Origin: Candidatus Saccharimonadota bacterium | Lineage (GTDB): Bacteria > Patescibacteriota > Saccharimonadia > Saccharimonadales > Saccharimonadaceae | Reading direction: 5' to 3' | Length of the DNA stretch: 47,483 nucleotides | Assembly (NCBI GenBank): GCA_028289015.1 | Contig: JAQGHC010000027.1 | Span: forward strand, 1-47,483 | Shown: piece by piece, positions 1 through 47,483 of the stretch | How the letters are laid out: each line of letters opens with the position of its first letter | Numbering within the stretch: position 1 is the first letter of the stretch | Position numbers and translations under genes: made by a program | The notes under the pieces: generated by a model | What the model saw: the letters and a program-made list of their open reading frames with translations, nothing else | Databases searched by the model: none | Told to the model about the DNA's origin: nothing

Positions 1-902
1 CGTTGGTTATTGGCGCGGTCGTATTGGGTGGTGTTGAGATTGAGGGACTTACCGACAGTAAGAAACTATCCAAGAAGCGCAGAGATGAGCTGGACATTGT
101 AATTAAAAAACAAGCGGATGGCTATGGTCTTGGGTGGGTGGACGCGTCAGAGATCGACGAAATCGGACTGTCTGCAGCATTGGTTCTTGCGACACGGCGA
201 GCAGTCGAACGGATAAAGGTGCCATATCATGAGATTATTATCGATGGCACGATTAACTTTTTAAAGGGTACGTCTAAGGCAAGCTATGTGACGACGCTCA
301 AGAAAGCTGACTTACTGATACCAAGCGTGTCCGCGGCATCTATTATCGCAAAGGTGGCCCGTGATAATTACATGATCGAGCAAGGTAAGTTATATCCAAA
401 GTATAAGTTTAGCTCACATGTCGGCTATGGAACGGCTGCGCATCGTGCAGCTATTGAAGAGCATGGCGTTACGCCGCTTCATCGGCTGTCATTTGCGCCT
501 CTGGCCAAGTACAGAACGATAACATCCACTCCTACCGTGCCGCAAGCAGCTAGCGCAATGACAACGAAGAAAATCGGTGATGCGGGTGAGCAGGCGGCAA
601 CCGACTACCTGAAGCAGCAAGGTCACGATATTATCGATCGTAACTGGCGAACAAAATTTTGTGAAATTGACATTATTTCGCACCATAAAGATACTATTTA
701 TTTTACTGAAGTGAAGTATCGTAAAAAAGATGATCAAGGTGGTGGACTGGCGGCTGTCACGGCGCAGAAACAGCGACAAATGAAGTTTGCTGCTGAATAC
801 TATGTATTAAAAAATAACTTAAAAGATATAAATTTACGATTGGCAGCAATTGACGTCACCGGCCAACCGCCTGTCGTGCAAAACTTTCTAAAGCTTGGCT
901 AA
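1..902 (+). CDS. rnhB: Ribonuclease HII fused to a YraN/UPF0102 nuclease-like domain (5' end outside window)
   Basis: The N-terminal half is RNase HII, which cuts RNA at ribonucleotides embedded in DNA. The DSKKLS motif, the IIDGT strand with its metal-binding Asp, the SAASIIAKVARD helix and the C-terminal HRLSFAPL motif are all visible. The first catalytic strand (the DEAGRG region) must lie upstream of the window. After a linker of about 15 residues the same reading frame continues into a YraN (UPF0102) domain, with a GEQAA helix, CEIDII and the nuclease-like EVKYR motif, ending in VTGQPP. The two families are often adjacent genes; here they are one polypeptide with no stop between them. 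The last 15 bases overlap the convergent aminopeptidase gene. Family calls are firm. The effect of the fusion is unknown. Confidence 0.93.
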   Translation, partial: LVIGAVVLGGVEIEGLTDSKKLSKKRRDELDIVIKKQADGYGLGWVDASEIDEIGLSAALVLATRRAVERIKVPYHEIIIDGTINFLKGTSKASYVTTLKKADLLIPSVSAASIIAKVARDNYMIEQGKLYPKYKFSSHVGYGTAAHRAAIEEHGVTPLHRLSFAPLAKYRTITSTPTVPQAASAMTTKKIGDAGEQAATDYLKQQGHDIIDRNWRTKFCEIDIISHHKDTIYFTEVKYRKKDDQGGGLAAVTAQKQRQMKFAAEYYVLKNNLKDINLRLAAIDVTGQPPVVQNFLKLG

Positions 903-3413
903 TGCTTCGCGTACTGCAGGGCGGTCGCGTTCAATTAATTCAACTCTCCCTTCGATTTCACTGATTCCCATGGTAATAACACGTGATAAGGCGGCAATAT
1001 CTTTCATCGGCTCGAAGAACGCACGATATTCATCTAACTGTTGGCGTGTCACTAAGCTATTGGCTGAGTAGCGGGGAAAATCATCATAACTTTTATCACC
1101 CTTAAAGGTTCTTAGAACCCACGGCCAGTTATCTTGCAGCCATTGCCATGCAAGCGGGCGACCTTCGCGGCCGCGTATCGTCCAGACGAACCAGCGCGCA
1201 GCGTCTTGTGGTCGAACAATCGTTTCATCTTTTATCATGTCGAGGATAGCGCTGATGCGTTCAGGGGTTTTTGTTGAAGTAATGCCGCTGGCGATATCTA
1301 TTTGCAGTTCTGCTGAAGAGGTGGCCTTATGTTTTGCCACAAGCTGATCTATGATAGCGTCGTCGCCACCATGTCGAACGGTTGTGCTAATAATTAATGG
1401 GCGAAGTTCTGGATCAAGCTGTTCGATCGGTGTGGCATGATAAAGGTCGATCGCTGTTTTTATGGCTTCAGGGTATTCACCGTAAAGCATGAGACCTAAG
1501 ATTGTTGAACGCATTTTTGTATCAGACTCAAGTTCACCTGCTTTCGTTTTCCAGCCTAGTCGCTCGTATTGAGCGCGGGCGACAGACGCCGATAAAGTAC
1601 GTAGCTGCTTTTCACTGATATCGTCATTTTCGACAAACTTTTTTAACTCACCGATGGTCATTGCAATGATATCCCATACTGCTTCTGTTTGTTCGGAGCG
1701 GTAGGCGCCAAGGAGTGGAATCAGTTCGGCGCTTGCGATGATGCCAGCACGGGCCAAAAGGGTATTTTCGTTTAATAGCTGTAGCCGATCAAGTGGAGTT
1801 AGATTGCCAGCATGGATCTCATCAATGATTTGACGGAGTAAGGCGCTATCGTAGTGAGTGATAAAATGTGCGCTATCACCAACGTTAAATCGAAGCCCAT
1901 TGGTGTGCGTTCGCTCAATAGCCACCTCGCGTTCTACAAGTATTTCTGGCATTTGAGTGCAAGATGAATTAAGTGGGATTGGCCAGACTTTATCAGAATC
2001 GTTGTGGGGGCCGATAAAGAATTGACGTTGGGTGAGCTTGACTGTCATGTCTTTCTCGGTTGCTGAGACGACAGGGTATCCGGATTGCGTGACCCACGTG
2101 TTCATAAAGTCGGTTATGTCTTTGCCGCTGGCGGCCGAAAGTGCTTGCCATAAATCATCGCCAACAGTGTTCTTGTAGGCATGCTTTGCAAAGTAAGTCT
2201 TAAGCCCGGTTTGAAATGCCTCGTGTCCAATATAGTGCTGTAGCATACGAAGTAAGCGCGCACCTTTGGCATAGACAATGGCGCCATCGAATAGTGTGCC
2301 AATTTCATCCGGATGATGAACATCAACCTGAACTGATTGAACACCATCGATAGCATCACGACGCAATGCCATGATACTTTCTGTCGTTGAAAAATCAAGC
2401 CAAATATTCCATTCCGGATGAAGTGCGTCGATAGCGACATATTCCATTAACGTCGCAAAACTTTCGTTCAGCCATAAATTATTCCACCACTCCATCGTCA
2501 CTAGATTGCCAAACCATTGGTGGCTTAGTTCGTGGGCAATGACTGTGGCGATGTAGTGCTGGCTGCTGATACTAGTGCTCGCAGGATCGGCCAGTAGTGT
2601 GGTTTCGCGGTAGGTAATAAGCCCCCAGTTTTCCATGGCGCCACTACTAAAATCAGGCAATGCGACATGGTCGGATTTTGGTAGCGGATATTTTGTGTCA
2701 AAATATTCATCAAAGAAGTCAATTGTTCGTGTCGCAATATCAAGAGCAAAATCAAGGCCGCTTGCGGGTTGTGCTGGGGTTGCCCAGATATTAACTTCGA
2801 CGCCGCTTTTCGTGGTTGCTGTTTTACGGTGTAATTCGCCGGTTACCCATGCTAGTAGGTAAGTGCTCATGCGGGGAGTTGTGTCGAATGTGGTTACTAG
2901 CAGATCATTTTGAATATTCTGCTGTTTGACGGGCATATTACCAAGCACAGTCGTTCCTTGCTCGGTAGTCAGAGTGACATCGAACGTTGCCTTGGCTTCA
3001 GGTTCATCGATACATGGAAATACTTCGCGCGCGTGGTGACTCTCAAATTGGGTTGCTAGTAGTTCTTTTTTGACGCCGTCGTGCTCGTAGTAACAAGGGT
3101 ATAGGCCATGCATCGCGTCGGTAATCGTACCGTTGAATGCTATGACGACAATATGTGCACCTTGTTGGCTGCTAGGAACAGTAATCGTAAGTTCGTCATT
3201 CTCGCCAGCAGAAAAACTAGCTAACTTTCCATCAACAGTTGCAGACTCGATAGTGATATCTTTGGCATGAACAGTAATTTTGTTGGAATCACCGACAGAG
3301 GTGCCGCTCATTGTCATGAGGCCATTAAAAGCTCGTCCCTTTCGGTCGAGGGTTAAAGAGAGTTGATAATGGTCAGGGATAAATTGTTGGATAAGTCGAG
3401 ATACTGTTTTCAT
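888..3413 (-). CDS. pepN: M1 family zinc aminopeptidase (aminopeptidase N type)
   Basis: This 841-residue protein removes N-terminal amino acids from peptides. It has the M1 signature in order: the GAMEN substrate-anchoring motif at residues 258-262, the zinc-binding HELSH at 294-298, and the third zinc ligand Glu317 in the NES motif. The long helical C-terminal domain typical of ERAP/PepN-like enzymes follows. There is no signal peptide, so it is probably cytosolic and recycles imported or internal peptides, a useful role in an amino-acid-scavenging cell. The ATG is preceded on the minus strand by TATACT with only 6 bases between, and there is no Shine-Dalgarno sequence, suggesting a leaderless mRNA. 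It is divergent from the secreted nuclease gene, with 31 bp between the two starts. Confidence 0.95.
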   Translation of the reverse strand: MKTVSRLIQQFIPDHYQLSLTLDRKGRAFNGLMTMSGTSVGDSNKITVHAKDITIESATVDGKLASFSAGENDELTITVPSSQQGAHIVVIAFNGTITDAMHGLYPCYYEHDGVKKELLATQFESHHAREVFPCIDEPEAKATFDVTLTTEQGTTVLGNMPVKQQNIQNDLLVTTFDTTPRMSTYLLAWVTGELHRKTATTKSGVEVNIWATPAQPASGLDFALDIATRTIDFFDEYFDTKYPLPKSDHVALPDFSSGAMENWGLITYRETTLLADPASTSISSQHYIATVIAHELSHQWFGNLVTMEWWNNLWLNESFATLMEYVAIDALHPEWNIWLDFSTTESIMALRRDAIDGVQSVQVDVHHPDEIGTLFDGAIVYAKGARLLRMLQHYIGHEAFQTGLKTYFAKHAYKNTVGDDLWQALSAASGKDITDFMNTWVTQSGYPVVSATEKDMTVKLTQRQFFIGPHNDSDKVWPIPLNSSCTQMPEILVEREVAIERTHTNGLRFNVGDSAHFITHYDSALLRQIIDEIHAGNLTPLDRLQLLNENTLLARAGIIASAELIPLLGAYRSEQTEAVWDIIAMTIGELKKFVENDDISEKQLRTLSASVARAQYERLGWKTKAGELESDTKMRSTILGLMLYGEYPEAIKTAIDLYHATPIEQLDPELRPLIISTTVRHGGDDAIIDQLVAKHKATSSAELQIDIASGITSTKTPERISAILDMIKDETIVRPQDAARWFVWTIRGREGRPLAWQWLQDNWPWVLRTFKGDKSYDDFPRYSANSLVTRQQLDEYRAFFEPMKDIAALSRVITMGISEIEGRVELIERDRPAVREALAKL

Positions 3414-3444
3414 CTATCTAGTATAACAAAGGTATAATAAGTTT
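3414..3444. promoter_or_regulatory. Compact divergent promoter pair between pepN and the HNH nuclease gene
   Basis: The whole 31-bp space holds two opposed -10 boxes. TATACT on the minus strand (3420-3425) lies 6 bases from the pepN ATG, and TATAAT on the plus strand (3433-3438) lies 6 bases from the nuclease ATG. Any -35 element of each promoter must lie inside the other gene. Neither start has a Shine-Dalgarno sequence, so both transcripts are probably leaderless. Confidence 0.65.
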
Positions 3445-4158
3445 ATGAAACGCGAACATAAAGTAAGGCGAACGATTGTTGCAATAATTGTCTTTATCAT
3501 TGCAGCCGTGATTATTGCAAGTCATCCCAATCTTCAGCAGCCGACCGTCTCACCACCAAAAGCGCCGACTTCGACGATCACCACTGAAGCTAGCGGCGAT
3601 GCGGCTGAGACGCTCTATAAACTTGCCGTGAAAGGCCGAGCACCTAAAACAGGCTATGAACGAGCGCAATTTGGGGATGGATGGGAGATGCAGCAGGGGT
3701 GCGACGTGCGCAATATAATTCTTCACCGTGATTTGATAAACGTCCAGACGGATGTAGATGGCTGCAAGATTATTAGTGGTCAGCTAAACGATCCGTATAC
3801 GGGCAAGCAGGTGGCGTTTTTGCGAGGTAAAACTACCAGTGATGACGTACAGATCGATCATGTCATCGCTCTTAGTAATGCCTGGCAAACAGGCGCACAG
3901 GCGCTAACTGCTGAACAGCGTCAAGCATTCGCGAATGACCCCCTTGAGCTACTTGCTGTTGACGGCCCGACGAATCAGCAGAAGTCCGACGGTGATGCTG
4001 CAACTTGGCTGCCGCCAAATAAAGCATTCCGCTGTCAGTATGTGGCAAGGCAAATCGCCGTCAAGGCAAAATACCAGTTATGGGTAACGGCAGCGGAAAA
4101 AGATGCGATGATGCGCGTACTGCATGCGTGTCCGGGGCAAGCATTGCCCTCGATTTAG
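3445..4158 (+). CDS. Secreted or membrane-anchored HNH endonuclease (DUF1524/GmrSD-C-like)
   Basis: The protein starts with a basic stretch and one hydrophobic segment (about residues 9-27), so it is exported or anchored by an uncleaved signal. A Thr/Pro-rich linker follows. The nuclease part carries the HNH-type core IDHVIALSNAW (Asp138-His139), then FANDPLELLAVDG and TNQQKSDGDAATWLPP with the downstream Asn177. Four cysteines (86, 107, 197, 229) could form two disulfides, which fits life outside the membrane. The family is widespread as secreted nucleases in Actinobacteria. A role in degrading external DNA for nucleotides or in processing DNA for uptake is inference. The start is fixed by a -10 box 6 bases upstream. 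Confidence 0.88.
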   Translation: MKREHKVRRTIVAIIVFIIAAVIIASHPNLQQPTVSPPKAPTSTITTEASGDAAETLYKLAVKGRAPKTGYERAQFGDGWEMQQGCDVRNIILHRDLINVQTDVDGCKIISGQLNDPYTGKQVAFLRGKTTSDDVQIDHVIALSNAWQTGAQALTAEQRQAFANDPLELLAVDGPTNQQKSDGDAATWLPPNKAFRCQYVARQIAVKAKYQLWVTAAEKDAMMRVLHACPGQALPSI

Positions 4159-4250
4159 AATAATTGGCCGATATTGCTGATATTTTACAGGTGGAGTATA
4201 GTTTGTCTTAGCTGGATATATCTGGTGTACCTACGATTAAGGAGAGGATT

Positions 4251-4817
4251 GTGACCAACTCGCAAGCTTTTGATGATGATATTTTAAAGGTTCCAACGAC
4301 CCTTGATGATGTTGATGCTTTACTAAAAAGGCGGGGCAAAAACAGTGCGACAGTACGGGACGCACTGGCTGTGGAGGGCAGCGCTAACGAAAAGGCCGCA
4401 GAGACGCGCGCCCAAGTTGTCAAAATTCCAAAGCAGCAAAATGCTTTAATCGACGAGATGATCGCACAATACGTGACACGCCACCGCAAGGGTTTGCTTG
4501 GAAGGTTTGGTCGGACGATTAATCTTTCGAACGGTGTGATAAAGGTGCGTGTTATTCGCAAATCTGTTGAGTTACCTGTAGACACAAAACCTGTTATTCA
4601 GTGGCTGCTGGCTCATAGATTTGGCAAGCAGAAAGTGCGCATGGTGCCTGAAGTAGATAAAGTTGCATTGCTAGCATCTTCACCTGGTTACATTCGCAAG
4701 CTTCATCCGCTGGGTGTCTGGGTCGGCAGGCACGAAAATATCTCGATTCAGGCAAATGACGAAGAGAGGTCGACGATAATTAGCCATCGTCGATATCGGC
4801 AGCGTCGCCATCAATAA
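4251..4817 (+). CDS. Mu Gam-like host-nuclease inhibitor (DNA double-strand-end binding)
   Basis: Residues about 75-170 resemble phage Mu Gam, which is related to Ku and covers double-strand DNA ends against exonucleases. Shared features include a TINLSNGVIKVRV strand pair, the PVIQWLLAHRFG helix, the VDKVALL segment and a final short strand ending in ENISIQ. The first 70 residues are low-conservation and acidic or lysine-rich, and the tail is strongly basic. The start is GTG behind a good AGGAGAGG Shine-Dalgarno sequence. It follows the secreted nuclease gene by 92 bases on the same strand and ends at a strong terminator. No phage gene is nearby, so a resident DNA-end-protection role is more likely than a prophage remnant. 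Confidence 0.83.
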   Translation: MTNSQAFDDDILKVPTTLDDVDALLKRRGKNSATVRDALAVEGSANEKAAETRAQVVKIPKQQNALIDEMIAQYVTRHRKGLLGRFGRTINLSNGVIKVRVIRKSVELPVDTKPVIQWLLAHRFGKQKVRMVPEVDKVALLASSPGYIRKLHPLGVWVGRHENISIQANDEERSTIISHRRYRQRRHQ

Positions 4818-4832
4818 ATATTCCAGCTACTC

Positions 4833-4864
4833 GCCCCGAACAGATTACTGTTCGGGGCCTTTTC
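4833..4864 (+). terminator. Intrinsic terminator after the Gam-like gene
   Basis: A perfect 11-bp stem, GCCCCGAACAG with CTGTTCGGGGC, closes a 4-base loop and is followed by a T-rich run. It separates the plus-strand Gam gene from the convergent glycosyltransferase gene. Confidence 0.9.
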
Positions 4865-4867
4865 CTT

Positions 4868-5998
4868 TTAGTATCGTGTTGAATATAGTTCGAGCTGAAT
4901 CGCATCAAGTACGTTGCCAACGCTTATTATCGGCGATGATCTAGCGCGTATACCTAGCCATGCTATCCTGCGCAAATATATCATTAACGAGATGTAAAAC
5001 ATAAAATACATAAAAGGTACGGTCGTTGTCAGTTGCAATTTATCTTTGTACGCCATAACTTCATCGGACCATGTAATCGCTAATAGCCACAAGACAGTCA
5101 ACAACCAGCTAAGCGCCAGTATCGTATCGCTTTGTAGCGTGGCTGCCGTATAAAAAAAGTAGGTCATCACTGATAAGATCATTAGGGTAAAAAGAATTTT
5201 TACGATGGTTTTGATAATGCCGGTCTTTGCATTAATAGGCCGATTGAATGGAGTTATGATTACTATCGAGCTGGCATATGACGTTGTCGATTTGATTGGT
5301 ACCGGATCCGATGTGAAATGAGAACTGCGGACCATAAGCGGCAAATCGGTGTAACTTTTTTTCGTTGTTTCTGCTGTTGTGCGAAAAAATCGAGCTTTGA
5401 AGAGAATGTTTTTGGTGAGCTGAATGAACTGTCTCGATAAGGTGGAGAAATGATGATCAAATTTTGTAAAAGTCCTTAATATGAGCAAGGAGTGTTTTTT
5501 ATTGAGAATAAAGTATGCAACAGCTTCTTTTAGCAAGGTGGGATGAACACTGTCAGTTGCATTCAATATTAATATCAATTCATTCTTGCCCATGACGCTG
5601 TATGCTTCTCGTAAAGCAACTAGCCGATCGGTTGTTTTTTTGCGTGAATAGACCGTAACGGGAAGTTTTGGATGTGATTTTTTATATCTGGCAACAGTCG
5701 CGACTGTGTTGTCGGCAGAGGCATTGTCGACGATTAAGATTTTATACTTTTCATAATCATTAACGACAATTTTTTCCAGGCAGTCATTGATGGTTGACGT
5801 GTTATTGTGGGCATATACAAGAATAGTGATATGCGGTTGTATCGTTCTCGATAAATTAGTAGCAATACTTCGTAGGCGGTTTTTTTGCGCGACCGCTCGC
5901 ATGTCATACCAGGCAGCAGCAAGAATGATCGTAATCGCTCCAAGCGTTGCGGCTGCTAAAACTATTTCAAATATGCGCACTAGCAGTTGTTCGTTCAT
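4868..5998 (-). CDS. Membrane-bound family 2 glycosyltransferase-like protein
   Basis: A membrane segment near residues 8-30 is followed by a GT-A fold of the GT2 type: ITILVYAHNN, then YKILIVDNASADNT (nucleotide-sugar-binding Asp), then the position where DxD normally sits, which here reads LILNATDS. Three or more hydrophobic segments fill the C-terminal third. The first Asp of the usual DADD-like motif is replaced by Asn, and no clear downstream catalytic ED or QxxRW motif is seen, so the enzyme may be divergent or inactive. The ATG overlaps the sortase stop by 4 bases (ATGA), so the two are translationally coupled. Modification of the neighbouring surface protein or its attachment partner is inference. 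Confidence 0.78.
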   Translation of the reverse strand: MNEQLLVRIFEIVLAAATLGAITIILAAAWYDMRAVAQKNRLRSIATNLSRTIQPHITILVYAHNNTSTINDCLEKIVVNDYEKYKILIVDNASADNTVATVARYKKSHPKLPVTVYSRKKTTDRLVALREAYSVMGKNELILILNATDSVHPTLLKEAVAYFILNKKHSLLILRTFTKFDHHFSTLSRQFIQLTKNILFKARFFRTTAETTKKSYTDLPLMVRSSHFTSDPVPIKSTTSYASSIVIITPFNRPINAKTGIIKTIVKILFTLMILSVMTYFFYTAATLQSDTILALSWLLTVLWLLAITWSDEVMAYKDKLQLTTTVPFMYFMFYISLMIYLRRIAWLGIRARSSPIISVGNVLDAIQLELYSTRY

Positions 5999-6576
5999 GC
6001 TTTTTTGATCGCCACTAACTTAAATGAATACAATCCACGCCACTCACTATAGGCACCGATACAGGTCTGTAGGACAAGATTTGGCGGGCCGTTTGCAGTA
6101 AATACGCTGACATCAGTCGGGATTACTAGTCGAGAGGACGTGTGTTGATAATGAAACGTGTAGCCAGTGTCTGTATAGATGATCGCTTCAGTAGCGGGTT
6201 GAATCTGCGGTAAGGTCTCGAATATGGCCGATTGTGCATGTCCATAGATCAGGGTTGTGCCATTACTATTGTTAACCGGCATCGAGACGTCGGCATAGTA
6301 TGCATTATCCATATCAACATCCCAGCTGGCGTTATCGGGGTTGTAGGAGCCGACTTTGACGGGCAAATCAATTGCTGCGGCAGGCACGACGACGCGGATT
6401 GGTATACCTTGCGTCGCGGGAATAGTCTTACGTATAACTGGCCGAGGAGGCGTAGGCGTGGTAGCTAGAACAGGTATCGGTGTAAGGTTTACTGTATAGA
6501 ACATTACTCCGACTGCAAGGTTAAGTAATCCAGCAGCGCTGTAGAATTGTGCTTTCTTGCCAAACCATCTAATCAT
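5995..6576 (-). CDS. Sortase (transpeptidase for cell-surface anchoring)
   Basis: This 193-residue protein has one N-terminal membrane segment (about residues 10-30), a Pro/Thr-rich stem and a sortase beta-barrel. The catalytic residues are visible: His113 in YGHAQ, Cys172 in LQTCIG and a candidate Arg180 in EWRGLY. The Cys motif is LQTC rather than the common TLTC, and the short size suits a class D, E or F-like sortase, but the class is not certain. It sits 18 bases downstream of a gene whose product ends in an LPETS signal, so the two look like a dedicated enzyme-substrate pair. It is co-transcribed with the glycosyltransferase that follows. Confidence 0.9.
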   Translation of the reverse strand: MIRWFGKKAQFYSAAGLLNLAVGVMFYTVNLTPIPVLATTPTPPRPVIRKTIPATQGIPIRVVVPAAAIDLPVKVGSYNPDNASWDVDMDNAYYADVSMPVNNSNGTTLIYGHAQSAIFETLPQIQPATEAIIYTDTGYTFHYQHTSSRLVIPTDVSVFTANGPPNLVLQTCIGAYSEWRGLYSFKLVAIKKA

Positions 6577-6594
6577 GCGTGTATAATCCTGTGA

Positions 6595-7206
6595 TTACGA
6601 CTGCATTTTACTATAAGCACCGAGTGCGGTTCGTGAAACCAGTAGGACTGTGGCAAGTAAGGCTGTAAGTCCCGCCGCAATGTGAATGGATGAGTCAGTG
6701 CTTGTTTCAGGGAGCACGGATGGTGCTGCACTTTGTGGTGCAACGACGGGGGCGACTGCATTCATGCCACCGACAGGGCGTACGGCGCCCATGCCGCCGA
6801 CTGGTTGGCTACCACCATTTCCGCCATTATCATTACCCTCATCGCCTGCGCCGGGTACTACAGGAGCCGGAGGCTTTACGGCAGTCACAACACATCCACC
6901 ACTATTGTCAATAGTGACGTCTATGACTGTTCCATTGGAGTTGGTCGCCGAGCCGGACTTAGCGCCGCCGCTAGTGTTGCCACTCACGGCTGCCGAGCCA
7001 GAAGCTGCATCTTGATTATTATTATTCTTAACTACGAAATTATTTTCGTTCTCTACTATACATGTAAAGTCTTCTTTGGCTTCGATTGTATTAGTAGAGT
7101 CGGTTCCCGTATCGGATACTGAGCCGCTATTGACTGCACCTACTGATGCGCTTGATCCGCTAAGACTTACTGCTGCGATGGCCAAACTTAATAGTAGTTT
7201 TTTCAT
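6595..7206 (-). CDS. Sortase-anchored surface protein (signal peptide, repeats, LPETS signal)
   Basis: It starts with MKK, a hydrophobic core and a small-residue cleavage region near Ala24, a typical signal peptide. The mature part is low complexity: an Asn/Ser/Gly-rich stretch with alternating ASGSAAVSGNTSGG-like pattern (residues 55-92), two cysteines (49 and 105) that may pair, then a Pro/Gly linker with a duplicated PVGGM unit. Near the end are LPETS (165-169), a hydrophobic segment (about 174-192) and a short polar tail, the layout of a sortase substrate. LPETS instead of LPETG is a mild deviation. It is the first gene of the three-gene cassette. Its function is unknown; adhesin, pilus-like or wall protein are all possible. 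Confidence 0.85.
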   Translation of the reverse strand: MKKLLLSLAIAAVSLSGSSASVGAVNSGSVSDTGTDSTNTIEAKEDFTCIVENENNFVVKNNNNQDAASGSAAVSGNTSGGAKSGSATNSNGTVIDVTIDNSGGCVVTAVKPPAPVVPGAGDEGNDNGGNGGSQPVGGMGAVRPVGGMNAVAPVVAPQSAAPSVLPETSTDSSIHIAAGLTALLATVLLVSRTALGAYSKMQS

Positions 7207-7279
7207 TGTGAACCTCCTTGATTGTAGTGAGAGTTGATGAACCTCCTTGAATTAGTATTAAATTGATACTTTTTGCAAA
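7207..7279 (-). promoter_or_regulatory. Promoter and duplicated Shine-Dalgarno block of the surface-protein cassette
   Basis: On the minus strand a TTTGCA (7274-7279), 16-base spacer, TACTAA (7252-7257) promoter is possible. The leader then carries AAGGAGGTTCA twice, about 29 bases apart (near 7237-7247 and 7208-7218). Only the second copy is correctly spaced from the ATG at 7206. No start codon follows the first copy. Confidence 0.5.
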
Positions 7280-7376
7280 CGAATGTTTATCTTGGTTAAG
7301 TTAATAATACGCCTCGTTGTAAAATCTGTAAAGGCATATATTTTGATGTGATATTGCTGACTGCTATCTGTTATCG

Positions 7377-8216
7377 CTAGGACTTAAAGACGAGTGAATT
7401 ACCCCATGGATCGCTAACAAATACCTTCCCATTCGTAAACTTGAATGGATAGTTAGCGTCTTCAAGTCGTATAGCAAGTGTACTGACGTCAGTGTCATTC
7501 GAAAGTGAAATAGTAACATCCGATAGTCCGAGTGTTGGTGTGCGTTTTGGCGCGCCTTGGCTAAGCCAGGTATTAAGGCCAATGTGATGATGATAGCCTG
7601 CGATCGAAATGAATAGAGCGCTACCGATGTCGGCGGTGACATTGAAGCCAAGAAAGTCGATATAGAATTGCCTTGCTTGTTCGATATCACCGATACGCAA
7701 ATGAACATGACCGAGTTTTTTATCTGCCACGGTGTTTTCACCCGCATGCTGATTAATATACTGCAGTGGATCGATGTAGAGGGTGTCCATGACGATTTGT
7801 CCGTTTTGCCATGTCCACGTGTCAGCGGGCCGGTCAAAATATAATTCAACCCCATTGTTCTCCGGGTCATTAAAGTAAAATGCCTCGCTGACTAAATGGT
7901 CTGCTGTACCGCTGTATAGCTGAGGAGTTGTCGTTAAGAGTTTGCCAACAGCGCGTGATAATGTTCCGCGCGACGAATAGACTATGGCATTGTGAAACAA
8001 GCCGGCCGATCGAGGGCTTGCATATAATAAGTTCTTTTTTTCTATCAGCTCAATAACGCCGGTTTGATTGTGTCCAAGCAAAACACTATCGCTTGATATC
8101 TCTAGCTGCTCTAGCCCGACGCTATCGCGGTAAAACTGTGACATTTTATCTAAATCCCTGACAAAAAGTTGTGAGGGTGCGATAGATAACGAATCTGAAA
8201 GAATGGCGCCTGACAT
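7377..8216 (-). CDS. VOC-superfamily (glyoxalase-fold) protein, CatE-like
   Basis: Two tandem glyoxalase/bleomycin-resistance/dioxygenase modules are visible. Module 1 runs from PSQLFVRDLDKMSQFYRD to GVELYFDRP, and module 2 from LGHVHLRIGDIEQARQFYID to WGNSLVF. Candidate metal ligands are His in HNAIVYSS, Glu in GVELYF and His in GHVHLRI. The usual last Glu of module 2 is replaced in NSLVF, so only one metal site may work. The overall pattern matches the CatE/YfiE-type ring-cleaving dioxygenase-like proteins, but the substrate cannot be read from sequence. It has its own start region and does not overlap neighbours. Confidence 0.82.
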   Translation of the reverse strand: MSGAILSDSLSIAPSQLFVRDLDKMSQFYRDSVGLEQLEISSDSVLLGHNQTGVIELIEKKNLLYASPRSAGLFHNAIVYSSRGTLSRAVGKLLTTTPQLYSGTADHLVSEAFYFNDPENNGVELYFDRPADTWTWQNGQIVMDTLYIDPLQYINQHAGENTVADKKLGHVHLRIGDIEQARQFYIDFLGFNVTADIGSALFISIAGYHHHIGLNTWLSQGAPKRTPTLGLSDVTISLSNDTDVSTLAIRLEDANYPFKFTNGKVFVSDPWGNSLVFKS

Positions 8217-8259
8217 AATACTATATATTGTATAGCAGCCAGGTTGAACTGTCTATGTC

Positions 8260-8649
8260 TTAGCTAAGTGAAACAAGCTCGATGTCGAATATAAGATCGG
8301 AATTTGCAGGAATATTAGCTGCAGCACGAACGGAACCATAAGCCATAGCAGACGGAATAACTAAGCGTCGGGTACCGCCAACTTTCATACCGGGGACGCC
8401 TTTTGACCAGCCGGTAATAACTTGGTTCAGTCCAAAAGTGATAGGTTTGCCAAAGTCATGGGAGCTTTGAAAAATAGTACCATCTTTGCATAATGCGCCG
8501 GTATAGTGCGCGGTAATAGTAGCGTTGGCGGGCACAATTTCGCCCGTACCTTCGATAATGTCGATAACTTGTAATTCAGGTACGGAAGCAAGTGGCGTAA
8601 AATTCGCCATCTTCGTTCCCTCGAGTGGTGCTTGCTGTTCTATAGTCAT
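8260..8649 (-). CDS. FKBP-type peptidyl-prolyl cis-trans isomerase
   Basis: A single FKBP domain fills the protein. Landmarks are ITAHYTGALCKDGTIFQSS, the FGLNQVITGWSKGVPGMKVGGTRRL core with the active-site Trp, the AYGS loop and the closing LIFDIELVSL strand. It catalyses proline isomerisation during protein folding. There is no signal peptide, so it is cytosolic. Two starts are possible (residues 1 and 14). The first is preferred because a minus-strand TAAAAT box (8656-8661) lies 6 bases before it, which fits a leaderless mRNA. It is divergent from the coiled-coil gene. Confidence 0.93.
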   Translation of the reverse strand: MTIEQQAPLEGTKMANFTPLASVPELQVIDIIEGTGEIVPANATITAHYTGALCKDGTIFQSSHDFGKPITFGLNQVITGWSKGVPGMKVGGTRRLVIPSAMAYGSVRAAANIPANSDLIFDIELVSLS

Positions 8650-8675
8650 GCCTTTATTTTACTATGGTTTGGTAT

Positions 8676-8704
8676 TTTGTACGAATCTAGTAAAGAGTTA
8701 AAAT
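8676..8704 (+). promoter_or_regulatory. Promoter for the coiled-coil/ChaB/glycosylase genes
   Basis: TTTGTA (8676-8681), a 17-base spacer and TAAAAT (8699-8704) precede the gene at 8729, which has a strong AGAGGAGGAA ribosome-binding site. Confidence 0.55.
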
Positions 8705-8728
8705 AGAAAGAGAGGAGGAACTATTGTT

Positions 8729-9070
8729 ATGAATAGCCAGCAACTCAGCAGTCAATCTCAGGATTTGCAAGCACGTGCGGCAAGTGACAGGAGAGAAGCA
8801 GAGCGATTTGCCTTAAACGCAGAGACGTACAGAAAAAATGGCGATGAAACACGTGCCAAGGTGGATGAAGATCGTGCCCGGCGTCTTGTAACGGAGGCTG
8901 AGGGGTATGAAAGCGAGGCGGATCAACTTGCCCAGGCGTCATTAGCGCAAGATGCGCGAGCTCGGCAGCTTGAATCAGAAAAACAGCAGGTGAAGAGCGA
9001 ATATGAAAGTAAAATCGCCGAGATTGAAAAAGAACAGCAGAAGCTTACTGGTGGAACGGGATTATTTTAA
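8729..9070 (+). CDS. Small predicted coiled-coil protein, function unknown
   Basis: This 113-residue protein is almost entirely Ala, Glu, Gln, Arg and Lys with few hydrophobics and no Pro before the end. That composition predicts one long helix or coiled coil across residues 3-105, with a Gly-rich tail. There is no signal peptide or membrane segment. A strong AGAGGAGGAAC ribosome-binding site supports translation. It is followed after 26 bases by ChaB and then by alkyladenine glycosylase on the same strand, so it may share their transcript. I do not recognise a family. A structural or DNA-associated role is only a guess. Confidence 0.75.
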   Translation: MNSQQLSSQSQDLQARAASDRREAERFALNAETYRKNGDETRAKVDEDRARRLVTEAEGYESEADQLAQASLAQDARARQLESEKQQVKSEYESKIAEIEKEQQKLTGGTGLF

Positions 9071-9096
9071 TAACTTGAGGTGCAAGGAGAGGATAT

Positions 9097-9327
9097 ATGC
9101 CATTTAAAACCATCGATGATTTACCCGACAGCGTAAAGCATGTACTGCCTACGCACGCCCAGCATATTTATAAAGAAGCGTTTAATAGTGCCTACGAGGA
9201 ATACAAGCATTCAAAGGATCGACGTGACGATGCGGATCGCGAAGAGGTGTCGCATAGGGTCGCATGGTCTGCGGTCAAGCATAAATATCAAAAAGGTGAT
9301 GACGGTGCATGGCATCCGATAGAGTAA
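9097..9327 (+). CDS. ChaB family protein
   Basis: This 76-residue protein matches the ChaB family along its whole length: LPDSVKHVLPTHAQHIYKEAFNSAYEEY, a charged middle, then HRVAWSAVKHKYQKGDDGAW. ChaB was first linked to cation transport regulation in Escherichia coli, but the biochemical role of the family is unclear. It has a good AAGGAGAGG ribosome-binding site. Its end overlaps the start of the glycosylase gene by 19 bases, so the two are probably translationally coupled. Confidence 0.88.
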   Translation: MPFKTIDDLPDSVKHVLPTHAQHIYKEAFNSAYEEYKHSKDRRDDADREEVSHRVAWSAVKHKYQKGDDGAWHPIE

Positions 9328-9914
9328 TCAGCAGACCGTTCGAAGCGTTAAAGACGGGTGCTAGTTTAGGGGCAAAGCGTTTGCTCGGCTGTCTTATCGA
9401 GCGGGAAATTGACGGTAAGATGGTGCAATTGAAAATAGTCGAGACGGAGGCCTATGACCAAACCGATGCTGCGAGCCATAGCTATAATGGTCGGACACCT
9501 CGTATTGAAACCATGTTTGGACCTGCGGGACATTTGTATGTTTATTTTACTTACGGTATGCACTATTGTTGCAATGTCGTCGTAGGGGAAGACGGTCATG
9601 GCGCGGCAGTATTGATTAGGGCGGCAGAACCGATAACCAACGTTGAAATACTTGAAAAGCGACGTGTTGGCAAAAAAGGTGTCGATCTGACGAATGGCCC
9701 CGCAAAGCTGTGTCAGGCACTCGATATTAATCTCGATTTGAACGGACATGATCTATCGCTACTCCCATTCAGGTTAGTACTGCAACCTGAATTGCTAGAT
9801 TCTGACATTACGACAACGACGCGCGTTGGTATTAATAAGGCAAAGGATACACCTTGGAGGTTTTATGTTACCGACAATCCATATGTGTCAGTTAAGGTGC
9901 GTGATTCTAAATAG
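9309..9914 (+). CDS. Alkyladenine (3-methyladenine/hypoxanthine) DNA glycosylase, AAG/MPG family
   Basis: It removes alkylated and deaminated purines from DNA to start base excision repair. The family core is clear: IVETEAY with the catalytic Glu47 and the base-intercalating Tyr49, AASHSYNGRTPR, MFGPAGHLYVYFTYGMHYCCNVV, GAAVLIRAAEP and the LTNGPAKL motif. Length (201 residues) is normal. The ATG lies inside the end of the ChaB gene in another frame. It is the last gene before the nusA promoter. Confidence 0.95.
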   Translation: MASDRVISRPFEALKTGASLGAKRLLGCLIEREIDGKMVQLKIVETEAYDQTDAASHSYNGRTPRIETMFGPAGHLYVYFTYGMHYCCNVVVGEDGHGAAVLIRAAEPITNVEILEKRRVGKKGVDLTNGPAKLCQALDINLDLNGHDLSLLPFRLVLQPELLDSDITTTTRVGINKAKDTPWRFYVTDNPYVSVKVRDSK

Positions 9915-9915
9915 C

Positions 9916-9944
9916 TTGCGAGACGTGATGCCAGGTGGTATACT
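9916..9944 (+). promoter_or_regulatory. nusA promoter
   Basis: TTGCGA (9916-9921), a 17-base spacer and TATACT (9939-9944) with a TGG extended -10. Transcription would start near 9951, just upstream of the leader hairpin. Confidence 0.75.
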
Positions 9945-9960
9945 ATATTGAGTACATTAT

Positions 9961-9984
9961 TCCGGCCAACAGGTCGGATTTTTT
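9961..9984 (+). terminator. Terminator-like hairpin in the nusA leader (candidate attenuator)
   Basis: TCCGGCC pairs with GGTCGGA (7 bp, one G-U) around an AACA loop, followed at once by six T residues. It lies between the promoter and the ribosome-binding site at about 9991, so it can act on the nusA transcript itself. It might also end read-through from the glycosylase gene. Confidence 0.7.
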
Positions 9985-10006
9985 CATAAAAGAAGGAGAA
10001 TCAGTC

Positions 10007-11137
10007 ATGGAAGATATTAATATCAAGCAATTGACATTAGCGGTCCGTACGATCGCGGAAGAAAAGAACTTACCAGAAGAAGTCGTATTGTCTGTTATCG
10101 AACAGGCAATCGCCGCTGCATGGCGTCGAGATAACGGCGAACGTGACCAAGAAGTTCGTGCTGAGCTGAATATTAACGACGGTACAGCAAACGTATTCGT
10201 TGCACGCGAGGTTGTCGAAGAAGTCGGTAGCGACGCGGTAGAGATCAGCCTTGAAGACGCTCAGAAACTTAAAGAAGATGTAGTCATTGGCGACAGCATC
10301 GAAGACAAATTCGAAGTTGTTAGCTTTGGACGTGTTGCTGCGCAGACAGCCAAGCAAGTCGTACTGCAACGCCTACGCGAAGCAGAACGTGAAGTCGTGC
10401 TTGCAGAGTATGAAGATAAAATCGGTACAATCGTTAATGGGACCGTTCAGCGGGTTGAGCCACGTGTTATTCGTGTTGAGCTAGGTAAGGCGACGGGTAT
10501 TATTCCACAAAGCGAACAAATCCAAGGTGAATTTTATAGTATTGGTAGTCGCATCAAAGTCTTTATCAAGGATATCGAGCGCGATAACCGCGGTCCGCAA
10601 TTGATTTTGTCCCGTGGCAATGAGGCATTTGTCGAATACCTTTTCCGCCAAGAAGTTCCTGAGATGGAAACTGGTGCCGTTGAGATCAAAGCGATTGCCC
10701 GCGAAGCTGGTCGTCGCACTAAGCTAGCTGTCGCTTCAACCGTTCCTGGCGTGGATCCAGTTGGTACGTTCGTTGGTGGGCATGGAACGCGCGTTCAAGC
10801 GGTCATGAACGAAATTGGTGATCAAGAAAAAATCGACATCATTACTTTTGATGCGAATAACGAACAATTTATCCGTAACGCACTTAGCCCAGCTGAAGTA
10901 GTGAATGTAGAGATTGACGAAGCTGCAAAGCGTGCCAAAGTATATGTTTACGAAGATCAGCAGTCTATTGCGATCGGTCGTGGTGGTCAGAACGTTCGTC
11001 TTGCTAGTCGCTTGACTGGTTACGAGCTTGATATCGAAACGGCACAGGTTGCTGTTGAAAAGCCAGTGGACGCCAAGCCTCGCAAGAATATCGAAGACAG
11101 TTTGATGAATGCTGTTGAGGAATCGACGGAAGAATAA
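10007..11137 (+). CDS. nusA: Transcription termination/antitermination factor NusA
   Basis: NusA binds RNA polymerase and nascent RNA and controls pausing and termination. The 376 residues hold the N-terminal polymerase-binding domain, an S1 domain (GTIVNGTVQRV to QLILSRG), and two KH domains (VASTVPGVDPVGTFVGGHGTRVQ and SIAIGRGGQNVRLASRLTG, with GxxG loops). The C-terminal acidic repeats of Escherichia coli NusA are absent, as in many bacteria. The chosen ATG has an AGAAGGAGAA ribosome-binding site; an in-frame start at 9935 would sit inside the promoter and leader hairpin. Usual nusA operon partners (rimP, infB) are absent here. Confidence 0.97.
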   Translation: MEDINIKQLTLAVRTIAEEKNLPEEVVLSVIEQAIAAAWRRDNGERDQEVRAELNINDGTANVFVAREVVEEVGSDAVEISLEDAQKLKEDVVIGDSIEDKFEVVSFGRVAAQTAKQVVLQRLREAEREVVLAEYEDKIGTIVNGTVQRVEPRVIRVELGKATGIIPQSEQIQGEFYSIGSRIKVFIKDIERDNRGPQLILSRGNEAFVEYLFRQEVPEMETGAVEIKAIAREAGRRTKLAVASTVPGVDPVGTFVGGHGTRVQAVMNEIGDQEKIDIITFDANNEQFIRNALSPAEVVNVEIDEAAKRAKVYVYEDQQSIAIGRGGQNVRLASRLTGYELDIETAQVAVEKPVDAKPRKNIEDSLMNAVEESTEE

Positions 11138-11151
11138 ATAATTCTTTCTAT

Positions 11152-11184
11152 AAAAACCTCCGCTATTATGGCGGAGGTTTTTAT
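11152..11184 (+). terminator. Intrinsic terminator after nusA
   Basis: ACCTCCGC pairs with GCGGAGGT around a 7-base loop, flanked by an A run and a T run, so it may work in both directions. Confidence 0.88.
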
Positions 11185-11200
11185 GTGCAGAATGATGCGA

Positions 11201-11422
11201 TTAGCGTTGTTTAATCATTATTTCCAGATTGGAAATGTATTGCGCGGGGTTTACCTGGTGATGCTTTTTTAAGTAGGCAAGGTGAATCTGAACGAAAGGA
11301 AGCTGATTATCGGGATAATCAACGGCGGATGGGCTGTAGGCACTTCTAGTGACCATCTTTGGATCAGATTGTAGTTGTTCTAACTTTGTCGTGATTTCGT
11401 CGACAGTCATTAGCGGAGGCAT
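11201..11422 (-). CDS. Small conserved-looking protein of unknown function
   Basis: This 73-residue cytosolic protein has an N-terminal helix rich in Glu, Leu and Gln (about residues 6-20) and a second helix ending in Lys-Gln-Arg. There is no signal peptide or metal motif. Its ATG overlaps the stop of the upstream 21-residue reading frame in a TAATG arrangement, which strongly suggests translational coupling and supports both genes. The pair lies in the space between nusA and clpC on the opposite strand. I do not recognise the family. Confidence 0.65.
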   Translation of the reverse strand: MPPLMTVDEITTKLEQLQSDPKMVTRSAYSPSAVDYPDNQLPFVQIHLAYLKKHHQVNPAQYISNLEIMIKQR

Positions 11423-11487
11423 TAGGCGGCTACAGCTGTCTTTTTAGGTTTCTTTACTGCTTTTTTGTGGTTCTGACCTTTTGACAT
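11422..11487 (-). CDS. 21-residue basic microprotein
   Basis: The frame starts MSKGQNHKK and continues with a Lys/Pro/Ala-rich tail ending in AVAA, giving 21 residues. Very similar short basic proteins starting MSKGQN are, to my knowledge, found in many bacteria without known function. An AAAGATGG sequence can serve as ribosome-binding site. The stop TAA shares bases with the ATG of the 73-residue gene (TAATG). Nucleic-acid or ribosome binding would suit the charge but is inference. Confidence 0.65.
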   Translation of the reverse strand: MSKGQNHKKAVKKPKKTAVAA

Positions 11488-11570
11488 AATACCATCTTTC
11501 CATGTACTGGGTACATTAGTTGTATCTATTATGCGCTAGTTTAGGATTAAATGCTAGTGTTGTCAAAATA

Positions 11571-11597
11571 TTAGCACTCTCTTGACCTGAGTGCTAA
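11571..11597. promoter_or_regulatory. CIRCE operator (HrcA binding site) of clpC
   Basis: TTAGCACTC, a 9-base spacer and GAGTGCTAA form the exact CIRCE consensus. It overlaps a promoter with TTGACC (11582-11587), 17 bases and TTAAAT (11605-11610). HrcA binding here would block clpC transcription until heat or folding stress. The hrcA gene is not in the window. Confidence 0.95.
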
Positions 11598-11678
11598 TAT
11601 TTGATTAAATATATACAGCAACGCAAGTAATAATATAAAATGCTTGCGCTACCGCTAGGGAGGATTGATAATAGAATT

Positions 11679-14162
11679 ATGGCAGATGATTTCGCAGATT
11701 TTCTATCGCACTTAACTGACAATGCACGTGTCAGTTTACAGCATGCCGACGCAATTGCGCGGGGGTATGGCAGTGCGTATATCGGTACGGAGCATCTTTT
11801 GCTCGGTGTCCTCGCCCAAGGTTCTTCTGTGGGTGCTAAAGTCCTTGCCGATGCGGGTATAACGCTCGATCGCGCAGAACTAGCACTGAATTTAACTCCT
11901 CGGACACTTGTCGTCAGTACGGGCGCAAAGGGTCTATCTGAAACAGCAAAGCTAACCTTGAAAATGGGTTGGGATATTGCGCAAGAATTTCATCATGACT
12001 ATTTAGGCACCGAACATATTCTTTATAGTATTCTTAGTCAAAAGAACGCTAGGGCGACGGTATTATTACGTGATATGAATATAGACGTTGCTGAACTGAC
12101 GAGTGAATTAGAGGAATTCTTTGATCGTCAAAGCGGTTCGCTTGGAGACGGCGAGGCGACATCGCGCGCAAACCCTACAAAGCGACGTGCAGGGCGTGGC
12201 GGCATGCTGGACACGTTTGGTATTGATCTTACTAGCAAGGCGAAACGGAATGAGCTTGATCCAGTGATCGGTCGGGACGAGCAAGAAGAGCGATTAGTGA
12301 CAATTCTTAGTAGACGCACGAAAAACAATCCTGTTCTTATTGGGGAGCCTGGTGTTGGTAAGACGGCAATCGTTGAAGGTCTTGCACAGCGGATTGTGCG
12401 CGAGGATGTGCCTGATCATTTGCTTGATAAGCGTGTAGTGCAGCTTGATCTTGCTGCTATGATTGCCGGGACAAAATACCGGGGTGAATTTGAGGAGCGC
12501 TTGAAGAAAGTAGTCGAAGAGCTGCAAGAACAAAAGAATGTCCTCGTTTTTATTGACGAGTTGCATTTATTGGTCGGCGCAGGTGCGGCTGAAGGCGCGC
12601 TGGACGCGGCGAATATGCTGAAGCCTGCGCTTGCTCGTGGCGAGCTACATTTGATTGGCGCAACGACGCTTGATGAATACCGTAAGCATATTGAAAAAGA
12701 CAGCGCGCTTGAGCGTCGCTTTCAGACGATAATTGTTCCAGAGCCAAGTATAAAAGATACAATAGCGATCATTAAGGGCCTTCGTGTCCACTATGAAAGT
12801 CATCATGGCGTCACAATGAGCGACGAGGTGTTAGAGGATGCGGTATATATGGCTGATCGGTATGTTAGCGAGCGATTTATGCCAGATAAGGCAATCGATG
12901 TCATCGATGAGGCAGCAGCATTAGTAAGAGTAAAATCGGGGCGCAAGCCAAGCAAGTTGCGTGACTTTACTCGTCAGTTGAAAAACTTAAATGAAAAAAT
13001 GGAAGATGCGGTTGCGAGTGAAGATTACGAACGGGCTGCATTATATAAAACGCGTATTAGCCAGATCAGCGCTAAGCTTGAGGAGACGCGCCAAGATTAC
13101 GAACAGAATACACCCATCAAGCTAACTGACGATGATATTGCGCATGCGATCGCTACTATGACAGGCATACCTGTCAAACGCGTTCAAAAGTCAGAAGCGA
13201 AACTGCTTCGCACGCTTGAAAAACATTTGGGCAAATATGTTATCGGGCAAGATGAAGCCGTCGAAAAAGTTGCGCAGGCTATTCGCCGCAGTCGCAGTGG
13301 AGTAGCGAGTACGAGGCGTCCAATCGGCTCTTTCGTCTTCATGGGGCCTACAGGCGTAGGCAAGACCGAGCTCGCTCGTGTGCTTGCACGCGAGGTATTT
13401 GGCAGCGACGATGCGTTGATAAAAATTGACATGAGTGAATTTGGCGAGCGTCATACGAGTAGTCGTTTAGTAGGTGCGCCAGCCGGATATGTTGGCTATG
13501 ACGATGGCGGCCAGCTAACCGATAAAGTCAGGCGACAACCTTACAGCGTCGTGTTATTTGATGAAATTGAAAAAGCGCATCCAGACGTATTTCAACTATT
13601 ACTTCAACTGCTCGAAGATGGTAAATTAACCGACTCTAAGAACAGAAGTGTCGATTTTACTAATACGATTATCATTTTAACCAGCAACCTAGGTGCGGAT
13701 CGTATGATGAAAGAATCCAGTCTTGGATTTCATGCCAGTACGAAAACTGATGCGCAGAAACTTGACGCCGTCCACGAAGAAAATGCAACATCAGCAAAAA
13801 ATGCATTATCAAAAATGATGCGACCGGAACTGGTTAACCGATTCGACAGCATCGTAACATTCAGAGCGTTAACGCGTAAAGAAATCAATAAAATATTTGA
13901 TAATCTTATCAACGAATTGCAAGAGCGAGTTATTAGAAAAGGTATTCACCTGGTCATTAAGCCTGCCGCAAAACGGCTGTTGATTGACAAGGGGTATGAT
14001 GAAAAATTTGGCGCGCGTCCACTTCGCCGCACTATTCAGGATGAGCTTGAGCACGAAATCGCCGATGGTATATTGTCGGGTGAATATGAAAAAGGAAGCG
14101 TACTTGAAGTTGGCGCACAAAAAGGTAAAATTATAGTTAATGTTAGACACGAAACGGTATAA
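11679..14162 (+). CDS. clpC: ATP-dependent Clp protease ATPase subunit, ClpC type
   Basis: This 827-residue AAA+ unfoldase feeds substrates to ClpP. In order it has an N-domain with two Clp repeats (residues about 5-145), the first AAA module (Walker [10 protein letters not shown] near 222), a middle domain with the UVR-like [13 protein letters not shown] segment, and the second AAA module (GPTGVGKTE near 556, then FDEIEKAH). The short middle domain and UVR-like motif point to ClpC rather than ClpB. ATG 11679 is chosen to give the normal MADDFADFL-like N-terminus. A GGGAGG lies about 15 bases upstream, longer than ideal, and an in-frame ATG at 11640 is the alternative. Expression is under the CIRCE element. 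Confidence 0.95.
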
Positions 14163-15141
14163 ATCTGCAGGGTACGTCGCCAGCCTTGTCCTAATCCTCA
14201 TTTCGATTGTAATTACACTGGTGGTTTTAGGCAATCGTCAGCTGATTCTTGACAATGTATCAGCGTGGCAATATCAGCCAACTGATGAAATAGCGGGATT
14301 CGTTGATCGCACAGGAATGAGTGACGACGGTAAATTTTTGTTTTACGCCAGCCACCCATCATTAGAGGGGACGCAGGCATTTAATGATAAATGCGCCCGT
14401 CATGAAAAAAGTACGGCAATATTAGGCTGTTACGACAGTAGTCGCATTTATATTTATGATGTTCCCAATCCGAAGCTTGATGGAATTCGTGAAGTCACCG
14501 CTGCTCATGAGATGTTACACGCCGCTTATTTACGCATGGGTGATGCGGAGCGTAAAACTGTCAATGCATTGGTGGAGGCTGAATATGCAAAACTTAGTAA
14601 TGACAGTAACTTCTCAGAACGAATGGCTTTTTATGCACGCACAGAACCCGGCGAACGGGACAATGAGCTACACTCCATAATAGGTACCGAAGTTAATGTG
14701 ATCAGTAGCGCGCTGGAGGCTCACTATACGAAGTACTTTACCGACCGCAGTAAGGTGGTCACTCTCCATACTCAGTATGCAAGTATTTTCGCTGAACTTC
14801 AGCTGCGTAGCGAAGAACTGAGCACGCAACTAACGGCACTTTCTGCTAGTATTCAAAAAAACACGGCAAACTACAATAAGGAAGTGGGCCAATTGAACCA
14901 AGACATCGCGAGCTTTAATGCCCGTGCTAACAGTAGTGGATTTTCATCACAGGCGGAATTTAACAGTGAGCGAACGCGACTTGTTTCACGCGCAGCCGCA
15001 TTAGAAGATATGCGTGCGGGTATTAGTTCAGAGCGAGAAGCCTACAACAGACTTCGTGAGGAATTAGTAATTATCGCAAGCGAGTCCGAAGCCCTCAATC
15101 AGAGTATTGACAGTAGCCTCGCACCAGCACCTAGTCTATAG
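14140..15141 (+). CDS. Membrane-anchored putative HExxH metallopeptidase with coiled coil
   Basis: One membrane segment (about residues 12-31) anchors an external domain. It contains VTAAHEMLHAAYLRMG, an HExxH zinc motif (His123-Glu124-His127), with Glu residues at 172, 176 and 184 as possible third ligands. Cys85 and Cys97 could form a disulfide. From about residue 205 to 320 the protein is a long predicted coiled coil. The start overlaps the clpC end by 23 bases in another frame, so the two are coupled. I do not recognise a named family; peptidase function rests on the motif alone. Wall remodelling or protein turnover at the cell surface would fit the layout. Confidence 0.72.
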   Translation: MLDTKRYKSAGYVASLVLILISIVITLVVLGNRQLILDNVSAWQYQPTDEIAGFVDRTGMSDDGKFLFYASHPSLEGTQAFNDKCARHEKSTAILGCYDSSRIYIYDVPNPKLDGIREVTAAHEMLHAAYLRMGDAERKTVNALVEAEYAKLSNDSNFSERMAFYARTEPGERDNELHSIIGTEVNVISSALEAHYTKYFTDRSKVVTLHTQYASIFAELQLRSEELSTQLTALSASIQKNTANYNKEVGQLNQDIASFNARANSSGFSSQAEFNSERTRLVSRAAALEDMRAGISSEREAYNRLREELVIIASESEALNQSIDSSLAPAPSL

Positions 15142-15221
15142 CCTTAACAATAAGAGAATATGGATAGCTAGTTGGCTTAATCCGAGTGTGACCAGTTTCA
15201 ACTGATGTTATAATAGTGGCA

Positions 15222-16574
15222 ATGGTTAAAAGTAGAACTCAATTTATCTGTCAAAACTGCGGTGCATCATACCCGAAGTGGACAGGTAAGTGTGATAATT
15301 GTGGTGAATGGAATACGCTTGTCGAACAGGCCGCGGTCAGTCAAGGTAAGTCAGCTGTTGCAAAAAGTGTCAGTAGAGGACATGTTTTGACGCCTCAGAC
15401 GATGCAGTCAATCTCGATTGAAGAAACAGCGAAGCGCATGACGACGGGCTATAGCGACCTGGATGCGGTGTTAGGTGGAGGTGTCTTACCTGGTGGCGTC
15501 ATATTGATGGCTGGTCAGCCAGGTATCGGTAAAAGTACACTACTACTACAAGTCGCAAGCGAAGTAGGCAAAACGCAGACGGTGCTCTACGCAAGTGGTG
15601 AGGAGTCCGCCAGTCAAGTTAAGCTCCGTGCTGAGCGGTTAGGTGCTAATACGCGCGAGCAATTGCATTTCGTCGCCAGCACAAGTGCGGATGATATTGC
15701 AGCAACCATTCGTTCAGGCGCGTATAAATTAGTAATCATCGATTCGATTCAGACATTAAGCCTTGATGAAATAACCTCCGCACCAGGTACGGTTAGCCAG
15801 ATTACGAATAGCAGCAATGTTATTATTCGCGCAGCAAAAGAAGCCGGGGCTGCTGTTGTGCTCGTGGGGCATGTGACGAAAGAGGGTAGCATTGCCGGCC
15901 CAAAAGTATTAGAGCATCTGGTCGACGTTGTATTGCAGTTCGAAGGTGATCGCTATGGTGGCTTTAAAGTAGTGCGAGCGGTAAAAAATCGTTTTGGATC
16001 AACTAACGAAGCGGCAATCTTTGAAATGTACGAACAAGGACTGCGCGTCGTCGAAAACCCATCAGCGGCGCTACTGGCTGAGCGACAAAATGCTGACGGA
16101 TCGGTAGTTATGGCAACCCTAGAAGGCACTCGTCCGCTACTGGTTGAGATTCAGGCACTTGTCAATCCGACCAGTTTCGGTTATCCTAAACGCACAGCCT
16201 CTGGTTTTGACCTAAACCGACTTAACCTTTTAATTGCGGTCCTAGAACGACGAACAAAACTGAATTTATCAGATAAAGATATTTATATAAATGTTGTCGG
16301 CGGATTAAAATTGAACGACCCTGCGGCCGACTTGGCGATCTGTATGGCGATTGCCAGTGCAGCAGCAGGTAAGCGATTGGGTGACGAATTGGTTGTCTTT
16401 GGCGAAATAGGTCTTGGAGGTGAAATCCGAAGCGTGCATAGCGCCGAGCGTCGAATCGCTGAGGCGAAAAAGCTTGGATTTACGCAAGCGATTGCACCTA
16501 AATCAGGGCAGGCGGACTCATTTATCAAAGGTGTTGGTGATTTACGCCAAGCATTAATTGACTACCTACAGTAG
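15222..16574 (+). CDS. radA: DNA repair protein RadA (branch migration ATPase)
   Basis: RadA extends recombination intermediates. The 450 residues show the N-terminal zinc finger CQNCG...CDNCGEW, the RecA-like core with Walker A GQPGIGKST near residue 98, the RadA-specific VKNRFGSTNE motif, and a C-terminal Lon-protease-like domain (LNLSDKDIYINVVGGLKLNDPAADLAI written here only in part: GGLKLNDPAADLA). ATG 15222 is chosen over the in-frame GTG at 15216 because a TATAAT box ends at 15214, leaving 7 bases, which fits transcription starting at the ATG. The zinc finger is intact, unlike the zinc sites of RpoC. Confidence 0.96.
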   Translation: MVKSRTQFICQNCGASYPKWTGKCDNCGEWNTLVEQAAVSQGKSAVAKSVSRGHVLTPQTMQSISIEETAKRMTTGYSDLDAVLGGGVLPGGVILMAGQPGIGKSTLLLQVASEVGKTQTVLYASGEESASQVKLRAERLGANTREQLHFVASTSADDIAATIRSGAYKLVIIDSIQTLSLDEITSAPGTVSQITNSSNVIIRAAKEAGAAVVLVGHVTKEGSIAGPKVLEHLVDVVLQFEGDRYGGFKVVRAVKNRFGSTNEAAIFEMYEQGLRVVENPSAALLAERQNADGSVVMATLEGTRPLLVEIQALVNPTSFGYPKRTASGFDLNRLNLLIAVLERRTKLNLSDKDIYINVVGGLKLNDPAADLAICMAIASAAAGKRLGDELVVFGEIGLGGEIRSVHSAERRIAEAKKLGFTQAIAPKSGQADSFIKGVGDLRQALIDYLQ

Positions 16575-16592
16575 TAGTCGGAAAGAAATAAC

Positions 16593-17558
16593 ATGGAAAC
16601 AGTACAAACAATATTAGTAATCGCAATGCTTGCGATCCTAGCCGAGGTTACCTATCTGGTAGTCAAGCTTCCTCGCCAAAATTTATCACGACGCCAGTCG
16701 CGTCCAATTCTTGTCGATACGTCTGTCTTAATCGACGGTCGCATTATTGCCGTTGCGCAGTCGGGATTTATCGGTGATACGCTGGTCATTCCTCGTAGTG
16801 TCATTGGCGAATTGCAGTTTTTAGCAGATAACGCCGACCATGATAAACGCGCCCGTGCACGTTACGGCTTGGACGTGGTCAAAGAATTGCAAGCCATGCC
16901 TCATTTAAAAGTAGAAATCCTACAAGATGGCAGTAAAGCAGAGGAAGGCGTTGATGAGCGCTTGTTGAACCTTGCGAAAAAACATAGCGCAGCTGTCTGT
17001 ACTATCGATTACAATCTTAATAAAGTCGCTGTCGTTGAAGGTATTACTGTCCTGAACGTTAATGAGTTAGCGCAGAGTTTGCGTATGGCATATTTGCCGG
17101 GCGAAAAGATGCTGCTCGAGCTCGTGCAAAAAGGCCAGGACGCCCACCAAGGTGTCGGGTATCTGACTGACGGAACAATGGTCGTCGTTGAACATGCAAG
17201 CAAGAGTATCGGTCAAACAATTGAAATCGAGTTTATTCGCAGTTTACAAACAGCTGCTGGTAAAATGATGTTTGCTAAGCCTATTGAACGCCAACAGCAG
17301 GCGATTAAGGTTCAGAAACCAACAGGAAAGCGCCCGATCGCGTCAAGCGCGCCTAGCGATGCTGTCGTTGAAGGTAAGCAGGCAACAAAAGTAGCCTACC
17401 ATAGTGATGCGAAAGAGCGTGGATATGAAAAGAAGACGACGCAGCAACGACCTGTACGATCGAACGATAAGCAGCAGCGACCTGTGCGCAACAACAAGCC
17501 TCGCACGTCAGTCCAGCGCGAAGCCGCATTGATTGATCTTGTTGACAAGCAAGAATAA
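16593..17558 (+). CDS. PIN-TRAM domain protein (YacL-like membrane ribonuclease candidate)
   Basis: A membrane segment (about residues 5-24) precedes a PIN nuclease domain: ILVDTSVLIDGRI with its catalytic Asp, VIPRSVIGELQFLAD, EGVDERLLNLAKK and CTIDYNLNKVA. A TRAM-type RNA-binding domain follows (QGVGYLTDGTMVVVEHA to GKMMFAKP). The last 80 residues form a basic disordered tail with two QQRPVR repeats. Related YacL proteins of Gram-positive bacteria are membrane-tethered PIN-TRAM proteins. It lies 18 bases after radA, as a likely two-gene operon ending at a strong terminator. RNA cleavage near the membrane is inferred from the domains. Confidence 0.88.
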   Translation: METVQTILVIAMLAILAEVTYLVVKLPRQNLSRRQSRPILVDTSVLIDGRIIAVAQSGFIGDTLVIPRSVIGELQFLADNADHDKRARARYGLDVVKELQAMPHLKVEILQDGSKAEEGVDERLLNLAKKHSAAVCTIDYNLNKVAVVEGITVLNVNELAQSLRMAYLPGEKMLLELVQKGQDAHQGVGYLTDGTMVVVEHASKSIGQTIEIEFIRSLQTAAGKMMFAKPIERQQQAIKVQKPTGKRPIASSAPSDAVVEGKQATKVAYHSDAKERGYEKKTTQQRPVRSNDKQQRPVRNNKPRTSVQREAALIDLVDKQE

Positions 17559-17578
17559 GTAATTTCCTTTCTATTCAA

Positions 17579-17611
17579 AACACCATTCGTATTGCAGAAT
17601 GGTGTTTTTTA
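17579..17611. terminator. Intrinsic terminator between the PIN-TRAM and PBP1A genes
   Basis: AACACCATTC pairs with GAATGGTGTT around an 8-base loop, followed by T residues and preceded by A residues. It can serve both convergent genes. Confidence 0.88.
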
Positions 17612-17632
17612 TATAGCATCAGCTTTTAGAAG

Positions 17633-20287
17633 CTACAGATCAAACTCTTTTTCGTCACTTTTCGTTACGGTATAGAGAACGGTATCGGTGACGATGACAC
17701 TTACTGTCTGCGTTCCTTTGCTTGTTGGAGCGTAATTGGTTTTATACGTACCGCTTGCTGATGCTGGCAATGTAGCGATAACCGAGCCGCCGACGCGTAT
17801 CTCGACTGTTTGTAGCGGGTTTTTACCTGTCGCTATGTCAACTTGGATTGCGCCTTTTTTTGTCGCGCTGATATTGCCGATTGTCGGCTTGGCGTCCCCG
17901 CACGCATGCACGTTGTCGTCTGAATTCGGATCAAATCCATCTGGAGCGGTAAAGCTATCTTTTTTGGTGATCGGGTCGTTGAACTTCTGGACGAATACTT
18001 CTATTCTTGCGCCTTCTGGCGTACATTCGATGGCTTTCTTTTTTGAAACTTTATCAAATATCATCTTAACGCCGCTTTGCGCCTGCGCTTTGTTATACCA
18101 AGAAGGGAATAATTCATTGCCAATCCTTTGAACGCCAGACGGCATGGTGTACCAGCTACCGCCATTATCAGCTTTCCATTTTCCTTCGGCAGCATAGATA
18201 TCCTTATGTGCGAATTCCATCACTTGTCCGATGATTTTTGCTGGAATGGATGAGTTTCCATTCGTGAGTACGCGCGTGTCGGGGTTGCCAAGCCATACGC
18301 CCATTGAAAGTGCCGGGCTATAGCTCATGGTCCAAATGTCTTTTGGCTGGCCACCCTTGTCGGAAGTACCAGTCTTGGCGGCAGTCTTGACGCCAGGAAC
18401 AGAAAGCCCATAAAAGTTTCGTCCGTACAGGCCTGCGCGTGCGTTGTCGTCGCTCATGATGTCAGAGAGTATATATGCAACTTGTGGATCAAGAACTTGT
18501 TTGCTCTCATCTTTATACTTTTTAATTATTTCATTCTGACTGTTTTTTACTTCCAAAACCGTGCTATAAGGTTTGTAGACACCCATTCGTCCAAGTGAAG
18601 CGAATGCATTGACGTGATCAATTTGGCGTGTACCACATCCGCCAATCGATGATGATAGGCCTGCTTGAGCGTCTGCACCTTGCGTACAATAATTCACGTC
18701 ACCTAGTGCGCGAATGGTCGTTAGTGTTGGTTCAATGCCGGCAACGTGCATTGCTTTTACGGCAGGAACGTTGCGCGAAAGTGCAAGTGAGCGACGAAGA
18801 TTGATGCTACCCATATATTTTCCGTCTGCGTTCTTGAGTTGCGCTCCGTAAATGCCGGCCATCGAGTTATCATCGGCAAGCACAGACCCGCTACCATAGT
18901 TAGCTTTACCTTCGCCTTGATTAGATAATAGTTGTGCGTAAACGAGTGGTTTAATGGTCGACCCCGGCTGGATATATGCGGTCGCCGCATTATCCTGGCC
19001 AAAGCCTGGATAGTTAAAGTCACGGCTGCCCATCATAGCGACGATCTGACCGGTCTGTGTGTCTTCTACTGTTGCAGCACCGTTCGTAAAGCCGGCAAAA
19101 TTAGGCATTGAAGAATTGAACATTGCTGTCATGGATTCTTCAAGCTTGTCTTGGATGCGTATGTCTAATGTGGTTACGACAGTCAAGCCCCCGCGTCCTA
19201 CGGTCGTTTTACCTAACTCGCGTTCAAGTTGTGCGCGAACCATCTGCACGAAGTGGGGAGCCTTAATGTCTTTATACGGATCCGACGCAGGCTCTATATT
19301 GTCGAGAATAGGATATTTTTTTGCGTCGTCTGCCTGTGTCTTGGTGATGAATTTCTCCTCAACCATACTGTCTAGCACTTTGTGCTGACGGGCGATGAGG
19401 GGTACATGGCCTGCTAAATTGTACGGATCATAAAGTCCTGGCTGGTTTGGTATAGCCGCTAGCAAGGCTGCTTGAGGTAAGGTAAGGTCTTTTGCATTAA
19501 CGCCAAAGTAGGTCTGCGCACCCGACTGGACGCCGTTACGACGCCCGCCATATGGAGACTCGTTAAGGTAAAGGTCAAGAATGCTGTCTTTGTCATACAT
19601 GCGCTCAACTTCAACGGAAAGAATCATTTCCTTGATTTTGCGAGGGACACCGCCTAGTCCGCGGTCGGCAGCTTGATCGGCAAAGAAGACCTGTTTTACT
19701 AATTGTTGAGTTAAGGTTGATCCACCCTGGACGCTTCCACCGTTGGCATTATTAATGAGGGATCGAGAAATACCGCTAATGCTGATACCGCCGTGTTTAT
19801 AAAAGTCACGGTCTTCAATAGCAATCGTCGCTTGCTTCATGTATGGGTTGATATCTTTGCCGTCAACGACTAATTTGTAGTTACCGTCACCCTTATCTTC
19901 CCATAGCAGTGCCGCATCGCCACCTGCTGGTCCGCGCTTGTCGTAATATTTAGTAACAGTTGTCTGGACCCGTTTGCTGATTTCACCTGGGCGAATCGAG
20001 TCCAGGTCTTTGCGATAATAGGCAAATAATGCACCGACGGTTAAAATCATCATCAAGATGCCGACGCCAGCGATTTTGAGGGCCATAATGCCGCCTTTTT
20101 TACTAAACCAATATGCGAACACGCGCTTAGGGTGTAAACGATAGGCTAATCGTTGAAGCGGCTGCTTAGGTAGACTAGCAAGATACTCGGCTTTTTTACG
20201 AGATTCAGTATCTTTACGAGTCCGACGTTTATGCGTCAAATTAGAGTACACGCTCATATTGCGTGATTTGTTGGTTCGTTTAGCCAC
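17633..20287 (-). CDS. Class A penicillin-binding protein (PBP1A type)
   Basis: This bifunctional enzyme polymerises and crosslinks peptidoglycan. A basic cytosolic tail of about 65 residues is followed by one membrane helix (66-91). The GT51 glycosyltransferase domain has EDRDF with catalytic Glu158 and GGSTLTQQ (188-195). The transpeptidase domain has Ser443 in STIK, SRN at 504-506 and KTGT at 638-641. An Ig-like C-terminal domain (about 800-880) follows. All catalytic motifs are intact, so the cell builds its own wall. The start codon is GTG. On the minus strand a TGC-extended TATAAT (20320-20325) gives a leader of about 26 bases, opposed to the tyrS promoter. Confidence 0.96.
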   Translation of the reverse strand: MAKRTNKSRNMSVYSNLTHKRRTRKDTESRKKAEYLASLPKQPLQRLAYRLHPKRVFAYWFSKKGGIMALKIAGVGILMMILTVGALFAYYRKDLDSIRPGEISKRVQTTVTKYYDKRGPAGGDAALLWEDKGDGNYKLVVDGKDINPYMKQATIAIEDRDFYKHGGISISGISRSLINNANGGSVQGGSTLTQQLVKQVFFADQAADRGLGGVPRKIKEMILSVEVERMYDKDSILDLYLNESPYGGRRNGVQSGAQTYFGVNAKDLTLPQAALLAAIPNQPGLYDPYNLAGHVPLIARQHKVLDSMVEEKFITKTQADDAKKYPILDNIEPASDPYKDIKAPHFVQMVRAQLERELGKTTVGRGGLTVVTTLDIRIQDKLEESMTAMFNSSMPNFAGFTNGAATVEDTQTGQIVAMMGSRDFNYPGFGQDNAATAYIQPGSTIKPLVYAQLLSNQGEGKANYGSGSVLADDNSMAGIYGAQLKNADGKYMGSINLRRSLALSRNVPAVKAMHVAGIEPTLTTIRALGDVNYCTQGADAQAGLSSSIGGCGTRQIDHVNAFASLGRMGVYKPYSTVLEVKNSQNEIIKKYKDESKQVLDPQVAYILSDIMSDDNARAGLYGRNFYGLSVPGVKTAAKTGTSDKGGQPKDIWTMSYSPALSMGVWLGNPDTRVLTNGNSSIPAKIIGQVMEFAHKDIYAAEGKWKADNGGSWYTMPSGVQRIGNELFPSWYNKAQAQSGVKMIFDKVSKKKAIECTPEGARIEVFVQKFNDPITKKDSFTAPDGFDPNSDDNVHACGDAKPTIGNISATKKGAIQVDIATGKNPLQTVEIRVGGSVIATLPASASGTYKTNYAPTSKGTQTVSVIVTDTVLYTVTKSDEKEFDL

Positions 20288-20319
20288 GTCGTTTAATTCC
20301 CATAAGCAATATTGTAATC

Positions 20320-20366
20320 ATTATAGCATCATTTCCATCCAGTCCAGTGCGATTTTCTGCTATACT
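20320..20366. promoter_or_regulatory. Divergent promoters of PBP1A and tyrS
   Basis: A minus-strand TGC-extended TATAAT (20320-20325) serves PBP1A, and a plus-strand TGC-extended TATACT (20361-20366) serves tyrS. Neither has a convincing -35 box, as is usual for extended -10 promoters. Confidence 0.6.
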
Positions 20367-20395
20367 GGCAGGAGAAATAACAGATAGGAGTAAGA

Positions 20396-21610
20396 ATGAA
20401 ACTTTCCGAAGAGCTGCAATGGCGTGGCTTTGTAAACCAGACAACCTTTAGCGATCTTTCCGAGCTTGACGGCGCTCCTATATCTTTCTATTTTGGTGTT
20501 GATCCGAGTGCCGACAGTATGCAAATTGGTAACCTCGCTGCAGCTATGATGGTACGTCATTTCATTAATCATGGCCACAACGCCTTCCTACTCGTCGGCG
20601 GGGCAACTGGCATGATCGGGGATCCAGATGGCAAGGCAGACGAGCGTCATCTTAAGACGCTTGATGAAATTGCAAAAAATAAAGCGGGAATTGCCGCGCA
20701 GTACAAGCAGGTTTTCGCTGGCATGAACTTTAATCTCGTCGACAACTACGACTGGTTTAGCGGAATTGGTTACCTCGACTTCCTTCGAAATGTCGGCAAG
20801 CACGTTCCGATGAGTATGATGCTTGGCCGTGATTTTGTGCAATCTCGCTTAGGTGAAGATGGGGCTGGTATCAGCTATGCTGAATTTAGTTATTCGTTAA
20901 TTCAAGGCTATGACTTCGTTCACCTGTATAAGAATCACGGCGTGACGCTGCAGGTATGCGGTGCTGACCAATGGGGTAACTCAATTGCTGGCGTTGACCT
21001 CATCCGACGTATGGAAGGAGGCGAGGCGCATGTCTATTCAACGCCGCTCGTTATTAATAAAGCGACGGGTATTAAATTTGGCAAATCCGAAGGTGGTGCT
21101 ATTTGGCTAGATGCAAACAAGACTAGTGTCTATAAATTCTACCAATTCTGGCTGAATGTCGATGATGAAGGCGTGATCGATTACGCAAAAATTTACACGC
21201 TATTATCTAAAGAAGAGCTCGACTCATTGGCCGAGCAACAACAGCAAAATCCGAGCGCACGGCCTGCGCAGCGTGCACTGGCTCGTGAGGTAACGACGCT
21301 GGTCCACGGCAAAGACCGTTGTGAAAGTGTAGAGCGAGTGACAGAGGTATTATTTGGCGCCCGACAATTCACCGATCTGAACGAAAATGACTTGCAGATG
21401 CTTGCTGGTGAAATTCCTGTCGTCGATACGGGCAAGACGGTCATTGAAGCGCTCGTAGAAGCGCAAATCACTGCAAGTAATGGTGAAGCTCGCCGCTTGA
21501 TAGCGGGCGGTGCCGTGTCGGTGAACGGTGAAAAGATTACAGACGACTATGGCTTAAGCGATACTGCGTTGATTAAAAAGGGTAAAAATAACTTCTTGCT
21601 GGTGAGGTAG
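20396..21610 (+). CDS. tyrS: Tyrosine-tRNA ligase
   Basis: It charges tRNA-Tyr. The class I core is clear: FGVDPSADSM, LVGGATGMIGDPDGK, the QVCGADQWGNSIAG tyrosine-binding segment, and KFGKSEG in place of KMSKS as usual for this enzyme. A C-terminal S4 RNA-binding domain follows (IEALVEAQITASNGEARRL). The HIGH motif is altered to QIGN at residues 43-46. The second change is common in the family, but His to Gln at the first position is less usual, since that His contacts ATP in the transition state. The gene has a GATAGGAG ribosome-binding site and length (404) is normal. Confidence 0.95.
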   Translation: MKLSEELQWRGFVNQTTFSDLSELDGAPISFYFGVDPSADSMQIGNLAAAMMVRHFINHGHNAFLLVGGATGMIGDPDGKADERHLKTLDEIAKNKAGIAAQYKQVFAGMNFNLVDNYDWFSGIGYLDFLRNVGKHVPMSMMLGRDFVQSRLGEDGAGISYAEFSYSLIQGYDFVHLYKNHGVTLQVCGADQWGNSIAGVDLIRRMEGGEAHVYSTPLVINKATGIKFGKSEGGAIWLDANKTSVYKFYQFWLNVDDEGVIDYAKIYTLLSKEELDSLAEQQQQNPSARPAQRALAREVTTLVHGKDRCESVERVTEVLFGARQFTDLNENDLQMLAGEIPVVDTGKTVIEALVEAQITASNGEARRLIAGGAVSVNGEKITDDYGLSDTALIKKGKNNFLLVR

Positions 21611-21628
21611 GGTGCTATCATAACTATA

Positions 21629-22168
21629 ATGAGAAAAGCGTGGGCAAAAAAACAAAAAGGATTTACGATCGTCGAGCTGCTGATCGTTATCGTAGTCATC
21701 GGCATTTTAGCTGCGATTACAATTGTCGCTTATAATGGCATCCAGGCTCGTGCGAATACAAACAAAATCAACGCCGATATGCGAAATTTAAACCAAGCCA
21801 TTGAGGTGGCTCGTTATAAAGATGGAGTAGCAATGCGTTATATCACCCTCAGTGCCGCGACTGGATCGCCATGTTGGGGTCAGCCTGACGGTACTGATCT
21901 CGCGACGCTATCTAAAACAACTGATAACTGTTGGTTATATTACTTTGCCGCACTCGATCGTCTTACGACCGCAAGCGGGATAAACGTAAAGAATCTTATT
22001 GATCCTTGGGGGCGTCCGTACTATATTGATGAAAACGAAGGCGAAGGTGCCGATCCGCCAAAGGCCTGTGCAGATGATGCAATTGGCGTGTATGCGCGAC
22101 CATTCACTAGTGGACAGACGATGACGAAGCATACGTGGATTCGTAATATTCAACCCGCCTGTCTATAG
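21629..22168 (+). CDS. Type IV pilin-like protein (prepilin N-terminus)
   Basis: A short basic leader ends in QKG, followed by FTIVELLIVIVVIGILAAI, the classic prepilin peptidase site with Glu at mature position 5 and a hydrophobic assembly helix. The globular part has four cysteines able to form two disulfides (CWGQ, NCWL, KACAD, PACL). No pilus ATPase, platform protein or peptidase lies in the window, so the machinery is elsewhere. A TGC-extended TATCAT box (21616-21621) lies 7 bases before the ATG and there is no Shine-Dalgarno sequence, so it probably has its own leaderless transcript after tyrS. Roles in DNA uptake, motility or host attachment are possible. Confidence 0.9.
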   Translation: MRKAWAKKQKGFTIVELLIVIVVIGILAAITIVAYNGIQARANTNKINADMRNLNQAIEVARYKDGVAMRYITLSAATGSPCWGQPDGTDLATLSKTTDNCWLYYFAALDRLTTASGINVKNLIDPWGRPYYIDENEGEGADPPKACADDAIGVYARPFTSGQTMTKHTWIRNIQPACL

Positions 22169-22207
22169 GGCTGACTCGCGTAACAAAAAACTGTTAAAAT
22201 ATACTAT

Positions 22208-24241
22208 ATGTTACTTACGACCTCATTGCAGAAGATAAAAGGGGTTGGGCCTAAGACTGTCGAGCAGTTCGCTTCGGCTGGGTTGTATACAGTGGGCGAC
22301 TTGATTGATTTCTTGCCACGTAAGCACGAGGATTTTTCAGAGATCGTTAAAATTGCGGATATTCATCCCGGTAAAATGACGATTAAGGCGCGCTGTGAAA
22401 AAATTGAAACACGACCCGTGCGCCGAGGGTTGCGGATTACAACCGCGACACTTGTTGATGAAAGTGGAAAATTACAAGCTGTATGGTTTAACCAGCCATA
22501 TCGAACGACACAATTAGCTAAATCGGATGATGAATTTTTCTTTTCAGGTGAGTTTGAATTCAACTATAATAAATACCAGCTATCGAACCCAAGCGCTGAA
22601 AAAGTAACGGATATGCCCGTTAATACTGATCGCCTACTGCCCGTGTATCGATCGATCAAGGGTCTAAAAAGTCAATTGGTTCGTAAAATATTATCCGAAT
22701 TACACCCGTTGATGACGATGCTGCCCGAAACATTACCAGCGGACATTATATCAACAGAAAAACTGTTGTCACGAGCTGATGCCGTCCTGGGGATGCATTT
22801 TCCCAAGCAGCCTAATGACGTCGTGCAAGCCCGTGAGCGTTTGGCTTTTGAAGAGTTATTTCAGCTACTGCTAGCTAGTCAATTAAATCGTCAGGATAAT
22901 GCAAAATTAGAAGGCTGGCATATTCCATTTGATCAAACAATTGTGGCAGATTTCGTAAAACAGCTGCCGTTTGAGTTGACGGGTGCACAGCGACGAGCGG
23001 CGTGGGAGATTATTCAAGATTTTGAAAAGAAGACACCGATGAACCGCTTACTGCAAGGCGACGTTGGGTCAGGAAAAACAGTCGTAGCGGGCCTAGCGGC
23101 GCGCCAAGCCGCTGCATCGGGCTTTCAGACCGCGTTAATGGCGCCGACTGAGATTCTAGCTTCTCAGCATGCTGAAACACTCAGTCGGCTTTTGCAGCCC
23201 TTTAACGTGAATGTCGGTTTACTAACCGGAAGTGTCAAAGGAGTAGCCCGTAAGACTCTTTATGATCAGATCAGTAGTGGTAGCGTCGATGTTGTCGTCG
23301 GAACGCATGCACTAATACAGGAAACGGTTCACTTCCATAAGCTAGGCTTCGTTGTTATTGATGAACAGCATCGTTTTGGAGTGAAACAGCGTCAAGAACT
23401 ATTGACTAAATCTGAGCATATGCCGCACTTGTTAGCAATGACGGCGACGCCGATTCCTCGTAGCCTCGCGTTGACTGTGTATGGTGAATTAGACGTCAGC
23501 GTTCTTAATGAGCTACCAAAAGGCCGTAAGCCTATCGAAACGAAGCTATGGTCGCCAAATAGCCAGGCACAGCTATATGCGAAAGTCGATGCAGAGATCG
23601 CCGCTGGCCGGCAAGGCTATGTTATTTGCAGTTTGATCGACGATAATCCTGACAATGAAATTAAAAGTGTCCAAGCTGAATATGTAAAACTCCAGAACTC
23701 TATATTTAAACATCGAAAGATTGGTCTACTGCACGGTAAAATGAAGCCGGATGAAAAAGAGGAGGTGATGTCCCGCTTCGCAAAAGGTGAGGTAGATATT
23801 TTAGTTAGTACAACTGTCGTTGAAGTGGGTGTTGACGTACCAAATGCCACGGTGATGATCATTGAAAATGCCGACCGGTTCGGACTCAGTCAACTTCATC
23901 AATTACGCGGCCGTGTGGGTCGTTCATCGCATCAAAGCTACTGCTTCTTGGTGATGAGCGACAGTAGCAAGCCAACACAGCGACTAAAAGAAATCGAAAA
24001 ATCAAACGACGGCTTTTATTTAGCCGAAGTAGACTTAAAGCTTCGCGGCCCAGGTGAAATTTATGGACGTTCCCAGCACGGCGCGCTCAATTTGCAGATC
24101 GCTACGTTATCAGATACAAAATTGATCGGTAGGGCGCAAAAGCAAGCCAAAGCGTTCGTAGTCTCTGGGGTGAGTCTGTTACAATATAAAGAATTAGCCG
24201 CACAAGTTGAACAATATCAGCGGCTGACAACGTTAAACTAA
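22208..24241 (+). CDS. recG: ATP-dependent DNA helicase RecG
   Basis: RecG remodels stalled replication forks and Holliday junctions. The wedge OB-fold domain lies near the N-terminus (DFLPRKHEDFSEIVKIADI onwards), followed by the helicase motifs in order: GDVGSGKTV (Walker A), the LMAPTEILASQH segment, DEQHRFGVKQR, MTATPIPRSLA, and the RecG-specific LRGRVGRSSHQSYC and LRGPGEIYGRSQHG motifs in the C-terminal half. At 677 residues it is complete. TAAAAT (22195-22200) ends 7 bases before the ATG with no Shine-Dalgarno sequence, fitting a leaderless mRNA. It leads a likely operon with the next two genes. Confidence 0.96.
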   Translation: MLLTTSLQKIKGVGPKTVEQFASAGLYTVGDLIDFLPRKHEDFSEIVKIADIHPGKMTIKARCEKIETRPVRRGLRITTATLVDESGKLQAVWFNQPYRTTQLAKSDDEFFFSGEFEFNYNKYQLSNPSAEKVTDMPVNTDRLLPVYRSIKGLKSQLVRKILSELHPLMTMLPETLPADIISTEKLLSRADAVLGMHFPKQPNDVVQARERLAFEELFQLLLASQLNRQDNAKLEGWHIPFDQTIVADFVKQLPFELTGAQRRAAWEIIQDFEKKTPMNRLLQGDVGSGKTVVAGLAARQAAASGFQTALMAPTEILASQHAETLSRLLQPFNVNVGLLTGSVKGVARKTLYDQISSGSVDVVVGTHALIQETVHFHKLGFVVIDEQHRFGVKQRQELLTKSEHMPHLLAMTATPIPRSLALTVYGELDVSVLNELPKGRKPIETKLWSPNSQAQLYAKVDAEIAAGRQGYVICSLIDDNPDNEIKSVQAEYVKLQNSIFKHRKIGLLHGKMKPDEKEEVMSRFAKGEVDILVSTTVVEVGVDVPNATVMIIENADRFGLSQLHQLRGRVGRSSHQSYCFLVMSDSSKPTQRLKEIEKSNDGFYLAEVDLKLRGPGEIYGRSQHGALNLQIATLSDTKLIGRAQKQAKAFVVSGVSLLQYKELAAQVEQYQRLTTLN

Positions 24242-24247
24242 CTATAT

Positions 24248-25060
24248 ATGTATTCTGGAACAACATTTCGCACTAAATCTGGCCTTGTGATGGGTGTCCA
24301 TCAAAAAATCGATCGTGTCGCACATCGTCACATTAAGCGTCATGTCTCAAAAATGGTTCATTTTCCGACGGCGCAGGAAGTATTACACTTCGAAGGGCTC
24401 AACGGTCCAGATGGCATTAAACGAAAAAGTCCGGCAAAAGACGAGCCGTGGCACTATATCGATCCGAAAAATCCCGATGACCACGTATTGATTGGAATGA
24501 TCAATGATCACATATACAACATGGCTGAAGCACTGCGTGAAGGTAATACGGTTCGTGCCGCATTTGAAGCAGCATGGATGTCACACGCTATCACCGATGG
24601 GCTGACGCCTGCACATCATTATCCTCTTGAGGCTAAACTCGAAGAATTACGCGGTGGGCAAAGTATCGAAACTCGTATTACGACTAAGGACAAACTTGTA
24701 TTACCGGGTAAGACTCGACGGCACCAAATTAAAAACAACTGGGAATACTGGGGTGTTAAAGGTGTTATGACGACGCATCTTGGCTTTGAACTGGGTGTTG
24801 CGACAACGATTGCCGGATTGAAATTCGAAGATACCGCACCGAAAGAGAAGCAATACGAAGCCGTACAAACGGATGGTTTCGAATCTGTATTCAAGTCCAT
24901 TTTAAGTCATGTTGACGGTTTGAATATGTATGAAGAATTTAGCCGTTCCGGTTGGACGCGCCATCTGGCAACTCGGACCAAAAAAGTATTGATCCCTGAA
25001 ATTGTCAGGGCGGTGACGCTCGCTTGGTACCAGGCTGTAGTGATTGCGGAGAAAAAGTAG
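24248..25060 (+). CDS. His-rich protein of unknown function, possibly phospholipase C/P1 nuclease-like
   Basis: This 270-residue protein sits 6 bases after recG and directly abuts rsmD, so it is in their operon. It has spaced His, Asp and Trp residues: VAHRHIKRHV, PWHYIDP, MINDHIYNMAE, and WMSHAITDGLTPAHHYP. This spacing resembles the zinc-binding pattern of the phospholipase C/P1 nuclease fold (a His-x(n)-Asp series on helices), but I cannot confirm membership. There is no clear signal peptide, which is unusual for that fold. Other options are an HD-like or lineage-specific protein. The coding call is strong; the function is open. Confidence 0.72.
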   Translation: MYSGTTFRTKSGLVMGVHQKIDRVAHRHIKRHVSKMVHFPTAQEVLHFEGLNGPDGIKRKSPAKDEPWHYIDPKNPDDHVLIGMINDHIYNMAEALREGNTVRAAFEAAWMSHAITDGLTPAHHYPLEAKLEELRGGQSIETRITTKDKLVLPGKTRRHQIKNNWEYWGVKGVMTTHLGFELGVATTIAGLKFEDTAPKEKQYEAVQTDGFESVFKSILSHVDGLNMYEEFSRSGWTRHLATRTKKVLIPEIVRAVTLAWYQAVVIAEKK

Positions 25061-25603
25061 ATGAACATTCGTATTATTGGCGGCATGTATGGCGGTCAGC
25101 AAATCGAAGCGCCAAAGAACCGTCGTACGCATCCGATGAGCGAACGGATTCGCAACGCGTTGTTTAATAGCCTGGCGGGTGAAATGGCCGATGCTGAAGT
25201 GCTGGACGTGTTTGCAGGAACAGGCGCTATAGGCCTTGAGGCACTTAGTCGTGGGGCAAAATCGGTAACATTTGTTGATCGAGACCGGACAGCGCAGCGC
25301 TACTTGACACGCAATGTTGCAAAGGTTGGAGTTGAAGATAAATCAACGATAATACGTACAACTGTTTCAAGCTGGTTAGGGACGAAGAAGCCTCAGTTAT
25401 TCGACATTATTTTTGCAGATCCACCGTACTATGACGTGCAGTTTTCCACAGTCGATAAAGTTTTCGACCTTTTAAAGCCCGGCGGTATTATGGTATTATC
25501 ACATCCAGGTAGAGGTGAGGTACCGACCAAAACAGGAGTTGTTGTGGTGGACAATCGTAGTTATGGAAATGCATACCTCACTTTCTACCGCCGAGATAGC
25601 TAA
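25061..25603 (+). CDS. rsmD: 16S rRNA (guanine966-N2)-methyltransferase RsmD
   Basis: It methylates G966 of 16S rRNA with S-adenosylmethionine. Visible features are the N-terminal RIIGGMYGG strand, RPT-like THPMSERIRNALFN, the cofactor-binding VLDVFAGTGAIGLEALSRGA, the acidic VDRD and the catalytic DPPYY motif. At 180 residues it is full length. The ATG follows the upstream stop directly (TAGATG). The operon ends at a hairpin at 25607-25629. Confidence 0.95.
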   Translation: MNIRIIGGMYGGQQIEAPKNRRTHPMSERIRNALFNSLAGEMADAEVLDVFAGTGAIGLEALSRGAKSVTFVDRDRTAQRYLTRNVAKVGVEDKSTIIRTTVSSWLGTKKPQLFDIIFADPPYYDVQFSTVDKVFDLLKPGGIMVLSHPGRGEVPTKTGVVVVDNRSYGNAYLTFYRRDS

Positions 25604-25606
25604 TTT

Positions 25607-25629
25607 GATCCGTCTAACGGGTCTTTTTT
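25607..25629 (+). terminator. Intrinsic terminator after rsmD
   Basis: GATCCGT pairs with ACGGGTC (one G-U) around a 3-base loop, then six T residues. Confidence 0.75.
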
Positions 25630-25651
25630 AATATCAAAAGTATCCTAATAT

Positions 25652-25680
25652 AAAAGCAGCCCCAAGATTTCTCTTGGGGT
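25652..25680 (-). terminator. Terminator for the 177-residue minus-strand gene
   Basis: CCCCAAGA pairs with TCTTGGGG around TTTC. Read on the minus strand it is followed by CTGCTTTTATATT, so it fits the gene at 25753-26286. Confidence 0.65.
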
Positions 25681-25752
25681 GCGGTCATAACGTAGGACTG
25701 TTATGTAGTAACTATAGCACACATGTATCTGCTATGCAACATGACCATATGC

Positions 25753-26286
25753 TTACGATAGGGGTAAAATTGCTAATCTCTTATCGGTGTTCGACAACAC
25801 CGCTATAATATGATGCCCATTACTATAGTGTCGCTTCACAGCACTTCTAGTTGCTATACCGACCGTAAGAACATCGCCAAACAAGCAATCGTAGTCTTTT
25901 GATAATTTTTGCAACGTGCTCGCGCTTTCATTAGCTAAATTTAATTTTACTCTAATTATGTTACCTGCGCCACCTTGTATTATGGCGCGTTGGGCGGTGT
26001 CAAATGAATCCGGGAGAATAGTATCAACGATTTGTCCGTGTTTGTTTTCGATTTTAAATCCGTCAATTCGACAAGACATTTCAGCATGACGAACGATAGA
26101 TTCAAGCATTGCATCACGTTCTTCGGTTGTTGCCATTCCTTGTTGTTCTTTTTCGACATCCACATACGCATCGAGAGACATTAGAGCGGTTATCTCTGTA
26201 TAGCTATCGCTTTGCTTAAATTCTTCAAATTGGTTTAAGGAAAAAGGCTGATACTTTTCGTCATAGTTAGATTCATTAGCTGTCAT
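25753..26286 (-). CDS. Unrecognised cytosolic protein (177 residues)
   Basis: It has no signal peptide, membrane segment or recognisable catalytic motif. The N-terminal third is acidic and polar with a predicted helix (about residues 55-75, ERDAMLESIVRHAEM). The rest alternates beta-like segments (GNIIRVKLNLANES, DVLTVGIATRSAVKRHY, HHIIAVLSNTDKRLAIL). A promoter with TTTACA (26318-26323), a 17-base spacer and TGT-extended TATAAA (26295-26300) ends 8 bases before the ATG with no Shine-Dalgarno sequence, supporting the start and a leaderless mRNA. Confidence 0.7.
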   Translation of the reverse strand: MTANESNYDEKYQPFSLNQFEEFKQSDSYTEITALMSLDAYVDVEKEQQGMATTEERDAMLESIVRHAEMSCRIDGFKIENKHGQIVDTILPDSFDTAQRAIIQGGAGNIIRVKLNLANESASTLQKLSKDYDCLFGDVLTVGIATRSAVKRHYSNGHHIIAVLSNTDKRLAILPLS

Positions 26287-26356
26287 TACTAATATTTATA
26301 ACACTTTACTATAATTGTGTAAACATTTGCAGCTTCGATCAAGTAGTGCGTTGTTT

Positions 26357-26402
26357 TACCAAATTAAATAGCAGGCCAGCCGACCTGCTATTTAATTTGG
26401 TA
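26357..26402 (-). terminator. 19-bp perfect palindrome starting inside the tRNA-Leu(UAG) 3' end
   Basis: Two perfect 19-base arms (26357-26375 and 26384-26402) flank an 8-base loop. One arm contains U72, the discriminator A and the CCA of the tRNA; the other carries the complementary TGGTA-type end. The inner GC part followed by a T-rich stretch can act as a terminator, with the A-rich side making it work in both directions. Confidence 0.85.
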
Positions 26403-26482
26403 CGCGAGAAAGGACTTGAACCTTCACGCCCGAAGGCACTAGCTCCTAAGGCTAGCGTGTCTACCAATTCCACCACTCGCGC
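26398..26482 (-). tRNA. tRNA-Leu (anticodon UAG)
   Basis: The minus strand folds as a class II tRNA. The acceptor GCGCGAG pairs with CTCGCGT, the anticodon stem CTAGC/GCTAG holds the loop CTTAGGA with anticodon UAG, a long variable arm (GCCTTCGGGC) follows, and the T-loop is GTTCAAGTC. CCA is encoded. The first pair is G1-U72 instead of G1-C72. The -10 TAAAAT (26508-26513, TGC-extended) lies upstream. Confidence 0.96.
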
Positions 26483-26629
26483 ATACTTGTCATTTGGTAA
26501 CTTAGATATTTTAGCACTTATTCTTTGATATGAACAGGTTAAAACGACAATTTAACGTGTTTTGAGGCGTGATAACTGACAAGCTAAAAAATAATTGAAT
26601 TGGTTACGCTTGTGCTATGATAGTAACAA

Positions 26630-26653
26630 ATGAGCGAGGCTAACGAACAATGA
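26630..26653 (+). CDS. Seven-codon upstream open reading frame (MSEANEQ) overlapping the FAD enzyme start
   Basis: ATG at 26630 lies 8 bases after a TGC-extended TATGAT box (26616-26621), so it is close to the expected 5' end of the mRNA. The frame ends in TGA at 26651-26653, overlapping the ATG of the dehydrogenase gene (26650). Translation of this short frame could load ribosomes onto the main start by reinitiation. It may also be chance. Confidence 0.4.
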   Translation: MSEANEQ

Positions 26654-28281
26654 GTAAAGTTGCTGCATATCTACAAGAACATATCCTAGGCGAGGTATCG
26701 ACCAATCCCGCAGTCTTAAAGTCATTAAGTACCGATGCGAGTGTATTAGAAATCACTCCTGAAATGGTTGTTTACCCGCGCGTCACTAATGACATTCGTA
26801 AAGTAGCGCGCTTCGTCTATCAATTAGCTGAAAAAGGTCACGTCATGGCGATTACCGCCAGAGGTAGCGGTACAGATCAGACAGGCGCCGCGATAGGTAA
26901 GGGCATTTCACTTGTCATGCCCGCTCATATGAATCGCATCTTTGAATTTGATACTAAGCAAAAGCTAGTCCGCTTGCAGCCTGGCGTAAATGCAAAAGCG
27001 GTCAATGACGCACTATTACTACATGGCATGTCTATTCCAGCGTTGCCTGCATCCGCTGCCTACAGTACGATTGGCGGTGCGGTAATGAATAACGCTAGCG
27101 GTCCGCTTTCAGGACGTTATGGAGATATGTCACAGTGGGTGCATCAACTAGAAGTAGTGCTGTCAAACGGAGATATCTTACAGACAGAGCGCATTAGCAA
27201 GCGTGATTTAAACAAGAAAAAAGGCGTGCAGACGTTCGAGGGGGAGATCTACCGTGAGCTCGATAACTTAATCGAAGATAACGCTCAGCTCATCGCTGAC
27301 AGGCTAGTCAGTCCAATCCGTGACAATGTCGGCTATTCTGCTATAGCAAACGTAAAACATAAAGACGGCTCGTTTGACCTTACGCCGCTACTTGTCGGCA
27401 GTCAGGGAACCCTTGGGATTATGTCTGAAATGATTATGAAAACTCAATTTACAAGTTCACAACAGACCGCTGCGTTCATTACATTTGCCGACAAGGAAGT
27501 CGCGCGGGACATTCTCGACAAATTAAAGGACCTTACTCCTTCGGTTCTTGAGTATTTTGACGGTGTTTTATTTGAAGAAGCAGAAAAGCAAGGCAAGAAG
27601 TATTCATTCTATAACGCTGCTTCTAGTGCGTTCGACGCTGGCGTGTTGATAGGATTTGATGATTTTAGCGAACGCACTCGACAGAATAAGGTTAAAAAAA
27701 TGACTAAAATTCTAAGCGGTATTGATGCGCAAGTTACGGTTGAGGATGGGCAAGATTCAGACCAGTTGTTTGCTGCTCGTGAAGTTACTGCGTACATGCT
27801 GACGCCTGCTGGTAAGGAATTATCTGCTCCGCCACTTGTTGATGGCGCGTACGTGCCAAATGAACGATTTGAAGAGTTTCAGGCTGCAGTTGCTGGACTT
27901 GGTGAAAAGCATCGCCTACTGCTACCGATTCATGCGCGAGTACTGGACTGTACCGTCTACACTCGTCCGATATTGCAGTTGAATAAAGTAGGGGACAAGC
28001 AAAAAATATTTAAGATACTAGATGAATATACGTCAATTGTTGAGCGCTATGGCGGTCACTTGATTGGTGAAGCTGGTGAAGGCCGCGTGAAAGCCCGGTT
28101 TGCTTACAATGATATTGATGATGCAGTCCTCGAATTATTCGCAAATATTAAAGCGATTTTTGATCCGCATAATATTCTTAATCCGGGTGTTAAAGAGTCT
28201 ACCGAACTGCGTCAATTAGTTTCAGAATTACGATCCAATTACGACACTGCCACATTTTCCGATCATACGCTCTATAGTTGA
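26650..28281 (+). CDS. FAD-linked dehydrogenase (D-lactate/glycolate oxidase-like, PCMH plus FAD-oxidase C domains)
   Basis: The N-terminal PCMH-type FAD-binding domain (about residues 35-240) shows VYPRVTNDIRKVARF, the ITARGSGTDQTGAAIG nucleotide loop, and STIGGAVMNNASGPLSGRYGDM. LLVGSQGTLGIMSEM marks the end of that domain. The C-terminal part matches FAD-oxidase C, with HARVLDCTVYTRP, GGHLIGEAGEGR and the closing IFDPHNILNPG motif. This family oxidises 2-hydroxy acids such as D-lactate. The exact substrate cannot be fixed. No Fe-S partner gene is nearby. It would link sugar fermentation products to redox balance, by inference. Confidence 0.9.
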   Translation: MSKVAAYLQEHILGEVSTNPAVLKSLSTDASVLEITPEMVVYPRVTNDIRKVARFVYQLAEKGHVMAITARGSGTDQTGAAIGKGISLVMPAHMNRIFEFDTKQKLVRLQPGVNAKAVNDALLLHGMSIPALPASAAYSTIGGAVMNNASGPLSGRYGDMSQWVHQLEVVLSNGDILQTERISKRDLNKKKGVQTFEGEIYRELDNLIEDNAQLIADRLVSPIRDNVGYSAIANVKHKDGSFDLTPLLVGSQGTLGIMSEMIMKTQFTSSQQTAAFITFADKEVARDILDKLKDLTPSVLEYFDGVLFEEAEKQGKKYSFYNAASSAFDAGVLIGFDDFSERTRQNKVKKMTKILSGIDAQVTVEDGQDSDQLFAAREVTAYMLTPAGKELSAPPLVDGAYVPNERFEEFQAAVAGLGEKHRLLLPIHARVLDCTVYTRPILQLNKVGDKQKIFKILDEYTSIVERYGGHLIGEAGEGRVKARFAYNDIDDAVLELFANIKAIFDPHNILNPGVKESTELRQLVSELRSNYDTATFSDHTLYS

Positions 28282-28286
28282 TAGTC

Positions 28287-28315
28287 TTGAAAACTAACAG
28301 TAGACTGGGTATTAT
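28287..28315 (+). promoter_or_regulatory. Promoter of tRNA-Leu(CAG)
   Basis: TTGAAA (28287-28292), a 17-base spacer and TATTAT (28310-28315). The start would be near 28322, giving a 5' leader of about 66 bases. Confidence 0.75.
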
Positions 28316-28387
28316 AAGCGAAGTGTAGGCCACGTTAGTGTTTTTATAAGTAATCAGACGTAGGCGAGCACAAAAAGTAGTATGCAC

Positions 28388-28473
28388 GCGCGAGTGGCGG
28401 AATGGTAGACGCGCTAGCTTCAGGTGTTAGTGTCCCTCGGGACGTGGAGGTTCAAGTCCTCTCTCGCGTACCA
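28388..28473 (+). tRNA. tRNA-Leu (anticodon CAG)
   Basis: Class II tRNA with acceptor GCGCGAG/CTCGCGT, anticodon stem CTAGC/GTTAG around loop TTCAGGT (anticodon CAG), a long variable arm with GTCCCTCGGGAC and the T-loop GTTCAAGTC. CCA is encoded. It shares the G1-U72 end pair with the other tRNA-Leu in the window. Confidence 0.96.
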
Positions 28474-28513
28474 ATTAAATAAGACTGTCGACGATAGTCT
28501 TATTTAATTGGTA
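28469..28513 (+). terminator. 18-bp perfect palindrome starting inside the tRNA-Leu(CAG) 3' end
   Basis: Arms at 28469-28486 and 28496-28513 pair perfectly around a 9-base loop. As at the other tRNA-Leu, the first arm includes U72, the discriminator and CCA, and the AT-rich part (AATTAAATA) is nearly the same. The AAGACT/AGTCTT core followed by ATTTAATT can end transcription. Confidence 0.85.
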
Positions 28514-28548
28514 TAGCGCAGGACTTTATGAAACGCTATAATGCTCGT

Positions 28549-29289
28549 TTACTCTACTCGTCCAGTTCGTAGCTTGGCAAGTATCGCCGACATACGCTGT
28601 GCGGCGTCTTCCGTGGGTATTGTCCGCATTTCTTTTTTAGAACTGAGCGGCCCAACAATTGCCTCAAAAGCAACATCGTTTAACAGTCGCGGCAATTCTA
28701 GCGGATATTGTTCGTGTTCGATGTCGGCAGGAATAAAGACCTTCTTGGTCTTCTTTTTGCCGCGTAGGTCTGGAACTCTGACAAAGTTGTTTAGGTTTTG
28801 ATGTTGAAAATCTGATTCATGGGTTTCGTGAATTGTTTCACCGTACAACTCAACCGTATAGCTTGACCTTGAAGATATCTCGCTTGGCTTAAGGTCGTTT
28901 GCCTCAAATCCTAAATAAAATGATTCGGTGAGGTCGCCCAAATTGAAATCTTGCAGTTCATCTTTCATATCTTCATTTAGTTGTACTGCAAGATACGGCT
29001 CTAGCGTATCCAGTGATCGAGTGACCAGGGTGTCCAGGTGGTAAGTATATGTCGCACGTCCATTAATGTGTTCGGGCTGCCGAAAGCTAGAAAAGCTGAA
29101 TTCGGTTGTTTGAATATCTTTCTCAAAATTGATAGCACGGCTACCGAGTAGGCGAGGGTCGGTGTGGTAGAAGGTTTTTGTCACCTCGTAGCCATCAATT
29201 AAGCCGTTCATAAAGTCTTCGTTGTTAGTCAACGCATACTGCTTTAATTCGACAAGTGTCGTTTTGACGTGTGGATTCCATTCTCGCAT
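28549..29289 (-). CDS. Unrecognised cytosolic protein (246 residues)
   Basis: The protein is acidic in the middle and has no signal peptide, membrane segment or known catalytic signature. The N-terminus is helical (VKTTLVELKQYALTNNEDFMNGLIDG) and the centre is rich in aromatic and polar residues suggesting beta structure. A short basic patch (GKKKTKKVF) occurs near residue 175. TTGCTT (29319-29324), a 17-base spacer and TATAAT (29296-29301) end 6 bases before the ATG, a very good leaderless promoter that fixes the start. I do not recognise the family. Confidence 0.75.
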   Translation of the reverse strand: MREWNPHVKTTLVELKQYALTNNEDFMNGLIDGYEVTKTFYHTDPRLLGSRAINFEKDIQTTEFSFSSFRQPEHINGRATYTYHLDTLVTRSLDTLEPYLAVQLNEDMKDELQDFNLGDLTESFYLGFEANDLKPSEISSRSSYTVELYGETIHETHESDFQHQNLNNFVRVPDLRGKKKTKKVFIPADIEHEQYPLELPRLLNDVAFEAIVGPLSSKKEMRTIPTEDAAQRMSAILAKLRTGRVE

Positions 29290-29497
29290 TGTCGAATTAT
29301 AAAATATATATTTTCCGAAAGCAACTTCTAATAAGGTTTGAGCCTAAGGGTGGCATACTTTATCTTTGTTCGCTCCTCGCATAATCGTCGCTCTCCTACC
29401 TTCATTCAAATCTTATCTTGCCGCATTATGCGACTATTTTTACTGATTCCGCTATACTAGGCATTAATTGACCTATCTACTATGAAAGGGAAAGGCA
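29290..29497. other. Intergenic region with inverted repeat
   Basis: Besides the minus-strand promoter, it holds CGCATAAT (29378-29385) and ATTATGCG (29425-29432), an 8-bp inverted repeat about 39 bases apart. A TATACT box sits near 29453. The next gene has an AAAGGGAAAGG ribosome-binding site. Confidence 0.45.
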
Positions 29498-29878
29498 ATG
29501 TACTTAAGCGACGAAAGTGAAGCTAGCAATGCACGCGAGATCGAGATCACCTTTGATTCCGACAAAACAAAGGCGAAAGGTGAAATCATTCAGGTAGGTG
29601 ATGGCGAACCTGTCATCAAGATACCTGGCAGCCAGATTGCGAGTAGGGACGAGATATTGAACGAGTTGTCTGAGGGCGAGGAGCCTGTAGCAGTCTGGGT
29701 AAAAATTACTGACAAGTTGTCAGGGCAATTGCTGCGTGAAGGTCAGTCGTTACTCGCCTGGGTGCGCGTCAAGCAGCGCGACGGGCGATTCGTCACGAAG
29801 ACCGCGCTATTCAGTCTAGGTGCAGTCGCAGCAGTAACCGTAACGCGTCGAGCTATACGACACTACAAGTCCCGATAA
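29498..29878 (+). CDS. Unrecognised protein with C-terminal hydrophobic segment
   Basis: This 126-residue protein has an acidic N-terminal domain with alternating short strands (REIEITFDSD, GEIIQVGDGEPVIKIPGSQI, EPVAVWVKITDKLSGQLLREGQSLLAWVRVKQRDG). Near residues 100-116 lies a hydrophobic stretch (ALFSLGAVAAVTVT) followed by RRAIRHYKSR, a possible membrane tail anchor. It has a Shine-Dalgarno sequence and ends at a very strong terminator, so it is a single-gene unit. No family is recognised. Confidence 0.72.
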   Translation: MYLSDESEASNAREIEITFDSDKTKAKGEIIQVGDGEPVIKIPGSQIASRDEILNELSEGEEPVAVWVKITDKLSGQLLREGQSLLAWVRVKQRDGRFVTKTALFSLGAVAAVTVTRRAIRHYKSR

Positions 29879-29896
29879 AATTTTGCGTCGAGCACA

Positions 29897-29935
29897 AAAG
29901 AGCCCCGCAGACTTTGCGGGGCTCTTTAATTTATA
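29897..29935. terminator. Strong bidirectional terminator
   Basis: AAAGAGCCCCGCA pairs with TGCGGGGCTCTTT (13 bp) around a 5-base loop, followed by AATTT. It separates convergent genes. Confidence 0.9.
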
Positions 29936-29944
29936 AGTGAGGAA

Positions 29945-30742
29945 TTATCCCTCGATTGTTGACAGTCCGTAGTTTACTAACGCAAAGCCTAGCAGGCTAA
30001 CCGCAACGGCAGTAACAAGTAGGACGAGTCCTAATGTCACCCAAGACAGCGTATGTGGCTTTGGTTTTTGGCCGCCAGTCTCTTGCAGTTCAGAAAACTG
30101 TCGGTATAGCATTGCTTTTGAACCAGTATCGACTATTAAACTGATCGAGCCAATAGTAACGATATTAAGAATTGTTTGTGAAGCAAACGTAGTGACCCAC
30201 GCGCCTTTAGTAAGTTCGAGGCTATCTTTGATGGCCGCGCTACCAGTAAGTTTCTTTTCGTCGTCAAAGAATGACAAATTCGCAAGTGAATAGCGGAATG
30301 CCATGACGATACCTGGAATAACGAAGAGAAGTGCCCATAGGAGTACTTTCCCTATAGTCAACAGTTGTAGTCCGACAAAGCTCCAGAATCGTTTAGAGAT
30401 CGCTTTTACAGCCTGCCTGAACGTAACTTCACGTCCTTTGGCTACTTCTACTGAGGTATAGGCAAATATACCAGCGACAAACGAACCAATGAGTATTAGG
30501 CCGAATAACAAAACGGCTACTACGATAACCAGAATGGTTAATAATGTAGGGTCTAGTGCTGTGTCTGCCGGGATAGCGGCGTTGTCTGGTTTAGCTGATG
30601 GATCACTAAAATTGCCGCCAGCGCCAAATGCAGACAGGACGGCAAGCACGATCGCCACCATCGGAGCTTTTTGAAAAAGTAATTTGGTTCCATCTACACC
30701 TATTCGTAGAGGGTTGTTGCTATAATTTGTTTTTTTTGGCAT
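29945..30742 (-). CDS. Multi-pass membrane protein of unknown function
   Basis: The 265 residues contain about five hydrophobic segments: near residues 30-45, 65-95, 130-150 (LLWALLFVIPGIVMAFRY), 185-205 and 235-258. The central GIVMAFRYSLANLSFFDDEKKLTGSAAIKDSLELTKG stretch is here noted only as a conserved-looking motif: a PGIVMAFRYS helix followed by an acidic loop and SLELTKG. This resembles DUF975/YciC-type membrane proteins, but the match is not certain. ATG 30742 has GGAAG at proper spacing; an ATG four codons upstream (30754) is the alternative. Confidence 0.75.
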   Translation of the reverse strand: MPKKTNYSNNPLRIGVDGTKLLFQKAPMVAIVLAVLSAFGAGGNFSDPSAKPDNAAIPADTALDPTLLTILVIVVAVLLFGLILIGSFVAGIFAYTSVEVAKGREVTFRQAVKAISKRFWSFVGLQLLTIGKVLLWALLFVIPGIVMAFRYSLANLSFFDDEKKLTGSAAIKDSLELTKGAWVTTFASQTILNIVTIGSISLIVDTGSKAMLYRQFSELQETGGQKPKPHTLSWVTLGLVLLVTAVAVSLLGFALVNYGLSTIEG

Positions 30743-30823
30743 AAATACTTCCATGATTATTGATGATATGAGCTCATAGTACCACCAGAAAGCGTCTCTG
30801 TCGATATGCGTTATACTGTAGGT

Positions 30824-31441
30824 ATGATAGAGAAATTAATAGAGGTCGGCGTGGGGCCACATCCGCAACCATTTCCTGTCGGTTCGCAGTACGATCTAGA
30901 GCTGCTGTCGAACGGCGATCGTCGTAATGTCGAGGATAAATATCGCTATTGGACTGTCGAAGCTATTAAAGCAGATCTTGACTTGACTAGGGTCGATTTG
31001 CACGTTGCAATCGAAAATTGGCAACATGATATGAATATCGGCACCATTGTCCGCAATGCGAACGCATTCAATGTTGCTGCCGTGCATGTGATCGGCAAGC
31101 GTCATTGGAATCGCCGTGGGGCAATGGTAACTGACCGGTATTTGGACATATTCCATCATGCAACTGTCGAGGAATTTATAAGGGCAGTAGGTGATCGCCA
31201 TATCATCGCTATTGATAATCTGGTGGGTGCGACGCGATTGTCCACTGCCACTTTGCCAAAAAAGGTCGTGCTAGTATTCGGCGGTGAAGGACCAGGCCTT
31301 AGTGATGAAATGGTTGCTGCAAGCGAACAGATGATAATGATCGAACAGTTTGGCAGTACGCGCTCGGTGAACGTTGGCGTCGCGTCTGGAATTGTAATGT
31401 ATGCGTGGATGCAGCAAAACGCTTTGACATCACTTAAATAA
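30824..31441 (+). CDS. SpoU/TrmH family RNA 2'-O-ribose methyltransferase
   Basis: The three SPOUT knot motifs are present: MNIGTIVRNANAFNVAAVHV with the catalytic Arg-Asn, VLVFGGEGPGLS, and RSVNVGVASGIVMYAW. The family methylates ribose in tRNA or rRNA using S-adenosylmethionine. The target is not certain; the N-terminal 60 residues are not the usual L30e-like extension of 23S enzymes. ATG 30824 is chosen over the in-frame ATG at 30806 because TATACT (30812-30817) lies between them and leaves 6 bases to 30824, fitting a leaderless mRNA. Confidence 0.9.
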   Translation: MIEKLIEVGVGPHPQPFPVGSQYDLELLSNGDRRNVEDKYRYWTVEAIKADLDLTRVDLHVAIENWQHDMNIGTIVRNANAFNVAAVHVIGKRHWNRRGAMVTDRYLDIFHHATVEEFIRAVGDRHIIAIDNLVGATRLSTATLPKKVVLVFGGEGPGLSDEMVAASEQMIMIEQFGSTRSVNVGVASGIVMYAWMQQNALTSLK

Positions 31442-31452
31442 GGGTAGATAAT
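31424..31452 (+). promoter_or_regulatory. Consensus-like promoter of the 200-residue gene
   Basis: TTGACA (31424-31429), a 17-base spacer and GATAAT (31447-31452), 6 bases before the ATG at 31459. It overlaps the end of the SpoU gene. Confidence 0.75.
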
Positions 31453-31458
31453 ATTCCT

Positions 31459-32061
31459 ATGACAGAACTCGCTTCATCGATCGAACGAAAAGTACAACTG
31501 AAGCTACAGTTGCAGGCAAGTGATGGGTTGAAAGAACTGGTTAGTGAGGTGATCACGCCAGAGCATAGACGTGAGTTTGCGCAGCGTATTCTGTATATGA
31601 TCTTACACACGCAATATCCTGTCGCTATGAATGTTGATCCAATTCACGCTACTGATATAGATAATGAAATGCAGCGAACAGTTCGTGAATATACGTCAAA
31701 TATCGAAGCGGGCGGCAGGATGTATAATCGCTCTTTGCACGTCGCACCAGAATTAGGTACATATGAATTTGCGCATGAAGAAGAGGGGATGAATCTGCGC
31801 TTCAAGCTGGCGTTGCCTGATATAGAGGCGAATAAGCTGTTAGCGCCGCCATTTGACCAGGTTAGCTCTAGTCGTGCATATGTCGTGTCGCATCTTCCCA
31901 ATCATCTGCTGTTACCTACTGAAGATCGCAGTATATCAATTCGTAGAATGCGACGTCGGTTAGGGGTAGCGGCGCATCAGGGTAGCCAAGGTACTGTCGC
32001 TCCTGATGTTTATTATCTTAGTCATCCAACGATTAAAAAGTGGGCAATTGCTGATATGTAG
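31459..32061 (+). CDS. Unrecognised cytosolic protein (200 residues)
   Basis: It begins with charged helices (SIERKVQLKLQLQ, PEHRREFAQRILYMILHT), followed by a middle with mixed strands (NRSLHVAPELGTYEFAHEEEGMNLRF noted in part as LHVAPELGTYEF) and a basic segment SIRRMRRRLGV near residue 160. No signal peptide, membrane segment or catalytic motif is seen. A near-consensus promoter 6 bases upstream fixes the start and suggests a leaderless mRNA. It is unrelated in sequence to the other unknown proteins here as far as I can see. Confidence 0.72.
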   Translation: MTELASSIERKVQLKLQLQASDGLKELVSEVITPEHRREFAQRILYMILHTQYPVAMNVDPIHATDIDNEMQRTVREYTSNIEAGGRMYNRSLHVAPELGTYEFAHEEEGMNLRFKLALPDIEANKLLAPPFDQVSSSRAYVVSHLPNHLLLPTEDRSISIRRMRRRLGVAAHQGSQGTVAPDVYYLSHPTIKKWAIADM

Positions 32062-32120
32062 CGCAATCCATAACGGTTATGCTTGCAAACAGTGGTCAAA
32101 TATGCAACGATATAAGGTAA

Positions 32121-33461
32121 ATGAGTACACTATCATCACAGCCGTACAAGGGCACGCGAGACTATTATCCAGCGGAAAAACGCATACAGAATTTCATTTT
32201 TAATAACTGGAAACGCGTTGCGGTGCGTTACGGCTACGAAGAGTACGGCGCGCCAATGATCGAGCCGATCGAGATTTACGCTGCTAAATCTGGTCAAGAG
32301 CTTGCCAGCGAACAAACATATATGTTTACTGATCGCGGCAGCCGGACTGTGGCAATACGTCCTGAGATGACACCGTCGATTAGTCGCATGGTTGCCGCAA
32401 GACGTCAAGAAATGGCGTATCCTGCGCGTTTATTTTCTATTGCGAACTTTATGCGGTACGAACGTCCACAGCGTGGTCGAGAACGTGAGTTTTGGCAACT
32501 TAATGTTGATATATTTGGCCTTGAGGGTGCGCTTCCTGAATCTGAAATTATCGCGATGGGCGCAGAATTTTTGAACGTATTTGGTGCGACTGATGATATG
32601 TACAGTATTAAGATTAATAACCGCAAACTTATTAATTTTATGATGGCGCATTACCTTGGGCTTGATACGGTTCAAGCGCAGTTGATGATCAAATTATTCG
32701 ATCGAAAAAACAAAATAAGTACTGATGAATTCCGCGACCAGGCTTTGGATATCTTAGGTGAATCAATGGCGGAAGCAGGTTTGGCAAAGATTTCAACTTT
32801 ACTAAATGCACACACTATGGCTGATCTACCCGAAGAGATTCGCCAGAGTAACGCGGTCAAAGAAGTCCAAGAGCTGTTTACGCTGCTTGACGCGGCAGGT
32901 ATAAAGAATGCCGTATTCGATATCACGCTCATGCGCGGATTGGATTATTACACAGGAACGGTATTTGAGTTCTTTGATAATCACCCAGATAATAACCGGT
33001 CGTTATTTGGCGGTGGCCGCTATGACGGTCTCGTCGGCTTGTTTGGTGCCGAGCAAATTTCAGCGGTCGGTATGGCACCTGGTCTATCTATGACGGAATT
33101 ATTCTTGCAGTCGCATGATCTATTGCCAAAGCTCCCGTCAACGACAGATGTATATATTGCAGTTTTAGGAGATGAGATGCTCGCTGGCGCCATGAAGCTT
33201 GCTGCCGAACTCCGTAATGAAGGTGTGAATACCGAATTAGACGTGACAGGTCGTAAACTAGACAAGCAGATTAAAACTGCAGTTAAAAAAGACATCGCGT
33301 TTATCGTATTCGTCGGCGAAGAAGAATTAAAAACCGAGATGTATTCGTTTAAAGATACTGCATCAAGCGAAGAACAAAAGTTAAGTTTTGAACGTATCGT
33401 CACTACGGTAAAAGATCGCCGTCGTGTTCACAGCGACGACCTTGACGATCTTTTCGAATAA
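32121..33461 (+). CDS. hisS: Histidine-tRNA ligase
   Basis: This class II synthetase charges tRNA-His. It begins with the typical PYKGTRDYYP, then motif 1 (APMIEPIEIYAAKSG), motif 2 FMRYERPQRGREREFWQ, the HisRS signature LMRGLDYYTGTVFEFF, and motif 3 GGGRYDGLVGLFG. The anticodon-binding domain fills about residues 345-435 (DVYIAVLGDEM, GVNTELDVTGRKLDKQ). At 446 residues it is full length. The spacing to the upstream stop is 59 bases. An AAGG close to the ATG may serve as a weak ribosome-binding site. Confidence 0.96.
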   Translation: MSTLSSQPYKGTRDYYPAEKRIQNFIFNNWKRVAVRYGYEEYGAPMIEPIEIYAAKSGQELASEQTYMFTDRGSRTVAIRPEMTPSISRMVAARRQEMAYPARLFSIANFMRYERPQRGREREFWQLNVDIFGLEGALPESEIIAMGAEFLNVFGATDDMYSIKINNRKLINFMMAHYLGLDTVQAQLMIKLFDRKNKISTDEFRDQALDILGESMAEAGLAKISTLLNAHTMADLPEEIRQSNAVKEVQELFTLLDAAGIKNAVFDITLMRGLDYYTGTVFEFFDNHPDNNRSLFGGGRYDGLVGLFGAEQISAVGMAPGLSMTELFLQSHDLLPKLPSTTDVYIAVLGDEMLAGAMKLAAELRNEGVNTELDVTGRKLDKQIKTAVKKDIAFIVFVGEEELKTEMYSFKDTASSEEQKLSFERIVTTVKDRRRVHSDDLDDLFE

Positions 33462-33556
33462 CATCAGATTATTCGTTGAGTTGGAGGCTTCCTCTCTGTA
33501 TCTAGTCGCTAAGGGGGTTGCATTTGAATAGGATGGTTTTAGTGACGGGCTCAAAT

Positions 33557-33585
33557 TTGTGACCCCTCTGTATCTCTGTTATAAT
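33557..33585 (+). promoter_or_regulatory. Trigger factor promoter
   Basis: TTGTGA (33557-33562), a 17-base spacer and a perfect TATAAT (33580-33585), 9 bases before the tig ATG. The mRNA would have a leader of at most about three bases. Confidence 0.8.
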
Positions 33586-33594
33586 TGAACACAT

Positions 33595-34887
33595 ATGAAT
33601 ACGATTGTAAAAAACCTATCAGATACCAAAGTTGAATTGACTATCACTCTCGGCAAAGAAGAATTAGATGCGGCTGAAAAAGTTGCTATCTCAAAACTCG
33701 CAAAAACCGTAAAGGTTCAAGGCTTCCGCAAAGGTAAAGTACCGCCAAGTGTCGCCGCTAAAAACATCGACCCAGAGATGCTTAGTCAGCAGACACTAGA
33801 AGATGCGCTGTCTAAAGCCGTTGCTCAGGCATACATGGATAAAGGCATTCAGGCACTTGATCGTCCAGCTGTCGAGATTAAGAAATTCGTTCCCGGCCAG
33901 GAACTGCAGTTTACGGCTGAGGCTGAAATCTTACCAACGGTAATGTTAGGTGATTACAAAAACTTGAAAGTCGAAAAGGCTAAAATTAATGTTTCTAACG
34001 ATGAAGTCAGTGAAATCATCGAACGTATGCGCGGCGGTATGGGTGAAAAGAAAGCCGTTGACCGTGCAGCCAAGGACGGCGACGAAGTAAAGATCGATTT
34101 CGTCGGTAAAAAAGACGATGTAGCCTTTGACGGTGGCACTGGCACTGATTACGACCTAACACTGGGTAGTAGCTCATTTATTCCAGGCTTTGAAGAAGGT
34201 ATCGTCGGCAAAAAAGCAGGTGAAACATTCGATCTTAAATTGAAGTTCCCTGAAACTTACCACGTCGCCGATCTAAAAGGTGCCGACGTTGTCTTTACGA
34301 CTACCCTAAAAGAAGTCAAAGAAATTGTTCTTCCTAAACTGACAGATGAGTTTGCCGCACAGGCCGGTCCTTTCAAAACCGTTGAAGATTTAAAGGCTGA
34401 TGTTAAGCGTGAACTAACTGCGCAAAAAGAACGTGAAGCTAATGAGAAATTAAAAGACAGTCTTGTAAAGCAGCTTGTCGATGTCAGTAAGGTCCCTGTC
34501 CCTGAAATCCTGTTGAACGATCAAACTGAATCTATTGAACGTGATATGACACAGAATTTAATGTATCAAGGTATTACACTCGAGCAGTACCTAGAGAATA
34601 AAGGTTTTGAAAACAAAGAAAAATGGCTTAAGACCGAAGTCTATGAAGCGGCTGAAAAGCGTGTTCAAGCAGGTTTGGCACTAGCTGAGCTAAGCAAGGC
34701 TGAAAAGATCGAAGCAACCAGCAAAGAACTCGAAGAGCATGTTGCTATGTATAAAACGCAGTATGCGAATAATCCGCAAATGGTCGCTCAGTTTGATCAA
34801 CCAGAAGCTCGTCGTGATATTGCTAATCGCTTATTGACTGAAAAGACAGTCGAACGATTAGTTGAATTGAACACGACAACCAAGTAG
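33595..34887 (+). CDS. tig: Trigger factor (ribosome-associated chaperone)
   Basis: It binds nascent chains at the ribosome exit. The N-terminal ribosome-binding domain carries the signature VQGFRKGKVPPSV. The FKBP-like isomerase domain follows (about residues 150-240, GDEVKIDFVGKKDDVAFDGG to SSFIPGFEEGIVGKKAGE), then the long helical C-terminal chaperone arms. At 430 residues it is complete. In many bacteria tig precedes clpP-clpX. Here clpP follows too, but after a strong terminator and 530 bases without a gene, and clpX is not present. Confidence 0.96.
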   Translation: MNTIVKNLSDTKVELTITLGKEELDAAEKVAISKLAKTVKVQGFRKGKVPPSVAAKNIDPEMLSQQTLEDALSKAVAQAYMDKGIQALDRPAVEIKKFVPGQELQFTAEAEILPTVMLGDYKNLKVEKAKINVSNDEVSEIIERMRGGMGEKKAVDRAAKDGDEVKIDFVGKKDDVAFDGGTGTDYDLTLGSSSFIPGFEEGIVGKKAGETFDLKLKFPETYHVADLKGADVVFTTTLKEVKEIVLPKLTDEFAAQAGPFKTVEDLKADVKRELTAQKEREANEKLKDSLVKQLVDVSKVPVPEILLNDQTESIERDMTQNLMYQGITLEQYLENKGFENKEKWLKTEVYEAAEKRVQAGLALAELSKAEKIEATSKELEEHVAMYKTQYANNPQMVAQFDQPEARRDIANRLLTEKTVERLVELNTTTK

Positions 34888-34908
34888 CTATTTTTATCTG
34901 AGGATGTC

Positions 34909-34944
34909 AACCCCCCCTGATCTATATACGGATCAGGGGGTTTT
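34909..34944 (+). terminator. Intrinsic terminator after tig
   Basis: CCCCCTGATC pairs with GATCAGGGGG around an 8-base loop, followed by four T residues. Confidence 0.9.
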
Positions 34945-35371
34945 ACCCTTTCGCGTCGCGTTAAAAGGTAATGGCTCCCGTCAGTAGGGTTTAGCTTTGC
35001 GTTCGATCTGATTGCATTGTGACCTTGTTGGCGATCATACATGGTCACTCATTTAACGGTGATCCGCACAAAGGTAATAGTTGTATCATGCGGAATGACT
35101 TTAAGGTGACAAACATTGTCATCGGATTACTAAGGGGATCTAAGGCTGCACTATCAAGTGGCGTGCCCGTGATCTTTCGGACGATTGGAATATCAGTTAT
35201 GACCGTACTCTAAGCTAATCTTCGTTTGATTGCAACGTCGGTAGACTGGCGAGGTTGTGGGGGTGTTCGATGCACGATCAATATCTTTCGTCTACGAGAA
35301 AGATTGTCAACATACTCATACCATAAAATTAAAGACAAACTAGCAGGATGATGCGCTGAAACAACGAGGCT
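34945..35371. other. Gene-free stretch between tig and clpP
   Basis: I see no convincing gene in about 430 bases. One GTG-started plus-strand frame of 64 codons (35019-35213) has no ribosome-binding site or family likeness. There is local pairing potential: ATCCGCA near 35062 with TGCGGAAT near 35089, and a perfect ATCTTTC (35283-35289)/GAAAGAT (35298-35304) hairpin. A small RNA is possible. It does not look like tmRNA, RNase P RNA, 6S or SRP RNA. Confidence 0.4.
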
Positions 35372-35411
35372 GCTAGCACTCACTTGCATCGAGTGCTAGC
35401 TTTGGTATACT
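35372..35411 (+). promoter_or_regulatory. CIRCE operator and promoter of clpP
   Basis: GCTAGCACTC, a 9-base spacer and GAGTGCTAGC (35372-35400) form a CIRCE element with one change from consensus in each arm and the inverted repeat kept. It overlaps TTGCAT (35384-35389), 16 bases from TATACT (35406-35411). The -10 box ends 6 bases before the clpP ATG, so the mRNA is probably leaderless and HrcA-controlled. Confidence 0.92.
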
Positions 35412-35417
35412 AGATAT

Positions 35418-36014
35418 ATGAATAAGCCGACTAGTTATCTTGTCCCAACAGTTATCGAGAAAACGCATGATGGCGAACGTGCGTTTGATATTTACTCACG
35501 CCTACTTAACGAACGCATTATTTTTTTAGGTGAAGACGTCAATGAACACACGGCGAATATCGTTGTTGCGCAGTTGCTGCACCTTGCGTACGATGATCCG
35601 AAGAAAGACATTAAGTTGTATATAAATAGCCCGGGTGGCAGTGTTTACGACGGTTTGGCTATTTATGATACGATGCAGTATATATCACCTGACGTGGTAA
35701 CAATTGGTATAGGTTTACAAGCAAGTATGGGCGCGTTCCTACTGTCGAGTGGCACGAAAGGTAAGCGCTTTGCGTTGCCAAGTAGTCGTATTATGATTCA
35801 CCAGCCGTCAAGCGGTACGCAGGGTAAGGTGAGCGACCAGGAAATTACACTTCGTGAAAGCTTGTTCCTGAAGCATCGTCTAAACGAAATTCTCGCTAAG
35901 AACACAGGTCAAAAATTAGCTAAAATCGAAAAAGATGCCGATCGTGACTACTGGATGAGTGCTGAAGAAGCCTCCAAGTACGGCCTGATCGATGAAGTAA
36001 TTAAACACGCTTAA
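35418..36014 (+). CDS. clpP: ATP-dependent Clp protease proteolytic subunit
   Basis: This serine peptidase forms the double-heptamer chamber that degrades proteins delivered by ClpC. Catalytic residues are visible: Ser103 in [10 protein letters not shown], His128 in IMIHQPS, and an Asp near 177 in DRDYWMS. The [17 protein letters not shown] helix is typical. At 198 residues it is full length. There is no Shine-Dalgarno sequence; translation probably starts at the very 5' end of the transcript. Shared CIRCE control with clpC suggests they are induced together. Confidence 0.97.
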
Positions 36015-36094
36015 ATTCCTACTCGTTGACGCTGCATTCTTTGTATGGTTATATGAAGTTATTCCTAGCATCAATAAGATAGGTGGTAAATGTT

Positions 36095-36664
36095 ATGGAC
36101 GTATTCTCTAATATCAATGTGGAAGCTTTCAAGATGCTCGTATGGGTATTTGCCTTGGCAGTTGGCGTTCTGGTGTTTGTATCTTCAGAACGCGTCGGCA
36201 TTTTTGATAAGATTATTGCAGTCGTCAAAGGTGTATTTGCTATGGCTTTGTCTGTCGCCGCATTGGCGATCGGTGTCGTGTTCTATATCCTTTCACACGC
36301 AACGGATAGTCGTTGGTCTGTAGGTAAGGACGCGACAGTCGAATCACCGCAAATACCTGACAATCCGTTTTTTGGTCAAGTCATTGACACGCTCAACTCA
36401 TTTATGGGTAGCGTAACCGGCAGTGTAAATGATCTGTTTGCTATAAAGAATGCGTTTGTAACTACGCAAGATTTCTTTCTTCTGGCGGGCTGGGCAGTAC
36501 TATTGGTTATTCCGTTATTTATACTGCTGCGCATTCTCACTTGGCGAAAGGAATCTCGGGAGAAGCGTCAGATGAAGCGAGACAGGGCAACGCTCAGAAG
36601 GATTTCTACTGAGCTTGAGCAGATGAAGCGAGCGCTTGGTTTACCGCCGCCGGATGTGAAATAA
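36095..36664 (+). CDS. Membrane protein of unknown function with basic C-terminal helix
   Basis: The 189 residues contain three hydrophobic segments: near residues 10-30 (LVWVFALAVGVLVFVS), 38-62 (VFAMALSVAALAIGVVFYIL) and 125-145 (LAGWAVLLVIPLFILLRIL). A very basic coiled-coil tail follows (KESREKRQMKRDRATLRR). The positively charged tail should face the cytoplasm. ATG 36095 is preferred over the in-frame GTG at 36083 because AGGTGG is then well placed as a ribosome-binding site. No family is recognised. It is followed by a short GGGGTC/GACCCC hairpin near 36692-36709. Confidence 0.72.
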   Translation: MDVFSNINVEAFKMLVWVFALAVGVLVFVSSERVGIFDKIIAVVKGVFAMALSVAALAIGVVFYILSHATDSRWSVGKDATVESPQIPDNPFFGQVIDTLNSFMGSVTGSVNDLFAIKNAFVTTQDFFLLAGWAVLLVIPLFILLRILTWRKESREKRQMKRDRATLRRISTELEQMKRALGLPPPDVK

Positions 36665-36768
36665 GGAATACCGTGTCGTGTGGACGCGAAAAGGGGTCGT
36701 CGCTGACCCCACCACACACTCCTGAATTTTGAAGCTACATTTCATACGATGTGGTCAATTTTTATATC

Positions 36769-36798
36769 TTGACTAATCAATGTGAAAAGCATTATATA
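36769..36798 (+). promoter_or_regulatory. Promoter of the PP2C gene
   Basis: TTGACT (36769-36774), then TTATAT or TATATA at a 17- or 18-base spacing (36792-36798). The gene has an AAAGGA ribosome-binding site. Confidence 0.65.
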
Positions 36799-36819
36799 TT
36801 TATATAACAAAGGAATTTA

Positions 36820-37623
36820 ATGCTAGAAGTTGTTGACGTCGGAGTGGCTCATATAACAAAGCGCGAAAAGATGCTTCGTTATTATGGGCGCGTGCTTGAA
36901 CCTGGGCAAGCAAACGACCAAGATGCGTATATGATAGACGAGCAGTATAATTGTTTTGCTGTTGCAGATGGTGTTGGCAGCAGTATCAATTCGGATATTG
37001 CAGCGAAAGTAGTGTGCGAGGCCTATCGCGCAACAGTCATTGATCACTCTAACGGCACGGTGAGTATGTCAAAAAGCCAAAGGGAAGACGCAAGCGACAC
37101 GTTGCACCGTCTTCACTCGGCTGCTGCAGGCGCACATGCAACCACTACGTTTACTGGGTTCACAATCCATGCAAATAATATGGCGTCGTACTTGCATATC
37201 GGTGATTCGCAGTTGTTACTTTTGCGTGATGACGATGTAATGCAATGTACGAGTGAACACGTGGCGCCTAATGGTTTTCAGCTACTGAATTATTTAGGGA
37301 CACAACCCGAGTGGAAAGCAATGGGATATGCCCGACATCCATTGGAGCTGACGGGTGAGTCAAACGCATTCAGCACTACGAAATTAGAGGCGGAATGGGG
37401 TTTTATCCGTCTGAAGGACGGCGATCGATTAGTATTGATGACCGATGGCGTGCGAGGTAGTGGTCAAAACGACAGACTCGAAGATCGTTATTTGAGGGAA
37501 TATATGCAGCGTCGATTAGGTGCGACTGCATTTGCGCAGCTAGTCATGAGAAAATCTCGCAAAGAGGATGATTCTACTCTCGTGGTTGTCGATCTTGGCC
37601 TATCATTAAATACAGTCAAATAA
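36820..37623 (+). CDS. PP2C-family serine/threonine protein phosphatase
   Basis: The metal-dependent phosphatase core is clear: NDQDAYMID, FAVADGVGSS (metal-binding Asp-Gly), YLHIGDSQLLLLRDD, RLVLMTDGVRG and the closing EDDSTLVVVDL. The middle GHVLTNALG-type motif is replaced by less typical sequence, and an insertion around residues 150-195 distinguishes it from PrpC/Stp. At 267 residues it is a single-domain cytosolic enzyme. No partner kinase lies in the window. It is transcribed alone between clpP and rpoB. Confidence 0.88.
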   Translation: MLEVVDVGVAHITKREKMLRYYGRVLEPGQANDQDAYMIDEQYNCFAVADGVGSSINSDIAAKVVCEAYRATVIDHSNGTVSMSKSQREDASDTLHRLHSAAAGAHATTTFTGFTIHANNMASYLHIGDSQLLLLRDDDVMQCTSEHVAPNGFQLLNYLGTQPEWKAMGYARHPLELTGESNAFSTTKLEAEWGFIRLKDGDRLVLMTDGVRGSGQNDRLEDRYLREYMQRRLGATAFAQLVMRKSRKEDDSTLVVVDLGLSLNTVK

Positions 37624-37627
37624 CCCC

Positions 37628-37656
37628 TTGACTAATTGCACAAAAACCTTCACAAT
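37628..37656 (+). promoter_or_regulatory. Candidate upstream promoter of rpoBC
   Basis: TTGACT (37628-37633), a 17-base spacer and CACAAT (37651-37656). An alternative uses TTGCAC (37636-37641) with TACTAA (37660-37665). The -10 boxes are weak. Confidence 0.45.
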
Positions 37657-37697
37657 GGGTACTAAGAAGTAGTGTATCTTTGGTTGTGTATGTTCAT

Positions 37698-37770
37698 AGT
37701 TAGTTGGCCCTAACAGAGAGCAAATCAGAGTTTAGGGAATCTTCGGCGCCGATTACCCAACTAATATAAT
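37698..37770 (+). promoter_or_regulatory. Three-way-junction-like structure or operator upstream of rpoB
   Basis: TTAGTTGG (37700-37707) pairs with CCAACTAA (37757-37764) and encloses two adjacent stems: CCCTAA/TTAGGG (37708-37713 with 37732-37737) and AATC/GATT (37738-37741 with 37751-37754). Almost no base is unpaired at the junction. The second arm includes the 10-bp palindrome TCGGCGCCGA. A perfect TATAAT (37765-37770) directly follows, so the same sequence could instead be a DNA operator over a second rpoB promoter. Confidence 0.6.
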
Positions 37771-37789
37771 TCAATTGCGAGGAGTTACA

Positions 37790-40700
37790 ATGGCAAAAAC
37801 CAAGCCTGACGTGGCTAAGCGTGTGTTCTTTACGAAGGACGATACCGCTTTACCACTACCAAACCTAATCGCTCACCAGAAAGACTCATGGCGTGAATTC
37901 GTCGAGACTGGTTTGAGTGAAATATTTGCAGAACTTAACCCAATCGAGGACTATACTGGTCAAAAGCTCGAATTGCGATTCAAAGAATACGCATTCCAGG
38001 CACCAAAGACCACAGAGCAAGATGCGAAAGTGAACAACCTTACGTTCGACGCACCATTGCACGCCAACGTCGAGCTTACCAACAAGGTAACTGGCGAAGT
38101 CAAAGAGCAAGAAATTTATCTTGGTGATTACCCTTGGATGACTGACCGCGGAACATTCGTGATTAATGGTACTGAGCGTGTCGTCGTTTCACAGCTTATC
38201 CGTTCTGCAGGTGTATTCTTTACTGCTGACAGCGCTGTCGGCCGTAACAACTACGGAGCAAAACTTATCCCAGGCCGTGGTGCTTGGCTAGAGTTTGAAA
38301 CCGCTTCAAACGGTACGATCTACGTTAAGATCGACCGTCGCCGTAAACTACCTATCACAACACTACTACGTGCTCTAGGTCACAACAAAACATCAGAAAT
38401 AAAAGCATTATTTGCTGATGTTGATACTGGCGATGTCAAGTATATCGATGCGACTCTTGAAAAAGATCCAGCACGCGGTGCTAACGAAGCGTTAATCGAA
38501 GTTTACCGGCGTCTTCGACCAGGTGATCTTGCGACTGTTGATAACGCACGCAGTATGATCGAACGAATGTTCTTCGATTTCAAGCGATTCGACTATAGCC
38601 GCGTCGGACGTTACAAATTAAACCAACGCCTTGGTTTGGAAGTGCCAAACACGACAGAAAACCGTGTTTTCCAAATGACCGACTTGGTTGCAATCATTAA
38701 GGAAATCATTCGCCTTAATAACACCCAGGATCCAGCTGATGACATCGACGCGCTTTCAAACCGCCGTGTCAAATTAGTTGGTGAATTGGTTGCTCGTCAG
38801 TTCCGCGTCGGTATGCTTCGCATGCAACGTAACGCAATGGACCGCATGAGTATGAGTGATCTTGAAACTGTTACTCCTGGTCAGCTAATTAATGCTCGCC
38901 CGGTCGTTGCTGCTGTTCGTGAATTCTTTGCTAGCTCACAGCTTTCGCAGCTGATGGACGAAGTGAACCCGCTCGCAGAGCTTTCACACAAACGTCGCCT
39001 TAGTTCAATGGGTCCTGGTGGTCTTTCACGCGAACGCGCTGGCTTTGATGTCCGCGACGCTCACCCGACTCACTACGGTCGCCTTTGTTCTGTTGAAACC
39101 CCAGAAGGTGCCAACATCGGACTTGTATTGAACCTTGCAACCTACGCTCGTGTTAACGAATACGGTTTCATTGAAACTCCTTATCTTAAGGTAGTAAGCG
39201 GTAAAGTTACCGATGAAGTCGTTTATCTTGACGCTTCACAAGAACTTGGCGAAGTTATCGCTGACGCTGGTGCGAAATTGAACGCTGACGGTACATTCGT
39301 TGCCGAACGTGTGAGCGCTCGTGACAACCTTAACCCGGCGCAAGTAGACTCTGCTGACGTGACCTACATGGATGCAGCCAACAAACAAATTCTTGGTTCA
39401 ACCGCATCATTGGTGCCGTTTATCGAGAAAAACCGTGTTGACCGTTCATTGACTGGTTCAAACATGCAAAAGCAAGCAGTGCCACTTCTGAACCCAGAAG
39501 CAGCCATTGTCGGTACGGGTATCGAATCTGTGCTTGCGCAAAATACTAGCCAATTGATCGTTGCAGAAGCCGACGGCGAAGTTGTACGTGCTGATGCTGA
39601 CGAAGTGCATGTCAAGTATAAAGACGGCGTTAAGATTTACGAAGTTGTTCACTTCTCAAAATCTAACGATGACCGTTCAATCAACCAAAAAGTTCGTGTA
39701 TTGCGTGGGCAAAAAGTGGTTGCTGGCGACATTCTTATCGAAGGCGCATCGATCGCTGATGGCGAACTAGCCCTTGGTCGCGACCTCACTGTGGCCTTCA
39801 TGCCATGGGGCGGTTACAACATGGATGACGCGATCGTTCTTTCTGATCGTATCGTTAAAGAAGACGCATTAACGAGCATTAACATTAAGGACTACACTGT
39901 TGAAGTTCGTGAAACCAAGCTTGGTCCAGAAATTGTCACCCGCGACATTCCAAACGTTTCAGAAGATTCACTTCGTCACCTTGATGAAATGGGTATTGTT
40001 CAAGTTGGTTCTGAAGTTAAATCTGGCGACGTACTTGTCGGTAAGATTACACCAAAGGGTGAGCAAGAACTAAGCAGCGAAGAGCGCCTACTACGTGCAA
40101 TCTTCGGTGAAAAAGCAAAAGACGTTCGTGATACTTCACAGCGCATGAACAATGCTGGTGGCGGGAAAGTTGTCGGAGTTAAGATCTTTAGCCGTGAAAA
40201 CGGTCACGAACTTAAAGCTGGTGTATTAATGCAGATTCAGATTTTCGTTGCACAACTTCGCAAAATTAGCGTTGGTGACAAGCTAGCTGGTCGTCACGGT
40301 AACAAGGGTGTTGTTGCACGTATCCTTCCTGTCGAGGATATGCCATTTATGGAAGACGGTACGCCAGTTGATGTGGTCCTGAACCCACTCGGTGTCCCAT
40401 CTCGTATGAACATTGGTCAGCTATTTGAAACGCACCTTGGTATGGCAGCTCGTGCGCTTGGTTACAAAGTTGCAACACCTCCATTTAACGGTGTGCCTAA
40501 CGATGTCATTAGCGACGAGCTTGAAAAAGCTGGCTATGCTCGTGATGGTAAATCTCAACTTTACGATGGCCGTACTGGTGACGCCTTCGAAGAACGAACG
40601 ACTGTTGGTGTGATGCACATCATTAAGCTTCACCACATGGTAAGTGACAAGATCCACGCTCGTTCAACTGGTCCATACACAATGGTCACCCAGCAACCAC

Positions 40701-41149
40701 TTGGTGGTAAAGCACAAAACGGTGGTCAGCGATTCGGAGAGATGGAAGTCTGGGCCCTCGAAGCTTACGGTGCTGCAACAACATTGCAGGAGATGCTTAC
40801 TATTAAATCTGACGATGTCTACGGTCGTGCAAAAGCCTACGAATCAATCATTAAGAACGAAGCGATTGTTGGTCCGAAACTGCCAGAATCATTCAACGTC
40901 TTAGTGAAAGAATTGCAAGGACTTGGGCTTCGTGTTGACTTGCTTGACGAGAGCGCAGATGCAGCTATTGACGCAGAAGTGATCATTGCTACTAGTGGTC
41001 CAGCGGACAAAACTGTCCCTGCTCAGATCGTATTTGATGATGAAGAACTTGAAACGATTCTAGACGAAGCTGATGAACTCGGCGACCTTGAAGATGGTAT
41101 AACGATTCAAGACATTGATGAAATAGAAGAAATTAAGGAGGAGGCGTAA
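37790..41149 (+). CDS. rpoB: DNA-directed RNA polymerase beta subunit
   Basis: All catalytic-core beta regions are present. They include the rifampicin-pocket segment FFASSQLSQLMDEVNPLAELSHKRRLSSMGPGG, cited here by its parts SSQLSQLMDE and SHKRRLSSMGPGG, then RPTHYGRLC-like HPTHYGRLCSVETPEG, GRHGNKGVV, and the C-terminal GGQRFGEMEVWALEAYGAA. The main rifampicin-contact residues (equivalents of Asp516, His526 and Ser531) are kept, while some neighbours differ. The 1119 residues lack the large lineage insertions of proteobacterial beta. ATG 37790 has a GCGAGGAG ribosome-binding site; an in-frame ATG at 37775 is less likely. rplJ-rplL, often upstream, are absent. rpoC follows after one base. 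Confidence 0.98.
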   Translation: MAKTKPDVAKRVFFTKDDTALPLPNLIAHQKDSWREFVETGLSEIFAELNPIEDYTGQKLELRFKEYAFQAPKTTEQDAKVNNLTFDAPLHANVELTNKVTGEVKEQEIYLGDYPWMTDRGTFVINGTERVVVSQLIRSAGVFFTADSAVGRNNYGAKLIPGRGAWLEFETASNGTIYVKIDRRRKLPITTLLRALGHNKTSEIKALFADVDTGDVKYIDATLEKDPARGANEALIEVYRRLRPGDLATVDNARSMIERMFFDFKRFDYSRVGRYKLNQRLGLEVPNTTENRVFQMTDLVAIIKEIIRLNNTQDPADDIDALSNRRVKLVGELVARQFRVGMLRMQRNAMDRMSMSDLETVTPGQLINARPVVAAVREFFASSQLSQLMDEVNPLAELSHKRRLSSMGPGGLSRERAGFDVRDAHPTHYGRLCSVETPEGANIGLVLNLATYARVNEYGFIETPYLKVVSGKVTDEVVYLDASQELGEVIADAGAKLNADGTFVAERVSARDNLNPAQVDSADVTYMDAANKQILGSTASLVPFIEKNRVDRSLTGSNMQKQAVPLLNPEAAIVGTGIESVLAQNTSQLIVAEADGEVVRADADEVHVKYKDGVKIYEVVHFSKSNDDRSINQKVRVLRGQKVVAGDILIEGASIADGELALGRDLTVAFMPWGGYNMDDAIVLSDRIVKEDALTSINIKDYTVEVRETKLGPEIVTRDIPNVSEDSLRHLDEMGIVQVGSEVKSGDVLVGKITPKGEQELSSEERLLRAIFGEKAKDVRDTSQRMNNAGGGKVVGVKIFSRENGHELKAGVLMQIQIFVAQLRKISVGDKLAGRHGNKGVVARILPVEDMPFMEDGTPVDVVLNPLGVPSRMNIGQLFETHLGMAARALGYKVATPPFNGVPNDVISDELEKAGYARDGKSQLYDGRTGDAFEERTTVGVMHIIKLHHMVSDKIHARSTGPYTMVTQQPLGGKAQNGGQRFGEMEVWALEAYGAATTLQEMLTIKSDDVYGRAKAYESIIKNEAIVGPKLPESFNVLVKELQGLGLRVDLLDESADAAIDAEVIIATSGPADKTVPAQIVFDDEELETILDEADELGDLEDGITIQDIDEIEEIKEEA

Positions 41150-41150
41150 G

Positions 41151-44100
41151 ATGAGTCGTATTCTCGCTAACAACGGTATTGCTGATTTTGATGCAGTCCG
41201 TCTGGCAGTCGCTAGCCCCGAAGATATCCTAAAGTGGAGTCACGGGGAAGTCACTAAGCCTGAAACTATTAACTACCGTACCCAAAAACCTGAGCGTGAT
41301 GGTCTTTTCTGTGAACGAATTTTCGGACCAGTTAAAGATATTAATCCGCACGACAACAAGCTAAAGGGTGTTCGTTCACGCGAAGCTGCGATCGACAAGA
41401 ATGGTGAATTAGTCACTAAATCTATCGTTCGCCGCGAACGCATGGCGCACATTAACCTTGCTGCTCCTGTTGCTCACATTTGGTTCATGCGTGGCACACC
41501 TAGTGCTATGTCGTTACTACTTGGCATCACTGTTCGTAACCTTGAACGTATCGCTTACTTTGCAACCTACGTTGTTCTCGAAGTTGATACAGTCAAGCGC
41601 GACCAGATGCTCGCTGATCTAGAAGCTGAAACTGAAGCTGGCCGCATGGCAATCAAAATTCGTGCTGAAAAAGAAGCAGAAGCAGAAGGTGCTGACGTAA
41701 AAGCGCTTGCTGAACAGCAATCACGTGAAGTTGAAGAACTGAACGAAAGCTATACGATCAAAAAAGCGCAGCTTGAAATGCTCGTAAAGAATGCCCTTGT
41801 TAACGAAACTGATTTCCGTAATCTTCCTGAAGAATACGAAGAATTAGCTAAGGTTGGTATGGGTGGAACTGCGATGAAAGCATTGCTTGACGACATCGAT
41901 TTGCCGCAACTTATTGCTGAATTGACTGAAGAAGTTGAAGGCGCAAAGGGTCAACGCGAAAAGAAACTATTGAAGCGCCTTAAAGTGCTTGAAGCTATGC
42001 ACGCTGCAGGCATCAAGCCAAACAGCCTTACATTGACTGTTCTTCCTGTTATTCCACCGGACCTACGTCCAATGGTACAGCTAACAGGTGGCCGTTTTGC
42101 AACATCTGACCTTAACGACCTTTACCGCCGCGTTATCAACCGTAATAACCGTCTAAAGAAACTAATGGATCTTAACGCTCCTGAAGTTATCTGCCGAAAC
42201 GAAATGCGTATGTTGCAAGAAGCAGTCGATGCTTTGATCGACAACAGTGCCGCTCGTGGTGGTCGTGCGGTTAATGCAACAGGTGGCCGTCGCCGTCTTA
42301 AATCTATCAGTGATATGCTTAAGGGTAAGCAGGGCCGTTTCCGCCAAAACCTTCTTGGTAAGCGTGTTGACTACTCTGGACGTTCAGTTATTGTCGTTGG
42401 TCCAAAGCTTAAGATTCACCAGTGTGGTCTTCCAAAGCAAATGGCCCTCGAACTGTTCAAGCCTTTCGTTATTAGCTGGTTGATTCGTGGTGAGCACGCT
42501 CACAACATCCGCTCAGCTACTCGTTTGATCGAAGCAGGTGACACATTGGTATGGGATGCACTTGATGCAGTGATTGAAGGCAAATACGTTCTATTGAACC
42601 GTGCACCGTCTCTTCACCGTCTGTCAATCCAGGCTTTCCAGCCAAAACTTGTTGAAGGTAAGGCAATTCAGCTGCATCCACTTGTCGCAAACGGATTCAA
42701 CGCCGACTACGATGGTGACCAGATGGCTGTTCACTTGCCACTATCAGATGATGCGCAGCGTGAAGCTCGCGAGCTGATGAGCGCAACAAACAACCTTCTA
42801 AAGCCTGCTGATGGAGCGCCAGTCCTAAACATCGGACAGGACGTCGTTCTTGGTAACTACTACCTAACGTATGTAAAGCCAAGTGCGCAAACTGATACAG
42901 TCAAAGCCTACAGCTCTGTTTATGAAGCTGAAATGGCGTATGACAACCGCAAACTGCAGCTGCAAAGCCCAATTCGTGTGTTCGCTAAGGGTGAAATGCG
43001 TGATACGACATTAGGTCGCGTCTTCTTTAACGAAATCTTGCCTGCAGATTATCCATACGATAACTCTGTCCAGAACAAGAAGCAACTGAAGAAGGTTCTT
43101 GCGGTCATCTTCACGCAGTACGGTGCTGAAGAAACGGCAAAGACTGCTGACAAGATGAAAGGTCTCGCGTTTCGTTTTGCAACTATCGCCGCCGTATCGA
43201 CCGGTAAAGACGATTACATCCAATTCAAAGAAATCCCCGCATTCGTTGCTGAAGGTGATGCAAAGACAACGTTGATCTCTGAACAGTTTGACCAAGGTCT
43301 TGTGACTGACGAAGAGCGATACACGCTTACTGTTGCCGCATGGCGAAGTGTTGACCGTAAAGTAACTGACTTCTTACAGGATCAGTTGAAGAACATGGAC
43401 ACCAGTATTAGTGTCATGGTCAACTCAGGTGCCCGTGGTGATATCTCAAACGTCAAGCTTGCGAGCGCGATGGTCGGCATTATGGTGGATGCAAGTAACC
43501 AAGAAATCGAACTTCCTATTCGTTCTAACTATAAAGACGGTCTAAGCTCCCTGGAGCAGTTCGTGGCAACACGTGGTGCACGTAAGGGTCTGATCGACAC
43601 CGCTCTTAAGACCGCTGACTCGGGTTATCTTACTCGTCGTCTGGTTGATGTGTCACAAGATGTCTTTACTGTTGCAGACGCTGAAGGTGATGACGATGGA
43701 TACGCAATTAGCCGTAGTGAATCAGAACTTACAATGATTGCCTTTGGTAACCGCCTTGCTGGTCGCTTTACTGCCGAAGATGTTCCAGGTCACGTTGGCA
43801 AAGACGTTCTAATTACACGCGAAATTGCTGATGGTATCGAAGCTGATGAAAAGATCGAAAGCGTGAAGATCCAATCAGTCCTTTCAACGAAGAACCTCCG
43901 TGGTATTCCACAAAAAAGCTACGGTATCGACATGGCTACGGGCGCATTGGTTGCCAAAGCGCAGCCTGTCGGTGTTATTGCCGCACAGTCAGTTGGTGAG
44001 CCAGGTACGCAGCTAACGCTCAAGACCTTCCACGCCGGTGGTGTCGCTGGTGGTGACATTACCCAAGGTTTGCCTCGTGTTGAAGAGTTGTTTGAAGCTC

Positions 44101-44984
44101 GTTCACCTAAAGGTCAGGCAAATATGACTGAAGTTACCGGTGACGTTGATATTTGGGAAGATGGCAAAAAGTATATCGTTCAGGTTACTCCTGCTGCTGG
44201 CCATGTAGAGCGCATCGCGCTTAACGGACGTACGGTAACCGTTAAGGCTGGTAGCAACGTCAAGGTCGGAGACGTCCTTGCAACCGCAGAAAGCGAAAGT
44301 AAGCCACTTGTCGCACCATTCGACGGTGTTGTGGATGTTGCTGAAGATACACTTGTTCTTGCTGCAAACGCAGGCGCACCTGTCCGCTACGAAATCTCTG
44401 GCGCTACTCAATTAGTGGTCAAAGCTGGTGATCAAGTCCAAGCTGGTGACCGTCTAACTATCGGTTCATTGAATCTACACGATTTGATGCGCCTAAAGGG
44501 TACGGAAGCAACGCAGCGTTACATCATTAACGAAGTGCTTCGCATCTACGCCGCACAGGGTCAAGACGTCGCTGACAAGCACCTCGAGATCATCGTGCGA
44601 CAGATGTTTAGCCGTGTTCAGATTGAAGAATCTGGCGATAGTGCATTCGTTACCGGTGATATTGTCTCAAAGGCGTCAGTCGTTGAAGCAAACGCTGAGC
44701 TCGCTGCCGAAGGTAAAGAGCTTGTTGGTTACACGCAGTTACTCCTTGGTATCACCAAGGTGTCAATCTGGAGCGACAGCTGGCTATCAGCTGCATCATT
44801 CCAGGATACGACGCGCGTTCTGATCAACGCAGCTGTCAGTGGTCGCGCAGATCGCTTGCATGGTCTAAAGGAAAACGTTATCATCGGTCGCAAGATCCCT
44901 GTGGGAACTGGGGCCGTTAGCGACGAAGTAGCCGAAGAAGATCTTGTTAGCGAGATTGCCGAGGATCTAGAACTAGCTTCTTAG
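41151..44984 (+). CDS. rpoC: DNA-directed RNA polymerase beta' subunit lacking both zinc-site cysteine sets
   Basis: The catalytic loop is NADYDGDQM (Asn517 to Met525) with the three magnesium-binding Asp residues; Tyr replaces the usual Phe. The bridge helix and trigger-loop segments are normal (GARGDISNVKLASAMVG, GVIAAQSVGEPGTQLTLKTFHAGGVAGGDITQGLPRVEELFEAR, cited by parts). The N-terminal zinc domain, which normally carries four cysteines between ERIFGPVKD and VRRERM, has none here (about residues 60-95). The second site, normally a Cys upstream plus CxxxxGxCxxCYG, reads VLSTKNLRGIPQKSYG (about residue 910) without cysteine. The lengths of both regions are close to normal, so this is residue loss rather than deletion. 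Confidence 0.98.
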   Translation: MSRILANNGIADFDAVRLAVASPEDILKWSHGEVTKPETINYRTQKPERDGLFCERIFGPVKDINPHDNKLKGVRSREAAIDKNGELVTKSIVRRERMAHINLAAPVAHIWFMRGTPSAMSLLLGITVRNLERIAYFATYVVLEVDTVKRDQMLADLEAETEAGRMAIKIRAEKEAEAEGADVKALAEQQSREVEELNESYTIKKAQLEMLVKNALVNETDFRNLPEEYEELAKVGMGGTAMKALLDDIDLPQLIAELTEEVEGAKGQREKKLLKRLKVLEAMHAAGIKPNSLTLTVLPVIPPDLRPMVQLTGGRFATSDLNDLYRRVINRNNRLKKLMDLNAPEVICRNEMRMLQEAVDALIDNSAARGGRAVNATGGRRRLKSISDMLKGKQGRFRQNLLGKRVDYSGRSVIVVGPKLKIHQCGLPKQMALELFKPFVISWLIRGEHAHNIRSATRLIEAGDTLVWDALDAVIEGKYVLLNRAPSLHRLSIQAFQPKLVEGKAIQLHPLVANGFNADYDGDQMAVHLPLSDDAQREARELMSATNNLLKPADGAPVLNIGQDVVLGNYYLTYVKPSAQTDTVKAYSSVYEAEMAYDNRKLQLQSPIRVFAKGEMRDTTLGRVFFNEILPADYPYDNSVQNKKQLKKVLAVIFTQYGAEETAKTADKMKGLAFRFATIAAVSTGKDDYIQFKEIPAFVAEGDAKTTLISEQFDQGLVTDEERYTLTVAAWRSVDRKVTDFLQDQLKNMDTSISVMVNSGARGDISNVKLASAMVGIMVDASNQEIELPIRSNYKDGLSSLEQFVATRGARKGLIDTALKTADSGYLTRRLVDVSQDVFTVADAEGDDDGYAISRSESELTMIAFGNRLAGRFTAEDVPGHVGKDVLITREIADGIEADEKIESVKIQSVLSTKNLRGIPQKSYGIDMATGALVAKAQPVGVIAAQSVGEPGTQLTLKTFHAGGVAGGDITQGLPRVEELFEARSPKGQANMTEVTGDVDIWEDGKKYIVQVTPAAGHVERIALNGRTVTVKAGSNVKVGDVLATAESESKPLVAPFDGVVDVAEDTLVLAANAGAPVRYEISGATQLVVKAGDQVQAGDRLTIGSLNLHDLMRLKGTEATQRYIINEVLRIYAAQGQDVADKHLEIIVRQMFSRVQIEESGDSAFVTGDIVSKASVVEANAELAAEGKELVGYTQLLLGITKVSIWSDSWLSAASFQDTTRVLINAAVSGRADRLHGLKENVIIGRKIPVGTGAVSDEVAEEDLVSEIAEDLELAS

Positions 44985-45000
44985 TTAATCTTTATCGATC

Positions 45001-45042
45001 AGCAATAACCCCGTTCAAAAGAGCGGGGTTATTGCTTTTTTC
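45001..45042 (+). terminator. Intrinsic terminator after rpoC
   Basis: AGCAATAACCCCG pairs with CGGGGTTATTGCT (13 bp) around a 10-base loop, followed by a T run. Confidence 0.92.
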
Positions 45043-45132
45043 TTATATATATGATAAAGTACATTTAACCCGACATTGGCATTAACGTAGGGGGCACCCT
45101 GACATTTCTAAGACATTGTAAGTGACGTGCTG

Positions 45133-45164
45133 TTTATCTGTTTTGATCCTTTATCTGTTTTGAT
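45133..45164. repeat. Tandem 15-bp direct repeat (17-bp period) upstream of the 128-residue gene
   Basis: TTTATCTGTTTTGAT occurs exactly twice (45133-45147 and 45150-45164). It lies 33 bases before a gene, where an activator or repressor could bind on adjacent turns of the helix. Confidence 0.85.
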
Positions 45165-45197
45165 TTGAATACCTCTCTTTAATAGATAGGAAATAAA

Positions 45198-45584
45198 ATG
45201 AATGCAAACAATGAAGATCGTGAAGTGGTTGCACTGGCGCAACAGCAGTTTGGTGAAGATAACAATCTTTTCACAGGTGACATGTGGCTAAAGCAGCTAT
45301 ATCCGGCGCTAATGACGTTCGCTCGCCAGAATACTGGTCGCGCGATCGAAGTGCGTAGGTTTGTGGACCAGCACGGACTTGGCTTTCTAGATAAAAAAGG
45401 CGAGCTGTCTCAGATCCTCGATAGCCTTCACGCAAAAAATATACGCGAGAAGGCGGCTACTGGTGGTGATGATCTAAATAAGTGGTCAGCACTTACGAGA
45501 GCTGACGTCAAGAACGCTCGCAGTAACTCAGGTAAACCATCTTTTTGGAAAAAATTCCGAAAGTTTATTAGCCGACATAGGTAG
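45198..45584 (+). CDS. Unrecognised small basic cytosolic protein
   Basis: The first 80 residues look like a small helical domain (REVVALAQQQFGED, WLKQLYPALMTFARQNTGRAIEVRRFVDQ cited by parts, ILDSLHAKNIREKAA). The last 25 residues are strongly basic and aromatic (PSFWKKFRKFISRHR), suggesting membrane-surface or nucleic-acid contact. There is no signal peptide. It has an AGGA ribosome-binding site, its own repeat-bearing upstream region and its own terminator, so it is a single-gene unit between rpoC and rpsL. No family is recognised. Confidence 0.72.
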   Translation: MNANNEDREVVALAQQQFGEDNNLFTGDMWLKQLYPALMTFARQNTGRAIEVRRFVDQHGLGFLDKKGELSQILDSLHAKNIREKAATGGDDLNKWSALTRADVKNARSNSGKPSFWKKFRKFISRHR

Positions 45585-45592
45585 AAATCTTT

Positions 45593-45664
45593 CGGGTGTA
45601 GCCCGTCGAAAAGGCCCGCTGAATTAATTTTCGGTAAAGCCCGCTCGGCGGGCCTTTTCTTTTA
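45593..45664 (+). terminator. Terminator with alternative left arms
   Basis: The right arm GCGGGCCTTTT (45648-45658) can pair with AAAAGGCCCGC (45609-45619, 11 bp perfect) or with the nearer AAAGCCCGC (45636-45644, one bulge). A further CGGG/CCCG pair (45593-45596 with 45602-45605) lies upstream. Confidence 0.75.
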
Positions 45665-45878
45665 AGATGGCCAAAAGAAAAGGCGAGTACTCTAAAAGTC
45701 TACCTGAAGTAAAGCGGATACATTTGACGATAGTACTGAAACGCTATCCAAATGTCCATTAGCTTTGCAACGAAGGGTGTTTCGATAAAGCGGCCGATCC
45801 TGCTTTTGATGGACGACGGGTTTGCGGCAAATAATTGGCTACGACAGATAAAGCGCATCCTCGGGGTCTTTTCATGCC
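45665..45878. other. Gene-free stretch before the rpsL promoter
   Basis: No convincing gene is seen in about 210 bases. A 31-codon frame (45667-45762) starts at the terminator tail without a ribosome-binding site. The motif TAAAGCG occurs three times (near 45710, 45787 and 45850), which may be chance. Confidence 0.4.
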
Positions 45879-45907
45879 TTGAAATAATTCATCTCATCTG
45901 TTATGAT
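45879..45907 (+). promoter_or_regulatory. rpsL-rpsG promoter
   Basis: TTGAAA (45879-45884), a 17-base spacer and TATGAT (45902-45907) with a TGT extended -10. The start near 45914 gives a leader of about 147 bases. Confidence 0.82.
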
Positions 45908-45913
45908 CATTAG

Positions 45914-46060
45914 TGAGTTTCCTCTAGTTGGATTATTTGGTGATTGAATGTGTACACGCCGGATGAACGCTGACTAGTATGACATAGCGAGGCGATGCTG
46001 AAGCCGGACTATACAAGAGATACATCTTATCTCGAAAATAATTGAATAACAGGAGTTTTC
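45914..46060 (+). promoter_or_regulatory. Long rpsL leader with hairpins
   Basis: The leader holds a GTGTACAC palindrome (45949-45956), a possible CGCT/AGCG stem (45968-45971 with 45986-45989) and GAGAT/ATCTC (46017-46021 with 46029-46033) just before the AACAGGAG ribosome-binding site. It may be a site for ribosomal-protein autoregulation. Confidence 0.45.
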
Positions 46061-46474
46061 ATGCCAACGATTAACCAATTGGTACGTAAGCCTCGCACGA
46101 CTGCGAACAAAAAATCAAAGTCACCTGCGCTAGGCCGTATCCACAACGCGCTTAAAACCCGATACTACGACCAGAATGCTCCACTTAAACGTGGCGTTTG
46201 TATCAAGGTCACAACTAAGACACCTAAAAAACCGAACTCCGCTTTACGTAAAGTTGCTCGTGTTCGTTTAACGAACCAGCAAGAAGTTTGGGCATACATC
46301 GGTGGCGAAGGTCACAACCTTCAAGAGCACGCCGTTGTTCTTGTCCGTGGTGGCCGCGTGCCCGACCTTCCAGGTGTTCGCTACCACATTGTTCGTGGTG
46401 CACTTGACCTTCAAGGTGTTGCTAAACGTCAACAAGGCCGTTCTAAATACGGTGCCAAGAAAGAAGATAAGTAG
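46061..46474 (+). CDS. rpsL: 30S ribosomal protein S12
   Basis: S12 sits at the decoding centre and controls accuracy. The family core is intact: [19 protein letters not shown] with the equivalent of Lys42, [20 protein letters not shown], and [14 protein letters not shown]. The segment between SPAL and KRGVC is about 13 residues longer than in Escherichia coli, as in Firmicutes-type S12. The loop normally reading GGRVKDLPG reads GGRVPDLPG: the equivalent of Lys87, a residue tied to streptomycin response, is Pro (codon CCC). The gene has a strong ribosome-binding site and is followed after two bases by rpsG. Confidence 0.98.
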
Positions 46475-46476
46475 TC

Positions 46477-46956
46477 ATGCCTCGTAAAGTAACCAAAAGC
46501 CTTCAGCGTGTTTTATCACCTGACCGCAAATATAACTCTGTATTAGTACAACGCTTGATTAACAAGGCGATTCTTGACGGTAAAAAATCTATTGCTGAAC
46601 GTGCTGTCTACGACGCACTAGAACAAGCTGCTAAAAAGCTTGATAGCGAAGATCCACTAGCTGTCTTTGAAAAAGCATTAAAGAACGTATCTCCAAATTT
46701 CGAAGTTAAATCTCGTCGTGTTGGTGGTGCGAACTATCAGATTCCTTTCCCAGTTGAAGGTCACCGTCGTTTGCACTATGCATTCAGCTGGTTGGTACAG
46801 TCTGCCCGTGCTCGTAAAGGTATTCCATTCTCTCAGCGTCTTGCGCTTGAGATCATTGATGCTCACAACGAAGCCGGTGCTGCTTTCAAAAAGAAAGAAG
46901 ACACTCACAAGATGGCCGTAGCTAACCGTGCTTTCGCTCACTTTGCTCGCAGCTAA
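46477..46956 (+). CDS. rpsG: 30S ribosomal protein S7
   Basis: S7 nucleates assembly of the 30S head and contacts the exit site. The RLINKAILDGKKSIAE helix, the VGGANYQIP hairpin, WLVQSARAR and the DTHKMAVANRAFAHF end are typical. At 159 residues it is normal. It is coupled to rpsL. In most bacteria fusA and tuf follow, but here the operon ends at a strong terminator, so elongation factor genes are elsewhere. Confidence 0.98.
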   Translation: MPRKVTKSLQRVLSPDRKYNSVLVQRLINKAILDGKKSIAERAVYDALEQAAKKLDSEDPLAVFEKALKNVSPNFEVKSRRVGGANYQIPFPVEGHRRLHYAFSWLVQSARARKGIPFSQRLALEIIDAHNEAGAAFKKKEDTHKMAVANRAFAHFARS

Positions 46957-46963
46957 TTGCTGT

Positions 46964-47009
46964 ACTCAACAAAAAACTCCGCTTGATACAGCGGAGTTTT
47001 TTGTTGAGT
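46964..47009. terminator. Strong bidirectional terminator after rpsG
   Basis: Nineteen-base perfect arms (46964-46982 and 46991-47009) flank an 8-base loop. The core is ACTCCGC/GCGGAGT with A and T runs on either side. Confidence 0.92.
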
Positions 47010-47063
47010 TAACTACCAATGAACCAAGCCAAGCTGGTGTGCTGTCTGCGCCCAGCTTGTCCT

Positions 47064-47483
47064 TCAGGTGAAGTTGGCAGTCGTCGGATCAGATCCTACG
47101 CGCGCATCAACATTGAGGGCGTTAATCGCTTCGATTTCTTCACTGCTTAATTCAAAATCAAACACGTCAATATTTTGCTTGATACGTTCCGGTGTGACGG
47201 ATTTTGGAATGGCGATTAAGCCATTCTGCAAATGCCAACGTATAACGACCTGAGCGGGTGACTTACTATGTCGCTGTCCGATACTATTTAGGACAGGTTC
47301 TTGCAGCAAGGTGCCGCCAGCGCCGCCAAGCGGGCTGTAGGATTCCACGGCAATGCCATGCTGTTTGCAGTAGTTGCGTAACGCTATCTGGGAAAGGTGA
47401 GGATGCAATTCGATCTGGTTGACAGCGGGTATGATCGTCGATTCACCCATTAGGCGTTCAAGGTAGTCGATTGTAAAATTGCT
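47064..47483 (-). CDS. Aldo/keto reductase, C-terminal part (5' end outside window)
   Basis: The gene enters from the right edge. The first residues visible are SNFTIDYLERL, the family SNF motif. NQIELHPHL, the ESYSPLGGAG loop, VVIRWHLQNGLIAIPKS and the NADPH-binding TPERIKQN follow, ending in DPTTANF. These parts bind the cofactor; the N-terminal region with the catalytic Tyr and Lys lies beyond the window. The family reduces aldehydes and ketones with NADPH, and the substrate is unknown. The in-frame ATG at 47450 is internal, not the true start. The stop is TGA. Confidence 0.93.
   Translation of the reverse strand, partial: SNFTIDYLERLMGESTIIPAVNQIELHPHLSQIALRNYCKQHGIAVESYSPLGGAGGTLLQEPVLNSIGQRHSKSPAQVVIRWHLQNGLIAIPKSVTPERIKQNIDVFDFELSSEEIEAINALNVDARVGSDPTTANFT

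Follow-up and report, generated by a model that had tools for sequence, protein, structure and literature searches.

The window, by which we mean the whole 47,483-nt stretch of DNA analysed here from a Candidatus Saccharimonadota bacterium (class Saccharimonadia, order Saccharimonadales), carries on its forward strand the gene rpoB (37790–41149), encoding six Rpb2 domains, with rpoC (41151–44984; Rpb1 domains) directly on its 3' side. The N-terminus of this RpoB shares 98% identity with that of the nearest named record, a Candidatus Saccharimonadia MAG. A gene for a PP2C/SpoIIE-like phosphatase (36820–37623) lies directly before the rpoB promoter (37628–37656, forward strand), which was recognized from its sequence and consists of a -35 box, TTGACT (37628–37633), a 17-nt spacer and a -10 box, CACAAT (37651–37656). 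The same spacing of 17 nt was present in 177 of 200 leaders, and the distance from the -10 box to the element described below was 7 nt in 164 of the 200 promoters scored. From these boxes we infer that rpoB transcription starts at 37663–37664. The ribosome-binding site of rpoB, GAGGAG (37779–37784, forward strand), was likewise read from the sequence and is kept in relatives. The window also contains a TATAAT at 37765–37770; it is not kept in aligned relatives, and transcription from it would start inside the ribosome-binding site. In three loci from other families of the order (L261, L264 and L266), the gene before rpoB resembles clpP by eye, in place of the PP2C-like gene of the window, suggesting that the leader stays with rpoB while the neighbours change.

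Starting at the predicted transcription start, a leader RNA element of roughly 100 nt (37664–37762, forward strand) was matched by model R1 at 87.7 bits (E 1.4e-17); the window itself belongs to the R1 training set. The element has no AUG at its 5' end and was assigned to type A (see below). Close to that end, GAAG (37666–37669) is predicted to pair with CUUC (37741–37744) as P0, and the strands 37678–37685 and 37723–37730 form P1. P2 (37691–37722) has a lower stem (37691–37695/37718–37722), an upper stem (37699–37703/37710–37714) and a tip loop, UUGGCC (37704–37709), that contains UGGC at 37705–37708; its shape was obtained by folding the stretch between motifs, and the upper stem covaries, with 72.5% of cells paired. 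The P3 hairpin (37735–37758), read from the sequence and recurring in relatives, was left unscored by the covariance model and consists of GGG/CCC and AAUC/GAUU around the loop UUCGGCGCC, in which GCC (37748–37750) is a possible partner of UGGC. The CUUC strand lies inside P3, with C37741 common to both, so that P3 competes with P0 at the inner pair, and P0 and the full P3 must either compete or form a pseudoknot. A further pairing, of UAGU (37670–37673) with ACUA (37760–37763), is possible and in the window weak, with 4 pairs. Across the family, the order of parts is AAGAAGUAGUGU, the P1 5' strand, a short bulge, P2 (tip GUGGCA), the P1 3' strand and P3, whose loop reads CUUC-N-GCC, followed by a variable stretch up to the ribosome-binding site.

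Conservation was assessed in the rpoB upstream regions of 210 loci, 189 of them distinct by sequence; an earlier motif scan had placed its anchor in 169 of these 189 leaders, some at wrong places. In alignment A1 (30 sequences aligned with MAFFT without regard to structure), RNAalifold found P0 (GAAG/CUUC) together with P1, with changes on both sides in 7 of the 12 predicted pairs. In alignment A2 (88 rows fitted to the covariance model), 304 double-change cells were counted, compared with 96.9 ± 7.9 in shuffles; the share of paired cells was 89.1%, and 66.2% after shuffling; and the covariation score was 0.498, compared with 0.144 after shuffling and at most 0.116 in slid versions. A2 and A3 each include one spurious row (L095, minus strand), and model R2 was built with that row. 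All 8 pairs of P1 show changes on both sides in A2, and its 3' strand is supported by covariation as well as by comparison with near relatives. P0 holds in all 88 rows of A2. L163 and L167 show a double change of P0, to GAAU/AUUC, whose altered strands in L201, L203 and L206, of the AGAG/CUCU type, still match by eye; CUUC is lost in a group of nine leaders (L028, L066, L067, L069, L078, L079, L084, L116 and L128). Since P0 is nearly invariant, its covariation rests on few lineages. The UGGC:GCC kissing pair is co-conserved in the window's family with almost no covariation, and the f6 family lacks UGGC.

These data bear on the earlier note on this DNA, which had described a compact three-way junction or palindromic operator upstream of rpoB. 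All the letters it named are present in the window: an outer stem of TTAGTTGG (37700–37707) and CCAACTAA (37757–37764), a second stem CCCTAA/TTAGGG (37708–37713/37732–37737) and a third stem AATC..GATT around TCGGCGCCGA. Folding the 162-nt stretch to minimum energy gives a structure that includes a stem of the junction's kind and is no more stable than shuffled sequences (z -0.45). In the window and its four near relatives, however, the outer stem, of 8 pairs, retains 8, 7, 6, 4 and 3, and the second, of 6 pairs, retains 6, 5, 3, 3 and 3, whereas in the same five sequences P1 keeps 8, 8, 7, 7 and 7 of 8 pairs and P0 all four throughout. This decay, through uncompensated changes in close relatives, indicates that the junction is not conserved; as it also conflicts with P1 and P2, the junction as first described is hardly tenable, although it might exist as an alternative state in this species, and of the features named with it only the innermost hairpin (P3, with its CUUCGGCGCC loop) and the promoter boxes survived the comparison. 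An operator, or another promoter-proximal DNA signal with incidental RNA structure, could be argued from AAGAAGTAGTGT, which lies at a fixed distance from the -10 box and is kept even where its second half has no detected RNA partner. Against such a signal, neither the palindrome nor the TATAAT is conserved, and P1 and P2 change by compensating double changes, which argues for RNA rather than a DNA operator, so that we regard a DNA signal as very improbable. The more general proposal of a structured element within the rpoB mRNA leader is borne out by the covarying structure and by its place upstream of rpoB.

Model R1 matched 126 of the 294 genomes of the class at 127 places, one per genome except in G044, which has two rpoB copies (on C2 and C3), each with its own leader; this assembly perhaps contains mixed strains. 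The rpoB place is listed for 108 of the 127 matches, and all 108 lie 20–164 nt upstream of rpoB on the same strand; rpoB also follows each of 11 further matches that were read individually. The window's own genome has a single copy, its next match having an E value of 6. With R2, 29 of 379 genomes of the phylum were matched, 25 of them in the order and 4 outside the class; the latter are weak, none precedes rpoB, and they were taken as chance matches. No match was obtained in other orders of the class under strict filters, and since these filters lose weak members, the genome counts are lower bounds. A shorter form of the leader, without the UGGC tip, occurs in other families of the order, for example in L237. 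On this evidence, the leader family appears to span one order of Saccharibacteria, and wherever the position of a member was checked, the covarying structure lies in the 5' leader of an rpoB gene. Several individual loci deserve mention. In f6 leaders, L237 among them, the 3' loop forms a perfect palindrome (UUCGGCCGAA or UUCGCGCGAA) that might permit dimerization or act as a protein site. L126 and L086, which have an identical leader, carry, between the element and the start of rpoB, a long and GC-rich insertion with a hairpin sequence. At G302:C15:16600-17103, the search reported an rpoB N-terminus with one in-frame TGA.

Typing of 207 leaders (the 189 distinct ones and 18 from other families) gave 140 of type A, 60 of type B and 7 others; among the last, the wrong place was excised in L022, three are type A by eye (L018, L099 and L137) and three are divergent (L195, L201 and L203). 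In the 60 type B leaders, a class defined by the AUG/GUG itself and not by a stop, the 5' end N[A/G]TGAA replaces N[A/G]GAAG, and a putative micro-ORF, typically reading AUG AAG, 0–2 codons and a stop, lies at the predicted transcription start. In 30 of 32 distinct type B ends (30 AUG and 2 GUG), the frame is closed by a stop no later than codon 5, located at codon 3 in 8, codon 4 in 2 and codon 5 in 20, with TAA, TAG and TGA all used; the early stop is missing in L192 and L154. Among ends that lack a codon-3 stop, 22 of 24 of type B have one at codon 4 or 5, as against 0 of 9 of type A (Fisher 1.4e-6, a value that ignores kinship). In type B leaders, P2 also tends to be GC-rich and to precede a U-tract that starts at +44 to +68, mostly near +50. 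With duplicates removed, a terminator-like hairpin (at most -6 kcal/mol, with a U-tract) was found in 36 of 47 type B leaders versus 3 of 119 of type A. Six leaders with AUG (L163, L167, L164, L185, L204 and L266) and two with GUG (L154 and L155) have no such hairpin. When mapped onto a 154-row FastTree tree of RpoB, in which 46 forks are open, the AUG state requires 11 changes, of which at least 6 are forced by starred branches. Kinship weakens the association of AUG and terminator, since of the independent pairs about 3.6 pointed the same way and 0 the opposite way (median p 0.125). Folds of type B starts contained no antiterminator of note. The window leader, being of type A, has neither an AUG short ORF nor a terminator.

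A third pairing, of UAGUGU with a downstream ACACUA, reaches 5–6 pairs in 35 of 136 type A leaders, where about 12 would be expected. In one type B clade of 12 leaders, five (L185, L190, L204, L205 and L208) have 7–8 pairs, with 10–41 of 1000 shuffles equally good, and three (L191, L198 and L207) have 5–6 pairs, with 108–430 of 1000 shuffles equally good; the best match in L197, L189, L194 and L199 is merely the P0 strand. The same five leaders have an additional hairpin before CUUC, the loop of which is complementary over 7–8 nt to the leader 5' strand, and in L205 both sides of this pairing differ yet still match. The evidence that UAGUGU has such a partner, be it ACACUA or the inserted hairpin's loop, is suggestive only.

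Considered together, the element in the window is almost certainly a real structured leader RNA, and it very likely controls rpoBC in cis. The reading we favour, as a probable one, is that of a cis-regulatory leader RNA family of the rpoB–rpoC mRNA. The structure, its place and its gene are established by comparison; that P0 is a switchable tie is suggested by its use of the 5' end, by the base it shares with P3 and by its overlap with codon 2 of the micro-ORF in type B. The 5'-terminal GAAG pairs with CUUC in the downstream loop and thereby closes the covarying P1/P2 arm, and the occupant of the 5' end, be it a regulator such as RNA polymerase or a subunit of it or, in AUG lineages, a ribosome, would decide whether P0 forms and thus how much rpoBC is expressed. 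That the making and breaking of P0 is the switch itself we put forward tentatively. In the AUG lineages, the terminator-like hairpin near +50 might serve to attenuate transcription; in the window's lineage, with no AUG and no terminator, the output might lie in the start of translation or in the stability of the mRNA. Direct masking of the ribosome-binding site is not supported as a common mechanism, as the gaps between element and start codon span 20–164 nt, and gaps of up to 164 nt speak against a single shared mechanism of that kind.

What the leader responds to can be read in several ways. A compact pseudoknot with near-invariant loops would suit a metabolite riboswitch. Metabolite switches usually occur at several pathway genes, however, and this element was found at rpoB only, in one copy per genome; such an association with a single gene favours a leader that senses a product or the machinery itself, and we consider a riboswitch improbable. 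In a ribosome-occupancy attenuator, a ribosome starting on the 5' AUG of type B would translate 2–4 codons, and its presence on GAAG would decide whether P0 folds or transcription terminates at the P2 hairpin and its U-tract; type A would be the older form, devoid of the micro-ORF. The early stops, their enrichment at codons 4–5 in type B, the concentration of terminator-like hairpins in that type and its repeated changes on the RpoB tree all fit this scheme. It is nevertheless rather unlikely on present evidence: the association of AUG and terminator falls short of significance when tested with independent pairs, no antiterminator was found, two ends lack an early stop, eight AUG/GUG leaders lack the terminator-like hairpin, and the scheme is inapplicable to the window itself. 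A fuller version of the proposal, in which a 5'-end ribosome, irrespective of any particular amino acid, covers GAAG, blocks P0 and resets a terminator about 50 nt downstream, appears doubtful, as does its companion idea that this form has been gained and lost repeatedly on an older, ORF-free pseudoknot.

An autogenous leader, to which RNA polymerase or its beta/beta' subunits would bind and so repress rpoBC, is a reading we hold as possible. It accords with the restriction to a single gene in each genome, which was rpoB in every case checked, as in product-bound leaders, and with what is cited for Escherichia coli, where rpoBC is under its own autogenous control according to a review (PMC10931766) and an attenuator preceding rpoBC is cited in a table of a cyanobacterial paper (PMC1242208); on the other hand, the conserved loops could serve many partners. 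How bacteria set the synthesis of RNA polymerase is poorly known beyond a handful of model species, and in Saccharibacteria hardly any gene regulation has been explored. If confirmed, the element would represent a new family of RNAs with a pseudoknot at the 5' end and offer a testable route to how the level of RNA polymerase is set. If the type B proposal were true, an ORF of two to four codons would link ribosome supply to polymerase supply, and polymerase synthesis would follow the supply of free ribosomes in many Saccharibacteria.

With regard to known systems, no family of Rfam 15 matches the window leader, and neither do the Lacto-rpoB (RF01709) and L10 leader (RF00557) models; RF01709 also gave no match among the loci of 20 relatives, and a 16S tail pattern search found nothing. 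The family was not found described in literature on rpoB leader RNAs of Saccharibacteria or the candidate phyla radiation, in a search that covered few subscription papers and no supplements. Leader RNAs of rpoB are known as a kind, whereas this family, with a 5'-end tie and a micro-ORF form, is new in the sense of being absent from Rfam 15 and from the literature searched; a control element of a new type, as the earlier note had supposed, is plausible. The note's statement that the usual L10-type control is absent applies to rpoB, where RF00557 has no match; it does not extend to the genome, in which L10 (rplJ) is encoded on another contig, away from rpoB, with a genuine L10 leader before it (RF00557, 69.6 bits; L244:1889-2016, minus strand). 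The L10 leader controls the gene block bearing rpoBC in many bacteria; here, the usual control evidently stays with rplJ, and rpoB, separated from the rplJL block, has a leader RNA of its own.

Lacto-rpoB lies upstream of rpoB, the place that defines that family. It is rated in Table 1 of PMC2864571 as a certain RNA, probably cis-regulatory and probably not a switch. Both it and the window leader are structured RNAs found by comparison upstream of rpoB, but Lacto-rpoB belongs to Lactobacillales, in another phylum, and its model has no match here. The E. coli rpoBC attenuator, for which titles cited in PMC1242208 propose possible autogenous control, resembles what is proposed for type B in placing attenuation ahead of rpoBC; it lies, however, inside the rplKAJL–rpoBC unit, whereas the type B terminator-like hairpin is near +50 of the transcript of rpoB's own promoter and the window's type has no terminator. 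The micro-ORF has parallels in the 5'-terminal uAUGs of leadered E. coli mRNAs, which are reported to bind 70S ribosomes and in some cases to affect the downstream gene (PMC4965119). Type B shares with them an AUG at the mRNA 5' end followed by a normal leader, but its ORF has 2–4 codons in 30 of 32 ends and is part of a folded element, and it is absent from the window's type. In mycobacteria, leaderless short ORF attenuators control the genes behind them, according to a title cited in PMC13236596; as proposed for type B, a leaderless short ORF precedes the controlled genes, but those attenuators are described as encoding runs of cysteine, whereas the type B ORF is of minimal length and its second codon specifies lysine in nearly all cases.
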